Origin: Clostridiaceae bacterium
GTDB taxonomy: Bacteria > Bacillota > Clostridia > Saccharofermentanales > Saccharofermentanaceae
DNA: 64,000 bases
Direction: 5' to 3'
NCBI GenBank assembly: GCA_012729635.1
Contig: JAAYCT010000008.1
Coordinates: forward strand, 1 to 64,000
Both the position numbers and the translations under genes were made by a program. The first letter of the stretch is position 1. Every line of letters begins with the position of its first letter. This document shows positions 1 to 64,000 of the stretch, piece after piece. The notes beneath the pieces were generated by a model. The model worked only from the letters and a program-made list of their open reading frames with translations. It was not told where the DNA came from and did no database searches.

Positions 1-96
1 CAGGAAATCAATCGCATTGAACAGTGGCTGAACACATATCCCCGGAAGATACTGGACTACAGGACGCCACAAGAAGAATACACCCGGGTCGCTTAA
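1..96 (+). CDS. IS30-family transposase, C-terminal end (partial)
   Basis: The first 96 bases read as an open frame of 31 codons ending in TAA; the gene begins outside the window. The tail contains WLNTYPRKILDYRTPQE, which matches the usual C-terminus of IS30-type DDE transposases (pattern LN.RPRK.L.Y.TP.E). These enzymes cut and join the ends of their insertion sequence. The right end of the element should lie in the next several tens of bases, but I could not verify its terminal inverted repeat without the left end. The element sits just upstream of the leuS promoter. Confidence 0.8.
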   Translation, partial: QEINRIEQWLNTYPRKILDYRTPQEEYTRVA

Positions 97-152
97 CAAC
101 TGCGACACTTAATATTGCAATCCGCAGGTTGATTTCCCTACAGCATACCGCA

Positions 153-182
153 TTGGTGATTCCTGTGTCTATCTGTTATAAT
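153..182 (+). promoter_or_regulatory. Probable leuS promoter
   Basis: TTGGTG (153-158), an 18-bp spacer and a perfect TATAAT (177-182) give a sigma-A type promoter. It would start transcription about 60 bases before leuS. No T-box leader is visible; the leader is too short for one. Confidence 0.6.
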
Positions 183-257
183 CTTTTGAAGTAAAACCCC
201 GAGTGCGCCCGTTCCGACACGGCGCGCAACCCATTTTTTTCAAGTGAGGCGATGATC

Positions 258-2732
258 ATGGCATACTCGATCGAGACCGACCGCAAATGGCAGAAGCGCT
301 GGGAAGAAACCGGGCTTTATCAGTTCGACCCGGACGCCGTCGATAAGAAGCTCTATTGCCTCGAGATGTTTTCCTACCCTTCCGGCGCCAACCTTCACGT
401 CGGTCATTGGTACAATTTCGGGCTCACCGACTCCTGGGCGCGCATGAAGCGCATGCAGGGCCATAACGTCTTTCATCCGATGGGCTTTGACGCCTTCGGA
501 CTTCCGGCGGAAAATTACGCAATCAAGACCGGCATTCACCCGCAGGATTCGACGCTCAATAACATCCGTACAATGGAGAAGCAACTCCGGGAGATCGGAG
601 CGACCTACGATTGGAGCTATGAACTCGCAACCTGCCTTCCGGACTACTACCGCTGGAACCAGTGGATTTTCCTTCGTTTGCTCGAAAAGGGCCTGGCGTA
701 CAGAAAGAACGCACCGGTCAACTGGTGCCCGCAATGTAATACCGTCCTTGCGAACGAACAGGTGATCGACGGCGCGTGCGAGCGTTGTTCCGCCGAAGTC
801 GTAAGAAAGAATATGACGCAATGGTTTTTCGCGATCACGAAGTACGCGCAGGAGCTTCTGGATTTCCTTCCGAAGCTCGACTGGCCGGAGAAGACCAAGA
901 AGATCCAGACCAACTGGATCGGCCGCTCCGAGGGCGCGCAGATCTCTTTTCTGTGCGAGAAGGACGGAAAGCCCCTTACCGACGACAATCATGAGCCCGT
1001 AAAGCTCGACGTTTTCACGACGCGCGCGGACACCCTTTTAGGCGTCACCTATGTCGTCGTCGCCCCCGAGTCCGAGATCTGTGATCTTTTGACCACCGAC
1101 GAGTGTCGCGAGAACGTCGCTTCATACCGGGAATTGACCCGGAAAGCCAGCGATATCGATCGTATGTCCACGACGCGGGAAAAGACCGGCGTATTCACCG
1201 GATCTTTCGCGATACACCCGATCACCGGAAAGAAGTTTCCGATCTGGGCGGCGGACTATGTCATCGCCGGCTACGGAACCGGCATCGTCATGGCCGTCCC
1301 CGCGCACGACGAACGCGACTTTGAGTTCGCGACGAAGTTTGGCCTTCCGATCCTCCGCGTCATCGCCTCGGCTCCGGACGCCGAAGACAAGCTTCCCTTC
1401 ATCGAAAAAGGCATCAATGTAAACTCCGGCGAATTCGACGGCCTCGGTTTTCAAGATTCAGTACACGCGATCATAAATAAGCTATCCGCGCAGAACATGG
1501 GCGAGCTCAAGATCAATTTCCGCCTGCGCGACTGGCTGATCTCCCGTCAACGCTACTGGGGCACACCGATCCCGGTCGTCCACTGCGAAAAGTGCGGCGT
1601 CCTCCCGGTTCCCGATGAAGACCTGCCCGTGCTTCTTCCGTACGACGTGGAATTTCGCCCGGACGGCGAATCGCCGCTTGCGAAAAACGATGCGTTTATG
1701 AACACGACGTGCCCCCGTTGCGGCGCGCCCGCCAAGAGAGACCCCGATACGATGGATACCTTTGTCGACTCCTCTTGGTATCAGTTCCGCTACCCGGACA
1801 ACCGGAACGACAAGGCTCCTTTTAACCGTGAGCTCATCAATACGATGTGCCCGGTCGATAAATACGTCGGCGGCCCCGAGCACGCGGCGATGCATCTGCT
1901 GTACGCGCGGTTTTTTACAAAAGCCCTGCGCGACATGGGTTACCTCAATTTCGACGAGCCTTTCTCCTCTCTCGTTCACCAGGGCATCATCCTCGGGCCG
2001 GACGGCAACCGGATGTCCAAGAGCCGCGGGAACACAGTCGCTCCGGACGAATATGTCAAAAAATACGGATCCGATGTCTTTCGAACCTACCTCGGCTTCG
2101 GATTCGCTTATACCGAGGGCGGCCCGTGGAGCGACGGAGGACTTCAGGCGATCGCCAAATTCATCGGGCGTATCGAACGCCTGATCGAAGATATTGCAGA
2201 CGCGCCTTCCGGTAAACCTTTCTCCGGGGATCCGTCCGGCGACGACAAGGCGCTTCTTTATGCTCTGAACTACACGATCAAATCCGTTACCGCCGATACC
2301 GACCGGTTTCAGTTCAACACCTCGATCGCCCGATTGATGGAGCTTCTGAATGCGATCGGTAAATATCGCGATTCCGGAAAGGTCAAGCCCGCACTCCTGA
2401 GAGAAACGTGTGAAACCCTCCTTCTGCTGTTATCACCCTACGCGCCGCATTTCTGCGAGGAGATGTGGGAGAAGCTCGGAAACACCTACTCGATCTTTAA
2501 CCAAAAATGGCCGGAACACGACGAGGCCGCGCTCGTCCTCGATACGATCGAGATCGCCGTTCAGGTCAACGGGCAGGTCAAATTCAAGCTCGATATCGAT
2601 AGCGAACTCTCCGCCGGGGAGGTTGAGAAACTCGTCCGGGACGACGATCGTCTGACCGAGGTTCTGGCCGGACGTAACATTGTTAAATTCATATACGTGA
2701 AAGGGCGTCTGGCAAATATCGTCGCAAAATAA
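258..2732 (+). CDS. leuS: Leucyl-tRNA synthetase
   Basis: Cytoplasmic class Ia aminoacyl-tRNA synthetase that charges tRNA-Leu with leucine. The HIGH-type signature is HVGH at about residues 47-50 and the KMSKS-type loop is [10 protein letters not shown] near residue 585. A zinc-ribbon-like insert (CPQC...CERC) follows near residue 170, then the CP1 editing domain and a C-terminal anticodon-binding region. At 824 residues it has the usual bacterial length. The frame has two possible ATGs, at 252 and 258; I chose 258 because the AGTGAGG ribosome site (243-249) is correctly spaced from it and the protein then begins [11 protein letters not shown]. It is followed after about 20 bases by a convergent gene, with no clear terminator between them. 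Confidence 0.97.
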
Positions 2733-2753
2733 AAAGTAATCCGTTTTGTAAAA

Positions 2754-4241
2754 TCAGACCCGGCCGGGGCCGCGCAACGCGGCTTCGGCCGCTTGCTTTT
2801 CCGCCCAGACGCTGACCGATCCGGCCGCGACCGGAAAATCCGCAGAGCCGGTCTCATCAAGGACGATCTGCTCTCCCCGATTCCCGGTCATATCGATCCA
2901 TATCGAGCCGGTCCGCTCCGCCCCGAACGAGAACCGCAGCGCATTTTCGCACTCGTTACTGATCACGACCGCCAAGCCCGATCCGGGATGCTCCGGATCT
3001 CCGCTTCGCTTCCATCCGATACAGTTCTTCTGCTCGAAAAGATCCTCCTGATCGCCGTACGACAGATATTTGCGCGCAAGAAGAAGCGGATCAAGGCGCT
3101 CCTTCAACGGAGCCTTCGGCGCTTCACCGCCGATCCCGTAATAGTCCCCGTAAAAGAGGCACGGATAGCCGTCTTTGCGAAGAAGGATCAGCGCATAGGC
3201 AATCTGCTTGAACCACTCTTCGATGAATGACTCCAAAGACTGCCGATGCTGAGAATCGTGGTTATCGACAAAGGTAACGACATTCATCGGGTTGTAGGAA
3301 ACAAGTGCGTCCCCGAAAATGGTACGAAGATCGTAGCCGTTTCCCGCCCGTGATGCATCAAAAAGGTTAAAATGCAACGGCACGTCAAACAGCGTAAGAT
3401 GATAATTCACGTCCGACAAATACTCACGCAGTCTGGCCGGCTCACCCCTCCAGTATTCCCCGACGACAAAAAACGAGCGATCCAGACCCTCGCGAATGTT
3501 TTTCACGAACCGCTCGATAAAATTCTCGTCAATATGTTTTACCGCATCGAGTCGCATCCCGTCCAGCTTGAGTTCATCGGTGATCCATTTGCCCCACCGG
3601 ATGGTTTCTTCGACAACATCCGGATGGCTGTAATCGATATTCGCAAACATTAGAAAATCATAATTGCCGAATTCCTCGTCAACACCGTCCGAGAAATCTT
3701 TGTTTTCACCGACAATTTTAAATATTGCGGTCTCCCCGGTCCTTTGATCATAATCGGTTGCGGTAAAATGCTCCCAATTCCACTGAAAGCCGGAATATTT
3801 TTCTCCGCGCCCGGGAAAATAGAACCGCGTCCATGCCTCGATGAAAAACGGCTCCGACAGGATCGTCCTACGATCCATCGGATCGACCTTAACGACCCGC
3901 ACTTCCTGTGTTTCGTCCGCTGCGGCCTTATGATTCAAAACGACATCCGCATACACCTTGAGCCCCGCTAAGTGAAGCCTTTCGATCGCCTGAAGAAGTG
4001 ATTGCTTATCTCCGTATTTGGTCGGAACTCCTCCCTTCTGGTCAAATTCCCCGAGGTCAAAAAGGTCATAGACCCCGTACCCGACATCCCACGGAGAGGT
4101 CGATTTGCAGCACGGCGGAATCCACACGCCGGACACGCCGAGCGCGGCCAAGTGCTCCGCGTCAGCCGCCAGGCGCTCCCAGTGGCGATGATCGGCGGGA
4201 AGATCCCACTCGAAATACTGCATCATGATGTAATTATCCAA
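2754..4241 (-). CDS. Alpha-amylase, glycoside hydrolase family 13
   Basis: Hydrolyses internal alpha-1,4 bonds of starch, glycogen or maltodextrins. All four GH13 regions are visible: I ADVVLNHK, II GMRLDAVKH (catalytic Asp), III VVGEYW (catalytic Glu) and IV FVDNHDSQ. No signal peptide is seen and the family starts close to MMQYFEW, so it is probably cytoplasmic and may act on glycogen together with the phosphorylase gene at 47,997. The frame extends up to a TTG at 4355 preceded by GGGAGG, but a promoter (4288-4318) lies inside that extension. I therefore prefer the TTG at 4241, with ATG 4226 as the alternative. The 495-residue product fits the intracellular AmyA group. Confidence 0.9.
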   Translation of the reverse strand: MDNYIMMQYFEWDLPADHRHWERLAADAEHLAALGVSGVWIPPCCKSTSPWDVGYGVYDLFDLGEFDQKGGVPTKYGDKQSLLQAIERLHLAGLKVYADVVLNHKAAADETQEVRVVKVDPMDRRTILSEPFFIEAWTRFYFPGRGEKYSGFQWNWEHFTATDYDQRTGETAIFKIVGENKDFSDGVDEEFGNYDFLMFANIDYSHPDVVEETIRWGKWITDELKLDGMRLDAVKHIDENFIERFVKNIREGLDRSFFVVGEYWRGEPARLREYLSDVNYHLTLFDVPLHFNLFDASRAGNGYDLRTIFGDALVSYNPMNVVTFVDNHDSQHRQSLESFIEEWFKQIAYALILLRKDGYPCLFYGDYYGIGGEAPKAPLKERLDPLLLARKYLSYGDQEDLFEQKNCIGWKRSGDPEHPGSGLAVVISNECENALRFSFGAERTGSIWIDMTGNRGEQIVLDETGSADFPVAAGSVSVWAEKQAAEAALRGPGRV

Positions 4242-4287
4242 AAAATCCCCCGTCTCCGCCCGTTTTTTCAATCGCTTTGTTCCAACG

Positions 4288-4318
4288 ATTATATCATCAA
4301 AAAGACGCCTACCGACAA
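4288..4318 (-). promoter_or_regulatory. Probable promoter of the alpha-amylase gene
   Basis: On the minus strand TTGTCG (4318-4313), a 19-bp spacer and TATAAT (4293-4288). The predicted RNA start lies near 4281, about 40 bases before the preferred TTG start. This argues against translation from the upstream TTG at 4355. Confidence 0.5.
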
Positions 4319-4519
4319 TCGAATCCTTACGATCAGAATGGCTTCTTTTCTTCAATTGCCTCCCTGTTCGTCACGTACGGCACCGTTACATAGACGAATT
4401 TCCTCTGATGCTGCTCTTCTTGTCGCCCGCTCTCGTCTGAAGCATATGGTTCTCCTTTACACCAGAAGATCTTAAACCACGCTCCGTATTTTTTCCCGGG
4501 TAATTTTCAATGCAGTCTC

Positions 4520-4549
4520 CGTCCTTCCGGAACTTACGTATGCTATAAT
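4520..4549 (+). promoter_or_regulatory. Probable extended -10 promoter
   Basis: TGCTATAAT, with TATAAT at 4544-4549, is an extended -10 element. The -35 region is poor. It lies 31 bases before the zinc-ribbon membrane protein gene. Confidence 0.45.
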
Positions 4550-4580
4550 CACGATAATGTGAAAAGGAGTTGTAGACAAG

Positions 4581-5060
4581 ATGAACTGCTTCTATCATCA
4601 TGAAACGGAGGCGACATGCACCTGTGTCGGCTGTCGGAAGGGCTTGTGCTCCTATTGCGGATCGATTTCGACGCCGCCGAGGTGTGCGGATTGTCTGATC
4701 CAGGCAAACGAGAAGGAACGCAAATCCTTTCTGTATACTTTGATTGTCGGCTCTTTCTTCTTTCTGGTAACGGCGGCCGTTCTGTTTATCGCGGTCGGCT
4801 CAGCCGCTTTTCTATCTCCGCTTTGGTGGCTTTTACTGATCGTAATCGCTACGATTCCTTGGGGCTGGCGTTTTCTCCATTCCCTATTCCCGGTCTTTTT
4901 CTTCTCGACTTCCATTTTTCTGTTTCTCCTGCACCTGATTTTCAAGGCGGCACTTTCCGTATTTGCAGGAATCGTTGTAATGCCGTGGCAAATCATTTCC
5001 GCGATTCGACTATCCGTCCAAAACCGTACGGTCCGGAAAAAATTCGAAGAGAGTTTGTAG
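4581..5060 (+). CDS. Small Cys-rich (B-box-like) membrane protein
   Basis: A 159-residue protein of unknown role. The first 45 residues are rich in Cys and His (CFYHH...CTCVGC...CSYC...CADC), as in B-box-like zinc-binding modules found at the N-terminus of some Firmicute membrane proteins. Three or four hydrophobic segments follow between about residues 50 and 140, with a basic tail (RKKFEESL). I infer a cytoplasmic zinc-binding head on an integral membrane body. AAGGAG lies about 11 bases before the ATG. It has its own promoter and stands alone before the tRNA gene. I cannot give a function. Confidence 0.7.
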   Translation: MNCFYHHETEATCTCVGCRKGLCSYCGSISTPPRCADCLIQANEKERKSFLYTLIVGSFFFLVTAAVLFIAVGSAAFLSPLWWLLLIVIATIPWGWRFLHSLFPVFFFSTSIFLFLLHLIFKAALSVFAGIVVMPWQIISAIRLSVQNRTVRKKFEESL

Positions 5061-5080
5061 TCGCTTTGCACCTTTCATTA

Positions 5081-5109
5081 TTGACATCACCCGCGTAAAT
5101 TCATATAAT
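5081..5109 (+). promoter_or_regulatory. Consensus promoter of the tRNA-Thr gene
   Basis: A perfect TTGACA (5081-5086), exactly 17 bp, and a perfect TATAAT (5104-5109). This is the best sigma-A match in the window. The tRNA begins 38 bases after the -10 box. Confidence 0.85.
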
Positions 5110-5147
5110 TCCATTTGCCCCTGAAATGGCATTATCCAATCCTTTTT

Positions 5148-5223
5148 GCCGATTTAGCACAGTTGGTAGTGCAGCTGATTTGTAATCAGCAGGTCGTCAG
5201 TTCAAGTCTGACAATCGGCTCCA
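5148..5223 (+). tRNA. tRNA-Thr (anticodon TGT)
   Basis: The acceptor stem pairs GCCGATT with AATCGGC, with discriminator T and an encoded CCA (5221-5223). The D-arm contains AGTTGGTAGT and the anticodon stem GCTGA/TCAGC closes the loop TTTGTAA. This gives anticodon TGT, which reads ACA threonine codons. The T-arm contains GTTCAAGTC. All parts of a normal cloverleaf are present. Confidence 0.96.
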
Positions 5224-5226
5224 AAT

Positions 5227-5257
5227 AGGCGGTTTCGATGGATCGGGACCGCCTTTT
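5227..5257 (+). terminator. Intrinsic terminator after tRNA-Thr
   Basis: The stem AGGCGGT (5227-5233) pairs with ACCGCCT (5248-5254) and is followed by a short T-run. It ends the single-gene tRNA transcript. Confidence 0.75.
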
Positions 5258-5421
5258 CATTTCGATCGTCTTCCGTTCTTTGTTAATTTATAAGTCGATA
5301 TGTATTCGTTACAAATGGTATTTGAATTGTTCATACATCATTTTCCTGCCGTTGATATGATCAAATCATACGAAAGGATACATTTTCATTGGATTACCGT
5401 ATACGGATCGGGGTGATGTAA

Positions 5422-6207
5422 ATGATACCGGAAGAAAAGTCCGTCAACCGTCCCATAATGATCGCTCTATGTATTGCTTTGATTCTTTTCTCCTTTCCCG
5501 TTGCGGTTTTCGCGGGTGTGGCGACAACCGAAGAGACGAGTGCTACTGAGTCAACAACCCTCTCCTCGGATATTTCGTTGGAAGGCGGTTATATAGCGAC
5601 GGGTGTTCTCCCGCCGTCATCTTCTGAAGAAACGACCCCGGAAAACACTGCGACCGTGACGACGACAGAAACTTCGGAATCAACGACAGACACAACCTCC
5701 GAAACCTCGGATGCAACGCAGGCAACGACGACCGCACCGATCACAAGCGCAACAACCGCCACGTCACCAACCCAAAGCGAATCATCGGAAACAACACGGC
5801 AAGTCGAGTCGGAAACGATTCCGGAAACAAAATTATCACAAGAAACAACCGAACCGGTCCCGGTGACTGAATCCGCTGTTGTCTCCGGAATTTCGGAAGA
5901 AAGCCATTCTCCTTCGGAAGCAACGGTCACATCTCTTTTGACCGCTCCGATCCCGGACACTCCGGACACGGATTATTCCTGTTTTATGTGGATCCTGCTG
6001 ATTCTCCTGCTTCTTTTCTTGTTGATTCTATTTCTGATCTGGATTTATCGGGAAGAAAAAAAGAAGAAAAAGGGCGAGGAGCCCCAAGCCCATTCGGAAC
6101 CTGCTGTTGTTTCGGATGAAACCGTCTCGTCCGAGGCCTTGGAGAACTCAGAATTAAGGGATACGGCCCAAAACGCCGAAGAAATCTTTGAAAATCATAA
6201 CGAGTAA
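5422..6207 (+). CDS. Secreted Ser/Thr-rich type I membrane protein
   Basis: A 261-residue protein with no recognised domain. It has an N-terminal signal peptide (likely cleavage after AVFA near residue 31), then about 150 residues dominated by Thr, Ser and Glu. A strongly hydrophobic Leu/Ile segment follows near residues 187-208, then a Lys-rich stop-transfer stretch and an acidic cytoplasmic tail of about 45 residues. I infer an extended outer stalk, possibly a glycosylation target, anchored by one helix. GGGGTGAT just before the ATG is the ribosome site. No partner gene points to a role. Confidence 0.75.
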   Translation: MIPEEKSVNRPIMIALCIALILFSFPVAVFAGVATTEETSATESTTLSSDISLEGGYIATGVLPPSSSEETTPENTATVTTTETSESTTDTTSETSDATQATTTAPITSATTATSPTQSESSETTRQVESETIPETKLSQETTEPVPVTESAVVSGISEESHSPSEATVTSLLTAPIPDTPDTDYSCFMWILLILLLLFLLILFLIWIYREEKKKKKGEEPQAHSEPAVVSDETVSSEALENSELRDTAQNAEEIFENHNE

Positions 6208-6244
6208 AAAACGGATAATTTCTCCTCTTGTTTGATTTTGAATC

Positions 6245-6278
6245 AATCCGTGCCGAATATTCCGGTACGGATTTTGTT
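6245..6278 (+). terminator. Intrinsic terminator
   Basis: An 11-bp stem with one G-T pair (6245-6255 with 6263-6273) and a 7-base loop leads into a T-rich stretch. It lies 38 bases after the Ser/Thr-rich protein gene. Confidence 0.8.
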
Positions 6279-6334
6279 ATCTGATTAAACGTATTTCACA
6301 TATTTTTCTTGTTTCGTTCATGTTATGTTATGGA

Positions 6335-6363
6335 TTGGACATATAAAAAGTCTACAATAAAAT
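6335..6363 (+). promoter_or_regulatory. Promoter of the VOC protein gene
   Basis: TTGGAC (6335-6340), a 17-bp spacer and TAAAAT (6358-6363). It lies 46 bases before the chosen start. Confidence 0.65.
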
Positions 6364-6408
6364 CTGAGCGGTTTGTACGATTTACCGTCTGAAAAACGGA
6401 GGATGATT

Positions 6409-7440
6409 ATGCTCCAACTGAGTTCGACATACATTATCGCTCGAAACATGGAGCGATCCGTTGAGTTTTATTCTCTGTTGTTCGGGATGGAGCCATCCGC
6501 TCGAATTTCAGATCGGTGGGCTCAGTTTGATATCAGCGGTGGTTGCTTCGGCATTTTTAATCAAATGTTTGATTATAAAGAGCTTATTTCAGGGAAAACA
6601 GTAACTGCAGAATATAACAAGTCTTATATCGATCGGTTACGAAAGCACAACACCGTTTTCGGAAATAATGTAATCCATCATTTTCGCTCAGCGCATCTTA
6701 ACGATGAGTATGAACGTCTGGAAGCGCTTCGTATCGGACCTTTATCGGATATCTTGTATGTCAATATTGATACGCCGTATTATTTTTTCACACTGAGTGA
6801 TCCGGACGGAAACATCATTGAAATTACCGGATCCTACGCAGACGCAACGGATACTTCGGATGCGAAAGTCGTTACGGAAAAAGATCGTCCGGAGCCGGTC
6901 GACGAGAAAATAATGACAAAGGCCTCAGAGCCGGTCGACGAGAAAAGACCTTCTAAAACTGTCGCCGCAAAACCGGAACCGCCGAAGGATGTCGCCGAGG
7001 AACCGGAGAAACCGGAAGATTTCGCCACGGAACCGGAACCCCTATCCGAAAAAGCTTCGGACACAAGTTCGGAACATATTCCTTTCTCGAACATTTTAAA
7101 GACGGAGGAAAGCTCCGTCACCACCGATGAAATTCGTTCCGCGCTCCGCGATGAAAATTCCCCCTTTTCTCAGGAGTCCTTCTTTGACCGAACCGTTTTA
7201 AAAGCCGCTCTTATGAAAGAAAGAGAGCGCCAGCTCCGCGAGAAAATCTCGGCGATGCCGATATTTAAGCCGATTCCTCCCGAACCGGAGGAGCCGGAGC
7301 CCGAAATTCTCCAAGAAGAACCGACACCGACGGAAGCGGCCGCGCCGAACCCAAAAAAGAAGGCTTCACCCGAACCAAAAATTCCGAAGCGACCGATTTG
7401 GGAAGAGGAAACGCCGAAGGATCTTTGGAGTAAAGAGTAA
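6409..7440 (+). CDS. VOC (glyoxalase-fold) protein with long acidic Pro/Glu-rich tail
   Basis: The first 130 residues form a vicinal-oxygen-chelate (glyoxalase/bleomycin-resistance) module: it opens STYIIARNMERSVEFYSLLFG and ends LSDPDGNIIEITG, the usual first and last strands. Many members bind a metal and a small substrate, but the substrate here cannot be told. Residues 135-343 are a low-complexity region of Glu, Pro, Lys and Ala with repeated PEPVDEK-like units, unusual for this family and probably disordered. GGAGG is correctly spaced only from ATG 6409; the frame also opens at a TTG at 6373 that lacks a ribosome site. It is a single-gene unit with its own promoter. Confidence 0.75.
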   Translation: MLQLSSTYIIARNMERSVEFYSLLFGMEPSARISDRWAQFDISGGCFGIFNQMFDYKELISGKTVTAEYNKSYIDRLRKHNTVFGNNVIHHFRSAHLNDEYERLEALRIGPLSDILYVNIDTPYYFFTLSDPDGNIIEITGSYADATDTSDAKVVTEKDRPEPVDEKIMTKASEPVDEKRPSKTVAAKPEPPKDVAEEPEKPEDFATEPEPLSEKASDTSSEHIPFSNILKTEESSVTTDEIRSALRDENSPFSQESFFDRTVLKAALMKERERQLREKISAMPIFKPIPPEPEEPEPEILQEEPTPTEAAAPNPKKKASPEPKIPKRPIWEEETPKDLWSKE

Positions 7441-7545
7441 TCCCCCGTTTTGATTCATTTTTGTTTTGTGATAAAATCGCGTCTTGAGCAACAAGGCGCA
7501 TTTTTTTCGAAAAAGGAGTATTTTTGCGGCACTTTCGGATTTGAC

Positions 7546-7575
7546 TTGCATAAGTCAGGCAATAACGATTAAAAT
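7546..7575 (+). promoter_or_regulatory. Probable promoter of the NlpC/P60 gene
   Basis: TTGCAT (7546-7551), an 18-bp spacer and TAAAAT (7570-7575). It lies 28 bases before the TTG start. Confidence 0.5.
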
Positions 7576-7603
7576 TGAATATATTAAATTGAGGAATCCA
7601 AAA

Positions 7604-8776
7604 TTGAAGAAACTGAAACAACAAGACCAATCCTTCGATACTCCGGCGAAGCCGAGCCAATGGCGGAAGCTTATTGAGTTTATCGCTTTTTTGGCCATGG
7701 AATATCGCTTCATCCTGCTGGCGTTCTCTATTTTGATTGCGTCCGTTTTTCTTTCCGCTTTGACCGTTCAGCAGATTCGAGCACATTTATCACCGAGCGA
7801 CCCGATTCATAACAACGATTTTGTATTTGTGAGCACCGAAGATGACGCGGTCCCGACCACCTCCCCGACACCCTCGCCTTCGCCTTCGCCGACACCTTCG
7901 CCGACCCCGACATGTACTCCGACACCGACGCCCGATCCTACACTTCGGCAAGGCGACGAAAATGATCGGGTCCGGGAGCTTCAGGAGCGTCTCATGGATC
8001 TGAATTATATGGATCTGGATGAGGCAACTTCATATTTCGGAACGGCTACCAAATATGCCATCCAACTTTTCCAACGGCAACACGAGCTTGCTCAGGACGG
8101 AGTCGCGGGACCGAAAACACTGGACCTTCTGTTTTCCCGGGACGCGAAAAAATATACTTTACTGAAAGGAACCTCCGGTAACGACGTCGACAGTCTCCAA
8201 CGCCAACTGGTTGATTTGGGGTATTTGGAAAAAGCCACCGGATATTACGGGACCATGACCGTCAACGCGGTTAAGGACTTTCAGGAAAGAAACGGTCTGA
8301 CGGTCGATGGAAAAACCGGCGAGCAAACGCTGGCTCTCATTTATTCGCCGAAAGCCAAGGCGAGCGCAAGCAAAATTCAAGAAGAAAACCGACGTGCAAA
8401 CATCAAGACGTTCATCTCTATCGCAAAAGAGCAGCTCGGCGACAAATATGTTTTGGGAGCCGTCGGTCCGAATTCATTTGATTGCTCGGGTCTGGTCTAT
8501 TACTGTCTCAGAGAGGCCGGCTCTTCTCGCGGCAGATATAACGCCTTGGGATACTCACAGGTCACGGATTGGGAGGAGATCAAGTCGATGAACAATCTGG
8601 AGATCGGAGACTTGTTGTTTTTCAGCACCGGCGGCAAGTCGATCGGTCATGTTGGGATCTATATCGGAAACGGAGAAATGATCGACGCCTCTTCTTCGAA
8701 CGGAAAGGTCGTCCGCCGCTCCTGCAAAACCGACTTCTGGACGAAAAATTTCAAGGGCGCGCGACGCCCCTGGTAA
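7604..8776 (+). CDS. Membrane-anchored NlpC/P60 peptidoglycan endopeptidase with two PG-binding domains
   Basis: Predicted to cut peptide bonds in peptidoglycan outside the membrane. The order is: a cytoplasmic head, one membrane segment (about residues 30-52), a Thr/Pro/Ser linker (TSPTPSPSPSPTPSPTP), two peptidoglycan-binding domains in tandem, and a C-terminal NlpC/P60 domain. The domain has its catalytic Cys in FDCSGLVYYC and His in IGHVGIYIGNG. The frame is open from a TTG at 7484, but GAGGA at 7591-7595 fits the TTG at 7604 (product MKKLKQQDQ, 390 residues). The linker DNA is a Pro-codon repeat at about 7855-7935. The gene stands alone and probably serves cell-wall turnover. Confidence 0.9.
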   Translation: MKKLKQQDQSFDTPAKPSQWRKLIEFIAFLAMEYRFILLAFSILIASVFLSALTVQQIRAHLSPSDPIHNNDFVFVSTEDDAVPTTSPTPSPSPSPTPSPTPTCTPTPTPDPTLRQGDENDRVRELQERLMDLNYMDLDEATSYFGTATKYAIQLFQRQHELAQDGVAGPKTLDLLFSRDAKKYTLLKGTSGNDVDSLQRQLVDLGYLEKATGYYGTMTVNAVKDFQERNGLTVDGKTGEQTLALIYSPKAKASASKIQEENRRANIKTFISIAKEQLGDKYVLGAVGPNSFDCSGLVYYCLREAGSSRGRYNALGYSQVTDWEEIKSMNNLEIGDLLFFSTGGKSIGHVGIYIGNGEMIDASSSNGKVVRRSCKTDFWTKNFKGARRPW

Positions 8777-8895
8777 ATCAATCCAGTTTTGAATTGGCAC
8801 GCAGAAGAGGTCTGCCGATCTTTCAAAATGATCCATTTGACCCGGATTGGGGCGCATGACGAAGTTTCAGAGACCATTTTTCGAAAAGAAATGTG

Positions 8896-10476
8896 TCAGT
8901 CTTTTCCTGAAATCATCATGAGGCGATGCTTACTCAAGTTGAAGCCTTTCCATGACTGCTCCATCGCCTCACGATAGGATCCGACCTCATGCGAATCATA
9001 TCGATGATCCGAGTGTTCATAATCACTATTCTCTTCGCCGAGATAATAGACACAGATGAATTCATGAACATCATCCATTGACTCTGTAACCGTTTCGTCC
9101 CCGGTCTCCCGAAGCTCTTTCTCATTTTCCAGGAGCACAATCAGAGAATCGGATGATAATCTTTGAAGGTACCGGGTATCAAGCGATTTCAGTTCGTCTT
9201 GCAAGTATCGATTGATGTTATAATTGGCGACGATCCGTCCCGGTACACAAACGTTGACGAGGATAAGAGCGAGCACACCCGCAACGAGTGAAACCTTAAG
9301 CAGCGGAAAATGTTCTGAAAATTCACGGATCCCCAACAGGATAAACAAGACTCCGAGAAGAATTATGAACGAAGACACCAGAAAACGGTCTTCTGAAAGT
9401 CCGTATGCACGGATATAAAGCGTCATCCGACGAAAAGCGGAAAACAACTGTACAAAGCTCAGAAGAATCAGAAGAACGGACAGGCAGCGAATCGTATGCC
9501 CTACCCTTCCCTCGCGTTTGGTATAGCGAATCGCAATCAGAATCATGAACGCATTGATTGCGGAAATAAATGCGAGCTCGAAAAAGCCCTGACGTGCATA
9601 CTGAGCATAGGTCAGATTCCCCGGCAGATTTTCCGCCCAGGCACCAAACAGGTAAACCGACTGAATCATCGCATAAACAAGATAAAGCGCGTTAATGAGA
9701 ACCAGCAATGTTACCGCTGAAAATCCGGGTATCCGAAGCGGCTTTTTTTCCAAAGCATCCGAGAAATTTTGAAAAAACACACGCCGGTTCACATAGCTGA
9801 AAAGTACACTTGCGGAAAACGGAAGGAGCACAAAAGTCAGTATTCCCCGGACAATGGCCCGCACCGAGAATAATTCCTTGAAAAAGTTATAAAAACCGGA
9901 AAACCAATCGGCGAAAACGGGATCGGAAGACATCAGAATAATCGCAAGAATAAAGACAACCGGAATGCCGACAAGAATTGCGATCCCGATTTGTATAAGG
10001 ATAATGCCGATTCTTTTCTTCGCGGTCTCCCCTTCTCCGGTCTTTTTGGAGAAGACCTCAATGCCTTCCTTGACGGGATCGGCAAGACAAACAAACGGTC
10101 GAAGGATATATCCGAGGATCACCTCCGGCAGAAAACCGTTTTGTCCGACGCCGCATCGCTTAACGTCGATTCTTTCAAGAAACAGGAACCCCATGAGTAA
10201 TAGAATCACCGCACCGTTTGTAAAGCGGAGCCCGCGATTATCAAAAAGGACGAACATCAAGGAAATCGCCAATACCGATCCCATCAGAAAATACTGAAAT
10301 CCTCTGGACCGCGCACCCTTCGGCGGAAGCCCGACGGCAAGAAAAAACGCCAGACACAAGGAAGTGTAGTAAACCGTCGCGTTTACGGCCGTATGCCCGT
10401 CCGAATAAAAGATATACTCTACGACCGCCGCAGATCCGATGATAGCCGCGATCAGTATTCTGATATATTTTTTCAC
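8896..10476 (-). CDS. DUF4173 family multi-pass membrane protein
   Basis: A 526-residue integral membrane protein with about ten hydrophobic segments and a C-terminal outer or soluble tail of about 110 residues. The stretch YAQYARQGFFELAFISAIN is the most conserved part of the DUF4173 (formerly DUF4153) family, whose function is unknown. The start is a GTG at 10476 with AGGAGG seven bases upstream; its GTGA overlaps the stop codon of the XRE regulator gene, so the two are translationally coupled. The gene order DUF2975 - XRE - DUF4173 suggests a small regulator controlling a membrane system. Confidence 0.85.
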   Translation of the reverse strand: MKKYIRILIAAIIGSAAVVEYIFYSDGHTAVNATVYYTSLCLAFFLAVGLPPKGARSRGFQYFLMGSVLAISLMFVLFDNRGLRFTNGAVILLLMGFLFLERIDVKRCGVGQNGFLPEVILGYILRPFVCLADPVKEGIEVFSKKTGEGETAKKRIGIILIQIGIAILVGIPVVFILAIILMSSDPVFADWFSGFYNFFKELFSVRAIVRGILTFVLLPFSASVLFSYVNRRVFFQNFSDALEKKPLRIPGFSAVTLLVLINALYLVYAMIQSVYLFGAWAENLPGNLTYAQYARQGFFELAFISAINAFMILIAIRYTKREGRVGHTIRCLSVLLILLSFVQLFSAFRRMTLYIRAYGLSEDRFLVSSFIILLGVLFILLGIREFSEHFPLLKVSLVAGVLALILVNVCVPGRIVANYNINRYLQDELKSLDTRYLQRLSSDSLIVLLENEKELRETGDETVTESMDDVHEFICVYYLGEENSDYEHSDHRYDSHEVGSYREAMEQSWKGFNLSKHRLMMISGKD

Positions 10477-10688
10477 TGATTTCCCTCCTGTACATACTCC
10501 ATAATATCTCCGGGCTGACATTCCAGCTCGCGGCAAATCGCTTCCAGGGTTGAGAAACGAATCGCTTTTGCCCGTTCGTTCTTAAGAACCGAAAGATTCG
10601 CCGGAGACAACTCAATCCGTTCCGCCAATTCGGAAAGGCTGATTTTCTTCTTGGCCATTTCGACATCCAGTCGAATCACGATTGCCAT
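10473..10688 (-). CDS. Small XRE/YozG-type transcriptional regulator
   Basis: A 71-residue single-domain helix-turn-helix protein of the Cro/cI superfamily. The HTH spans about residues 12-62 (KKKISLSELAERIELSPANL then LEAICRELECQPGDIMEY), typical of the YozG group usually found next to DUF2975 membrane proteins. It starts at ATG 10688 with GGAGG eight bases before. It lies 14 bases after the DUF2975 gene and overlaps the DUF4173 gene. It probably controls its own operon. Confidence 0.9.
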   Translation of the reverse strand: MAIVIRLDVEMAKKKISLSELAERIELSPANLSVLKNERAKAIRFSTLEAICRELECQPGDIMEYVQEGNQ

Positions 10689-10702
10689 TATTTCATCCTC
10701 CT

Positions 10703-11170
10703 TCAAACGGTGAGCTGCTGATCTTCCCAAATTCTCGAGGCTTTGCGGAAGATATCGGCCAGAATAAACGAAATCAATCCGACCAATATAAAAATTACGG
10801 CGCCCGCCGTCGTTAAAAGCGTGTTATAAAGAAATATCTTGATCAGAAACGCCGCCGCAATCAGGATGCAGAAAATCCCCACACGGAATAACCGTCCCGA
10901 ATTATTCGAATCAAAAGGTTGGTTCTTCTCCAGAGTCCGTAAGATAAAATGCCCCTGTAAAAGAATGCCCATGGTCCAGACTCCGCAATAATAGAAAAAC
11001 ATGAGTACGAACCCATACGGCTCCGACCATCCGTACGCAAGCGTCAAAAAGTCCACCATTTCCCGCGCAATCCACGGAAGTCCGATCCATGCCGCAAGAT
11101 TCACCAGCAATAAAAAATCCGTAATCAGCCGAAGAGTCAGAGAAAGACCTTTATTGACCATACGTTCCAT
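10703..11170 (-). CDS. DUF2975 family membrane protein
   Basis: A 155-residue protein with four hydrophobic helices, including one around VIFILVGLISFILADIFRKA at the end. The layout and the linked YozG-type regulator identify DUF2975, whose function is unknown; the pair is common in Firmicutes. The start is ATG 11170, preceded by GAGGT; an upstream ATG in frame (11248) has no ribosome site and would lie at the promoter. It is the first gene of the operon running to 8896. Confidence 0.85.
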   Translation of the reverse strand: MERMVNKGLSLTLRLITDFLLLVNLAAWIGLPWIAREMVDFLTLAYGWSEPYGFVLMFFYYCGVWTMGILLQGHFILRTLEKNQPFDSNNSGRLFRVGIFCILIAAAFLIKIFLYNTLLTTAGAVIFILVGLISFILADIFRKASRIWEDQQLTV

Positions 11171-11219
11171 ATGCACACCTCGCGATATCATTTGCCGAAG
11201 ACGGCTCGCCGATGCGTAC

Positions 11220-11248
11220 ATAATAACAGGTAGAAACTCGTTTTGCAA
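11220..11248 (-). promoter_or_regulatory. Promoter of the DUF2975-XRE-DUF4173 operon
   Basis: On the minus strand TTGCAA (11248-11243), a 17-bp spacer and TATTAT (11225-11220). The RNA start would be near 11213, about 43 bases before the first start codon. Confidence 0.65.
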
Positions 11249-11276
11249 TATATTTATATCGTTTTTCGATATCTTA

Positions 11277-11951
11277 TTATTGTTTTACGTCCTTTTTCTT
11301 TTTTCGTTCCTCTTCCTCGATCTGAATCAGCTCGCGGGTCTTTTCCTTTCCGTAGCGGAAAGGCATCGCCAGATGATGCCGGAAGAAGGCAATAATCGGA
11401 CCCATAAAAAAGGCCGTGATAATGGTTCCGACACCGGGCTTTTCGCCGAGTAAAAACCCTGTGATGGTACAAATCAAATCCGTACCGATTCGGCAATATT
11501 GAAATTTCGCAATCTTCTTTTCGGCCATAATGAGTGCGACCGCATCGTAGGTTGATACACCGAGATTCCCGGTAAAATAGAAGGCGGAGCCCAGACAGAT
11601 GATGATAATCGCGATCAGCAAAATGCCCAGACGAATAAAGAAATCCGCTTCGGGAATCATCCAAATGAAAAGTTTCTCCGAATACTCCGCGACGTAGCCC
11701 AGAAGAAAAAGATTAATCAGTGTTCCGAGCCCGATCTTGGTCCGGTCCAAAAAAAAGATTGCGATCAGCATGATTGCGTTGATCATGACATAAAGGGTCC
11801 CGAAGCCGACCGGTACATGCCGCGCGATTCCGTGCGCGAGAACCTGAAAGGGATCCAGTCCGAAGGCAGAGAATTTAAACATCCCGACGGAGAAGCCGCA
11901 AACCAAAACACCGATTACCGTCATCAGGATTCGTTTTTTCATCTCGCTCAT
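11277..11951 (-). CDS. YczE/YitT-type integral membrane protein
   Basis: A 224-residue protein with five or six membrane helices and a charged C-terminal tail (EEEERKKKKDVKQ). The segments SAFGLDPFQVLAHGI and FYFTGNLGVSTYDAVALIM are typical of the YczE (COG2364) membrane family, which has no established substrate. The frame is open upstream to 12101, but the best ribosome site (GGGGGA, about eight bases before) belongs to ATG 11951, giving MSEMKKRILM. If the upstream ATG at 12068 were used, the protein would gain a basic, non-hydrophobic extension. It does not clearly belong to the operon downstream of it. Confidence 0.75.
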   Translation of the reverse strand: MSEMKKRILMTVIGVLVCGFSVGMFKFSAFGLDPFQVLAHGIARHVPVGFGTLYVMINAIMLIAIFFLDRTKIGLGTLINLFLLGYVAEYSEKLFIWMIPEADFFIRLGILLIAIIIICLGSAFYFTGNLGVSTYDAVALIMAEKKIAKFQYCRIGTDLICTITGFLLGEKPGVGTIITAFFMGPIIAFFRHHLAMPFRYGKEKTRELIQIEEEERKKKKDVKQ

Positions 11952-12185
11952 TATGTATTCCCCCAAAAACCGAGCCGCTGCCCGCTTGATTTCGATGTCC
12001 CGTTTTCTTTTCCGAGAAACGCCGGATAAAGGAAGCCCCGGAAAGCCTTTCTCGTCGATCGGTAGCATCGTTACAATTTTATCATTTCCGGGACACCGCA
12101 TCCGTGTCTTTTCGATGAATAAATAATTCGTACTCCCTCGTCATTTGATGGTAAAATCGACAGTAGAGACGAACCGGAGGTGTTT

Positions 12186-13034
12186 ATGAAAAGACATGAC
12201 GGAAGAATCATCAAGAGCCTTGGCCCGTTTGAGAAACTGTACCCCTTCATTATCGAAAAAAGAAGCGACGCACAGGTTTACGCCAAGCAAATCATTCTCA
12301 CGAAAGGAATCGACAATTATATTCGCGCGAAACGCGCCGAGGACGTTAAAATCACTTACCTGCACGTCTTCATTGCGGTTTATCTCCGCGCCATCGCGCA
12401 AAGACCGTACGTCAACCGATTTATCATGAACGGAAAGGTATACGCCCGCAAAGGGATTTCCTTTTCGATGGTTGTCAAGCCGGATCTTCGTGACAGCGGA
12501 CCCGAAATCACCGTGAAATTCTCCTTTACCGGTCATGAAACCATCACCGAGGTGACCGAAATCATCAACAAAACCATCGAAGAAGCCAAACATGCGCCCT
12601 CCGAAACGGAAACCGGAAAATTGGTCTCATTCATTCTGTCGATGCCCGGAATCTTTAAAAAAGCACTGGTCGGATTGATCAAATGGACGGATCGACACAA
12701 TCTTCTTCCGAAATCCGTCATCGACGCCAGCCCGTTCCACGCGACGATGTTTCTTACCTACCTTAAGTCCATCCGCACGGACTACGTGTATCACCACCCG
12801 TATAATGTCGGAACCGCCGGTGTGTTTGCCGCACTCGGGAAAACGGAGATGCTCCCCGTCGTTGAAAACGGACAAGTCGTCGCACGAAAATGCTGTGCAA
12901 TCGGTTACTCGTTTGACGATCGTATTTGCGACGGTCTTTATATGGCAAACTCCTTTTCGCTGGCAAAAAAGTATTTCCTCGACCCGAGCCTACTAGAGAC
13001 TCGTCTCGAGGAAATTACCGAGGATATTGACTGA
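12186..13034 (+). CDS. Free-standing 2-oxoacid dehydrogenase E2-type acyltransferase (CAT superfamily)
   Basis: The 282 residues correspond to the catalytic domain of dihydrolipoyl acyltransferases and chloramphenicol acetyltransferase, with no lipoyl or subunit-binding domain. Recognisable parts are the early region PFIIEKRSDAQVYAKQ, the middle NVGTAGVFAALGKTEM and the active-site loop DDRICDG at residues 244-250. In E2 enzymes that loop reads DHRxxDG; the catalytic His is replaced by Asp245. The protein may therefore be inactive as an acyltransferase or use other chemistry. GGAGG sits five bases before ATG 12186. No pyruvate dehydrogenase genes are nearby. Confidence 0.8.
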   Translation: MKRHDGRIIKSLGPFEKLYPFIIEKRSDAQVYAKQIILTKGIDNYIRAKRAEDVKITYLHVFIAVYLRAIAQRPYVNRFIMNGKVYARKGISFSMVVKPDLRDSGPEITVKFSFTGHETITEVTEIINKTIEEAKHAPSETETGKLVSFILSMPGIFKKALVGLIKWTDRHNLLPKSVIDASPFHATMFLTYLKSIRTDYVYHHPYNVGTAGVFAALGKTEMLPVVENGQVVARKCCAIGYSFDDRICDGLYMANSFSLAKKYFLDPSLLETRLEEITEDID

Positions 13035-13081
13035 TCGCTTTCTTCCACCGTTTTTTCGATTCAGCGCTTACATAAGCGGAT

Positions 13082-15532
13082 TTACTCCTGATAGAGGATT
13101 GCTTCGGTCCAGTATGTGTTGTTATATATGTCGGTCAGCCGATAGGTGATCATACATTCATTTCCGCCGACCGAATGATAACTGACCGTCAAATCTCCGT
13201 CCGAAATCATCTGATCACCGAGGAAGTAGCTGTTGTCATAGTCTTCATCGTATGTGTAGTAATCACACAGAAAATCGATAACGTCTCCTTTTTGAATTTC
13301 AATCAATCCTTTTTGCATGGTATCGGTCGTGTCGCCGTAATTGATTCTGGCTCCCGCTACATAGCCGTACTCGTTCTCGCTCGTAAACATCACAATGATA
13401 TCGACAAGCTCTCCGTTTAAAAGAGCGGGAACGCTTCCGACGACGGTATAGGAATTTTCGTCTTCCTCGATCGATTCAATATAGAATGCGACGATATGCT
13501 TGTCGAGCGCAATCCACGTTCCGTCAAATCCGATGATGAGATCACCGTCCGAATCAAATTCATAAATATTGTCGATTCCCAAATCGATATATCCTTCCCC
13601 GTCATCGAAAAAGACATTCAATTCGACCCGAAGGATTAAATCCCACTGCTCGTCGGTCAGCGAAACGACAAATCCGTCCCCTTTTTCGACCAGTTTCAGG
13701 TCAGCCGCATTCAGGAAATGCTCTTGGTAATAATCCGCGCCGGACTGAATCAGGTTTGAATCGATCCATGATCCCGTGTCTCCGGAAGAGAGTCCGGTGA
13801 ATGCCGAGAAATCCGGATGATCGAAAAAAGAGTTCCATGCGGAAGACCAGATATCGGAATCGGAGCCGGAAGCTCCGAGCAAGCCGCCCAACAGTGATGA
13901 TATCGGAGAAGACGAGCCTGTTGTCGTGATTTGTCCGCCGACCACCATGTTTGCGAATTTCTTGACAAGTCCGGTGTATTCCTCCCCCATGCCGATCCGA
14001 TCATAAACCGAAAGCATCGGAGACATGGTTTTGAGTTCGTCATACGGAAAATAGATCGAAAGGCCGTTCGCGTTTTTTATATTGGAAGTGGTTCGGTTAT
14101 ATTTCACACATTTGCGCATGGCTTCGGCCAGTTCGATCGCTTCCTTCGACTGAATATTCTCGGCAAGATGGATCAGGTCGATCTGGTCGGTCCTTGACCG
14201 GTTGAATTCGCGAGTATTGCTGCGCGCTTCCGAAACGATTTTATAATCTTCGTCCAGCAGGGCATCCGCGGATAAAGCGAAAGCACGGAAGGCTTGGTCC
14301 GCGTTATTGTTGAGTTCCACCAAATCGATCAGCGAAAGAGTTGCAATATCCCGCGGCACTTTTGTCTGACAGGTAGTCACAAAGCTGTCGATGATATTTT
14401 TCCCGATCGCTGTGGTCGCCATCGATGTGTTTTTTGAAAGAGCGCTGATCCAATCGGTATAGTACCAACCGATGCCGGGCTCCAGCTCCTCGGATGCAAT
14501 CATATAGTCGGCGTGATAATTGAGCATATATGCGGTTTCTACAGTACCCATCAGGCATGCATCAAATCCGATAAAATCAAACGCAACACCGGCCTCTTCC
14601 AATGCGGAGTAGATCTGATCCAAGGTCATCGACTTGTTTTTCGGGAAAAGCTGATCGTAACCGAATCCGGCCAAAGACCCGCCGCCGTGATCCCAGAAAA
14701 TCAACGCATACCGGTTTGCGGGGAATTCCTCGGCACAGAAGGAAACAAAATCCGATAATGTCTTGGGATCGGTCATCGGTTTTTTCCCTACATTTTCATC
14801 CAGAGGCACCAGCCCGTCTTCGATGACCCGGTAACGTTGGTTGGTATTGCTCTTGATCACCGTATTCTTCCATTTCGATGTTCCTCCGGTTTCAATGATG
14901 ATGTTCAGATTTTCACCGATGTCGGCGTACAACATCTCGTTGATGTCTGCCGTCGCCATTCCGTAATCCGACTCCAAATCCGTCCCGCACATATATACCA
15001 TGACGGTGATCACGTCTTTCCCGTCTCCGAGGATTTCGGTCCTCCGGGTTCGCGGGCCCGTGATACCGGTCATCGGACTGATGTTGTTGTGAATCGGATC
15101 TCCGGTAAGGGCCGGATCCCTGTCCTGTGCATTCGTATCGCTTTCGATTGACGAGTCAATGACACTGTTTTCCGAATCGACTCCCTGATTGGGCGAAAAA
15201 CACTTTACATAGATGAAAATCACTATGATGATAACGACCGCTATCAGGATGATTTTCGGCAAACACGAGCCGCACCCTTTAGAGGATCGAATGATGGAAC
15301 CCGAAGAATGACCCAATATATTCCCGAAGTTGATCCCCCCCGTATTGTGAGCGGGTTCGGTTTCCGAAAAATCATCGTCCGGACGTTCTCTGCGCTCCTG
15401 GTATGCCGAAGCGTTGCCGACGGGTTTTCTGTCCGGTCGGTTCAATCCCGAGCCTCTTTTATAGATGCCGCCTCCGGATGAACCGGTGGTGACTCTTTTC
15501 TTTCTGTTTCCGCTTCCGCCTTTTCTGTCCAT
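13082..15532 (-). CDS. Membrane-anchored clostripain-family (C11) cysteine peptidase
   Basis: An 816-residue protein. Residues 1-88 are basic, Gly-rich and probably cytoplasmic; one membrane segment lies near 90-112 (IILIAVVIIIVIFIYV). The C11 peptidase core begins near 170 with ITVMVYMCGTDLESD and carries the catalytic His in FWDHGGG (about 281) and Cys in GFDACLMG (about 325). A long extracellular C-terminal part of about 300 residues is unassigned. Clostripains usually cut after Arg or Lys. GGAGA lies five bases before the ATG. Its neighbours are other exported proteins, suggesting a surface role. Confidence 0.9.
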   Translation of the reverse strand: MDRKGGSGNRKKRVTTGSSGGGIYKRGSGLNRPDRKPVGNASAYQERRERPDDDFSETEPAHNTGGINFGNILGHSSGSIIRSSKGCGSCLPKIILIAVVIIIVIFIYVKCFSPNQGVDSENSVIDSSIESDTNAQDRDPALTGDPIHNNISPMTGITGPRTRRTEILGDGKDVITVMVYMCGTDLESDYGMATADINEMLYADIGENLNIIIETGGTSKWKNTVIKSNTNQRYRVIEDGLVPLDENVGKKPMTDPKTLSDFVSFCAEEFPANRYALIFWDHGGGSLAGFGYDQLFPKNKSMTLDQIYSALEEAGVAFDFIGFDACLMGTVETAYMLNYHADYMIASEELEPGIGWYYTDWISALSKNTSMATTAIGKNIIDSFVTTCQTKVPRDIATLSLIDLVELNNNADQAFRAFALSADALLDEDYKIVSEARSNTREFNRSRTDQIDLIHLAENIQSKEAIELAEAMRKCVKYNRTTSNIKNANGLSIYFPYDELKTMSPMLSVYDRIGMGEEYTGLVKKFANMVVGGQITTTGSSSPISSLLGGLLGASGSDSDIWSSAWNSFFDHPDFSAFTGLSSGDTGSWIDSNLIQSGADYYQEHFLNAADLKLVEKGDGFVVSLTDEQWDLILRVELNVFFDDGEGYIDLGIDNIYEFDSDGDLIIGFDGTWIALDKHIVAFYIESIEEDENSYTVVGSVPALLNGELVDIIVMFTSENEYGYVAGARINYGDTTDTMQKGLIEIQKGDVIDFLCDYYTYDEDYDNSYFLGDQMISDGDLTVSYHSVGGNECMITYRLTDIYNNTYWTEAILYQE

Positions 15533-15632
15533 AATCTTCTCCTTTTTTTATGAATCGCTGTGCCTTCGGATTTTGAACTCACCGGTTCCTCGAGAACGCC
15601 CCCGGATGACCGGATATACATTCCTGTCGATT

Positions 15633-16895
15633 TTACGCATCCGGTTCATACCCTCGGTTTTCATTGATTTTCTCCGTGTCGGAATGTTGCATAATTGAAT
15701 AGATTTCAAAACCCACTTGATCCGATCGAACGACACCTTCGGAAAAATACCCGTCCGTGCCCTGGATATTGGACAACGCGATGATAACGGTTGCTGAGGA
15801 CGGTTCAATCAAAACGAATGTGTTATATCCTGCGGTTTGACCTCCGTGATAATAATAATCCCCGTTGATTCTCCATCCGAATCCGTAGTTAAATGCTCCG
15901 GGATCAAAAACGCTGTCCCATCCCGACGGAGACAGAAAACGGCCTTCCATCAAGGCGTTTTCCCACAGGAGCAAATCCCTGATGTCCGAGCAGATCGATC
16001 CGGCGGAAAAACTCAACGAGCGATCGGTGTGCGGAAGATAAACCCTTCCGTTTGCGATGCGAAAAATACCCGAAGAAGAAATGTCCCGCGAATCCGCAGA
16101 CGAATTTTTCATCTCAAGCGGTACAAAAAAGTTCGTTTCGACAAAGTCGAAAAACGTTGTTCCGCTTATCTTTTCGAGGATAATGCCCAAGAAGAAATAA
16201 TTCGTATTGCTGTAAAAACTGTCGTCGCCCGGTTCAAACAAAAGCTCGTAGTCCGATATCTTTCGGATGATTTCTTCCCGTGAATATTCCCTGCCGACGA
16301 TTTCCGTTATTTCATCAATCATTTCCGGGGAAGCTTCTTCGATATCGTGATAACTCAATCCGAGGGCTCCGCATGTAATATAGTCCGGGATTCCGGAGGT
16401 CATGTTAAGCAGATTGAGGATCGTTATCTCATCCGCCCGAGGATAATCCGGAATATAACTTGCCAAAGTATCATCTAAACTCAGTTTTCCCTGCTCCGCA
16501 AGCATCATAATCGCGACGGCCGTGAACTGTTTGGTAATCGACCCGATTTCAAAAACCGTTCCGATTTGGTTTTCAGAAAGGTTTTTATGGTCTGCAAAAC
16601 CGTACGCGCCCTCGAAAATCACCTCGTTTTCCGTTTGCACAAGAACGGCTCCGTTGTATTCTACCGAATTCAGATATTTTTGAATTTGCTTCGAACGCTC
16701 CAGACTGCCCGATGCATCCGGATTGATTTGAACTTCGGAAGGAAACGCCGTATCCTCCGATTCGATGGTTGTGGTTTCAACGGATGCCTCCGGATCCGTC
16801 TTCACGGAAATGGCACAGGAACTCACCCCGACGCACAATACGGCAAAAAAGACGATTACGATACAGCTGATGATGCTTCTTTTTTCTTCGATCAT
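15633..16895 (-). CDS. Beta-lactamase class C-like serine hydrolase, lipoprotein
   Basis: Belongs to the penicillin-binding/class C beta-lactamase fold. The three active-site motifs are present: SITK (about residue 118), YSN (about 230) and HGG (about 349). The N-terminus has a lipobox (VSSC), so it should be tethered to the outer face of the membrane. Such proteins range from D-amino-peptidases to esterases; the substrate is unknown. The frame opens at a GTG at 16940, but a TATAAT at 16954-16949 would place the RNA start beside it, so I prefer ATG 16895. Its ribosome site is weak. It may be co-transcribed with the clostripain gene 100 bases downstream. Confidence 0.85.
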   Translation of the reverse strand: MIEEKRSIISCIVIVFFAVLCVGVSSCAISVKTDPEASVETTTIESEDTAFPSEVQINPDASGSLERSKQIQKYLNSVEYNGAVLVQTENEVIFEGAYGFADHKNLSENQIGTVFEIGSITKQFTAVAIMMLAEQGKLSLDDTLASYIPDYPRADEITILNLLNMTSGIPDYITCGALGLSYHDIEEASPEMIDEITEIVGREYSREEIIRKISDYELLFEPGDDSFYSNTNYFFLGIILEKISGTTFFDFVETNFFVPLEMKNSSADSRDISSSGIFRIANGRVYLPHTDRSLSFSAGSICSDIRDLLLWENALMEGRFLSPSGWDSVFDPGAFNYGFGWRINGDYYYHGGQTAGYNTFVLIEPSSATVIIALSNIQGTDGYFSEGVVRSDQVGFEIYSIMQHSDTEKINENRGYEPDA

Positions 16896-17008
16896 TGCGA
16901 CTTGCCGAGCCGGGCTCCCTGCCCGCTTCCTTTCTTCCACACGTCCTCATTATACTCCGATATTCAGTTTTTCACTCATTCGGAGACAGATATGGCGCTT
17001 CGTTATTT

Positions 17009-17037
17009 GGAAAAAGAGTCGCCCTTGCGGGCGACTC
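17009..17037 (-). terminator. Intrinsic terminator of the acidic lipoprotein gene
   Basis: A perfect 9-bp GC-rich stem (GAGTCGCCC with GGGCGACTC, 17016-17037) and a 4-base loop, followed on the minus strand by TTTTT. It ends the gene at 17086-18111. Confidence 0.9.
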
Positions 17038-17085
17038 GTATCATCGGTTTTCCATTCATGACGTACCAAAATCCGTCGTACTCAT

Positions 17086-18111
17086 CTACACGTCGATTTC
17101 GTCGATTACATCATCGATCATATCTCCGTCCAGCAAGCCGTTTTCATTCTCTTTCGCGGAGTCGCGAACCTTCTTGGGCACTTCGATCTCATCCACTTCG
17201 TTAAAGGATGCAAACTCCAATTCGATCCGGCATGTTTTTACCTTGACGCTGATTTCGTCCGCCGGATCCTCGTCATCTTCGTCATCCTCGTCATCCTCGT
17301 CATAATCCTCGTCATAATCCTCGTAATCCATTTCGTCATCGTACATGCTCTGAAATCCCATCATGGTTTCCATCACTTCCTCGACGATTTTTGTGACGGC
17401 GTCCGCAAAATCCAATTCAAGAGATACGGGCAGTTTCGTCTTCGTGTCAATCAACAGACGAATTTCCACTTCATAGTCGGAAAAATCAACATCCGTTTCT
17501 TCGAGCATGGAATCCACTTCGTCCTGTATCTCGTCGACATCAATGGATTTCAGTAAATCCTCGAGATATTCTCCCGAAACCGTTCCCTCGATTACATATG
17601 CTTTATTCTTTCCTACTTTTTCGGTATCGTCCGCGAGCTCCAGATCATCATCATGATCGGAAAGAATATCAATCAGGTTGTGAATTTTCACGGCCTCCAG
17701 AACCATGAGGACATCATCGACCTCATCCTCGTCCTCGGTTACGCTCTTGGTCCATCCTTCTCCCATATCGGCGTACACCGTTATTTCGTCTTTTCCTTCC
17801 ATCATGTAAATTTCGAATTCGGCATCCTCGTTTTCATCCATCGCCTTAACGGATCCGCTTCCCTTGATATGAGTCGCGTCTTCGGTGACACTTACATCCG
17901 CCTTTCCTTCCGCAAGCACACCCACGCTCATCGTTTGAATCTCAATACTAACGTCAATATCGAGCTCTCCCGTAAATTCATAGGATTCCGTTTTCTCAAG
18001 TTTTTCCGCGGCGTCCTTTAAAAGGCTCTCTACCGTTGCTTTTTCAAAGCATCCCGTTACGGGAAACACAAGCGCAAAAACCAACAACAGAATTAATATC
18101 TTCTTTTTCAT
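17086..18111 (-). CDS. Acidic surface lipoprotein, LolA-like/DUF6612-type
   Basis: A 341-residue exported lipoprotein: signal sequence, lipobox VTGC at about residues 18-21, then a mostly beta-strand body starting LLKDAAEKLEKTESYEFTGE. Its layout resembles the LolA-like lipoproteins (DUF6612-type) of Firmicutes; no precise function is known. A run of Asp/Glu/Tyr (DYDEDYDEDDEDDEDDED) near residue 265 comes from a DNA tandem repeat and may bind cations. The start is ATG 18111 with a GGAGG site. Promoter and terminator show a single-gene unit. Confidence 0.75.
   Translation of the reverse strand: MKKKILILLLVFALVFPVTGCFEKATVESLLKDAAEKLEKTESYEFTGELDIDVSIEIQTMSVGVLAEGKADVSVTEDATHIKGSGSVKAMDENEDAEFEIYMMEGKDEITVYADMGEGWTKSVTEDEDEVDDVLMVLEAVKIHNLIDILSDHDDDLELADDTEKVGKNKAYVIEGTVSGEYLEDLLKSIDVDEIQDEVDSMLEETDVDFSDYEVEIRLLIDTKTKLPVSLELDFADAVTKIVEEVMETMMGFQSMYDDEMDYEDYDEDYDEDDEDDEDDEDPADEISVKVKTCRIELEFASFNEVDEIEVPKKVRDSAKENENGLLDGDMIDDVIDEIDV
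17268..17328. repeat. 9- and 12-bp in-frame tandem repeat
   Basis: Repeats of TCGTCATCC and TCGTCATAATCC inside the acidic lipoprotein gene encode DED and DYDED units. The copy number could vary between strains by slippage without breaking the frame. Confidence 0.8.
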
Positions 18112-18149
18112 TACACATTCCTCCGTTTAAGCGTATCAAGTCCTTATTC

Positions 18150-18178
18150 ATTATACCTTCTCCGGCTTGTGTTCTCAA
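18150..18178 (-). promoter_or_regulatory. Promoter of the acidic lipoprotein gene
   Basis: On the minus strand TTGAGA (18178-18173), a 17-bp spacer and TATAAT (18155-18150). Confidence 0.7.
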
Positions 18179-18394
18179 CCGAAACGAAAAGCGTCGAAAC
18201 TCACGATCCTTCCGAAAACCGAAAATCGCACGCCCCCCGTATTCCATGATGAAATATGCCGGTTTGTTTTCTGTCTTCAGCAGATCGATATGATATAATT
18301 TTATTGGAGAAATGCTTGTCGATATCGACGGTCAAAGACGTCGGAAAACGTCCGGTCCGAGAGCACAAATTTTTCTTCCGAAGGGAGAAATTCA

Positions 18395-19330
18395 TTGCCG
18401 ATCATCACGATATCCAGACAAATGGGAAGTCTCGGAGACGAGATTGCCGAGTCGCTCGCACGTAAATTAGACTGGGAACTGATTACTCGAAGTCATCTGA
18501 TCGACCGATTTTTTGCCGAATTTGCCGACGCTTCACAACGACACATGTTAAATGAGAGCGCGAAGTTTTACCTGACGGAAGTGGAAGGCAAGGGTACATA
18601 CAAAGATCTTCTCGAGCAATCCCTTTATGATTTGGCGGGCATTCAGTCCGCTATACTCGTCGGATTCGGCTCACAGGTCATTTTTGCGGACGACGCCCGT
18701 GCCATCCACGTGCGGGTCATCGCGCCCGAGCGGACGCGCCTGAATCGGATTCGCAAGCAGTTTCATGTAACGGAGGAGGAGGCACGCTCCATCCTCTCTG
18801 TGGCGGACAAGAAGCATAAACGTTTCGTTTCCACGGTGTTCGGAGCTGATTTAACCGACCCGGCGCATTATCATATTACCCTGAATACGGGCATGTTAAG
18901 CGAGGATGAATGCGTCACTTCTCTGGTCGCCCTTCAGCAGGAGCACGAATTGCGATTTCGTATGCGCAGCGAAAATGAGGAATCCGATACTTTGGACCAT
19001 ATGACCGAGCTGTCCGTCTTCCGAAATCCGTCCGAGGCCGAGTTTGCCCGGATTCTGGACATGTACCAAATCGAGTGGAAATATGAGCCAAAAACCTTCC
19101 CCGTCGAATGGGATGCCGAAGGGAACATTACCTTGGCCTTCAGTCCGGATTTCTACCTGCCGAAATTCGACACATACCTGGAGCTGACGACCATGAGCCA
19201 GAGGTATGTCACCGAAAAAAACAGAAAACTGAAGAAGGTGCGCGAGCTCTACCCCGGGATTAACATCCGAATCGTATACAAGAAAGATTTCATCTCGCTG
19301 ATCGAACGGTTCAAATCGTTCGGCAACTAA
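18395..19330 (+). CDS. Cytidylate kinase-like protein fused to a PD-(D/E)XK nuclease-like domain
   Basis: Residues 1 to about 195 match the cytidylate kinase-like (AAK) family, opening MPIITISRQMGSLGDEIAE; the glycine-rich loop is degenerate. Residues about 235-311 look like a nuclease-fold module: FSPDFYLPKFDTYLELTT, then Lys-rich NRKLKKVRELYPG and IRIVYKKDF, with E-x-T where nucleases have E-x-K. The start is TTG 18395 with AAGGGAG seven bases before. hpt follows after 18 bases, so the two are co-transcribed from an extended -10 promoter (TGATATAAT at about 18291-18299). I infer a nucleotide-linked role; the reaction is unknown. Confidence 0.75.
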   Translation: MPIITISRQMGSLGDEIAESLARKLDWELITRSHLIDRFFAEFADASQRHMLNESAKFYLTEVEGKGTYKDLLEQSLYDLAGIQSAILVGFGSQVIFADDARAIHVRVIAPERTRLNRIRKQFHVTEEEARSILSVADKKHKRFVSTVFGADLTDPAHYHITLNTGMLSEDECVTSLVALQQEHELRFRMRSENEESDTLDHMTELSVFRNPSEAEFARILDMYQIEWKYEPKTFPVEWDAEGNITLAFSPDFYLPKFDTYLELTTMSQRYVTEKNRKLKKVRELYPGINIRIVYKKDFISLIERFKSFGN

Positions 19331-19348
19331 GTATCGGGAGAGAAGGCA

Positions 19349-19879
19349 ATGAGCGATCCGTCCATCAAACAGATTATTTATTCTCAGGAAACTCTGCAAA
19401 AAAAGGCTGCGGAGCTTGGGCAAAGAATTTCCGAGGATTATCGCGATAAAGAGTTGGTGCTGATTGCGGTGCTCAAAGGCTCCATGTATTTCTTCGCCGA
19501 TCTTACCCGAGAGATTGACATCCCGATCGGTGTCGATATGATATCCATCGGAAACATCCCCGATACAACCAGTCGTACGGGAATCGTCCGGATTACCAAG
19601 GATTTGGATTTGGATATCACCGGTAAACATGTTTTGGTCATCGAGGATATTATCCGAACCGGGCTTACGACCGCCTATCTGATTCAGAGCCTTGAGGCCC
19701 GAAAACCGATTGATGTGAAAGTTTGTACTCTTCTATACAATCCGGATCGTTTATTGATTAACGTTCCGATTGCGTATTACGGATTTGAAGTCAGCCGCTC
19801 CTGGCTCGTCGGGTATGGAATGGACATCGACGAAAAATGGCGGAATCTGCCGTACATCGGCGAACTGGATCATCCGTAA
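19349..19879 (+). CDS. hpt: Hypoxanthine phosphoribosyltransferase
   Basis: Purine salvage enzyme that joins hypoxanthine or guanine to PRPP in the cytoplasm. The PRPP loop is VLVIEDIIRTGLT, with Glu99 and Asp100, and the length of 176 residues is normal. The segment LIAVLKGSMYFFADL is the usual early signature. The ATG is preceded by GGGAGAGAAGG. It is the second gene of a two-gene operon and is followed by a strong terminator. Confidence 0.95.
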   Translation: MSDPSIKQIIYSQETLQKKAAELGQRISEDYRDKELVLIAVLKGSMYFFADLTREIDIPIGVDMISIGNIPDTTSRTGIVRITKDLDLDITGKHVLVIEDIIRTGLTTAYLIQSLEARKPIDVKVCTLLYNPDRLLINVPIAYYGFEVSRSWLVGYGMDIDEKWRNLPYIGELDHP

Positions 19880-19938
19880 TTGATAGTTATTGTGGATATA
19901 TGACCGGCGTTTACGTGATTCATTCTCTTCGAAAACAG

Positions 19939-19975
19939 GAAGCACCCGCCGGATAACGGCGGGTGCTTCTATTTC
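19939..19975 (+). terminator. Strong terminator after hpt (probably bidirectional)
   Basis: A perfect 13-bp GC-rich stem (19939-19951 with 19957-19969) and a five-base loop. On the plus strand it is followed by TATTTCC; on the minus strand by CTGTTTTC. It can stop hpt transcription and also any read-through of the convergent RNA gene. Confidence 0.9.
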
Positions 19976-19991
19976 CGGTCCCGTTAAGGGA

Positions 19992-20430
19992 CAAAAAGGG
20001 GCTCCAGCGAACCTATTCGATACTTCCGACTGTTTCCGGTTGCCCTTTATTATCTGCGAATCTCAATAGCCTGACGAATGAACCGTATCTTCGCGGACTT
20101 ACTTGGTTCGAACTAATGCCCTCGCCGTTCCATCCTTCTGATTCCGAACCTACTCGGTGCCGGCTTTCACCTTTGCCTTTCAATCCTTCCGACCCCCCGG
20201 ACATCGCGACTCGGCTTCCACCTACTCGTTCCTTCCGTAAGATCTTGACTCATTGCGCCCATGCCCGCGACTTGTGTCCGCCTTCGCGTACCGTCAATCG
20301 CTATTCGCTTTCCACTTCCCAACGCTCCTACTCGCTACCTTGATATGATCTCCGATACGAATGATCATTGCGTCCGGTGTGGCGGCACTCCTTCAAGGAA
20401 TCGGTGTTCTCTAGTATTCCCTGGAGCTTG
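19992..20430 (-). ncRNA. Large structured non-coding RNA of unrecognised class, about 437 nt
   Basis: A transcription unit without a credible protein. It has its own promoter (20463-20436) and terminator (20013-19993). The 5' end GCUCCAG (20427-20421) can pair with CUGGAGC near the 3' end (20007-20001). Next to it GGAAU (20420-20416) pairs with AUUCC (20401-20397). AUGAUC (20368-20363) pairs with GAUCAU (20350-20345), and GGUUCG (20150-20145) with CGAACC (20110-20105). CGGACA (20280-20275) could pair with UGUCCG (20203-20198). CGAGUAGG occurs three times. The strand is rich in GGAAG/GAAAG purine motifs, as in junctions of large folded RNAs. It lacks the RNase P GAGGAAAGUCC core, a tmRNA CCA end and SRP helix 8. 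Large Firmicute RNA classes such as ROOL remain possible. Confidence 0.7.
19993..20013 (-). terminator. Intrinsic terminator of the non-coding RNA
   Basis: On the minus strand GGUUC (20013-20009) and GAGCC (20004-20000) form a 5-bp hairpin with loop GCUG, then CC and five U (19997-19993). The hairpin uses the same bases as the 3' half of the helix that joins both RNA ends, so the two structures exclude each other. Confidence 0.65.
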
Positions 20431-20435
20431 TTTTA

Positions 20436-20463
20436 ATTATAGCATGGACACGCATCCTGTCAA
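20436..20463 (-). promoter_or_regulatory. Strong extended -10 promoter of the non-coding RNA
   Basis: On the minus strand a perfect TTGACA (20463-20458), a 16-bp spacer and a perfect TATAAT (20441-20436) preceded by TGC. Transcription should start near 20429, right before the pairing 5' end. Confidence 0.8.
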
Positions 20464-20604
20464 GGCTTTTTCACAACAATCGGCGTTTTTCATCTTTGAT
20501 TTTTGTGCATTATAAACATAAAATCGCCAAATGCCTATGGGTCAAGGCTTTCGCCAGTTTAGACGTTGAGAGCAAAACGTTACGGAAAAAATTTGTTTAC
20601 GAAT
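20464..20604. other. Spacer between divergent RNA promoter and yjbQ promoter
   Basis: An A+T-rich stretch with no supported gene. A frame from 20496 to 20678 exists but starts at a TTG with no ribosome site and overlaps the yjbQ start. Confidence 0.5.
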
Positions 20605-20633
20605 TCGACATTGATTCTCAAATGCACTATGAT
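20605..20633 (+). promoter_or_regulatory. Promoter of yjbQ
   Basis: TCGACA (20605-20610), a 17-bp spacer and TATGAT (20628-20633), 41 bases before the ATG. Confidence 0.5.
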
Positions 20634-20674
20634 GTTTTTGCGCTTGAATCTGTCGAAAAGGAGTTGATATCTTC

Positions 20675-21091
20675 ATGAAATCATATCGAAAGGAACTGCA
20701 TTTTATGATTCCTTCGCGACGCGGGATCATAAATATCACCCCCAAAGTGCGGGAGGCAATCCGTGAAAGCGGAATTCGCGAAGGCTTGGTCCTTGTAAAT
20801 CCGATGCACATCACCGCGTCCGTATTCATCAATGACGATGAGAGCGGACTACATCGGGATTACGAGCTCTGGCTTGAAAAGCTGGCTCCCGAAAAACCGT
20901 ACGAGCAATATCATCACAACGGTTACGAAGACAATGCGGACGCGCACCTGAAGCGAACGATCATGGGCCGTGAGGTTGTTGCGGCAATCACGAACGGAGA
21001 TCTGGATTTCGGGACATGGGAACAGATTTTTTACTTTGAGTTTGACGGAAAACGCGATAAACGCGTTTTGATCAAGATCATCGGCGAGTGA
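20675..21091 (+). CDS. YjbQ family protein (UPF0047, secondary thiamine-phosphate synthase type)
   Basis: A 138-residue cytoplasmic protein of the UPF0047/YjbQ family. The conserved pieces are [28 protein letters not shown] and [19 protein letters not shown]. coli YjbQ has weak thiamin-phosphate synthase activity, which is the basis of the common name; the physiological role is uncertain. AAGGAG precedes the ATG by about 11 bases. Single gene with its own promoter. Confidence 0.92.
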
Positions 21092-21139
21092 TTCGGATTA
21101 TATTTTTTCGGTTCGGCCTGTTGAAGCGGAATTCGTTTA

Positions 21140-22369
21140 CTATTCTCGCATCGCACGGATATCTCCTCCGCTGATCTCCTGAAACAGCGATATCCCGAAA
21201 ACGGGAGCAATCGCGTACACATGGTCAAAAATATCCGCCTGAACACCCTCGTACTCCTCCCAATCGGTTTTTGCGGAAAAGGCATAGATTTCGATCGGGA
21301 TTCCCCGGCTGTCATACGAAAGTTGCCGCACAAGAACCATCATGTCCTGTCGAATATCCGGGTGATGGAACAGGTATCGGTGAAGATACTCGCGAAAAAC
21401 GCCGATATTCGTCAGATGCAAAGCGTTGGCCGCTTCTGAGTCGGGTTTATCTCCTTCGACCGGTTCTCGTCCCGCATCCCGCTTTTCGCGAATATAGGAC
21501 TCAAGAAAACGAATTTTCGAAAATTTATCCAACATCCGCTCACTGCAGAACCGGACGCTGTTTACATCGACATGGACGGATCGCTTGATTCGCCGCCCGC
21601 CGGTTTGGCTGACTTTTCTCCAGTTTTTAAATGTGGTTGTAATCAGGGTGTACGCGGGTATGGTGCTGGTCGTATTATCAAAATTATCGATTTTCACGGA
21701 GATCAGGTTGATGTCGGTCACGGTTCCGTCCACGTTGTGCCCGGGCACCTCAATCCAATCCCCGATTCGAACCATATCGTCGGACGTCAGCTGAATGCCG
21801 GCAATCAATCCGAGAAGCGTGTCCTTGAAGACAAAGGAGAGAACCGCCGCAATCGCGCCGAATCCGGACAGTAAGACCAGAGGACTTTGTCCGATCCATG
21901 ACGCAATGATCACGATACCGAGCACGACGATTACAATGATTTCGACCACCTGCAAAATGGCTTTGATCGGACGACGCTTGGCGATTTCGTTTCTTCGGTA
22001 TAAATCATCGACGATGTCCAGGACCGAATCGACGACCAAGACAAGAATGATGACGGTATATACGGTTACCGCCTTGATGATATAGGGTTCGGCGGAACCG
22101 AAACCATGCGCACTGATTTGAATAATCAAGGGCGTAATCAAGTGCATCGTTCTGGGAATGAGTTTTCTTCGCTTGATGATTTCCGCGACGGTGCTTTTCC
22201 GTACCGCGGGGATTCGGTAGAAAACGGCGTCAGCCAATCGTTTGGCAATAAAAAAAACCGCGAAGCAAAGAAAAATGACAAATGCGGCTCGCAACGAATA
22301 GGTCAGTATCTGCGCGAAAAGCCCGGTCAGTCCGAGCTTTTCAATCAGTCGGTCAATCAGTGAAAACAT
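21140..22369 (-). CDS. MscS-family mechanosensitive channel (YbdG-like)
   Basis: A 409-residue membrane channel. Five hydrophobic helices occupy about residues 15-195; the pore-lining helix and beta domain follow with GFGAIAAVLSFVFKDTLLGL and DMVRIGDWIEVPGHNVDGTV. The length and the cytoplasmic insertion around NALHLTNIGVFREYL point to the YbdG/MscM-type miniconductance branch. It should release ions under osmotic downshock. GAGG lies seven bases before ATG 22369. It stands alone and converges on yjbQ. Confidence 0.9.
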   Translation of the reverse strand: MFSLIDRLIEKLGLTGLFAQILTYSLRAAFVIFLCFAVFFIAKRLADAVFYRIPAVRKSTVAEIIKRRKLIPRTMHLITPLIIQISAHGFGSAEPYIIKAVTVYTVIILVLVVDSVLDIVDDLYRRNEIAKRRPIKAILQVVEIIVIVVLGIVIIASWIGQSPLVLLSGFGAIAAVLSFVFKDTLLGLIAGIQLTSDDMVRIGDWIEVPGHNVDGTVTDINLISVKIDNFDNTTSTIPAYTLITTTFKNWRKVSQTGGRRIKRSVHVDVNSVRFCSERMLDKFSKIRFLESYIREKRDAGREPVEGDKPDSEAANALHLTNIGVFREYLHRYLFHHPDIRQDMMVLVRQLSYDSRGIPIEIYAFSAKTDWEEYEGVQADIFDHVYAIAPVFGISLFQEISGGDIRAMRE

Positions 22370-22674
22370 TTCTTTTCCTCGGTATTCCTCATCCCATTGA
22401 TTCTCCCGGGGCTTTTCTTTAATCTTTTTCCCCTATGATGATACTATAACATAAGCCTCACCGTATTTTTCGTGAAGTCAATTCACCGGACGAAGGAATA
22501 GATAAACGAATCCGGATTCGTTCAAATTTATTCAAAATTATTTAATGGTTTCAGGTTTCCTCAATTTCATCCGAGTGATACAATGGTTGGGATTGACTCG
22601 CCGGTTATTCGCGAATAACGCCCGAATTTCGGTTCGATTTTCGCGGATGTCCACGGCGTATTGCGGAGGAAAAA
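22370..22674. other. Divergent intergenic region between MscS and the ABC operon
   Basis: No gene is visible in these 305 bases. A TACAAT at 22579-22584 could be the -10 box of the ABC operon, with a poor -35 region. A 16-bp perfect palindrome follows at 22604. The MscS side contains TATAGT-like -10 candidates near 22442-22452 but no convincing promoter. Confidence 0.5.
22604..22619. promoter_or_regulatory. 16-bp perfect palindrome, possible operator
   Basis: GTTATTCGCGAATAAC reads the same on both strands. It lies 55 bases before the first gene of the ABC exporter operon and just after a possible -10 box (22579-22584), a position suited to a repressor. No regulator gene is present in the operon. 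Confidence 0.5.
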
Positions 22675-23370
22675 ATGAATAAAATACTTCGACTGACGAA
22701 CCGCGGCCTGATCGTATTCGTCCTTTTACTCGCAGGCGTTCTCATCTACCTGTTTGTTCAGGATCAGGCGGACCGAAGGCTTGAATCCGAATTTCAGGCG
22801 ATGACGGCGAGTTTTCTCGCGGACACAAGGTCGGCCCCTGTTATTCCGGAAGATAAGCGACCGTCGATTTCTTTGATGCCGACGAGTGATGATTACTACG
22901 ACGCCCATAATGAAGGGATAATGCACGAAGTATATGAAGAGTCGGATTACGGATACGACACCGCAGTGGAATATTCCGGCACTCTGGCAAACGAGATATT
23001 GGATGAATACTATTCCCAAAACCGTGAAACACTTGATCGTTATTTTTCATCGCAATGGATTGCACGGACATATGCGTTGAACCACCTGATTCAATCTTAC
23101 TATCAACAGATATTCAACGGTCGATACATAACGGAGACAAATCCCGAGATTATCCGATTCGGCAAGTTTTCCGTTTATAAAGATGAGGCTTCTCTTGCCT
23201 TTAAAACGCGCGACAATATCAAGTATACGGATATGTACGGCGAAAGCGGAGAATCTTCCGGCAATTTTGATGAGCAGATTTTTTTCTTCCGGGAAGGAGA
23301 TCGTTGGATTATCTCCCGGTACGATACCTATCGATTATCTTACGATTTGACTTATACATTCAACGGATAA
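22675..23370 (+). CDS. Membrane-anchored protein of the ABC exporter operon
   Basis: A 231-residue protein with one N-terminal membrane anchor (about residues 13-30, LIVFVLLLAGVLIYLFV) and a soluble, Tyr- and Asp-rich outer domain. I recognise no family. The late part (IIRFGKFSVYKDEASLAF ... DRWIISRYDTYRL) resembles small beta-rich domains in which an external substrate or lipid is sensed, but this is only a guess. GGAGG sits five bases before the ATG. It lies 10 bases before the ATP-binding subunit gene, so it is probably an accessory part of the transporter. Confidence 0.7.
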   Translation: MNKILRLTNRGLIVFVLLLAGVLIYLFVQDQADRRLESEFQAMTASFLADTRSAPVIPEDKRPSISLMPTSDDYYDAHNEGIMHEVYEESDYGYDTAVEYSGTLANEILDEYYSQNRETLDRYFSSQWIARTYALNHLIQSYYQQIFNGRYITETNPEIIRFGKFSVYKDEASLAFKTRDNIKYTDMYGESGESSGNFDEQIFFFREGDRWIISRYDTYRLSYDLTYTFNG

Positions 23371-23380
23371 GGAGCGTACT

Positions 23381-24310
23381 ATGAGTGAAGAAAAGGTAGC
23401 GATGCGTATACAAAACGCAACGAAAGCTTTCGGGAAAAACATTGCGGTGAACCATGTCTCCTTTGACCTTCATGCGGGAGAGGTTTTCGGATTCCTCGGA
23501 CCGAACGGAGCAGGCAAATCCACTTTGATCAAAATGATCATGGGCTTTCTTTCCATGGACGAGGGATCGATTGAAATCAACGGTTTTGACCGGAAAAAGG
23601 AATATGAGCGCGCAATGTCCGGGCTGGGCGGTATCGTTGAGAATCCCGAAATGTACCGTGACTTCAGCGGGATTACCAACCTTACCATGTACGCCCGCAT
23701 TCATGAAAACGTGCCCCGCGAGAGAATTGACGAAGTGATTCGTACGGTCGGCATGCAGGATCGGGCAAAAGACAAAGTCAAGAAGTACTCCTTAGGTATG
23801 AAACAACGAATCGGATTGGCGCAGGCGATCGTTCACAAGCCGGCGGTCCTGGTTTTGGATGAACCGACCAACGGACTGGATCCGGTCGGAATCAAGGACC
23901 TTCGGGACATCCTTCGAAAACTGGCTCATGAGCAAGGCGTCGCCGTTATGGTATCCAGTCACATCTTGTCCGAAATGCAAATGATGTGTGACCGGGTCGG
24001 GATCATCAACAAAGGAAGACTTTTGGACATCAAACTCGTCGATGAACTCAAATCGTTGGCCGTCGGGCAATATAAATTTGTCGTTTCATCGCCGAAAACG
24101 GCGATCGAATCCCTCGGTTCCGCTTTCGACGGAAAAATTTCCGACGTTACGGAAGAATCGTTCGGTATCTGCGCGGAAAAAACAGAAGTTCCCGGGATAA
24201 TAAGAACACTTACGGCCTCGGGGGTCGATATTTTTGCCGTCAGCCGTACGGAAGGCACGTTGGAAGACGCATATATGCAGATTACGGGAGGAGGGATTAC
24301 CGTTGCGTAA
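23381..24310 (+). CDS. ABC transporter ATP-binding protein
   Basis: The ATPase of an ABC-2 type exporter, on the inner face of the membrane. Walker A is GPNGAGKST (about residues 40-48), the signature is YSLGMKQR, Walker B is VLVLDEPTNGLD, and the H-loop is SSHILSEM. The C-terminal 90 residues form the accessory domain typical of drug, bacitracin or lantibiotic exporters. AAGGAG precedes the ATG. It overlaps the permease gene by eight bases, showing coupled translation. Confidence 0.95.
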   Translation: MSEEKVAMRIQNATKAFGKNIAVNHVSFDLHAGEVFGFLGPNGAGKSTLIKMIMGFLSMDEGSIEINGFDRKKEYERAMSGLGGIVENPEMYRDFSGITNLTMYARIHENVPRERIDEVIRTVGMQDRAKDKVKKYSLGMKQRIGLAQAIVHKPAVLVLDEPTNGLDPVGIKDLRDILRKLAHEQGVAVMVSSHILSEMQMMCDRVGIINKGRLLDIKLVDELKSLAVGQYKFVVSSPKTAIESLGSAFDGKISDVTEESFGICAEKTEVPGIIRTLTASGVDIFAVSRTEGTLEDAYMQITGGGITVA

Positions 24311-25883
24311 AATTTTCCTTTTATACATAAACGAGATGACAAAGATACTTCGTAAGGTCAGCACTTTGGTTTTGTTATGCGTTCTTATACTCGGATGCGT
24401 TTTCATCCCTGTGATCATTCGTGTGTCTGATTATTTTATCGGCATTACGGGGGATGAATACATGACGTCTGCGGAAGATGATCGGAATATTGTCGTCGCT
24501 CAAATCAAGCGCATCGAGACAGAACTTGAAAATATCGGTACCGACGGGAGTCCCAATCAAAGACGAATCGAACTGTTGGACAGTAAAGCCGAATCCGAAT
24601 TTGAGCTTGAACGGTTGAATTTATTGATTGCGTCGGGCTATACCGACCAAACCGTGGTGAATTTTGTGGTGGAAGCGATCGGAACACTGCCTCAATACCG
24701 CAGAACGATCCGTGAACTTGAAAAAATTCCTTCCGATCTTCGCTCCGTCGAACAGGATGAATACTTATCCTTCTGTAAGGAAAGTATTGATCGGATCTAT
24801 GCTTTTCCTCAAAACCACGATTTTGAATCATTTGTTTCCATGCACAAGGAAAAGCTCCGGTATGATTTGAGTTCCATACAGGGTGATCGTGACCGGTTAT
24901 TTGAGGTTTTATCTTCAAAAATGGATTTGATGTACAAAGCCGATCCCAGCGGCGGGACCGACGGCACAGTGGATTACGGGCATTTACGCGAATCGCTCGA
25001 TTATGTTACAGAGTTGAAGGATTCTTTGGATTCCGGTTACTCCTATGTATACGATTTTTCCGGCGAGAGACTTGTTCCCCTTTCTCCGAAAGAGCAAAAA
25101 AATCTTTCCGATCAGATCGCGATTGAAGAGCACAAGGTAATATCCGGTGTTTTTGTAAACAAGGATAATTCGGTCATGGCCGGTTTGTCCAACTTTTTTT
25201 CCGTTTCGTTCGGAAAATTTATCATCGCCGTGATGATTATTGTTCTTGCCGGAAGCGCGGTCTCTCAGGAAATAGCAACCGGGTCGATCAAATCATTGAT
25301 CATTGCGCCGGTTCGACGGTGGAAAATATTCACGGCAAAAATTCTTTCTCTTCTCTCGATTATGGTCGGATCACTGCTCATTCTTTCGTTTCTATACCGG
25401 CTGATGTCCCTTGTCGTGTTCGGTCCGGACAGTATGGGAGACTATATGTACATAAATAACGGAAACGTCGCCACCCTTCCTTACTTTGTGTATTCTTTCC
25501 TTTCCGTTCTGATCGGAAGCGTCGATCTGTTTGTTTTCCTCCTGTTCGCTTTCATGCTATCCACGGTGCTCCGGAACACGGCATTATCCGTTGCTTTGTC
25601 GCTCGCGTCGTATCTGTTCACCGGCAATATCGCGCAACTGTTTGCCTTGCTCGGTATTCGAAAAAGATGGATGGATTTCGTGCCGTTTTTGAATTTTGAT
25701 TTGCACTCCGACTTGTTTCCTTTTGCCGACAACATGCTTCCGGATATGATTCGGCAAATGCAGATGGCTACGACAGCTTCTTATCGTCCGGGGCTGTTGT
25801 TTTCTTCGGTGTATCTGCTCGTATTAATCTCTTGTCTTTTGTATATTTCCTTTGATTCATTTACCCGAAGAGATATTAAATAA
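24303..25883 (+). CDS. ABC-2 type transporter permease
   Basis: A 526-residue membrane partner of the preceding ATPase. One helix near the N-terminus (about residues 18-38) is followed by a large external domain rich in charged residues up to about 295, then five or six helices. The sequence GSAVSQEIATGSIKSLII is the usual coupling motif of ABC-2 permeases. The start is TTG 24303, with GAGGG seven bases upstream; a longer frame from 24234 runs inside the ATPase gene. The substrate is unknown. Confidence 0.88.
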   Translation: MRKIFLLYINEMTKILRKVSTLVLLCVLILGCVFIPVIIRVSDYFIGITGDEYMTSAEDDRNIVVAQIKRIETELENIGTDGSPNQRRIELLDSKAESEFELERLNLLIASGYTDQTVVNFVVEAIGTLPQYRRTIRELEKIPSDLRSVEQDEYLSFCKESIDRIYAFPQNHDFESFVSMHKEKLRYDLSSIQGDRDRLFEVLSSKMDLMYKADPSGGTDGTVDYGHLRESLDYVTELKDSLDSGYSYVYDFSGERLVPLSPKEQKNLSDQIAIEEHKVISGVFVNKDNSVMAGLSNFFSVSFGKFIIAVMIIVLAGSAVSQEIATGSIKSLIIAPVRRWKIFTAKILSLLSIMVGSLLILSFLYRLMSLVVFGPDSMGDYMYINNGNVATLPYFVYSFLSVLIGSVDLFVFLLFAFMLSTVLRNTALSVALSLASYLFTGNIAQLFALLGIRKRWMDFVPFLNFDLHSDLFPFADNMLPDMIRQMQMATTASYRPGLLFSSVYLLVLISCLLYISFDSFTRRDIK

Positions 25884-25889
25884 ACATTT

Positions 25890-27080
25890 CTACGCTCTGA
25901 TCTCTCTGCCCGGAGGCCAGCCGTCCCGAATTTTTTCCATAAGCGCCCGGATCGGAAGAAGAGATCCGACCGCATCATAACCTCCGACACTGCACGCACC
26001 CGATGCGGCGCCCAAACGAACAGACTCCTCAAGCGAATGACCCCGGAGGATTCCCGCAAGAAAACCGGCGACCGCGGCGTCGCCGGCTCCGTTGGCCGAA
26101 ACCAAATGATCCGCACGGAATGCACGAACAAAACCGGCTTGGTCGCAAAGCTCATCCGCGCTGCGTCCGATGCGTTTCGCGGTCTCCGTCAGTCGTTTTT
26201 TGTCCGCCGTACGGTAGTAGATTCCGTATGCTCCGCACTTCACGACGACCACGCCCGCTCCGAGCGTGAGCAATTGCTCCGCCAGCGGAGCAATATCTTC
26301 GCTAATCGATAAATCCTCGGGAATATTACCGTTCTCGCCGCATCTTTTTTTCCATTGATGATATCGGTTCGGATCAATGAAAAAACAAATCTCCTCCAGG
26401 CTGGGAAGAAAATAATCGACAAAAGGTAGCAATCGCTTAAATATCGCCGTCCAGTCCACCGAAGCCGCCGGCGAATCCCCGGAAACCATCGCCATATCCA
26501 GAGAAGTCGGAATTCCGTGTGATGAAAAACGCCGGAACAGACGAACCGTCTCCTCTCCGGTTTTTTCATACATTTTCCGCATCAACGGAGGATATCCGAA
26601 ATGAAATAACGCCGGAGACTCGGCGGGTATTTCCGGGACATGAGAGGAGTCGAAATAATCCCCGGCTCCCGGATCATGAAGGAATATCCGGTCGGTATTC
26701 GGAGGCGCCAGGACCACCGTGTATGATGTGTTCGCACCTTCCATCCGTGTCAGGTTTCCGCTCAGCCCGCATTTTTGGATCAGGCCGGAAAGAATATCGC
26801 CGAAAGCATCACAACCGATACCCGCCGAAATCTCTACGTCAAAGCCATAAAAACGAAGAGCGGCTCCCGTATTGCAGCACGCTCCTCCGGCATGAATATC
26901 CACGCCGTTCATCGGAATCAGGCGACCGGGAACCAGCTCGTCCCGGAAATCGTTCCGGTCCGCCGCAGAAGCGGGAAAAACCGGCGTGATGTCTAAAACC
27001 GCATTCCCGGCCACCCAGACCCGTAAGGCGCGGGAATTTTCATCGGTTTGATTCGAAGCAGGTATTTTCACGCCGCTCAT
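25890..27080 (-). CDS. PfkB-family carbohydrate or nucleoside kinase
   Basis: A 396-residue cytoplasmic kinase of the ribokinase/PfkB family. The early motif is IHAGGACCNTGAALRFYG and the C-terminal signature with the catalytic Asp is ANGAGDAAVAGFLAG. It is longer than ribokinase because of insertions around residues 240-330. The substrate is probably a sugar or sugar-like compound but cannot be assigned. ATG 27080 overlaps the upstream stop in an ATGA, so it is coupled to the membrane protein gene before it. Confidence 0.88.
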   Translation of the reverse strand: MSGVKIPASNQTDENSRALRVWVAGNAVLDITPVFPASAADRNDFRDELVPGRLIPMNGVDIHAGGACCNTGAALRFYGFDVEISAGIGCDAFGDILSGLIQKCGLSGNLTRMEGANTSYTVVLAPPNTDRIFLHDPGAGDYFDSSHVPEIPAESPALFHFGYPPLMRKMYEKTGEETVRLFRRFSSHGIPTSLDMAMVSGDSPAASVDWTAIFKRLLPFVDYFLPSLEEICFFIDPNRYHQWKKRCGENGNIPEDLSISEDIAPLAEQLLTLGAGVVVVKCGAYGIYYRTADKKRLTETAKRIGRSADELCDQAGFVRAFRADHLVSANGAGDAAVAGFLAGILRGHSLEESVRLGAASGACSVGGYDAVGSLLPIRALMEKIRDGWPPGREIRA

Positions 27081-27595
27081 AGAAGATCCGAATCGTACTC
27101 CTCGGGGTCGAGGGCAAACATTTTCATCGGATCTGCCTGATCCGCGGCAACAATCAGCATCTCGGTCCCGATTGTGCATTTTTCATAGAACTCCGGGGAT
27201 ACGGGAACCCACCCGGAATCCTTGTTCCCGGACTTTTCAAACGATACAAAATGCCCCTGAAATAAATCGGAACTGCCTTTCGCCCGGAGCCGGTCACGTT
27301 GCTTGCAGGGTACCGTCATCATGTATTTTGCGTTTTTGAATGTGGCGACTCGACGGTTGTAATCCGCAATTACATCCAAGAAGATGATCGCAAGCAGTGC
27401 AAGCAGGATCATATAACTGATCTGTACGGTTCGAAGAGACAGCGAGTACAGCTCGGCACGCGGCAAGATACCCATGATCCAGAGCATGCATAAAACCACC
27501 CACAGAAGAAAAAACGCCCAGAATTTTTTCTGCGCTTCCCTTCTCTCCCGGTCGATCACCTTTTGAACAATTTCGGGATTGACCTCTTTCCACAT
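27077..27595 (-). CDS. Two-helix membrane protein of unknown function
   Basis: A 172-residue protein. An N-terminal charged stretch is followed by two hydrophobic helices (about residues 27-45 and 58-75) and a soluble C-terminal domain of about 95 residues with MMTVPCKQRDRLRAKG and HFVSFEK. I know no family for it. GGAGG precedes the ATG. It is the first gene of an operon with the PfkB kinase and overlaps it. Confidence 0.75.
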   Translation of the reverse strand: MWKEVNPEIVQKVIDRERREAQKKFWAFFLLWVVLCMLWIMGILPRAELYSLSLRTVQISYMILLALLAIIFLDVIADYNRRVATFKNAKYMMTVPCKQRDRLRAKGSSDLFQGHFVSFEKSGNKDSGWVPVSPEFYEKCTIGTEMLIVAADQADPMKMFALDPEEYDSDLL

Positions 27596-27678
27596 AATGC
27601 TCTCCTCCGGACGTTTTGGATTTTCGGGAATTCCGTTGACGAATCAATCGCCGATCGCAACGGAACCCGCCTCCTTGC

Positions 27679-27707
27679 ATCATAGTATAAAACACCGATT
27701 GATTCAA
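27679..27707 (-). promoter_or_regulatory. Promoter of the membrane protein-PfkB operon
   Basis: On the minus strand TTGAAT (27707-27702), a 17-bp spacer and TATGAT (27684-27679). It leaves a leader of about 80 bases. Confidence 0.6.
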
Positions 27708-27745
27708 GAGAACCCGTTTCGCGCGGCCCGGTCCGAGCTGAGATT

Positions 27746-29002
27746 TTAACGGGACGCGAAACCCCGGATTGCCGAAAATCCGCCCCGATTTTCCTCCAGG
27801 ACACCGTTTTCGATGAGTCCGGAGTCGCACTTTACCTGAATCCCGCGTCGAATCGACAATACGCCGTGCTGCATTCGGATCTTATCGATTACGGCATCGA
27901 TGTCTGCCGCGCCCGATGGACCGAAATCGGCGTCAAAAAGCGATCTTTGCCGCCCCGAATCGGAGGGGACAAGCTGTGTCGCACGAATGCCCATGCTCCG
28001 CACCGGCCGATCCCAAGTATAGTGGACGCGAAACAAACGCATTGCGGTCTTTGCAATTTCATCCGTTTGGTCCGTACGGGCAAAGAGCCGTTTTTGTCGC
28101 TCAAAACCGTGAAGATCCGATCCCCGAACCCATATCTGAATCGTTTGTGCCTGAAAATGATGCTTTCGCAATCTTCCGGAAACCTGATCCGACAACGCAA
28201 CAATCGTCTGCCAGACATCCTTTTCGTCCAACATATCCCTTGCGGTGGTCGTGCTGTTTCCGATCGATTTCATTTCCCTTTGCCGCATGCAATGCGCCAC
28301 GGGCAGATTCTCTTCCCCGTTTGCGGAAAGCCAAAGCTTAACTCCGTTAATCCCCATATAGTCCCGCAAATATTCGGGTGACATGGTCGCGAGCGCTCCG
28401 ATGGTACGAATATTTATTTTTTCGAGCTTTTTTCGGGTGGCTTCACCGACGAAAAGAAGGTCCCCGACCGGAAGAGGCCAGGCAATTTCCCGATAATTAT
28501 CGCGGGATATCCATGTTGTCGCATCCGGTTTCTTGTAGTCCGATCCGAGTTTGGCAAAAATTTTGGAAAAGCTTACACCGACCGAGCAGGTTAAGTGCAG
28601 TTCCTCGCGTACGCGCATCCTTATTTCATCGGCAATCCGAACCGGGTCACCGACCCCCGCCACACCGGTCAAATCAAGCCAACACTCGTCCGGTCCGTAA
28701 GGCTCGACGCGATCGGTATACTGACAATACATATCGAAAAGCTTTGCCGAGTAATACATATACTGCTCATGGTTCGCCGGAATGACAACCAGTCCGGGGC
28801 ATTTTTGTCGCGCCTGCCAGATCGCTTCGGCCGTTTTGATTCCAAAGGCGGCTGCGTGTCTGTTTTTGGCCAGGATGATTCCGTGACGCTTTTCCTCGTC
28901 CCCGCCGACCGCCAAGGGCACGTCCCGGAACTCGGGATGATTGACCATTTCAACCGAAGCGTAGAAGCAATTCTGATCCACGTGTAAAATTTTCCGATCC
29001 AA
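27746..29002 (-). CDS. dinB: DNA polymerase IV, Y-family translesion polymerase
   Basis: Copies past DNA lesions with low fidelity. The active-site opening is ILHVDQNCFYAS (metal-binding Asp9 and steric gate region) and the second acidic pair is in YGPDECWLDL. A helix-hairpin-helix (INIRTIGALATMSPEYL) and the little-finger domain follow. The C-terminal QRSLF looks like a beta-clamp binding motif. The frame opens at an ATG at 29035, but family proteins begin at MDR.ILH, so I chose TTG 29002, with AGGGG five bases before. A LexA-type box lies 74 bases upstream, so it should be SOS-induced. Confidence 0.93.
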   Translation of the reverse strand: MDRKILHVDQNCFYASVEMVNHPEFRDVPLAVGGDEEKRHGIILAKNRHAAAFGIKTAEAIWQARQKCPGLVVIPANHEQYMYYSAKLFDMYCQYTDRVEPYGPDECWLDLTGVAGVGDPVRIADEIRMRVREELHLTCSVGVSFSKIFAKLGSDYKKPDATTWISRDNYREIAWPLPVGDLLFVGEATRKKLEKINIRTIGALATMSPEYLRDYMGINGVKLWLSANGEENLPVAHCMRQREMKSIGNSTTTARDMLDEKDVWQTIVALSDQVSGRLRKHHFQAQTIQIWVRGSDLHGFERQKRLFARTDQTDEIAKTAMRLFRVHYTWDRPVRSMGIRATQLVPSDSGRQRSLFDADFGPSGAADIDAVIDKIRMQHGVLSIRRGIQVKCDSGLIENGVLEENRGGFSAIRGFASR

Positions 29003-29075
29003 TAGAACCCCTTCTTTTCCGCAGCATTTCATCATTTGATCGAGTCCGAGTCAAACGGACGGATCGGAACAAATA

Positions 29076-29087
29076 GAACATTTGTTC
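29076..29087. promoter_or_regulatory. LexA (DinR) SOS box
   Basis: GAACATTTGTTC is a perfect GAAC-N4-GTTC palindrome, the core of the Firmicute SOS box. It lies between dinB and the response regulator gene, nearer to dinB (74 bases from its start). Confidence 0.85.
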
Positions 29088-29161
29088 TTCTTTACTCTAC
29101 CATGTTCACCGAATGTTTGCAAGAATTCCTCATTTATATATCTTCAAAAGGTTTTGTACTC

Positions 29162-29190
29162 TTTAAATCTTTGATAAGTTGGTATATAAT
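29162..29190 (+). promoter_or_regulatory. Promoter of the two-component system
   Basis: TTTAAA (29162-29167), a 17-bp spacer and TATAAT (29185-29190). The -35 box is weak. The RNA start is expected near 29197. Confidence 0.5.
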
Positions 29191-29218
29191 TGAGCATAGG
29201 AATAGGCTTACACATAGG

Positions 29219-29245
29219 ACGTCTGCCCTCGGGGCAGTCGTTTTG
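29219..29245 (+). promoter_or_regulatory. Leader hairpin followed by a T-run, possible attenuator
   Basis: CTGCCC and GGGCAG (29223-29228 with 29232-29237) pair around loop TCG, with an outer ACG/CGT extension across one mismatch. TTTTG follows. The hairpin lies between the promoter and the response regulator start and looks like a weak terminator. Confidence 0.45.
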
Positions 29246-29266
29246 ACTCCCAAAGGTGGTGGATTT

Positions 29267-29974
29267 ATGGCAAAGCAAAGGTTGTTACTGGTTGATGATG
29301 ACACCGATATTCTGGAAGTAAACAAAGCTTATCTTGAGAACGAAGGTTATGAAGTAGGCGTTGCGACGACGATGACGCAGACGCTTGAGAAGGTTGCGAC
29401 CAACTCTTTCGACTGTATTGTGTTGGATATCATGCTTCCCGACGGAAGTGCATATGATCTGCCCTCCAAGCTTCGCGTGTATACGAAGGCGCCGATCATC
29501 TTCCTTTCGGCCCGAGATCAACTCGAGGATAAGATTACCGGATTCAAGGTCGGCGGAGACGACTATATGACCAAGCCCTACAGTCTCCAGGAGCTGTCCG
29601 CCAGAATTTCGGCTCATATCCGTCGAAACATGACGGCAGACGGTTTCCTGATGGATTATCCGCCGTTGACGATTAACATCAAGTCCCGCGAGGTCATACT
29701 GAACGGCAAGCAGGTTCACCTGACAAACCGTGAATTTGACATTCTCCGTCTCTTGGCCGAAACGCCGAACGTAATCGTTCCCTTCTCCCGGATCTACTCC
29801 GTGGTTTGGGGTGACGACGGAATGTGCGACAATCATCTGGTCATGGTGAATATCAGTTATCTGAGAAAGAAGATGGAGAAGGCCGCTCCGGACGTGCTGT
29901 TTGTGAAAACCGAGTGGGGCAGCGGATATTCCTTCGCGTACCCGCCGATTCGTAATACCCTTCGTCCGGAGTAA
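29267..29974 (+). CDS. OmpR/PhoB-family response regulator
   Basis: A 235-residue DNA-binding regulator. The receiver domain has acidic residues DDD at 10-12, the phosphoacceptor Asp54 in IVLDIMLPDG and Lys in MTKPYS. The winged-helix effector spans about residues 130-228 (LTNREFDILRLLAE, VWGDDG, NISYLRKKM, TEWGSGYSF). The frame is open from 29036, but the protein clearly starts at ATG 29267 (MAKQRLLLVDDD), preceded by AGGTGGTGG. It is followed after 27 bases by its probable kinase gene. Confidence 0.95.
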   Translation: MAKQRLLLVDDDTDILEVNKAYLENEGYEVGVATTMTQTLEKVATNSFDCIVLDIMLPDGSAYDLPSKLRVYTKAPIIFLSARDQLEDKITGFKVGGDDYMTKPYSLQELSARISAHIRRNMTADGFLMDYPPLTINIKSREVILNGKQVHLTNREFDILRLLAETPNVIVPFSRIYSVVWGDDGMCDNHLVMVNISYLRKKMEKAAPDVLFVKTEWGSGYSFAYPPIRNTLRPE

Positions 29975-30001
29975 ACGCACGCACATCGGCCGATAAGCAA
30001 A

Positions 30002-32245
30002 ATGACAAATGACGCGCTTCTGGAAAAGACGGACAACAAAAAGGTCCTGCGTATTTTTGTGCGTACGGTCGTCTTTTTGATTGTCCTTCTTTTTATCTAT
30101 GTCTTTGTTCTTCTGACCAATCAACGTCACGGCATCCATCTGGTCACGGACGAGGAAAGCGGGGTCCTTGACCTTCAGCACTGGTCCTTTGAGCATGACG
30201 GTCGTAATTATATTAACGCCGGATGGACGTTTTATCCGAATCAGCTGCTGACCCCTCAGGATTTCGGATATCCCGTCGATTCGGACGGTCCCGGCCCTTC
30301 GTTCGAAAGGATTACGCCCGCTTCCGCATATCCTCATTATACGAACGTATCCATCTCAACGAACGGATGGACACATTTCGGTCTTTCTGCCGAACCCTCT
30401 TCCGAATCGGTTCCGGTGATGTCCGAATTCGGGTACGGCACCTATCGCATCGCAATCCGAATCGCACCCGATTCGGGCGTCATCGCAATGGATTTCCCGG
30501 AAATCAATCATGCAGCGAAAATTTACGCAAACGGGAAGCTGCTTGCGTCTTTCGGCAAAATATCCGAGTCCGTGGATGGCTATGAAAACGAAGAGGCGTA
30601 TTCGGATATACGGGTCAGTCCCTCGGAGGACGGGATGATCGATATCATCATCCCCTGCTCGAATTTTTCCTCCCCGTTCGGCGGTATCGCAGTCCCTCCG
30701 GCCATCGGGACTCCGGAGCAAATCGACGCCATCGACACCGTTTCAAAAATGTGGATCAGCGGTGTCGTGACCCTTTTCGTGCTGTTGATTATCACCGGTT
30801 TTTACGTGTCATCTACATTTCGCCGTAAACTGAAGTATTATTTTTTCATCCTCATCATCATGATCTCGATCAGTTACGAATTCAGCGATAAAATTTTCAA
30901 TCCGATGCCGGGCAATTGGAACAAATTATTGCAGACCACATTCTTCCTTCTGATGTCCCTGAACGCGGCATTGTACTTTTCCTCCCTGTATCCCAAAAAT
31001 GACGACAGTCTTTTCGCAAAGATCAAAAACTGGGATATCGTATTGATTGCAACGATGGTTTGCGCGTTTTTGGCCGTGTATTGGATGCGTCCGGATCTGC
31101 TGTATTATAATTCCTCGGTGATCGCGAACTCCACGTTCGTCACGATCATCAACTCCTATAATTTTCTACGTGTTCTGTACATGACTCCGCGCTATCCGGA
31201 GCAAGGAACTTTTTATCTGATTTCAGCCGCGATGGCAAGCATCATTTTTTCGACGATGATTATTCGATCACCTCAGATCTTTTTCATTCCCCTTCATTCC
31301 GTCGGAATCGTTTTAATGATTTTCGGAACGGCCATATACTTCACGATACGATACGTCAACAACTTTAACCAAATCAAACGGTTCACCGTCGAACTGGAAA
31401 ACGCGGTGCAGGAGAAGACCCGTAGCATCGCCCGCGTCAACGCGGAGCTCGTTTCCACCAATCAAATGCTGATCAAAAATGAGGAAGCGAGAAAAAAGAT
31501 GATGTCCAACGTTTCCCACGATCTTCGCACGCCCATTACGGCAATCCGCGGGTACATTGAGCTGATTATGAACGCGAAGGCCAATACACCGCGTGATACG
31601 ATCCGGACATATCTGACCAACATGCATACACGAAGCGTTCAAATGGAGCAATTGATCGATGATCTGGTCCAACTGACGCGGCTGGAATCCGATCCCGCGG
31701 ACATAAAAACCCAAACGGTCAATCTTCGGGATATGATTGACAATCTGTACGAATTGTATCTGATGGAATCGGAGGGCTCAAACAAGCAACTACATCTGGA
31801 TCTTCCGAAGGACGATATGCTCACGGTAATGGGTGATCCGAACCGGCTGTTACGCGTTTTCGAAAACCTGATCGTCAACGCGATGCGCTATACGGCGGAC
31901 GACGGCAAAATCAACATCCGCGCATTCCGGGAACTCGCGATGCTGGGCGGCGACTCCGTGCACATTATTGTCAGCGATAACGGGATCGGGATCCCTTCTT
32001 CCGAGCTCCCGTATATTTTCGATCGGTTCTATCGTGCAACGAATGCTTCCATCCACAAAAGCGGCTCGGGTCTCGGCCTTTCCATCGTGAAAAGCATCGT
32101 TGAAAAGCACGGCGGCCGCATTTGGGCGGACAGTGTCGAAAAAGAAGGCTCTTCGTTTCATGTAATCCTTCCGTCGGCCGGACCCCGGGACATGGAAAGA
32201 GCGACCCGGAAACGGGAAGACCCCGACTCCGCGCCGCTCTCTTGA
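30002..32245 (+). CDS. Sensor histidine kinase with 7TM-DISM-like membrane sensor
   Basis: A 747-residue kinase paired with the preceding regulator. One helix near residues 20-38 is followed by an extracellular beta-sandwich domain (about 45-250) and then seven or so helices (about 255-455), the arrangement of 7TMR-DISM sensors. A coiled stretch leads to the kinase core: H-box SHDLRTPITAIRGY (His near 507), N-box ENLIVNAMRYT and G-boxes SDNGIGIP and SGSGLGLSIV. The outer domain resembles carbohydrate-binding folds, so a sugar ligand is possible. No strong ribosome site precedes ATG 30002. Confidence 0.92.
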   Translation: MTNDALLEKTDNKKVLRIFVRTVVFLIVLLFIYVFVLLTNQRHGIHLVTDEESGVLDLQHWSFEHDGRNYINAGWTFYPNQLLTPQDFGYPVDSDGPGPSFERITPASAYPHYTNVSISTNGWTHFGLSAEPSSESVPVMSEFGYGTYRIAIRIAPDSGVIAMDFPEINHAAKIYANGKLLASFGKISESVDGYENEEAYSDIRVSPSEDGMIDIIIPCSNFSSPFGGIAVPPAIGTPEQIDAIDTVSKMWISGVVTLFVLLIITGFYVSSTFRRKLKYYFFILIIMISISYEFSDKIFNPMPGNWNKLLQTTFFLLMSLNAALYFSSLYPKNDDSLFAKIKNWDIVLIATMVCAFLAVYWMRPDLLYYNSSVIANSTFVTIINSYNFLRVLYMTPRYPEQGTFYLISAAMASIIFSTMIIRSPQIFFIPLHSVGIVLMIFGTAIYFTIRYVNNFNQIKRFTVELENAVQEKTRSIARVNAELVSTNQMLIKNEEARKKMMSNVSHDLRTPITAIRGYIELIMNAKANTPRDTIRTYLTNMHTRSVQMEQLIDDLVQLTRLESDPADIKTQTVNLRDMIDNLYELYLMESEGSNKQLHLDLPKDDMLTVMGDPNRLLRVFENLIVNAMRYTADDGKINIRAFRELAMLGGDSVHIIVSDNGIGIPSSELPYIFDRFYRATNASIHKSGSGLGLSIVKSIVEKHGGRIWADSVEKEGSSFHVILPSAGPRDMERATRKREDPDSAPLS

Positions 32246-32309
32246 GTCAATGGATCCGACCGAATAAGGATCCCCGAATATCAAACGAATCCCGGGTCGG
32301 AAATACATG

Positions 32310-32528
32310 TCAGGTTCCGGATTCTTCCGCCTTTTCGAAAAAACGATTCAGTTCGTCGATTAATGCATCGCAGTTCATGTTGTGAACCGCACACGCTTCC
32401 TCAATCGTCTCGCCGCTTGCCATCGCACAGCCCAGACAATGAAGGCCGTTCTGAAGAAATATCGGAACCGTTCCCTGATGTAGATTCAGGACATCGGCGA
32501 TAATCATTTCTTTGGTAATCTTTGTCAT
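32310..32528 (-). CDS. DUF1858 domain protein
   Basis: A 72-residue single-domain protein, almost entirely DUF1858. It shows the pattern ITKEMIIADVLNLHQGTVPI followed by the pair of cysteines in GLHCLGC. DUF1858 is found near or fused to redox enzymes in anaerobes; the Cys pair suggests a redox or metal role. Two ATGs lie in frame; ATG 32528 is correctly spaced from GGAGG, whereas 32534 is adjacent to it. Confidence 0.92.
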   Translation of the reverse strand: MTKITKEMIIADVLNLHQGTVPIFLQNGLHCLGCAMASGETIEEACAVHNMNCDALIDELNRFFEKAEESGT

Positions 32529-32565
32529 ATGCATTCCTCCTTTCGGGGGTTAATCTGTAATGATT

Positions 32566-32594
32566 ACAATATCATGACCCGGAGCAACAAGCAA
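32566..32594 (-). promoter_or_regulatory. Promoter of the DUF1858 gene
   Basis: On the minus strand TTGCTT (32594-32589), a 17-bp spacer and TATTGT (32571-32566). Confidence 0.5.
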
Positions 32595-32642
32595 TAGTGT
32601 TGCCGATCCGTTTCCATCTTCTCGCCGATTGAATCGGCCGGA

Positions 32643-35600
32643 TTAGAAACGAACCTCGACATGGTGAACAGAGGCGTCATCTACCAGTTTCAGCAGATGA
32701 CTTTTCTGTTTTTTTCCCTCAAAGTAGATGGTTACGGCTTCGTCAAAGTCCGTTCGTTTTTCAAAAGCAATCTCATAAATCGTCGATCCGAAGCGGTACT
32801 CAATCTGATACCGGTCGAAAGGAATCGCTTTTTTCGGTGAAAACACCAGATACTCCCCTTCTCTTTTCAATCCGAGGAACGGATTCAGGATTGCCCGATA
32901 CATCCACCCCGCGGCGCCCGTGTACCAGCTCCATCCGCCCCTTCCGACATTCGGATATCCGTCGGAGACATCCGCGGTCATCGCATACGGTTCGTTTTGA
33001 TAACGGTTGAGCAACCGGAAATCAGCGGTCGCATGAATCGGATTCAGCATATTCAGAATCCGGTATGCCTCCTCCATGTCCCCGATTTCGCAAAAAGCAA
33101 TCGCCATCCAAACGGCGGCGTGCGTATACTGACCACCGTTTTCACGAATACCCGGATTATATCCGCTGATGTATCCCGGATTGTTTTCCCCCCGGTCAAA
33201 CGGAGGGGTCAACAATCGCACGATACCTTCCCCCCTGCTGATTAACAGATTTTGCGCGGATCGAAGCGCAGTCTCGCCTCTTTTCCGATCGGAGCCCTTG
33301 GAGATGACGGCCCACGCCTGACTGATTGAGTCGATCATACATTCTTCATTATGAGATGAGCCCATCGGGCGGCCGTTATCGTAATATGCACGCAAATACC
33401 ACCGTCCGTCCCATGCATATCGCTCGAGAGCATTCTTAATTTCGCTCATGTGCCGGCGAAAACGCTCCGTTTTTGCCTGATCCCCCCGACCGATGCAAAC
33501 CGGAATAAACAAATCCATGACATGATATAAAAACCAGCCCAACCATACGCTCTCTCCCAGACCTTCCTTTCCGACCGCGTTCATTCCGTCATTCCAGTCT
33601 CCTCCGCCGATTAACGGCAGACCGTGTCGTCCGAACGCGCAGGCTCGCTCAATGGCCAAAACACAATGATCATAAACATCCCCCGTCTTCTTCGAAATAA
33701 CCGGTGTGGAAACGCTCTCGCTTTGCTCCGGTCCCAGCGGCTCCGATTCGATAAACGATACCTTTTCGCACAGGATTCCGGCGTCTCCGGTGTGTCGAAT
33801 ATATTCGGCGACGGCGTACGGAAGGAAAAGAAGGTCATCGGATATTTTCGTCCGTACGCCCATTCCGTCCGGATGATGCCACCAGTGCTGAACATCTCCT
33901 TCCCTGAATTGCCTGGAACAGCAAAGCAGAATGTGACGGCGGGTCATTTCCGCGTCGTAATCCATGATTGCGAGCACATCCTGCAACTGATCCCTGAACC
34001 CGTACGCGCCTCCGCATTGATAAAAAGCCGCGCGTGCCATCAGTCGACAGGCAATCACCTGATAGAGCAGCCAGCCGTTCATGAGAATGTCCATGGCCCG
34101 GTTCGGTGTGCGAATCGATATATTGCCCGGAAGCTTCTCCCAGAATTTCTGTACCGTTTTCAGCTCCGCCTGAGCGTGTCCCGGCGTTCGAAAATGGGAA
34201 GCCGTAATCTCCGCCCGCTCCGAATTCTCCGCGTGTCCGAGACCGAACACGACACAAGTCCGCCCGTGAGGCGCCGTCTTCGCGTCGCAGGCGATCACTC
34301 CGCAGGGATCAAGACCGGCTCCCAACTGCGACGGGGCGGGCGTGACGAGAGCCTCCGGATATAAAATATTCCCGTTCCGGCCGAAAAAGGTTTGACGGTC
34401 ACCGGTTTTATACGTAACGGGATGGTCGCAAAACAGATATGTCACACCTTTCGATTCTTCGGTGCAATAAGTGTTTCGAGCCGTAAGGATCTCCGATTTC
34501 CCGTTATACTCCGTAACGATAAATCGCTCCGTCGTTTCGCGAAAAACACCCAGCACCCATTCCGCATAAAACGCAACATTGAATTTGGCCGACTGATTTG
34601 TCTTGTTAATAATGTTTAGAATCATCAGCTTGACCGGGGCATCCGCGGAGCAAAACAGCATAAGCTCGAGATCACAATCTCTGGATTCCCTTTGAAAAAC
34701 CGAATATCCAAACCCGTGACGAACGCGAAAATATCCGTCGGCACCCGGTATGAGCGCACAGGGAGAACAAATCAATCCGGTCTTTTTATTTCGAACATAA
34801 AGCACCTCGGACGGAGGATCCGTAACGGGGTCGTTGCTCCAAACCGTCAGTTTATTTTCACGACTGTTTTTGCTCCATGTATACCCGGATCCGATCTCGG
34901 AAATCTGAAAGCCGAAGCGGCCGTTCGTAATCACATTGAGCCATGGTGCCGGGGTTTTTGCTCCGTGACTCAATCGGATCTCATATTCGCGTCCGTTCCG
35001 GACAAATCCTCCGATCCCGTTGAAAAACTCGGGAACCGCTTCGCCGGTGTGCCCGCAAAAACCGTTTCCTCCGGCCGTCGGGAAATTTCCCGAGGGAAGA
35101 TGAATGACGTCTCCGTTTGTACTCTCCTTGCCGCCGGGGACAATTTTTCGAAAATAGATTCCGGTCTGCGGCGTAAATATTATGCGGGCGGCCGACAAAA
35201 GAAGCGTCCGCTCCGCTTCTTCGATTCGGCATGCCCGGATGATAAATATCCCGAGGCGGTTGAGGCTGTGTTCAAATACGCGTACCTGTGCGGTTTCCTC
35301 AAAAATCATCTGCTGTAATGAATCGTCGTATCCGCCTTCGGCTTCGTTGTAGATAATCAGATCCGTTGAAACCTTTTGCAGGCGTAAAAATTCATATGCC
35401 AGGAGCACTTCTTTTACGGTGCTTCGATCCTCCGGTTCGGAAACGCGCAGCAGAAGAATCGGACGGTCACCGGATATCCCGAAGCGCCACAGCCCGCTCT
35501 GGCCCAGGCTATTGTCGGCCAATTCGTCGGTTCCGCCCCGAAAAACATTCGTCGGATAGTAGATGGCACCGACCAGATTCTGGATCGCGTTCAATTGTAC

Positions 35601-38600
35601 GGAACGGATCTTAAAATATTCGATTTCCAGAAGACTGCTGGTCCTGGCCATTCGGAAAATATCCTCGTCGCTCATACGGATCGCAAGCTTGTCACAAAGA
35701 TTGAGAAGCGCATTCATCGACGGACAGTATCCGGTCATAAAGCTCACCGAAACACTCCTTCCGGGGCCGATGGTCACTCCGATCTGAAGACTTAGGATCG
35801 GGTCGGTGGATACCCCTCCTCTTCCGGGAAGGGTGTTGCCCGGCATAAGCGCCTCCGGACAAGCCGTCGAACCGCCCCTCCCGATAAAGTCCTGTCGGCT
35901 TGTCTCGAAGCGAATCGGCGCAAAACGGTCCATATCGGTTCGAACCAAATGCATTACATATCCGACGCGATCCTTTTCGGATTTGGGTCTCCTGCGGGCA
36001 ATCAGAAGGCTTCTTTCCTGAAGAAACTGTGATTCGATAAAGAGCTTACTGTATGCCGGATGACTCGCGTCGGCCGCCGCATCATCGGCAACGACCTCCA
36101 GGTAGCTGGTCAGCTCGAGATAAACGGGACTGTTTCCGTGATTGGTCAGCGTGATGCGACGAATCTCGATCGGATCCACAGGGGATATCGTCACTTCGGT
36201 TTGTGTCGAAATCATTCCGTCCTTTCTTCGAAACTCCGCCTTGTCATGGGAAAAAATCACCTGATACGAATCCGGTTTGATTTGGACCGGCGCGTATGTT
36301 GCACTGAAAAGACGCCCGGTGGCAGGTTCTCTTATATATACGAAGGTTCCGCTTCCGCCATACCTCCGATCGGAACGAAAACGATTAATTCTCATGTGAT
36401 CATATGCGGAAAACCCGTTGCCCTCCGAGGTAATCATCACCTGGTAATGACCGTTACACAGCACATGCGCAGTCGGGTATTCCGGATGTGTCGTGTGAAG
36501 GATACGGCTCTGCATCTCCTCGCGGGCGGCCTGTTCGCTTTCGACATCGATGGTATAGCCGATACTGGCAATGGTCACCATCGGCGAAGTAAAGCGCTCC
36601 TCCAAAAGAATTTCGTTTGCCCGGATCATCGGTTCTCTGTGAAAGCGAGTTTGTAAAATATTTTCGTTCAGCAAATTATTGATCGCGGCAATACTCATCC
36701 CCAGATGATGCGTCATAAAACTGCGAACCGTTGCGTGTTCGCTCATCGTATTCGGGTCGGGACTTCCGTAATCCAGAGCCTCATAGAGACCGTATTTTGC
36801 GCCGGCCCCCTCTCGGATTAATTTACGGATGTTTGCGAGCGCCTTTCGCGGCTGAATACCCAAAGCCAATATCGTCGCATACGGGGCAACCACCTTGACG
36901 GGCTTCAAACTGGGCTGAAGTCTCATGCGACTGACTCCGAACGGACCGTACTGATAATTCGCGTGGTTATCGAAAATATAGTATTGAGATTCGGAAATCC
37001 CCCACGGGATATGATGCTTTCGACCGTACCGAATCTGACTTACGACCGCTGCGCGACAACTGTAATCCATAATGGTTCCCGGCGGTGTACGCAGGACCAG
37101 ATTGGGCATCAGATACTCAAACATGGATCCGCTCCATGAAACAAGAGCCGGCATTCCGCGGACCAAGGTCAGAGGCCGTCCCAACCGAACCCAATGTCGT
37201 TTGGGAACATCCCCCTTCGAAATCGCCAGGAAGCTTGCCAGCCTCGACTCGGAGGCCATCAAATCATAATGTCCCCGGTCCGGCTTTTGCAACGAAACAT
37301 GATATCCGATATAAAACAATCGTTTCCGGTTATCGAAAAGCGGTCGGAAATCGGCGGCGGCAATGATTCGGTCGATTTCACCGATCAGTTTGTCCATGCG
37401 TCGAATCAGAATATTTGCATTTCGATTGCCTTTTTCGGCCAATTCGGCCGGACTGAAAAGAAGATCAGAAAGTTGATCGCGCGCCAGTTTATCGCGATCA
37501 CGGATTAGCTCTTCACAAAATCTTGTCGTCTGGCTCCAGGTTTTCGGATCAACCAGGAGCGTTTCCGCAAACATAAAGAAGACACCCAGTCGCTCTTCGG
37601 GAACAGAATCCTCGGTCTCATAGCGAAGAAGTGACGCCATAACGGATTGCTTCCGGGGAGCCTTTGCGTAGACGGGTTTTCGGGGCCTTATTCTTTTTCT
37701 GCTGCTGATGTCATCTATGATTTCCTCCTCGTCGGCAAGCAGAAGATCCGAAAGGCCCTGAATCAGAGGCGGTCGGAAGATCGGAAGCTCCTTGAGCTCC
37801 ATCAGACCCTCCTTGACGGTGATCAGATGCGCGAGAAAATTACCGCTGTCCACCGTCGACACATAACTCGGTTCGATCGGATCCAGCGTAACGGTATCGT
37901 ACCAGTTATGCAGATGTCCGTTCCATTTGGGAAGCTTTCGAATCACTTCGATTACTTTGTCGGCGGAGTCAACAAAACTCAACAGACCGGAGTATCCGAG
38001 ATCCCGGGCGGAAAGTGACGCGAGCAACTGGAGCCCGATGTTGGTCGGCGACGTCCGATCCGCCGTTTTGGGGCCCGGGATCTCCTGGAAATGATCGGGG
38101 CATAGATAATGCGTTTCTTCTCTCGAATGATCCGCAAAATACCTTTTAATTCGAACCGCGATCCGACGAATTTGAGCGATTTGCTCTTTATTGGGAAACA
38201 GGCGGGTCTCCCTCGGAATCTGTTTCTCGGAGAGCAGGGCAATCACCGGTGAGAGCGCAAACAGGGAACAAAATATTGCGAAGGCCGCTTTAAGACCGAC
38301 GGATACGGGCAATGCGGCGGCATGGAAAAAAGCGGCGGACATCATCACGGACGGTAACATCAACCGAAGATATGCGCCGAAGGACGAGCGCGCGTCGCGC
38401 TCGACCGAGTCGGCAGTCTGCCATTCAAGCAAATTCCGGTGACTGACAAGAAGTCTGTACAGTGTCCGTACTATCGCGTCCAACGCCGAAACGGCACGTA
38501 CGGGCACCAGTATAAAGCGGTATACGGATTGAATCATCACGTCAAAAATATTCTGACCGAGGATCGAAACGGATATCCGCTCGAAAACACGCCGTGTTTT

Positions 38601-41120
38601 TCGAAAAAAAGTATACAAAAACACGCGAATGATGTTGACGGCCGGCTCAAAAAACAGAAAAATCATCCAGATCCACGGTGTACCGGGAACCAGAAAAAGA
38701 TTGCACAGAATCAGTATCAGAAGTGCCGGATGCATGACACTCCTTCGGAGGTTATCGAGCATTTTCCATCGGGAAAGCAGATTCAGTCTTTCGGCCCGAA
38801 TGAGAAACGGGAGCAATTGCCAGTCTCCGCGAATCCATCGATGCTCGCGTTTGATATAGGCTCCGATGCGTGACGGAACCCGCTCCAAAAGCTTAATCCC
38901 GCTTGCAAACGCGCACCGGGTCAGGCTCCCCTCGAGAAGATCATGACTCAGAACACTGTTCTCCGGGATTTTCTTTTTCAACAGAGCATGAAACGCCCGA
39001 AGGTGATAAATCCCCTTTCCCGCGTAAATTCCTTCGTGAAAAGTATCCTGATATACATCCGAAACAATCGTCGAGTACGGATCAAAACCGGCCTGGCCGG
39101 AAAGCATCACTTGAAACAACCCGGCGGAGGGAGCGGGAATTCGGTTCCCGATCTCGGACTGAACGATCACGTACCCGGATTTCAGGGTTCGGGCATCGGC
39201 GTCGAGAACCGGCTGATTCAGCGGATGCTCGATGACCCCGATCATTTTTTTCGCGCTCTCCTGAGGAATTTCGGTATCCCCGTCCAACGTGATTACATAC
39301 TTAATTAACGGAAAAACGGAAGCATCACCGACCGGCATCCGGTAACGTTTTTCTTCCTCTGCGCAAAGAAGCGAATTAAACCCTTCCAGTTTTCCTCTTT
39401 TTCGCTCCCAGCCCATCCAGCACTTTTGTTTCGGATTCCACTCACGCTCCCGATAAAAAAGGAAAAATCGATCCCTGTGATCGGTATGTTTCCGGTTGAG
39501 TCGTTCCACCTCCCGACGGGCAACTTCAAGAATCGCGTCGTCCTCCGGCATTTTTTGGGCGGGAGCATCCCGAAAATCAACCAATAGTGCAAAATACAGA
39601 TGATCGCTCCGGTTCGCCAGATAGTGTCGCTCCATGGATTCGGTCATACTTTTCGCGCCGGACACCGACGAAATAATAACCGGCATGACCACAAAGGTAG
39701 AGCAGGATTCGGGAACTCCTTTTTCAAAATCCATCGAACAACAGGGCTGGGGCTCAATCAGTCTCGTATAAACGGTGTTGACCGCAAACACACCGATTCC
39801 GGTCGCCGGAACGATCATGGAAAGAACAAACAGTATCTCCCGATAACTGAACGCCTCGAGTCGAATTGCGCAAAAAACACAAACCGCGGGAATGACCGCC
39901 ATTGTTAACGACAACATAATGAGAAAATAAGCAACGCGCGCCAAAGACTTGAAAATATCCGCCGGCATTCGCCGCACAACCCTTTTCCCGGATAAATGCG
40001 CACAAAGGTACGGACGGCCCTCTCCGAGCAAATAGGTCCCGACATGATTTTCACTTGAAAAATGTCCGTCTTTCGGGGGATACCGACAGATCTTCAATAC
40101 CGCTTCCGCGACAAAGGATTCATCCACTCCGTATCTTCTGGCGAATCGCACGGCCTTTCTTCGGTATAATCCCCTGGTCGGCGCATCCATCGCCGAATAG
40201 ATGCCGGAAGGATCTTTTCCGAGCATCGATTCAAGGGTCGATACGGAAGAAAAATAACGATCGATATCGAGGTCGGACACCTCGCTCAGGCTTTCGATCA
40301 ATGCGCTGATTATGCTTTCGGAGTCAGACTCAAACAGCCGTTCCTTTTCGGTAATATCCGGAACCAGCTCCATCCCGTCTCCCTGATTTTCTCCGAGCGT
40401 CTCGCGAAGAAATTCCTCGATATCATTTTTGCCGATCGCCAGGGCGTTCAGTCGATAAATCAGATGGGAGCTGTACGTATGATTTCGGGCATCCTTTTTT
40501 CTGATGCGTTCGGAAAGAAAACGAAAGCCTTCAGATTCGTCACGAATAAAGTGTAATGCGGCTTTATCCATGATATCGTTCGCCCGGATTTTGCACTCAA
40601 TGGCGGGCAGGATTCGGTTCGACTGTTCGATCACCATATCCAGCAAGCTGAGCGTCAGCGCGTCCGGAAGAAGATCCAACTCAGCCGTTGTGAGAACTCG
40701 AATCTTCTGGTACTCATTGATCAGATCGATGACCGCGTCCTCACTGACGTGCATATTTGTACTTAAAAGGATTTCACGGGCAATCATGTATATACGCGGA
40801 AAGCCCTTTCCGGGACCGCTTAAAATCAACGGAAGTCCGCGAAAGCAACCCGCTCCGCCCTTTGCCTGAAACGACTTCAAACTCAGGTACAGCTTGTGAT
40901 AGTTCTCAAACAGCCATCGTGATGCCGGAATGAGGGTAATCATCCCGGGCGGGAAACGTGAAAGCCTTCTGCGTATCAGCTGAAGGCCGAAATATCGGCG
41001 GACATGAAGGATACGAAGCCGATTCGAAACGCCCGGCCTTGTTCCTTCGTGTTGGCTCGCCAGATTTCGCATCCTGCTGAAAACGATGCCGCCGGAAGAA
41101 TGCGAATATCGATCGGGCAT
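32643..41120 (-). CDS. Giant cyclic beta-1,2-glucan synthase family protein (NdvB-like; GT84-glycoamylase-like-GH94)
   Basis: At 2,825 residues this single polypeptide fills 8.5 kb. The N-terminal 380 residues are the conserved soluble region; helices follow at about 385-460. The glycosyltransferase domain carries KYVITLDGDTEIPQ near residue 605, with more helices near 785-840 and beyond. A glycoamylase-like domain follows at about 1040-1450 (GYSGLLSFVDSADK, LVSWSGSMFEYLMP). The C-terminal third is a GH94-type phosphorylase region with GGGDWNDGMN near residue 2505 and NPFLGLKREGEYLVFSP at the end. By family knowledge it polymerises UDP-glucose into beta-1,2-glucan, trims it and exports it. 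GGAGG precedes ATG 41120. Confidence 0.92.
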   Translation of the reverse strand: MPDRYSHSSGGIVFSRMRNLASQHEGTRPGVSNRLRILHVRRYFGLQLIRRRLSRFPPGMITLIPASRWLFENYHKLYLSLKSFQAKGGAGCFRGLPLILSGPGKGFPRIYMIAREILLSTNMHVSEDAVIDLINEYQKIRVLTTAELDLLPDALTLSLLDMVIEQSNRILPAIECKIRANDIMDKAALHFIRDESEGFRFLSERIRKKDARNHTYSSHLIYRLNALAIGKNDIEEFLRETLGENQGDGMELVPDITEKERLFESDSESIISALIESLSEVSDLDIDRYFSSVSTLESMLGKDPSGIYSAMDAPTRGLYRRKAVRFARRYGVDESFVAEAVLKICRYPPKDGHFSSENHVGTYLLGEGRPYLCAHLSGKRVVRRMPADIFKSLARVAYFLIMLSLTMAVIPAVCVFCAIRLEAFSYREILFVLSMIVPATGIGVFAVNTVYTRLIEPQPCCSMDFEKGVPESCSTFVVMPVIISSVSGAKSMTESMERHYLANRSDHLYFALLVDFRDAPAQKMPEDDAILEVARREVERLNRKHTDHRDRFFLFYREREWNPKQKCWMGWERKRGKLEGFNSLLCAEEEKRYRMPVGDASVFPLIKYVITLDGDTEIPQESAKKMIGVIEHPLNQPVLDADARTLKSGYVIVQSEIGNRIPAPSAGLFQVMLSGQAGFDPYSTIVSDVYQDTFHEGIYAGKGIYHLRAFHALLKKKIPENSVLSHDLLEGSLTRCAFASGIKLLERVPSRIGAYIKREHRWIRGDWQLLPFLIRAERLNLLSRWKMLDNLRRSVMHPALLILILCNLFLVPGTPWIWMIFLFFEPAVNIIRVFLYTFFRKTRRVFERISVSILGQNIFDVMIQSVYRFILVPVRAVSALDAIVRTLYRLLVSHRNLLEWQTADSVERDARSSFGAYLRLMLPSVMMSAAFFHAAALPVSVGLKAAFAIFCSLFALSPVIALLSEKQIPRETRLFPNKEQIAQIRRIAVRIKRYFADHSREETHYLCPDHFQEIPGPKTADRTSPTNIGLQLLASLSARDLGYSGLLSFVDSADKVIEVIRKLPKWNGHLHNWYDTVTLDPIEPSYVSTVDSGNFLAHLITVKEGLMELKELPIFRPPLIQGLSDLLLADEEEIIDDISSRKRIRPRKPVYAKAPRKQSVMASLLRYETEDSVPEERLGVFFMFAETLLVDPKTWSQTTRFCEELIRDRDKLARDQLSDLLFSPAELAEKGNRNANILIRRMDKLIGEIDRIIAAADFRPLFDNRKRLFYIGYHVSLQKPDRGHYDLMASESRLASFLAISKGDVPKRHWVRLGRPLTLVRGMPALVSWSGSMFEYLMPNLVLRTPPGTIMDYSCRAAVVSQIRYGRKHHIPWGISESQYYIFDNHANYQYGPFGVSRMRLQPSLKPVKVVAPYATILALGIQPRKALANIRKLIREGAGAKYGLYEALDYGSPDPNTMSEHATVRSFMTHHLGMSIAAINNLLNENILQTRFHREPMIRANEILLEERFTSPMVTIASIGYTIDVESEQAAREEMQSRILHTTHPEYPTAHVLCNGHYQVMITSEGNGFSAYDHMRINRFRSDRRYGGSGTFVYIREPATGRLFSATYAPVQIKPDSYQVIFSHDKAEFRRKDGMISTQTEVTISPVDPIEIRRITLTNHGNSPVYLELTSYLEVVADDAAADASHPAYSKLFIESQFLQERSLLIARRRPKSEKDRVGYVMHLVRTDMDRFAPIRFETSRQDFIGRGGSTACPEALMPGNTLPGRGGVSTDPILSLQIGVTIGPGRSVSVSFMTGYCPSMNALLNLCDKLAIRMSDEDIFRMARTSSLLEIEYFKIRSVQLNAIQNLVGAIYYPTNVFRGGTDELADNSLGQSGLWRFGISGDRPILLLRVSEPEDRSTVKEVLLAYEFLRLQKVSTDLIIYNEAEGGYDDSLQQMIFEETAQVRVFEHSLNRLGIFIIRACRIEEAERTLLLSAARIIFTPQTGIYFRKIVPGGKESTNGDVIHLPSGNFPTAGGNGFCGHTGEAVPEFFNGIGGFVRNGREYEIRLSHGAKTPAPWLNVITNGRFGFQISEIGSGYTWSKNSRENKLTVWSNDPVTDPPSEVLYVRNKKTGLICSPCALIPGADGYFRVRHGFGYSVFQRESRDCDLELMLFCSADAPVKLMILNIINKTNQSAKFNVAFYAEWVLGVFRETTERFIVTEYNGKSEILTARNTYCTEESKGVTYLFCDHPVTYKTGDRQTFFGRNGNILYPEALVTPAPSQLGAGLDPCGVIACDAKTAPHGRTCVVFGLGHAENSERAEITASHFRTPGHAQAELKTVQKFWEKLPGNISIRTPNRAMDILMNGWLLYQVIACRLMARAAFYQCGGAYGFRDQLQDVLAIMDYDAEMTRRHILLCCSRQFREGDVQHWWHHPDGMGVRTKISDDLLFLPYAVAEYIRHTGDAGILCEKVSFIESEPLGPEQSESVSTPVISKKTGDVYDHCVLAIERACAFGRHGLPLIGGGDWNDGMNAVGKEGLGESVWLGWFLYHVMDLFIPVCIGRGDQAKTERFRRHMSEIKNALERYAWDGRWYLRAYYDNGRPMGSSHNEECMIDSISQAWAVISKGSDRKRGETALRSAQNLLISRGEGIVRLLTPPFDRGENNPGYISGYNPGIRENGGQYTHAAVWMAIAFCEIGDMEEAYRILNMLNPIHATADFRLLNRYQNEPYAMTADVSDGYPNVGRGGWSWYTGAAGWMYRAILNPFLGLKREGEYLVFSPKKAIPFDRYQIEYRFGSTIYEIAFEKRTDFDEAVTIYFEGKKQKSHLLKLVDDASVHHVEVRF

Positions 41121-41618
41121 AGAAAACGCCTCCGCCTCTTCGCGCTGACCGAAGCGTCTGCCGACACCTCAATAAGCGAAAGAAATGTTTTCCCGCGCCG
41201 TCGGTACAAATAATCTTGTCTTAAGGAATCATCCGAAAAGCTGTGTCAATAAAAAGAAAAGAAACGAGTCGGCGAGTCCTTCCTTCAAATGAAAAGAGTC
41301 GACCGGGAAATCATCTGCCTGTGGTATGCCTCGTCGGACCAAAAATCATCTGATAACACCGAAATCTAAAATACCAATTACATTATAACACGTCTTTGTC
41401 TGTTTTTCGAGTACGGTAAAAACGCTTCCTTCGGGCTGTGATGAGTACAACCGTCGATTCGGCGCACAGGGTCTTTCTTTCCGATCTCCCGATAAAAGAA
41501 GATTGCATATGCCGAAAAAGACCGATTTTATTCACTTTCTTTAAGAAAAACTGATTTTTCCACTATGCAAATTCCGCTCCATGAAGTAGAATGTCTATGA
41601 TGCACGTTGCAAAAAATG

Positions 41619-41632
41619 CTTCGTGCACGAAG
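41619..41632. promoter_or_regulatory. 14-bp perfect palindrome upstream of the HU promoter
   Basis: CTTCGTGCACGAAG reads the same on both strands. It lies 38 bases before the HU -35 box and is not followed by a T-run, so an operator is more likely than a terminator. Confidence 0.4.
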
Positions 41633-41669
41633 TAAGATTGGCTCTTACGAGCACTACGACACACCGGGC

Positions 41670-41699
41670 TTGACAATATGGTGTTCCATCATTTATTAT
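41670..41699 (+). promoter_or_regulatory. Promoter of the HU gene
   Basis: A perfect TTGACA (41670-41675), an 18-bp spacer and TATTAT (41694-41699), 41 bases before the ATG. Confidence 0.75.
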
Positions 41700-41739
41700 C
41701 AGCCGAGTGTGAATATCGCCTGAAGGAGGCTACGTTACT

Positions 41740-42015
41740 ATGAACAAGACAGACCTAATCGATGCAGTTGCACAGGCAACAGATCTCACCAAGAAGCAGG
41801 CTGAGGCCGCGATTAACGCGACAATCGACGCCATCTCCGACGCTCTGGCCAAGGAAGAAAAAGTTGTATTGGTCGGTTTCGGAAGCTTTGAGACCAAGAA
41901 GCGTAATGCTCGCAAAGGACGCAACCCCAGCACCGGTGCTCCGATGAATATTCCCGCGTCCAAGGCGCCCGTATTCAGTGCCGGCAAAGGCTTGAAGGAC
42001 AAGGTCAACAAGTAA
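41740..42015 (+). CDS. hup: HU family DNA-binding protein
   Basis: A 91-residue histone-like protein that bends and compacts DNA as a dimer. It begins MNKTDLIDAVAQATDLTKKQ and carries the family signature GFGSFETKKRNARKGRNP and the arm region STGAPMNIPAS. AAGGAGG precedes the ATG. Its codons are unusually uniform, fitting a highly expressed gene. It is a single-gene unit with its own terminator. Confidence 0.97.
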   Translation: MNKTDLIDAVAQATDLTKKQAEAAINATIDAISDALAKEEKVVLVGFGSFETKKRNARKGRNPSTGAPMNIPASKAPVFSAGKGLKDKVNK

Positions 42016-42045
42016 TCCGTTCCGGATGGCATGACTGAGAAAACA

Positions 42046-42080
42046 GGAAGCTCTTGTGTATTCGGGGGCTTCTTTTCTTT
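42046..42080 (+). terminator. Intrinsic terminator after HU
   Basis: GAAGCTC (42047-42053) pairs with GGGCTTC (42066-42072, including one G-T pair) and is followed by TTTTCTTT. Confidence 0.7.
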
Positions 42081-42142
42081 ACGAAAAAAACGTTTTCAAC
42101 AAAAACCCTCGGACTGTGGATGTCCGCAAGGATGGAATTGTC

Positions 42143-42748
42143 TCATATCGACATGCTGGCCGGATATGGGATACAGTCATGGTTTCGTACCAGCAGCGCC
42201 GTTACCTCATCGAAGAGTTTACGAAGAATATAGACATTACGGCGCCCCTCCTCGAACAGCCTCATCTTGCGAAAAGCGTATCGAAGATTCCGTTCCACCT
42301 GAGATGCGCTGATACCGAATTCTTTGCCGGCCATCGGATACAAACGCTTCGTTACCGCGCTCATGAGCGACGGGTCGCGCACGCTCTGAACAAGCATATA
42401 CCGGGCAATCCGGGTGCCGAGCAAGATCCGGTCGAGAAAGTACCGGTCCAAAACGTTCTCGACGCCCTGAAGCAACTGTGCGTTCGAAAGCGACGAGTGA
42501 TCCAGCCCCTTCAGAGCTTGTCCCGTGATTCGCTTCACGGCGGAAGGCACACCGGTTCTGGCATCCACTAAGTAGTGCAGACGGCCCGCGGTGTCCGAAA
42601 TGCCGACCATCCCTCTCTTTCTCATCAGCGAATTGATGTTATCGAGGATCATTCGGTCACTGCAAACCACATAGAATCCGACTTCACGCTCCGGATTCAT
42701 GCTGTAACCAAAAGCAGTCCGATGGTTGGTTTCGGATTCAAAAGCCAT
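42143..42748 (-). CDS. Spo0A C-terminal domain-like protein lacking a normal receiver
   Basis: A 201-residue protein. Residues about 105-170 match the DNA-binding domain of Spo0A: LLGTRIARYMLVQSV, then VTKRLYPMAGKEFGISASQVERNLRYAF, the trans-activation and recognition-helix pattern ending in SRVERAIRHA in Bacillus Spo0A. The N-terminal 95 residues (VGFYVVCSDRMILDNINSL...) are too short for a standard receiver and lack its acidic pocket. It may be a degenerate or truncated relative that binds similar sites without phosphorylation control. AAGGAG precedes ATG 42748. It stands alone, convergent with HU. Confidence 0.75.
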   Translation of the reverse strand: MAFESETNHRTAFGYSMNPEREVGFYVVCSDRMILDNINSLMRKRGMVGISDTAGRLHYLVDARTGVPSAVKRITGQALKGLDHSSLSNAQLLQGVENVLDRYFLDRILLGTRIARYMLVQSVRDPSLMSAVTKRLYPMAGKEFGISASQVERNLRYAFRKMRLFEEGRRNVYILRKLFDEVTALLVRNHDCIPYPASMSI

Positions 42749-42912
42749 TTCCCTTCTCCTTTTAGAAAAACTATCGTACGTACTATTCTGTCATCCCCAA
42801 AAAGTGGAATCAACAGGATATATTCGAAAATTTCAAAATAAGAAAGCGCGGATGAAAAGCAAAAAAAGGGACTGAATCAAAACGAAGAAAAAACTGCCTC
42901 ATTTGACTTTTT

Positions 42913-43320
42913 TCAAGTCTTTTGAGACAGCCCCGCTTTGGTCATCTCGTGAATATATCCTGAATATCGGGTGTGCGAAATTTCCAGCAGGTCGCCGACC
43001 TGCGGCTTATGAACCAACGGATTGTAGAAATAAACCGCACCGTCAACGGTCATGGCGTTATTGAGAAAATCGATTTTTTCGACAGTACCGGTACGAACGG
43101 CATAGGTTCCGCGGATAACATCCGTCGTATCCAGCATTCTCGGAATGGTAAAGAGAATCATCTGCACAAGGATTAAACCGGCAAGAATCGCCGGAAACAG
43201 ATATGTAATCCCCCGGCGATTCCTTCGCTCCGCATTGATCCGGAGTCGGCGAATCAACAAAAGGACCAGACCGGAGGATATCACGGCGTGTGCGAGTAAA
43301 TTCAGAAAAAAATACAACAA
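42913..43320 (-). CDS. Small membrane protein of unknown function
   Basis: A 135-residue protein with two N-terminal hydrophobic helices (about residues 3-22 and 40-58) and a soluble C-terminal part that looks like a small beta-barrel (TGTVEKIDFLNNAMTVDGAVYF ending LEISHTRYSGYIHEM). I recognise no family. The start is TTG 43320 with AAGGAGG nine bases upstream. It may be co-transcribed with the 5-FCL gene 80 bases before it. Confidence 0.7.
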   Translation of the reverse strand: MLYFFLNLLAHAVISSGLVLLLIRRLRINAERRNRRGITYLFPAILAGLILVQMILFTIPRMLDTTDVIRGTYAVRTGTVEKIDFLNNAMTVDGAVYFYNPLVHKPQVGDLLEISHTRYSGYIHEMTKAGLSQKT

Positions 43321-43400
43321 GCGTGTTCACCTCCTTGATGAATCCATTGTATTACATACGGCCGCCAATGGCACATTCTTGCGAAAATCCCCGCATCATC

Positions 43401-46081
<2,681 letters not shown>

Positions 46082-46738
46082 TTATAGCTTGAACTCATAC
46101 GAATCCCGATATTCCGACGCTCGCCCCTTGGACAAATACAGAATCGGGAGCAGTGTTAAAACAAATACAAATGATCCCCATACCCAGGACGGCAAGCCGA
46201 GAAAATCACCGACATCGGTTGCCAATCCTCCGGATCCCACTCGAATGAACGGAGATAGCAAATCTCCGCGAAGACCTGCGGCGATAAAAACCGGAGTCAT
46301 CACCCATTCATAAAACAGATAGACCGGAATGGAATAGAAATAGGCATCCGCTAATATGCGGGATGCCTTGTCGGCACGAAAAAGAATCAAGAGCACGGCA
46401 ACCGCCAATCCGAGGACGACCCAAACGGCGTCGTTTTCGATGGTCCGGTTCACCACACACATATAAAGGTGGTAAATCACGGCATAAGCGGCCGGAAACG
46501 GTGCGATGATTTCGCTGATCACTCCGTTTCGCATCCACAGATACAACAGATGAATCCCCAGAAACAGAACGGTCAGCATGATCGCTGTCACACCGGGAGA
46601 AAACGGGAAAAGACCGGTCAGAAGATCCGCGGGTCCGCGCAGTGCGCCGACGAAGAAACGAAAGGGAGCACTAAGGACGGTCCCCCACAGCAAGAACAGC
46701 AATATGGATACGATCAGCGCCCGCTTCCCGCCGTTCAA
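46082..46738 (-). CDS. Multi-pass membrane protein of unknown function
   Basis: A 218-residue protein with six or so hydrophobic helices and a short basic C-terminus. No motif is recognised. The start is TTG 46738, with GGAGG eight bases before. It lies 15 bases after the PC4/YdbC gene and 54 bases before ligA, so all may share a transcript. Confidence 0.7.
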   Translation of the reverse strand: MNGGKRALIVSILLFLLWGTVLSAPFRFFVGALRGPADLLTGLFPFSPGVTAIMLTVLFLGIHLLYLWMRNGVISEIIAPFPAAYAVIYHLYMCVVNRTIENDAVWVVLGLAVAVLLILFRADKASRILADAYFYSIPVYLFYEWVMTPVFIAAGLRGDLLSPFIRVGSGGLATDVGDFLGLPSWVWGSFVFVLTLLPILYLSKGRASEYRDSYEFKL

Positions 46739-46753
46739 AGATTTTTCCTCCGA

Positions 46754-46999
46754 TTAAAGACTTTCCGCCTCGTACGGATCGTATTCCGCGAGCAATTCCT
46801 TAAGGACCGCGACTTCCTCGCCGGTCATCGTAAGGCCTTTGCCGGCTTTTTCGTGGTTCGGCGCCCAGTCCCTTATGTCAATCTTCGGATTTCCGCCGTT
46901 CCAGCGAACGATGTTCACCTCCCGATTCCATCCGGATTTTCCGGTGGAAAGGACCCCGATCTCTTTAATGATTTCCGATGTAATCTCTCCCTTTGGCAT
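46754..46999 (-). CDS. PC4/YdbC-family single-stranded nucleic-acid-binding protein
   Basis: An 81-residue protein of the bacterial PC4-like YdbC family, which binds ssDNA as a dimer. The pattern IIKEIGVLSTGKSGWNREVN, VRWNGGNPKIDIRDW and GKGLTMTGEEVAVLKELL is characteristic. The frame extends up to 47047, but GGAGG inside it is five bases before ATG 46999, which gives the usual family length. A TATAAT with TGC before it (47073-47068) is the likely promoter. It may serve repair with the nearby ligA. Confidence 0.9.
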   Translation of the reverse strand: MPKGEITSEIIKEIGVLSTGKSGWNREVNIVRWNGGNPKIDIRDWAPNHEKAGKGLTMTGEEVAVLKELLAEYDPYEAESL

Positions 47000-47125
47000 A
47001 TCTACCTCCGACATGATTGGTTGTTGTATCCCGGGAGTCGTTGACACCCTTTTTGAAATACTACATGATTATAGCATACTCGGGCAATCTTCAAACGGGT
47101 CGTAAGAACGGAGGGTTTATCGGAC

Positions 47126-48031
47126 ATGCCGATTTGGATGCAGATTCTGATGGCCTCCGGGGTCCTTCTCTTCTTGGGAGGACTTGCGGCCCTCGCTCGC
47201 GCCCTGATCGAGCCGCATCTTCTGACGATTGATCGGATTACGATTTCCGTTCCGATCTCGGTTTCCTCCGAAAACGCTGTCCCTTCGACCGATCCGGCGT
47301 CCGACGAAACGCTTCTGCGCGTTGCTTTTTTTTCGGATATTCACGGAAAAGGCTGTAAGGTTCCGCTTCCGAAACTTCTCGACGGAATATTTCAGACGCC
47401 TTGCGACGCCGTCTTGTTCGCCGGGGACATTGCCGACTCTTGTAAAAAACCTGCCGAAGGTCTTCACATTCTCCGGGCGGTATCCGATCGGGCACGACGT
47501 TCCGGCATCCCGTGTTTTGCCGTCCGGGGAAATCACGATCGGCTGATAACTAGCGATCAGGCAAGAAATGCGGGCTTTCGACTTCTGGCCGATGAATACG
47601 TTGAATTAAAAGGTGCATCGGGTGCACGTTTTCTCCTGATCGGAGTCGATGATCCGGGAAAAAAGAATCGATTCTTCCCGGGCTTACCGACGGACCTCCC
47701 TTCGGATTTCGATGCCGCTCGGCGAATCGTACTGGTTCACAACCCGGATTTCGTTTTCTCGCAAACGGAGCCCCCTCATTACCGGTACCAGTTGTCCGGC
47801 CACCTGCACGGAGGCCAAATTGCCCTTCCGCTGATCCGTCTGATGAGAATATCGCGCGGCGACCGCCTCCCGAAAGAAGGTTTTTTGTGGGGACCGTTAC
47901 AAAAAAACGGGGTTTCGGGCTACGTAACCCGCGGTGTCGGGTGCGGTATGCTCCCGCTTCGATTGTTCTCAAAGCCGCAGGTCGTTCATCTGTCTTTTAT
48001 GCGCGGGATGAGGGCTCCTGAAAACCGGTAA
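47126..48031 (+). CDS. Metallophosphoesterase, YkuE-like
   Basis: A 301-residue protein with an N-terminal membrane anchor (about residues 5-25) and a calcineurin-type phosphoesterase domain. The metal-binding motifs are FSDIHG, FAGDIAD, RGNHDR, the late VHNP and GHLHGGQ. Relatives act on UDP-linked lipid or other phosphate esters at the membrane; the substrate is unknown. GGAGGG precedes the ATG by about ten bases. Its 3' end overlaps the convergent glycogen phosphorylase gene by 35 bases. Confidence 0.9.
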   Translation: MPIWMQILMASGVLLFLGGLAALARALIEPHLLTIDRITISVPISVSSENAVPSTDPASDETLLRVAFFSDIHGKGCKVPLPKLLDGIFQTPCDAVLFAGDIADSCKKPAEGLHILRAVSDRARRSGIPCFAVRGNHDRLITSDQARNAGFRLLADEYVELKGASGARFLLIGVDDPGKKNRFFPGLPTDLPSDFDAARRIVLVHNPDFVFSQTEPPHYRYQLSGHLHGGQIALPLIRLMRISRGDRLPKEGFLWGPLQKNGVSGYVTRGVGCGMLPLRLFSKPQVVHLSFMRGMRAPENR

Positions 48032-50411
48032 CGCATAACGGCCGGATGTTCCAAATCTCCTCCGCGTACTCCGAAATCGTCCGGTCCGAAGAAAAGCGTC
48101 CCGATCGGCAGATGTTCATCCAGCATTTCCGCGCCCACTCCAGTCGATCCCCGTAATCCATATACACCTGATCTCTGGTTTTTCGATAGTCTTCAAAATC
48201 TCCGAGAACATAGTAAACATCACCCGGTTGCCAGTTGCTCCCGTAAAGAAGCGACTGATAGATATCCCGGAACATACCGGTCCCCTTGTCGTCAAATGTT
48301 CCGTCGATCAAGCGGTCGATCGCCTTCTTGAGTCCGGGGACATTCTCGTACTGCCATTGAGGGTTATAATATCCTCGCGTTGCGCACATATCCTCGGAGC
48401 GGCATCCGAAAATGTAGATATTGTCATCGCCGACCGCTTCCGCGATCTCGATATTGGCTCCGTCCATCGTTCCGAGCGTCACCGCGCCGTTCATCATGAA
48501 TTTCATATTTCCGGTTCCGGAGGCCTCCAGTCCGGCCGTCGAGATCTGCTCGGAAATGTCCGCCGCGGGAAAAAGCCGCTCTGCTTTACTGACGTTATAA
48601 TTTTCGATAAAGACCACGCGCAGGCGATCCCGGACCTCGGGATCCGATTCGATCATTTTCGCGATCTCGTTGATGAATTTGATGATCCCCTTCGCTCGAA
48701 AATACCCGGGGGCCGCTTTCGCTCCGAAAAACGCGGTGATTTTCGGAAAGGGAAGGGATGGGTCTTCCTTGATCCGATCATAAAGATTCAGCAAGTACAG
48801 CGCGTTCATCAGCTGACGCTTGTATTCGTGCATCCGTTTGATCTGAATATCAAAAACCGATTCCGGATCGACGGTAATCCCGCTTCTTTGACGAACATAC
48901 GCAGACAAAGACCGTTTTCCCGACTGCTTGATATCTAAAAAGCGTTTCATCACCCGGTCGTCGGAGGTATATTTTTCCAGCTCGGCAATCTGGTCCAGGT
49001 CCGTAACCCAGGAGTCATCGCCGAGCAATTCCGTTATCAGTGCGGAAAGCTCGGGGTTGCACATCCGAAGCCATCTTCGCGGCGTGACTCCGTTCGTTTT
49101 ATTCGAAAACTTTCCGGGATACACCGAGTACCAGTCCTTCAGCGTATCGCGCTTTAATATTTCCGTATGGAGACGGGCGACCCCGTTTACCGATCGGGAA
49201 CCGAAAACAGCCAAATTCGCCATCTGGACCTTTCCGTCACCGATGGGCGCAAGACGGTCGATTTTATCTCCGGGCTGACCCGCCTTGATCATCTCATTGC
49301 GGAATTGCTCGTTGATTCGCTCGACAATTTCCAGGATTCTCGGGAACAGGAAGCGAAAAATTCCGATATCCCAGCGCTCCAACGCCTCTCCCATAACGGT
49401 ATGGTTAGTATACGCAAACGTTTCCTTAACGATCGACCACGCCTTCTCCCAATCCGTCCCGTATTCATCCACAAGAATTCGCATCAACTCGGGGATTCCG
49501 ATGACCGGATGTGTATCATTCAGCTGTATGGTGTTAAAACCGGGAAATTTTGAAAAATCTTTACCGTGCACCGCGACGAAACGACGAACGATATCCTGAA
49601 GCGACGCCGAAACAAAGAAGTATTGCTGACGCACACGCAATACCTTTCCGTCGTACGAAGCGTCATTGGGATAAAGAACGCGCCAGATATCATTCACGCG
49701 ATTTCTTTCAATCACGGCATCATCAAACCGTTGCGAGTTGAAAAGATTAAAGTCAAACTCCTCGGCGGGCTCGGACTTCCAAAGCCGCAGGCGGTTGATA
49801 TTATCCGTTTTATAGCCGGTGATCGGCATGTCATACGGAACGGCCCAAACCGTGAGGTCATTATAGCGGACCTTTACACGCTCCTCGCAACGGGAAACGA
49901 TAAACGGATAATTTCTCTCCATCCAACTGTCCGGGTGTTCCTTTTGAAAGCCGTCCTCGAAGGATTGGCGAAACAGCCCGAATCGATAAAGGATTCCGTA
50001 CCCCGTAACGGGAAGATCAAGCGTCGCGCAGGAATCGAGAAAACAAGCCGCCAGACGGCCGAGACCGCCGTTTCCGAGTCCCGGATCCGTCTCCTCCTCA
50101 AGGAGCGTATCCATGTCAACACCCAAGGAAGCAACCGCTTCCTTGGCATCCTCATACAGCCCCAAATTCACGAGGTTATTTAAAAGAGATCGGCCTTCCA
50201 AAAACTCGGCCGAAAAATAATGCGCCTGTGGGACCTTGTCATAGATGTCTCGTGTCTTCTCCCACCGATCGGCCAAAAGACCGACGACGGCTCTTCCGAG
50301 CGCCTGCCAGTAATTTCTGAGCGTGCCTCTTTCCGCCGCTTTTCCGGCCTCGGCGCGCACTAAAGACGCAATCTCGTCGCGAAGCTCTTCGGGTGATTTT
50401 TTGATAACCAT
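47997..50411 (-). CDS. glgP: Glycogen/alpha-glucan phosphorylase
   Basis: An 804-residue PLP enzyme that releases glucose-1-phosphate from the ends of glycogen or maltodextrin. The PLP-Lys lies in ASGTGNMKFMMNGA, followed by LGTMDGANIEI. The early ETDPGLGNGGLGRLAAC and late IFDIQIKR-like segments also match the family. No ribosome site is visible within 20 bases of ATG 50411, but the N-terminus MVIKKSPEELRDEIA fits. It should work with the amylase at 2754. Its end overlaps the phosphoesterase gene. Confidence 0.95.
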   Translation of the reverse strand: MVIKKSPEELRDEIASLVRAEAGKAAERGTLRNYWQALGRAVVGLLADRWEKTRDIYDKVPQAHYFSAEFLEGRSLLNNLVNLGLYEDAKEAVASLGVDMDTLLEEETDPGLGNGGLGRLAACFLDSCATLDLPVTGYGILYRFGLFRQSFEDGFQKEHPDSWMERNYPFIVSRCEERVKVRYNDLTVWAVPYDMPITGYKTDNINRLRLWKSEPAEEFDFNLFNSQRFDDAVIERNRVNDIWRVLYPNDASYDGKVLRVRQQYFFVSASLQDIVRRFVAVHGKDFSKFPGFNTIQLNDTHPVIGIPELMRILVDEYGTDWEKAWSIVKETFAYTNHTVMGEALERWDIGIFRFLFPRILEIVERINEQFRNEMIKAGQPGDKIDRLAPIGDGKVQMANLAVFGSRSVNGVARLHTEILKRDTLKDWYSVYPGKFSNKTNGVTPRRWLRMCNPELSALITELLGDDSWVTDLDQIAELEKYTSDDRVMKRFLDIKQSGKRSLSAYVRQRSGITVDPESVFDIQIKRMHEYKRQLMNALYLLNLYDRIKEDPSLPFPKITAFFGAKAAPGYFRAKGIIKFINEIAKMIESDPEVRDRLRVVFIENYNVSKAERLFPAADISEQISTAGLEASGTGNMKFMMNGAVTLGTMDGANIEIAEAVGDDNIYIFGCRSEDMCATRGYYNPQWQYENVPGLKKAIDRLIDGTFDDKGTGMFRDIYQSLLYGSNWQPGDVYYVLGDFEDYRKTRDQVYMDYGDRLEWARKCWMNICRSGRFSSDRTISEYAEEIWNIRPLCVTGFQEPSSRA

Positions 50412-50477
50412 TTATACGTGCGGATTCGACGTATGCCGATCCGTCTCCTCCCGGTCGATTCAGTTTTTCCACGCTTG

Positions 50478-50506
50478 ATTGTATCAGCAGGGCTTTAGGG
50501 GGTCAA
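50478..50506 (-). promoter_or_regulatory. Promoter of glgP
   Basis: On the minus strand TTGACC (50506-50501), a 17-bp spacer and TACAAT (50483-50478). A leader of about 60 bases contains GGGAGGAG too far from the ATG to serve it. Confidence 0.65.
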
Positions 50507-50630
50507 CTCATGCTTTTATGACATACCCTTTACGCAAGTCACGACACTTCTGTTCATGTCTTTTCCGATTTCTGCGGATGCGGGCCCGAAACCCACATGA
50601 TTTTTCACAGGAAACCGGCGTTGTAAATTC

Positions 50631-50659
50631 TTGCGTGTTCATCGATAAAACGGTATTCT
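50631..50659 (+). promoter_or_regulatory. Promoter of the A24 peptidase operon
   Basis: TTGCGT (50631-50636), a 17-bp spacer and TATTCT (50654-50659), 34 bases before the ATG. A moderate match. Confidence 0.45.
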
Positions 50660-50692
50660 GTACGGGATGATATTCCGATTCGGAGGAAAAAT

Positions 50693-51583
50693 ATGGCGTC
50701 CTTTGTCATTCCCCTGATCTGTGCCGCGGGAGGAGCGCTGATGGGTGCCGCCTGTCAGCCGATTTTCAATCGATTGCCCGAGGCCTGGCTTCAGGATTAC
50801 GATTACGATCCGAAGGACGCAAACACACGTCCGGCAAAGAGAATGAAACGATTCCCTCACTCGCTGATCCTGATCCCGGCCACCGCAATCCTTTTTTTCC
50901 TCGGAGCGCTCGCCAATCCTTTATACTTTGAGCAAATGGATTTTCTTCGCATCGCTCTGATGTTTCTGCCGTCGCTCCCCTTTGCCGTCGTAATCATGTC
51001 CGATTATCTCAACCGGATTATACCGGATCATGTCGTCGTCGTTTCGGGTGTCCTTTCCGTTCTCGGATTTGTCGCGGACTCGATCGGCGGCAGTTTTTGG
51101 TTTTCCGCGGACGCTCCTTTCTGGCATCCTCTTATTAATCGTTTGATCGGAGGACTGATCGGAGCCGCGCTTCTTCTTTTACTCGGATGGATCGGCGCTT
51201 TGGTCAGTAAAAGAGAGGCAATGGGGCACGGAGACATAAAGTTTATCGCCGTTTGCGGACTTCTTGCCGGTGGCTACGGCTTGATTTTTGTCCTTTTCTT
51301 CTCCTTTTTGCTCGGCGGCGTCGCGGCGGTTCCGCTGCTGATACGAAAACGACTGCGAATCGCGCGCGAGGAAAGAGAAATCCGTCAAAGCGAAGATCCC
51401 GAACGGGCACGCAAGATTCTTTTGATAAAGCAGCGGGAAATCTCTTTCGCGGACGACCCGGACTATATTGCTTTCGGTCCGTTTCTTGCACTGGGCACCC
51501 TTTGCTTCCTTTTGTTTGAGACACCGATTTTTCGGTACTACTCCGAAAACATCCGGGGAACCTTGGAGATTTTATTCTCATGA
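50693..51583 (+). CDS. A24-family prepilin peptidase-like protein
   Basis: A 296-residue polytopic membrane aspartic peptidase. The two Asp motifs are SDYLNRIIPD (about residues 102-111) and GHGDIKFI (about 183-190), the GxGD type. It lacks the CxxC methyltransferase region of PilD, so it resembles the short TadV/archaeal type, but it carries a charged loop (REEREIRQSEDPERARK) near residue 225. By family knowledge it cuts prepilin leaders; no pilin gene is in the window. GGAGG precedes the ATG. Its stop overlaps the next start in an ATGA. Confidence 0.88.
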   Translation: MASFVIPLICAAGGALMGAACQPIFNRLPEAWLQDYDYDPKDANTRPAKRMKRFPHSLILIPATAILFFLGALANPLYFEQMDFLRIALMFLPSLPFAVVIMSDYLNRIIPDHVVVVSGVLSVLGFVADSIGGSFWFSADAPFWHPLINRLIGGLIGAALLLLLGWIGALVSKREAMGHGDIKFIAVCGLLAGGYGLIFVLFFSFLLGGVAAVPLLIRKRLRIAREEREIRQSEDPERARKILLIKQREISFADDPDYIAFGPFLALGTLCFLLFETPIFRYYSENIRGTLEILFS

Positions 51584-52566
51584 TCGTTCGTTTTTTACGA
51601 AAAATACGTCCCTTTCTTCCGATTCCCGATTCATTATCGGTCGGTTTTGTTTTCGGTTCTTCCGCACTTGCGATGACCGTTCTTCTTTTGGTTTGGAACG
51701 CAATTCCGCAATCGATTCTGCCTTTTTCGAAAAGCTCTCTGATCGGTTTTTCACTGATCAGCGTGCTCCGGGTGTTCCTCTGTCTATTGCTTCCGCTCGT
51801 GTTCTTCGCTTCCCGATATCACGCCGATGATCCTATTCTGTACGGTTCGCATCCGGGATTCGGGGCGATTATTCACAGCATCCTTCTCGGCCTTCCCGTC
51901 ATGCTGATATTTATCAGTCTTCACAATCTGCTGATCCGCTTCCTGATTCTCCGTTCGGTGCGGATCCCGCCGCAGGCCTTCTATTTTACGACCCGGGACG
52001 GTTCCGGGGAAGCACTCCTTCTTTATGTGGCCGTCGGAGTCATCCTGCCGATACTGGCCGAAGAGCTGTTATTTCGCGGATTAATGACGGGAAGTCTTCC
52101 CGGAATCCTGTCCAATCGAAAAGGAACGGTCATCGTCGCTTTTCTGTTTGCCGTTTTCATGCTAAACCCAATCGATTTTTTCTCCTATTTTCTTCTCGGT
52201 CTCTTGCTGGGTTATATCCGCCTGGCATTGGACAACACGCTGTGCTGTGTGTTGACGCGACTTTCGATGATCGGATCGTATTTTCTTTTCCAGCCGCTCC
52301 TTCCGAATCTGGATGTCGCCGTGGTGCGAACCGAAGCGGATATCGATCCGACGGTGATGTATATTTCGATTACCGCACTGATCATGGGCACGATCATTCT
52401 GTTCCCGATTCTTTCGCAGATTCGTCGGATTTCGGGTTACCTTCGTCTGGAAAAAATGGACGAACCGCCCAAAACCCCCGGAAGCCTTCGCGAGCACTTC
52501 GGCTGGTCGTTTCTGCTCGGCATCCTGTTTTTTACAGGGCTTTGGGTGACCCTGATCGGAGTATGA
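51580..52566 (+). CDS. CPBP-family intramembrane protein with a degenerate active site
   Basis: A 328-residue protein with about eight helices. Motif 1 of the CPBP (CAAX protease/bacteriocin-immunity) family is intact: AEELLFRG at about 160-167. Motif 2, normally FxxxH followed by LNP, reads FAVFMLNP (190-197), with Met194 in place of His. The third motif is also not evident (VLTRLSMIG). The Glu pair without its His suggests lost peptidase activity or a scaffold role. It is translationally coupled to the A24 peptidase gene, so it may assist it. Confidence 0.8.
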   Translation: MIVRFLRKIRPFLPIPDSLSVGFVFGSSALAMTVLLLVWNAIPQSILPFSKSSLIGFSLISVLRVFLCLLLPLVFFASRYHADDPILYGSHPGFGAIIHSILLGLPVMLIFISLHNLLIRFLILRSVRIPPQAFYFTTRDGSGEALLLYVAVGVILPILAEELLFRGLMTGSLPGILSNRKGTVIVAFLFAVFMLNPIDFFSYFLLGLLLGYIRLALDNTLCCVLTRLSMIGSYFLFQPLLPNLDVAVVRTEADIDPTVMYISITALIMGTIILFPILSQIRRISGYLRLEKMDEPPKTPGSLREHFGWSFLLGILFFTGLWVTLIGV

Positions 52567-52644
52567 CGCAATCGGGTGAATCGTGTATAATGTTTTTATT
52601 CAAAGAATGTTTCCGGGATCTTTATCCGGAGACGAGAGGATAAC

Positions 52645-54123
52645 ATGGACGAAAAAACCCGTTATGCCCACGACCGATCAACCGTTATGACGCTGATCAA
52701 ATATATACTGTTTGTATTGATTGCGTTCGTTTTCTTATACTTCTTCAGCCGGCTTGTCGTGATTGCTCTTCCCTTCCTTCTCGGCTTTGTCCTCGCGAAG
52801 GCCTCCCGACACATCACGAATCTGATGATTTCCTTCGGATGTTTCGTGAAACGAATTTTTTCGGGCAGAAAATCACGAAAAAAAGAAGCGATCCCCGAAC
52901 CGGATTCCTCGGAGCCCGTCCAAATCTCGGACCGGCCGATCGAATCCGAGACAACCGTCATGGTCACCCGGCAAAAGAAACATCCGATTCGCCGATTTTT
53001 GTCCTTTTTGTTTCCCTCGCTTTCCAAAAGACCGCGTCCTTTCAAGACCCGGCTTACCTTACTGGTGTATGCCGTGCTCGTCATTGTAATCCTCGGCTCT
53101 CTGTCCCTGGCTTCGGTCGCTTTGGTCGGACAGATGAACACGGTGATCAAGAATATCCCCGCATGGTTTGATATCGAGACGCCCACGGATCCGGTCGCAC
53201 CCGTCGAAGCGGCAAGTCCGGTCGGTGCTCAGTTCCGGGATCAGACAACGGTGGCGGATTCTGTGGATGCGACGGAGATGATTGACGGGACAACAGACGG
53301 AGAAAACCTTGAGGAATCCGAGAACGGAATCACCCCGACGGACTGGGTTGAAAGCTTTATTCAGAAATTTTCCGTTTCAAACGGCGGCTTTTTACCGGAT
53401 GAACTGACGGAATCCGCGGTCATTTATGCCAGGGATTTGTTATTGTTGCTTCCTTCCTTTGTCACTTCGACCGGAAAGAAACTGCTATCCTTCATCGGAA
53501 ACATTCCGATTATGTTATTTTTTGTGGTTGTCGTAGTCATGTCCGGGCTCTATTTCATCACGGACGGGAAAAAGCTGTTGCGCTTTTTTGCCCGAAACAT
53601 CAAAAACCGCGCATTCAGACACAAGTCCTTTATGCTTCTGGATCAACTTTCGACGACTCTTTTCCGTGTTCTGGGCGGCTACCTGGCGCTTCTGATTATC
53701 ACGTTTTTTGAGGCGCTGGCCGTGTTCTATATCGCCGGGGTAAACTACGCCGTCGTTTTGGCTCTGATTACGGCAATCCTGGATTTCATGCCGGTCCTGG
53801 GCGTCAGCGCTACCATGGTCCCGGTGATGATTTACATGCTTATTCAGGGGAATTATGTCGGCTTCCTGATTCTTCTGGCCGGCATGGCATTGATTACCGT
53901 CGTTCGAAGGGTCATTGAGCCTCCGATTCTCGGAAACGCGATGAACATGCATCCTCTGGCGACGCTTTTTGCGATGATTATCGGAGTGGCAATATGGGGA
54001 GCGATCGGCTTTTTAGTCGGACCGGTCGTCCTTCTGATTCTGATCGAGGTACTGAAAGTATTCTCGTTCGATAAGAAGCTTCGGGACTTCACCGGGCGTG
54101 TTTTAAAGACCATCGAAGACTAA
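52645..54123 (+). CDS. AI-2E family transporter (YtvI/PerM-like)
   Basis: A 492-residue membrane protein. Helices near residues 12-55 are followed by an unusual charged cytoplasmic insert (RKSRKKEAIPEPDSSEP...), a helix near 135, an outer loop rich in Thr/Glu, and the conserved C-terminal bundle with ILDFMPVLGVSATMVP, VVRRVIEPPILG and IGFLVGPVVLLILIE. The family exports small molecules or ions; the substrate is unknown, and some members act in sporulation. The GAGAGG site is 6-7 bases before the ATG. Its end overlaps the convergent U32 gene by four bases. Confidence 0.88.
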   Translation: MDEKTRYAHDRSTVMTLIKYILFVLIAFVFLYFFSRLVVIALPFLLGFVLAKASRHITNLMISFGCFVKRIFSGRKSRKKEAIPEPDSSEPVQISDRPIESETTVMVTRQKKHPIRRFLSFLFPSLSKRPRPFKTRLTLLVYAVLVIVILGSLSLASVALVGQMNTVIKNIPAWFDIETPTDPVAPVEAASPVGAQFRDQTTVADSVDATEMIDGTTDGENLEESENGITPTDWVESFIQKFSVSNGGFLPDELTESAVIYARDLLLLLPSFVTSTGKKLLSFIGNIPIMLFFVVVVVMSGLYFITDGKKLLRFFARNIKNRAFRHKSFMLLDQLSTTLFRVLGGYLALLIITFFEALAVFYIAGVNYAVVLALITAILDFMPVLGVSATMVPVMIYMLIQGNYVGFLILLAGMALITVVRRVIEPPILGNAMNMHPLATLFAMIIGVAIWGAIGFLVGPVVLLILIEVLKVFSFDKKLRDFTGRVLKTIED

Positions 54124-55376
54124 CCGGTTCGCCCGCCGCCCGATCGGTCCTTATCCCCGTCCTTGCTCAGAAACGAGTATTCCGGAAGCGCAAACGGCGA
54201 TTTCAATGAATAATTCATCATCGGATGGGGTGTCGAATCGATCGACACCCCGTTTTCGTCCATAAGCTCTGTCGCGATAAATCGGTATTCATCTCCCTTC
54301 GGAGTGAATGCCCGCAACTCGTCGCCGCAGTTGATTTTATTCCTTTGACTGATGGTTGCGCGCCCGGATTCGTCATCGTATCGCGTAACCATTCCGACGA
54401 CAAACGCGGGTTTTTGAGCAAGCTGATCCGGATACAGCTGTGCGTTTTCCCGGGGATGATCGTAAAAAAATCCGGTCCCGAATTCCCGGTGAACGGTTCG
54501 ATCCAAAAACCTTTTCCACTTATCGGACACCGTGTAGGATAGTGGATCCGATACATAGGCATCCACGGCCTCACGATACGCTCTCGTGACGCTTGCGGTA
54601 TAAAAACTCCCTTTCACGCGTCCCTCAATTTTAAAGCTTCCGATTCCGGCCTCCGCCAACTCGGGAATATGGTCGATCATACAAAGATCCTTTGAACTGA
54701 AGATATAGGAACCGGTCTCGTCGCCTTGTACCGTCAGAATCTCCTTCGGTCTTTTCACCTCCGCAACGCGATACGCCCAACGGCAAGGCTGAGCACAATC
54801 GCCGAGATTGCCGCTTCGTCCGGTAAATTCATTGGACAGAAGACAGCGGCCCGAATAGGATATGCACATCGCGCCGTGGACAAAGCACTCCAATTCCAAC
54901 TCATCCGGAACCGTCCGGCGAATATCACGGATTTCCGAAAGCGACAGCTCACGAGCGAGAACGACGCGCCGCACGCCCTGTCCGAGCCAAAACAGGCAAG
55001 CCTCCGCATTGGTAACACTGGCCTGTGTGCTGATATGAATGTCCGTATCCGGGCAAATCCGCCGGCTTCTTCCGAAGATTCCGGGATCCGACACAATGAG
55101 CGCATCGATCCCGGCGGAACGGGCAAATAAAAGCTCCTCATCAAGCGCGGAAAAATCCCCGGGGCGCGCGAGAATATTCATTGCGTAATAACACCGAACG
55201 TTTCTTTCCTTCGCGTATTTTACCGCACGAACGGTTTCCTCGCGCGAAAAATTGCCGCTCCCCGCCCGAAGACCGTACCTCGGTCCCGAGAAATAAACGG
55301 CATCGGCTCCGTATTCCACCGCGACACGAAGCTTTTCGAAATCGCCCGCAGGCGAGAGGATTTCCGGTTTAATCAT
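54120..55376 (-). CDS. U32-family protein, probable tRNA hydroxylation factor (TrhP-like)
   Basis: A 418-residue cytoplasmic protein of peptidase family U32. Recognised parts are ILSPAGDFEKLRVAVEYGAD, the core ECFVHGAMCISYSGRCLLS and GSFKIEGRVKGSFY. Members next to mltG in Bacillus (YrrN/YrrO) are TrhP enzymes for tRNA uridine hydroxylation, and this gene keeps that position. The frame extends to 55448, but ATG 55376 overlaps the mltG stop (ATGATTAA) and gives the family N-terminus MIKPEILSPAG. Last gene of the rpmF operon. Confidence 0.9.
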   Translation of the reverse strand: MIKPEILSPAGDFEKLRVAVEYGADAVYFSGPRYGLRAGSGNFSREETVRAVKYAKERNVRCYYAMNILARPGDFSALDEELLFARSAGIDALIVSDPGIFGRSRRICPDTDIHISTQASVTNAEACLFWLGQGVRRVVLARELSLSEIRDIRRTVPDELELECFVHGAMCISYSGRCLLSNEFTGRSGNLGDCAQPCRWAYRVAEVKRPKEILTVQGDETGSYIFSSKDLCMIDHIPELAEAGIGSFKIEGRVKGSFYTASVTRAYREAVDAYVSDPLSYTVSDKWKRFLDRTVHREFGTGFFYDHPRENAQLYPDQLAQKPAFVVGMVTRYDDESGRATISQRNKINCGDELRAFTPKGDEYRFIATELMDENGVSIDSTPHPMMNYSLKSPFALPEYSFLSKDGDKDRSGGGRTG

Positions 55377-56556
55377 TTTCGCTCGATTGGGTTGCGTCGC
55401 CTTCCGTTCGGGTCTGATCGGTCCAATACTGCTCGTACAACGCGACATTCTTCAAATGTTCTTCGTAGGTTACCGCAAAAGCCGTGCCTCCGTCTCCGGT
55501 CGCACAGAAAAAATAGTAATTCGCGTTCGGTTCCGGATACAATGCGGCCTGAATCGCAAGCTTGCCGGGCATGCAAATCGGTCCGGGCGGCAGGCCTTCG
55601 TACATATAGGTGTTGTACGGGCTCTCCCGCATCATGTCGGCCGTACTCGCGGCCCATACCTTCGGAAGACCGTCCTTCTCACGAAGGAAATTGATGGAGG
55701 CGCAGGACTGAAGCTTTCTCATGCTCGGATCATCGGAATTCATTCGGTTGTGAAAAACGGCGGAGATCAGGAACATGTCTTTGACGTTTTCCGGCTTAAC
55801 GACGGCCTCGTTCTGAATGATGGAAGCCAGAACGATGACCTCGTCCATGGTCATGCCCAGTTTTTCCGCTCGAAAATAATAATCCGGCAGAAGCTTTCTT
55901 TCCATATTACGCAAAAATGTACGTATGATGGCCTCCGAATCCGCATTCATATCAAAATCATACGTATCGGGAAAAAGATATCCGTTCAGAATAAAATCCC
56001 GCTCCTCGTCCGCCTTGATTTTGGAAACAAAAGAGTAATCGACGAACTGATTCGGGCTGTTCATACTCGCGTCGAGCTCCGCCTCGTCGAAGGAAAGCCC
56101 TCCTTCCCTGAGGATATTCTTCATCTCGATATAGGTTGTCCCCTCCGGAATCGTGACGCGAATGGCCTTGGGCTCCTGGCAAAGGATATACATAATCTCG
56201 TCATAGGTCAGATTCGGAGTTAAAAAGTGCGTTCCCGCAAGGTATCCGCCGTCAAAGCCGTTGAATTTGGACATAATCGTAAAGAACAGTTCGTTATCAA
56301 TCAACTTTTGTTCTTTCAGCCGCTTGGAGATATCCGCCGTGTTGTCTCCGTTTTCGATAATCAGCATGACCGCTCCCGGAGTCTCTTCCGTAATTTCAAG
56401 CGTTCCTTCCGAGAGCGCCGATTCGAGCGCATCGAAACGTTTGGTCTGTGAAAGAACGTAATTATACCCGAGAAAAACGCCGATCAAACCACAACCGATT
56501 ACTCCGATTACGATGACCGCGGAGAAAAAAGCGATTCGAACTCTTTTGGAAAACAT
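55369..56556 (-). CDS. mltG: Endolytic murein transglycosylase MltG
   Basis: A 395-residue membrane-anchored enzyme that cuts new glycan strands and so sets their length. A helix at about residues 9-32 is followed by a LysM-like region and the YceG/MltG domain. The domain has GYLFPDTYDF, the catalytic Glu in LASIIQNEA and SPYNTYMYEGLPPGPI near the end. GAGGAG lies about 13 bases before ATG 56556. It overlaps the U32 gene and follows typA by 19 bases. Confidence 0.95.
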   Translation of the reverse strand: MFSKRVRIAFFSAVIVIGVIGCGLIGVFLGYNYVLSQTKRFDALESALSEGTLEITEETPGAVMLIIENGDNTADISKRLKEQKLIDNELFFTIMSKFNGFDGGYLAGTHFLTPNLTYDEIMYILCQEPKAIRVTIPEGTTYIEMKNILREGGLSFDEAELDASMNSPNQFVDYSFVSKIKADEERDFILNGYLFPDTYDFDMNADSEAIIRTFLRNMERKLLPDYYFRAEKLGMTMDEVIVLASIIQNEAVVKPENVKDMFLISAVFHNRMNSDDPSMRKLQSCASINFLREKDGLPKVWAASTADMMRESPYNTYMYEGLPPGPICMPGKLAIQAALYPEPNANYYFFCATGDGGTAFAVTYEEHLKNVALYEQYWTDQTRTEGDATQSSEND

Positions 56557-56575
56557 ACGGAATCACCGACTCCTC

Positions 56576-58417
56576 TCAAACGCTGTTTTTCTTGCCTCTA
56601 AGCTTCATGCGCATTTCCGCGTTCAGGATCTGCTTTCTCATTCGAATGGATTGGGGGGTGATTTCGCAAAGCTCGTCGTCTGCTACAAATTCTAGACACT
56701 GTTCCAAACTGAACTGAAGCGGCGGTGTCAGCCTAAGCGCCTCGTCGCTTCCGGAAGCACGAATGTTGGTAACATGTTTTTTCTTGCAGACATTGACGGT
56801 AATGTCTTCTCCCTTCGGACTGATCCCGACGATCATACCCTCGTAAACCTGCGTTCCGGGGCCGATCATCAGAAATCCGCGCTCCTGCGCATTGTAAAGA
56901 CCGTACGTCATCGCGTCCCCGCCTTCGAAGGCAACCAAAACCCCGGCGGAACGCGTTTCGATCTCGCCCGCGAAGGGCTCGAATCCGCTGATAACGCTGT
57001 TCATTATACCATTGCCCTTGGTGTCGGTCAAAAACTCCGTACGATACCCGATAATCCCTCGGGAAGGGACTTTGAACTCCATTCGGGTATAGCCCTTTTC
57101 GGGCGGAAGCATGTTGATCATCTCCGCTTTCCGCCGGCCGAGCTTTTCGATGACCGCTCCGACAAAATCCTCCGGAACATCGACCAGAAGCGTTTCGACG
57201 GGCTCGTGCATCACGCCGTTGATCTCCTTTAGGATAACGCGGGGTTTTCCGACCTGAAACTCATATCCCTCCCGTCGCATCGTTTCAATCAGGATGGAAA
57301 GATGAAGCTCTCCCCGGCCCTTAACGACGAACGACTCCGTTGTGTCGGTTTCCTCCAGCCGCATGGATACGTTCTTCTCCATCTCCCGAAACAGACGGTC
57401 GCGTAAATGTCTCGAGGTGACGTATTTTCCTTCGCGCCCGGCAAACGGGCTGTTGTTGACCGAAAAGGTCATCGCGATCGTCGGTTCGTCGATATTGATA
57501 AAGGGAAGCGGCTCGACGTGCTCGGGGTCGCATATCGTATCCCCGATATTGATCTCGGGGATTCCAGCGACGCAAACGATCTCTCCGACCGATGCCTCCG
57601 TGATTTCCTGTCTCGCCAGCCCGCTGAAGCGCATCAGCTTCACGACCTTCGCTCCCCGAGCGGTGTTGTCGTCATATCCGCAGACGACAACATTACGACC
57701 CTGACAGATGGTTCCCCGATCGATGCGGCCGATAGCGATCCGTCCGACATACGGATCCGAATCGATATTGGAAACCAATAACTGAAGCGGTGCCGAAGGA
57801 TCCCCGACCGGGCAGGGAATATGCTCCACGATGGCGTCGAGGAGCGGGCGAAAATCCGCTTCCCGATCGGGAGAAAAATCCTCGAGATTTTGAAATGCGA
57901 CTCCCTTTTTGCCGGAGGAATAGACCGTGGGATAATCCAGCTGATGATCGTCGGCACCGAGCTCGATGAAAAGCTCAAGAATCATATCGGATACTTCTCG
58001 CGGCCGGGCGTCGGGACGATCCATCTTGTTGATACAGACGATCGGCGTTAACCCCATTTCCAGAGCCTTTCGAAGAACAAAGCGCGTCTGCGGCATCGGT
58101 CCGTCGTAGGCGTCAACGACCAAAAGAACGCCGTCGACCATCTTGAGGATTCGCTCCACCTCGCCGCCGAAATCCGCGTGTCCGGGGGTGTCGACGACAT
58201 TGATCCGGTACTCCCCGTAATCAATGGCGGTGTTTTTGGCAAGGATCGTAATGCCTCGCTCCCTTTCCAATGCGTTGCTGTCCATCGCCTGCTCGACGAT
58301 CTGCTCGTTTTCCCGGTAGATACCCGCGATTTTGAGCATGGAGTCGACAATCGTGGTTTTTCCGTGATCGACGTGCGCAATAATAGCGATATTTCTTAAA
58401 TGTCGGATCGGTTCCAT
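56576..58417 (-). CDS. typA: Ribosome-binding GTPase TypA/BipA
   Basis: A 613-residue translational GTPase related to EF-G that helps 50S assembly and stress growth. The G1 motif is [10 protein letters not shown]3 is [11 protein letters not shown] and G4 is NKMD. The C-terminal domain that is special to TypA follows with [20 protein letters not shown]-like sequence and ends near [12 protein letters not shown]. The length is normal. An AAGGGG site lies upstream of the ATG. It follows der after 27 bases. Confidence 0.97.
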
Positions 58418-58444
58418 AGGATGATATCCCCTTCCCGTTGTAGC

Positions 58445-59770
58445 TTATTGGTCCCTGGTTTTTTCGCGCAAATAGATTCGGATCGGGGTGCCTTCGAAGC
58501 CGAAGTTCTTGCGCAACTGATTTTCGATGTATCTCATGTAAGAAAAGTGCATGAGGTCCTTGCTGTTGACGAACAAAACGAATTGCGGCGGGCAAACCGC
58601 GACTTGTGTCGCGTAATAGATTTTCAGGCTCTTACCCTTGTCCTGAGGGGTCGGTACCATCGCAACCGATTCGGCAATCAGATCGTTCAGCATACCCGTT
58701 GAAAGGCGCCGGTTCGACTGTCCGTGAGCGGCAACGATTTTTTCGAAAAGCGTCCCGACGCGTTGTCCGGTCTTGGCCGAAAGGAACACGACGGGCGCAT
58801 AATCCATGAAGGAGAATCGCTCCAGCAGTTCCTTTCGCATCGCTTCAAGCGTGCCTGTTTCTTTTTCGATAAGGTCCCATTTATTGACCGCGAAAACACT
58901 CGCTTTTCCGGCATTGTGTGCATATCCGGCAATTTTTGTATCCTGCTCGGTCACGCCCTCGGAGGCATCGATCAGGATCACGCAAACATCGGCGCGTTCA
59001 ATCGCAGCGAGCGAGCGAAGCATGCTGTATTTTTCGATGGAGCTGTCAATTCGACCCTTTTTCCGAAGCCCCGCCGTATCGATGACCGTAAAGGACCCGA
59101 ACTCATTCTCAATCCGGGAATCGATCGCGTCGCGCGTCGTCCCCGGTATGCTTGATACGATCGACCGGTCCTGTCCGATCATTTTGTTCGAGAGCGAGGA
59201 TTTTCCCGCATTCGGCTTCCCGATCAGCGCGACACGTATCGCACTCTCTTCATTGCCGGGTTCTGCCTCGGGCGGCATCAAATCATACACCGCATCGAGA
59301 AGCTCACCGATCCCCAGTCGGTGCGCCGCGGATATCGGATACACCTCACCGAGCCCCAAATTATAGAACTCATACATCTGCGGCGGAGGCTCACCGACCT
59401 GATCGGACTTATTGACGCAAAGGAGAACCGGGCGCCGCGATTTTCGGAGAATGACCGCGATTTCCTCATCGGCGGCCGTCAAACCGGTTTTGAGATCGCA
59501 GATAAACACAATCACGTCGGCGGTGTCGATCGCGACTTGCGCCTGAGCGCGCATTCCCTTCAGAATCTCATCGTCCGAATCCGGCTCAATGCCGCCCGTA
59601 TCGATCATAACGAACTCCCGTTCTCTCCAGGTCGCGCGGGCATATACCCGATCGCGGGTAACGCCGGGCGTGTCGTCAACGATGGAGATCCGTTCCCCGT
59701 GCAACGCGTTAAACAGAGAAGACTTCCCGACATTCGGCCGTCCGATGATCGCGATAACCGGTGCGCTCAT
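58445..59770 (-). CDS. der: Ribosome biogenesis GTPase Der (EngA)
   Basis: A 441-residue protein with two GTPase domains in tandem and a C-terminal KH-like domain, needed for 50S ribosome assembly. The P-loops are GRPNVGKSSL at the start and GKPNAGKSSL near residue 185; NKSD and NKWD are the matching G4 motifs. The start ATG 59770 overlaps the DUF512 gene stop by one base (TAATG), with AAGGAG just before it. Confidence 0.97.
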   Translation of the reverse strand: MSAPVIAIIGRPNVGKSSLFNALHGERISIVDDTPGVTRDRVYARATWREREFVMIDTGGIEPDSDDEILKGMRAQAQVAIDTADVIVFICDLKTGLTAADEEIAVILRKSRRPVLLCVNKSDQVGEPPPQMYEFYNLGLGEVYPISAAHRLGIGELLDAVYDLMPPEAEPGNEESAIRVALIGKPNAGKSSLSNKMIGQDRSIVSSIPGTTRDAIDSRIENEFGSFTVIDTAGLRKKGRIDSSIEKYSMLRSLAAIERADVCVILIDASEGVTEQDTKIAGYAHNAGKASVFAVNKWDLIEKETGTLEAMRKELLERFSFMDYAPVVFLSAKTGQRVGTLFEKIVAAHGQSNRRLSTGMLNDLIAESVAMVPTPQDKGKSLKIYYATQVAVCPPQFVLFVNSKDLMHFSYMRYIENQLRKNFGFEGTPIRIYLREKTRDQ

Positions 59771-61188
59771 TAGTTGTCTCCTTTCGTCAAATCCCCGAAA
59801 ATTCCTCCGGGGTCCGTCTTTTCCAGCTCAATCAGAGCCCGAATCAATCCGCGCCCGTTCGTCTCACAGATGACCACGGGGATCTCGCATCGTTCGGTCA
59901 ACTCACCGACGGTCATGTTGTCCAAAAAAACGTCCTCTGCCGCCCGCAGGGTAACATCGGGAATCAATACCGCGCGTACACCCCGGTCGGCGGATAAACG
60001 CTCTATTGCATCGAGGATGTCCGAACCCGTCAAAAGACCGGTAACCGTCACACGTTCACCGAAAAACCGGTTCGGCACGGAAATAACCTCCGGAACAGTC
60101 CCGAGAACACTTTTCGCGCGCCGGAGTTCGTCCGCAAGAAATGGAGCGGCATCCGTGCCGGATATCACCCGATAACGATCCGCTCCGGTCAAGCCGGACG
60201 GAAAATCGCGGCGAAAGGGCCGTGAACGCGAAAGCCGTGAAATCTCATCCCGGAATTCACGCCGGCGAAGCGCCAACAGACCGACCCCGTTCTCCAACTG
60301 ATGAAAATCATCGTATCGGGATGCAGGCGGTATCGACTGCTCCGCCCGGATATAAAGCTCATCGGCCGCATAGAGGATCCTTCTTCCGTATTTCTTTTGA
60401 AATTCGCTCTGCCTGCGGTGAACGTAATCAAGGACGGTGCCCGCCGACTCAGCGTCGTAAGGGCTCAGTCCCGCAAGCCCGTTCTCTTCGCGAAATCGTG
60501 TCAGACCGACCGGGACCACCGCAATCGAAAGAAGTGCCTCGCCCAAACCGACCAGGTCCGAAACCGTGCGGGAAAGCGCCGTTCCGTCGTTGATTCCCGG
60601 GCAGAGGACGATCTGGCAGTTGATTTCGATTCCGGCTTCTGCGGCTTGTCTCAAACGCTCCATGATATTCCCCGCGCACGGATTACCCGTCATCCGAACG
60701 CGCAGCTCCGGATCCGTCGAGTGCACCGATACATTCAGCGGAGACATTCGATACGATAGGATGCGTGCGTACTCGTTATCGTCGATATTGGTCAACGTGA
60801 CAAAATTTCCGTTCAGAAAACACAGCCGCGGGTCGTCATCCTTAAAATACAGCGTGGGACGCATCCCCTTCGGAAGTTGATCGATAAAACAAAAAACACA
60901 GCGGTTCGAACAGGCTCTCGGCCGGTCCATCAGCGGCTCGTAAAAAGAAAGACCCAGGTCCTCGTACTCGTCCTTTTCGACCGTCCGCGTTTCGATTGTC
61001 CCGTCGGCGTGTCGGATTTCAATCGTCAATTGTTGGGAAAGCTCACGCATCCGGAAATCAAACACATCCGCCACTTCCGCACCATCGACGGAAAGGAGAA
61101 TATCCCCGGGTGTGATCCCGAGCCGTTCGGCGACACTTCCGCACGCCACGGACGCAATGGTCCTGCTCTTCTCGTTTCCTCTTTTCAA
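59770..61188 (-). CDS. DUF512 family radical SAM protein with N-terminal PDZ domain
   Basis: A 472-residue cytoplasmic iron-sulfur protein of unknown reaction. A PDZ-like domain (GSVAERLGITPGDILLSVDG) leads to a radical SAM core with the cluster motif CSNRCVFC (CxxxCxxC) near residue 92, then GMRPTLYFKDDDPRLCFLNG, and the C-terminal DUF512 domain. The frame is open to 61335, but GGAG lies seven bases before TTG 61188. The family is regularly next to der; a role in ribosome or RNA modification has been suggested by context only. Confidence 0.9.
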   Translation of the reverse strand: MKRGNEKSRTIASVACGSVAERLGITPGDILLSVDGAEVADVFDFRMRELSQQLTIEIRHADGTIETRTVEKDEYEDLGLSFYEPLMDRPRACSNRCVFCFIDQLPKGMRPTLYFKDDDPRLCFLNGNFVTLTNIDDNEYARILSYRMSPLNVSVHSTDPELRVRMTGNPCAGNIMERLRQAAEAGIEINCQIVLCPGINDGTALSRTVSDLVGLGEALLSIAVVPVGLTRFREENGLAGLSPYDAESAGTVLDYVHRRQSEFQKKYGRRILYAADELYIRAEQSIPPASRYDDFHQLENGVGLLALRRREFRDEISRLSRSRPFRRDFPSGLTGADRYRVISGTDAAPFLADELRRAKSVLGTVPEVISVPNRFFGERVTVTGLLTGSDILDAIERLSADRGVRAVLIPDVTLRAAEDVFLDNMTVGELTERCEIPVVICETNGRGLIRALIELEKTDPGGIFGDLTKGDN

Positions 61189-61274
61189 GATTTCTCTCCC
61201 GGATAAAAAAACAGTGCGTTCAACCCACCCGGTTCCCGCACTGTCGTCTGTTGAATTCAAGCGCCGTCGGCCGA

Positions 61275-61460
61275 TCAGGCCGTTTCGTCCTTCTTGATGA
61301 TTTCTCTGCCGTCCAGATATCCGCAGGTCTTGCAAACCTTACGGCGCAACATCTTCGTGTGGCACTGAGGGCACTCGACCAGTCCGGGTAAGCTCAGTTT
61401 CCACGCGCTCTTGTGCCGGGACGTCCTCGCCTTGGACCATTTGCGTTTCGGATGTGCCAT
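61275..61460 (-). CDS. rpmF: 50S ribosomal protein L32
   Basis: A 61-residue ribosomal protein. It begins MAHPKRKWSKARTSRHKSAW and has the zinc-binding cysteines CPQC and CKTCGYL. GGAGG precedes the ATG. It is the first gene of the operon to 54120. The DUF177 (YceD) gene usually found before rpmF is absent here. Confidence 0.97.
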   Translation of the reverse strand: MAHPKRKWSKARTSRHKSAWKLSLPGLVECPQCHTKMLRRKVCKTCGYLDGREIIKKDETA

Positions 61461-61541
61461 ATCTATACCTCCATCGATAACCGGTCGGATTACTCATTCG
61501 TCTCGTTCCGCGCCCGTTCCTATGAATAAGACGCGAATGAT

Positions 61542-61571
61542 ATTATCGTACACCCGTAAGTATTTTGTCAA
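61542..61571 (-). promoter_or_regulatory. Promoter of the rpmF-DUF512-der-typA-mltG-U32 operon
   Basis: On the minus strand a perfect TTGACA (61571-61566), an 18-bp spacer and GATAAT (61547-61542). The leader before rpmF is about 75 bases. Confidence 0.75.
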
Positions 61572-61621
61572 GTCATCTCCTATCTTTTTCGACACTTTTT
61601 CGCAAAAAATCGTTTTGAAAG

Positions 61622-61792
61622 TCAGAAAGAATCGAAAACGCACCGACTATTGCCTCTTTTCCTTGAAAACGGAATCACCATTGTATTGCGGATCGGCTCT
61701 CCGCCGACGCAGACCCAGTCATAGTGCAACTCGGTATCGCCGATCGGTCGATCCTTTATTCCGTTGCCCGTACTCATTGCATCTGTCCCCAC
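61622..61792 (-). CDS. Possible small protein of 56 residues
   Basis: A minus-strand frame starting at GTG 61792 (GGAG nine bases upstream) or ATG 61777. The product has a protein-like make-up (KDRPIGDTELHYDWVCVGGE) and matches no family I know. Its codons are G+C-richer than the plus-strand genes that follow. A -10-like TACACT (TTTACG-17 bp-TACACT) or a TATAAT at 61877-61872 could drive it. It may be a real short gene or a fragment of one. Confidence 0.35.
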   Translation of the reverse strand: MGTDAMSTGNGIKDRPIGDTELHYDWVCVGGEPIRNTMVIPFSRKRGNSRCVFDSF

Positions 61793-61900
61793 TGTTCGAC
61801 TCTCCTTACCGAAAATCTCTATTGAATAGTGTACCCGTTTGCCGCACGCTCGTAAATAAACGTTTGATTCGATTATATTCGATTAAATTAGCAAATATTC

Positions 61901-61936
61901 TTGACCCCCCCCTAAAAAAATGTTAACATGCTAACA
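61901..61936 (+). promoter_or_regulatory. Promoter with overlapping inverted repeat, before the secreted NlpC/P60 gene
   Basis: TTGACC (61901-61906), a 17-bp spacer and TAACAT (61924-61929). The inverted repeat TGTTA-N6-TAACA (61921-61936) covers the -10 box, so a repressor bound there would block RNA polymerase. A run of C and A lies in the spacer. The leader to the start codon is about 215 bases and contains no recognised element. Confidence 0.5.
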
Positions 61937-62153
61937 ATAAAAATCACTCTATCTAATAAAAACTATTTTTGATTTGGTCAATTCGAAGAACAAAGCGATT
62001 GCGCAATAATCAACAAAAAAGGGCGGTCCTGGTGAAAGACTAATTTATGTGATGCTCGTGTAATAATCCAAATGCAAGGAGGTGTCGGGAGGTACATTTA
62101 AACATTCACTCAAAGGAACAGCCAAAGGCAAATCGAAGAAAGGTGGATCTAAC

Positions 62154-62657
62154 ATGAAAAAGGTAGTATCACTCGTTTTAGTGTTTTTAATGATGTCAAC
62201 TGTTGTTATAGGAACGAATTCATCAGTAAGTGCAACGCCGGAGAGTGTCATCCAATACTACAGAACAAAAATCATCACGTATGCTACAGGTGCAATAGGC
62301 GCGGATTATGCAGAAGAAGGGGAAACGCGCTTTGGTCCGAATACATACGACTGTAGTGGATTGGCATACAAAGCATATATTGGCATAAACATACCAAGTA
62401 GCACTGCTGCTGCTCAAGCATATTACCAAGTAGTCACAATGAAAAAATCTACACCATATGCAAATCGAAGATATGGGGACTTAATCTTCTATGACTTATA
62501 CAAGAATAACAATAACAGATACCATGATATCGATCACGTTGCAATCTGCGCAGGCAACGGTTACATTATTGATGCGGGTAGCCCTGGAGTTACTAAACGC
62601 TTGGATACACATTTTAATTCGTCGAGTGTTACTGAAACAGCCGTACCGCTATATTAG
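62154..62657 (+). CDS. Secreted NlpC/P60-type peptidoglycan hydrolase or amidase
   Basis: A 167-residue protein with a signal peptide (about residues 1-27, ending SSVSA) and one NlpC/P60-like domain. The catalytic Cys is in TYDCSGLAYKAYI, preceded by the short helix motif, and His is in DIDHVAICAGNGYIIDAGS. It lacks any wall-binding domain, unlike the protein at 7604. The frame is open to 62082, but ATG 62154 has GGTGG before it and the signal peptide directly after it. Base and codon use are A+T-rich, unlike the core genes, which suggests transfer. It may act on peptidoglycan of the host or of rivals. Confidence 0.85.
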   Translation: MKKVVSLVLVFLMMSTVVIGTNSSVSATPESVIQYYRTKIITYATGAIGADYAEEGETRFGPNTYDCSGLAYKAYIGINIPSSTAAAQAYYQVVTMKKSTPYANRRYGDLIFYDLYKNNNNRYHDIDHVAICAGNGYIIDAGSPGVTKRLDTHFNSSSVTETAVPLY

Positions 62658-62707
62658 ACAAAAACGCATTTATTTTTTCGTTTTCTTTCCATGGAGGATT
62701 ATTACAC

Positions 62708-64000
62708 GTGCATCACCAATATACACCGGGAGGGTTTACTCATAGCTTCCGAATCGTTTGGATTTCGCTTTTCCTTGTTTTTGCATTGGGAATTACACTC
62801 CTGATCGGGTGCGAATCAGAAACAATAGTAGTCACCCAACCAACGGAAACTGCGCAACAATCGGGCTCGACACAGCCATTGATATCCGCCCCCTTTTTTA
62901 CGGTTTATGAATTTGATGTTGATGAGGGCGAAAGCAAAACGATATTAGGAGATGATTTCTGCTGCGCATTAAGCATTTCCTTTTCAGAGGAATACTTGGC
63001 AGGACTCAAGCGATTTGAAGAAAGCAGCGATCAGCTTTATGTTTCGGATGGATCAGGGAATCCGATCTATCCTGACTATATGCTTACTATATACAATTAT
63101 ACCGGCGAATTACTGACAAAAATTTATTTAAGCGATTCGACATCCTCTGCTTTTCGACCACTTCTTGCTTTAGCCGGAAATGGAGATATTTCTGTGCTTA
63201 GCACATGTATCGATTGGGAAAAAGGCAACGTACTGGGCACGATATCTGTTTATGACACGAATGGAGATCGAAAGTCTTACATTGCCAATCTTCCCCTTGA
63301 ACAGCAGATGGCTTTTCTAACCGATTTTTGCGTTGATAATGCCGGTAATTATTATATAGCGGGAGAAAACATGGATGGCAAACGATTGGTTGCGATCATG
63401 TCATCATCCGGGAATTTGCTCGAAATGTATCCGGTGGGTGATGTTGATCCGGAAATCATACTCCCCTCATCCGATGGTTTATATGTCGTTTCCAGATCGT
63501 ACAGCGATGGCGACTTCACAAGCTTGATTACTCCTTTCTCTTCCAATCATTCCGGCTTTGGCGAAGAGATTGTTTTACCGGATTTTTTTGATGACTGTAA
63601 CAACATTTTTATAAAAGGCGAATATGTATATGGATCGAACACGATTTCCCTGAAAGCTTTTTCGCTAAAGACCCGGACGATGGAGACTGTGCTTGAGTGG
63701 AATCAAGTCGGTATGTCTTTTTTCCCTGCGTCAGTATTTATAAACAGTAGCGGAGCTGTCGTCGCAACGGGTGCTGAATATGGTACCTCAGAAATTCTGG
63801 TAGCCGTATTGAGTCCTTCTATGACAGATCCGCACGAAGCGATTTCGGAAATTATTGTTGGTGTATACGATGCAGCCTTCGATGACAAATTGATGAACGC
63901 AGTCAAAGTATTTAATCAAAACCACAGCAATTGTCGAATTGTATTGAGGGACTATGCAGAAGAATACCCGTTTAATTCCGATGACTATAAAAAAGATGTT
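62708..64000 (+). CDS. Lipoprotein with a C-terminal extracellular solute-binding-like domain (partial)
   Basis: An open frame of 431 codons without stop runs off the window. GTG 62708 follows GGAGG by ten bases. The N-terminus is a signal with lipobox LIGC (about residues 33-36), then a Thr/Gln linker. Residues 60-370 are beta-strand-rich with repeated short units (YTGELL, DTNGDRKSY), like a propeller-type sensor. Near the end EIIVGVYDAAFDDKLMNAV and FNQNHSNCRIVLRDY resemble the start of a sugar-binding ABC solute receptor. Such fusions occur in clostridial surface lipoproteins. The ligand is unknown. Confidence 0.75.
   Translation, partial: MHHQYTPGGFTHSFRIVWISLFLVFALGITLLIGCESETIVVTQPTETAQQSGSTQPLISAPFFTVYEFDVDEGESKTILGDDFCCALSISFSEEYLAGLKRFEESSDQLYVSDGSGNPIYPDYMLTIYNYTGELLTKIYLSDSTSSAFRPLLALAGNGDISVLSTCIDWEKGNVLGTISVYDTNGDRKSYIANLPLEQQMAFLTDFCVDNAGNYYIAGENMDGKRLVAIMSSSGNLLEMYPVGDVDPEIILPSSDGLYVVSRSYSDGDFTSLITPFSSNHSGFGEEIVLPDFFDDCNNIFIKGEYVYGSNTISLKAFSLKTRTMETVLEWNQVGMSFFPASVFINSSGAVVATGAEYGTSEILVAVLSPSMTDPHEAISEIIVGVYDAAFDDKLMNAVKVFNQNHSNCRIVLRDYAEEYPFNSDDYKKDV

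Follow-up and report, generated by a model that had tools for sequence, protein, structure and literature searches.

The stretch of DNA analysed here, a window of 64,000 nucleotides, very likely carries on its minus strand, from 20427 to 20001, a stand-alone gene for a large folded non-coding RNA of a real structured class that is absent from Rfam 15. Transcription of the gene is inferred from its promoter, without transcript data. Promoter-like sites numbered 7, against 0.9 in shuffled sequences, and the site at 20463–20436 is the perfect one (Table 1). The two ends of the RNA are complementary (GCUCCAG/CUGGAGC) and form helix P1, downstream of which lie CCC and five T residues (T-run at 19997–19993). 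A short hairpin, GGUUC-GCUG-GAGCC at 20013–20000, shares bases with P1. In relatives this GGUUC/GAGCC hairpin is not kept, the letters 3' of GGAGC being variable, whereas P1 and the T-run are. Open reading frames on the RNA strand reach at most 63 amino acids, inside the RNA, with another of 51; in relatives with 84% identity, stops and frameshifts interrupt the 63-residue frame, the longest frame per RNA has a median of 41.5 amino acids across 90 RNAs, and indels do not come in threes. Folded by itself, the sequence has an ordinary energy (MFE z-score about 0, 0.0), and the case for structure therefore rests on comparison.

The first-pass annotation, made from sequence alone, had placed a structured non-coding RNA with its own promoter and terminator at 19992–20463, and this held, with coordinates correct to within a few bases. 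Its minus-strand TTGACA-16 promoter was confirmed as a 12/12 match with an extended -10, its claim that no credible reading frame exists stood, and so did the pairing of the ends, with P1 near-invariant in relatives and recovered by MFE folding. It had also described a GGUUC/GAGCC hairpin with a T-run that shares bases with the terminal helix; this is correct, but the hairpin is better regarded as a side feature, the conserved 3' end consisting of P1 and the T-run.

To define the family, we collected relatives by several routes. A blastn search across the family recovered relatives in 32 of 115 genomes. The 14-nt 5' end GCTCCAGGGAATRC occurred exactly in 74 of the 188 Saccharofermentanales genomes, with 5 hits for a reversed control, and the 13-nt 3' end in 89 of 188 genomes of the order, several of these being coincidences in coding sequence. 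From a hand count that admitted genomes carrying either both ends or a single end together with RNA body, we estimate about 85 carriers among the 188, plus a few other Clostridia, e.g., Papillibacter. The RNA is not universal, as over half of the order, whose members in this set are described as gut, rumen and digester Clostridia, lacks detectable end motifs; within Saccharofermentans, too, some members have the RNA and others do not. Scanning 84,980 GTDB genomes with the 5' end plus promoter returned 59 stretches whose titles all place them in Clostridia: Saccharofermentans, Mageeibacillus, Fastidiosipila, their relatives, and Papillibacter cinnamivorans DSM 12816. After removal of identical copies, 90 unique full-length RNAs in 32 clusters remained, 244–622 nt long with one of 1135 nt, sharing near-invariant ends (GCUCCAGGGAAUAC ... 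GGUUCGCUGGAGC) and a sigma-A-like promoter at fixed spacing. These RNAs were partly selected by promoter and end motifs, and the near-universality of both is partly an artefact of collection; the first 30 loci, however, had been gathered only through similarity of the RNA body, and 30/30 of them had the promoter, with the 5' end shared by every one except for a single minor variant.

Length varies widely within this family. The Papillibacter form, at 257 nt, is among the short ones. The 1135-nt member (L039, from 1500 on the plus strand) holds its extra sequence between conserved ends and is about four times the minimal size. Within one genus, members of 401–403 nt (L010, L016, L019) lack a block of about 180 nt, located in the P4-enclosed domain, that is present in members of 585–591 nt (L006–L009), a difference that possibly points to a removable module. 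In at least two genomes the RNA occurs as diverged tandem copies, every copy having a separate promoter and 3' end (two copies in L038; L130 at 940–1192 and 1484–1746, plus strand).

Minimal members reveal a common plan. P1 is followed by a G-G mismatch, P1', a variable P5, and P6, which precedes a conserved G-CC opening P2; further inward come the P2 hairpin, P4 (GCGAA/UUCGC) around P3/P3b and a variable domain, and a purine-rich strand ending in AAAG before the 3' strand of P6. Sequence comparison shows a rod of stacked helices (P1, P1', P5, P6 and P4) with a three-way junction from which hairpin P2 branches; inside P4 lie the P3/P3b hairpin and a lineage-specific variable domain. The unconstrained MFE structure of the window RNA holds P1, P1', P5, P6, P2 and P4; P3 is absent from it, and enforcing P3 as well costs 2.3 kcal/mol. 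Of four GAGUAGG/AAGUAAG-like motifs in the window RNA, three lie inside the variable domain; such repeats were considered as a defining feature and dropped, being present in only part of the family.

Table 1. Features of the RNA gene and its surroundings, in window coordinates.
Feature	Position	Strand	Basis or remark
hpt, hypoxanthine phosphoribosyltransferase, convergent neighbour	19349–19879	+	TIGR01203 above cut-off
Strong back-up or shared terminator, 13 bp, between RNA gene and hpt	19939–19969	-	Stronger than the short hairpin; downstream of the RNA
3' end: P1 3' strand, alternative short hairpin, T-run	19993–20013	-	Most relatives have a T-run 3' of GGAGC
Mature RNA, 427 nt, predicted start 20427–20429	20001–20427	-	Both ends exact or nearly so in homologues
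P1 3' strand, CUGGAGC	20001–20007	-	Near-invariant; in MFE
P1' 3' strand, GUUC	20009–20012	-	Near-invariant, complementary
P5 3' strand, AGUCGG	20026–20031	-	Swap test of region
P6 3' strand, GGCA	20041–20044	-	Two-sided changes; swap test
Conserved purine-rich joining strand AGAUAAUAAAG between P4 and P6	20045–20055	-	AAAGG-like in most relatives
P4 3' strand, AUUCGC	20056–20061	-	Pair counts, 33 relatives
Variable domain enclosed by P4	20062–20266	-	Length and sequence differ between genera
P3/P3b hairpin GCGAUUGACGG..GGCGGACACAAGUCGC	20267–20301	-	R1 match; pair counts
P3 strands	20301–20297/20271–20267	-	Pair counts
P3b, inner stem	20288–20286/20281–20279	-	Pair counts
P4 5' strand, GCGAAU, pairs with 20056–20061	20303–20308	-	Pair counts, 33 relatives
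P2 3' strand, GUGG	20312–20315	-	Pair counts; model R1
Lineage-specific insert in P2 loop, 63 nt (loop of 3–8 nt in minimal relatives)	20316–20378	-	Against relatives of 244–275 nt
P2 5' strand, CCAC, right after conserved CCG, pairs with 20312–20315	20379–20382	-	Pair counts; model R1
P6 5' strand, UGCC, pairs with 20041–20044	20384–20387	-	Two-sided changes; swap test
P5 5' strand, CCGAUU, pairs with 20026–20031	20399–20404	-	Swap test of region against 3' end
P1' 5' strand, GAAU, after G-G mismatch, pairs with 20009–20012	20416–20419	-	Near-invariant, complementary
P1 5' strand, GCUCCAG, pairs with 20001–20007	20421–20427	-	Near-invariant; in MFE
Sigma-A promoter, TTGACA-N16-TATAAT plus TG (extended -10)	20436–20463	-	12/12 match; same architecture and spacing in relatives
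Degenerate copy of conserved palindrome TTTGTGCA-N3-TGCACAAA, about 85 nt before RNA start	20502–20522	.	Half-site in relatives

Compensatory changes support most of this fold. For P2, P3 and P3b, examined in 8 diverse sequences, 94.8% of cells were paired, compared with 29–40% in slid versions, and 13 of 18 pairs had changed on both sides (4.0 in shuffles). For P4 and P6, across 33 sequences, 86.8% of cells were paired, 72 cells showed two-sided change against 25 when shuffled and 0–15 when slid, and two-sided change was seen at 11/11 pairs. Taken alone in the same 33 relatives, P4 had 92% of cells paired with two-sided changes at 6/6 pairs, and P6 had two-sided changes at 5/5 helix positions. 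The strands of P4/P6 and of the covariance model R1 were laid out by hand, and the counts lean towards structure for this reason; two less biased tests were therefore run. When the joining region after P1 (J1) was matched with its own 3' end in a partner-swap test, 0 of 20000 permutations were as good, against 4696 of 20000 for a control from the middle of the RNA. P6 strands chosen by rule likewise gave 0/20000. For P4, the automatic version of the test did not reach significance (1485/20000), since the GCGAA/UUCGC sequence is so widely shared.

Model R1, built from 8 other sequences with the window left out, finds 20386–20264 at E=5e-9, across a 57-nt insert. The N-padded version of the MAFFT core alignment was used. 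Two loci returned by the class-wide R1 search (L123 and L124) were rejected as false positives, having neither the ends nor a promoter. P1 itself lacks compensatory proof because it is almost invariant, and the relatives were partly collected via P1 sequence and promoter; its rare changes keep pairing by wobble only (GUUCCAG in L148–L150, CUGGGGC in L095). With these reservations on P1 and on the automatic P4 test, a structured class whose core of P1, P5, P6, P2, P4 and P3/P3b is backed by compensatory changes, measured against shuffled, slid and partner-swapped controls, is very likely. Two criteria for a new structured RNA class are satisfied, namely compensatory changes within a common fold of distant relatives and detection of the window RNA by a model made without it; the third, transcription in the cell, is inferred from the conserved promoter architecture.

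No catalogued name could be attached to the RNA. Rfam 15 (4227 families, including OLE, ROOL, GOLLD and raiA) gave no match at the locus at the gathering threshold, the best E of 0.4 in the window being at chance level, and the relatives scanned against Rfam 15 matched no family either. Three housekeeping RNAs in disguise were considered and rejected, the genome having separate matches to class A RNase P RNA (RF00010, G000:C32, E 2.7e-94), tmRNA (RF00023, G000:C44, 154 bits) and 6S RNA (RF00013, G000:C21, 44.2 bits, just below the cut-off of 46.4 and a probable 6S). With E allowed up to 10, the SRP covariance model gave no match in the window RNA. In the literature searched, the exact end sequences appeared only in one unrelated human paper, and a 50-genome ncRNA survey makes no mention of these taxa.

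These results also bear on the remaining first-pass claims. At least four further helices had been proposed, and comparison gives P5, P6, P2, P4 and P3/P3b as the core besides P1. Exclusion of RNase P, tmRNA, SRP and 6S held. The suggestion that the RNA is of the ROOL, OLE or GOLLD kind or else a new class is supported, since those families are in Rfam and none matches; the likeness to ROOL and GOLLD needs refining, as this gene belongs to the chromosome and passes on by vertical inheritance, and those RNAs are phage-linked. The Rfam scan served as a refutation test and yielded no match, and what the homologues keep is base pairing rather than codons.

In most relatives outside Saccharofermentans the RNA gene faces hpt, mostly 17–403 bp apart, with a cytidylate-kinase-like gene beyond hpt, an arrangement also seen in distant families (L064, L103, L061). 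In the window, the cytidylate-kinase-like protein (PF13189; 18395–19330, plus strand) has a C-terminal extension, and its gene consistently adjoins hpt and the RNA. Saccharofermentans and Papillibacter copies mostly lie elsewhere, and many of the former, as well as the Papillibacter copy, have no adjacent hpt. Because it usually faces hpt across families, the gene is inherited vertically with the chromosome and is not mobile. A phage, plasmid or viral origin was rejected, as viral, phage and plasmid collections contained no match to the RNA.

A half-site of the upstream palindrome is present before 18 of 30 cluster representatives, against 3.8 expected. Upstream regions with the palindrome include those of L004, L006, L009 and L108, and further sites are found in L195–L213. 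Across 11 genomes of one genus, palindrome sites numbered 2–6 per genome compared with 0–2 control sites. They recur in the promoter region from which argB and a UgpC/MalK-type sugar ABC ATPase gene diverge, before a choice-of-anchor A surface protein gene, and near dihydrofolate reductase. From this pattern of sites at the RNA, the sugar ABC ATPase and other genes, we infer that a carbon-related regulator may control the RNA; a small carbon-related regulon including the RNA is possible, and we regard it as a lead only.

Overall, an undescribed trans-encoded structured RNA is likely the best explanation of these data, with a structural or regulatory role and probably high abundance and protein binding via the terminal stem, all of which is inferred. 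Action in trans is proposed, and inferred, because the gene moves away from hpt and duplicates in tandem. The strong promoter and sealed ends would give a stable, abundant RNA, abundance being inferred without transcript data. Since the 12–13 nt terminal stem is fixed in sequence, not merely in pairing, while the body drifts, this stem may be read by sequence, whether the reader is a protein, a processing enzyme or some RNA that it targets. The RNA may then serve in an RNA-protein particle, either as its scaffold or as a decoy, and the level of this particle, by analogy with raiA/ModT RNA in other Clostridia, may be tied to growth or carbon supply. Of the mechanisms considered we adopt this particle, though only tentatively and at somewhat less than even odds; no protein partner is known and the scaffold role is inferred. 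A bolder reading, no more than possible, takes the RNA as a machine of a categorically new sort: a ribozyme, or a particle of housekeeping type, that the ancestor of Saccharofermentanales already had. Some unknown partner would recognise it by the nearly unchanging terminal stem, single lineages would have grafted domains of their own into the P2/P4 loops, and it would do work that falls to raiA RNA or some protein in other Clostridia.

Among alternatives, the one surviving best is a ribozyme or RNA-only multimer akin to OLE, ROOL and GOLLD, in which oligomer formation and catalysis would both be inferred. Its size, ornate fold and orphan status favour such a multimer, and large natural RNAs can form RNA-only cages (PMC12286853). 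However, minimal members of about 245–275 nt and a poorly conserved body leave little room for a fixed catalytic core, and no phage or tRNA-array link was seen for the RNA gene. We consider this alternative unlikely.

Less tenable still is a very divergent relative of raiA/ModT RNA (RF03072), an abundant sigma-A-driven growth-transition RNA of other Clostridia. In its favour, none of the order members sampled yielded raiA, although 78/391 genomes of the class have it, and raiA holds GUGRUUGA..CAGUCGCAGG, which resembles P3 (GYGAUUGA..CA(A)GUCGCAGG). In 23 raiA sequences, however, the similar segment pairs otherwise (UGUGG with CCACG, GUCGCA with the UGCGGC strand) and the P3 pairing is not kept. 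Searching the 23 raiA loci with R1 gave nothing up to E=5, and ends, helix order and neighbours differ. Homology inferred from the shared GAUUGA..CAGUCGCAGG string was rejected after this alignment and search; the membership test for raiA/ModT (raiA core, GUGG/CCAC and GUCGCA/UGCGGC pairings) was not met, and the relationship is very unlikely.

Very unlikely as well, though a little less so, is a local regulator of the facing hpt, acting by antisense or transcription interference. The convergent arrangement described above speaks for it, but the RNA ends before hpt, behind terminators, copies without neighbouring hpt exist, and control of hpt would not need a folded core. A CsrB-type sponge binding CsrA via many GGA motifs is all but excluded, barring a CsrA-like protein that escaped recognition: the window RNA is purine-rich and multi-hairpin with 19 GGA in 427 nt, yet minimal relatives have few GGA, and of the 20 searched for CsrA (PF02599) only one has it, the window's genome and 18 further relatives being without. 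Equally close to exclusion is a small-protein gene or pseudogene misread as RNA, which the 63- and 51-residue frames would suggest and the broken frames of close relatives contradict.

Large structured bacterial RNA classes are rare, and OLE, ROOL, GOLLD and raiA are still without a settled biochemical role. What is new here is a class that matches no catalogued RNA family and appears undescribed, with covariation across roughly 85 species-level genomes and one core spanning about 245 nt to more than 1 kb. Its frozen ends, set against a free body, point to a specific partner. The cultured type strain P. cinnamivorans DSM 12816 carries the RNA, so expression and structure are testable at once. 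We very likely see an undescribed class, of unknown function, within a known kind of large orphan structured RNAs.

Among these, raiA/ModT shares with it the character of a stand-alone structured Clostridia RNA with a strong sigma-A promoter, a core of about 200–300 nt, a closed terminal stem and variable inserts, and has been published as abundant and trans-acting (PMC11706538); helices and ends are not shared, models and sequences give no cross-hit, and raiA was not found in the Saccharofermentanales sampled. OLE RNA (RF01071) is likewise a large orphan chromosomal RNA of anaerobic Firmicutes, but differs in sequence, ends and neighbours, and no Rfam match links the two. ROOL, named for rumen samples, and GOLLD are similarly large and ornate with variable linker domains. 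They are phage/prophage- and tRNA-island-linked (PMC12286853), whereas the RNA described here is vertically inherited beside hpt, without viral, phage or plasmid match or Rfam hit. 6S, RNase P RNA and tmRNA, of which the genome has separate copies (for 6S a probable one), resemble it as housekeeping-type structured RNAs with closed ends. Y RNAs, to which no homology is shown, offer a works-like comparison: they too combine a sequence-conserved terminal stem containing a mismatch with a variable body.
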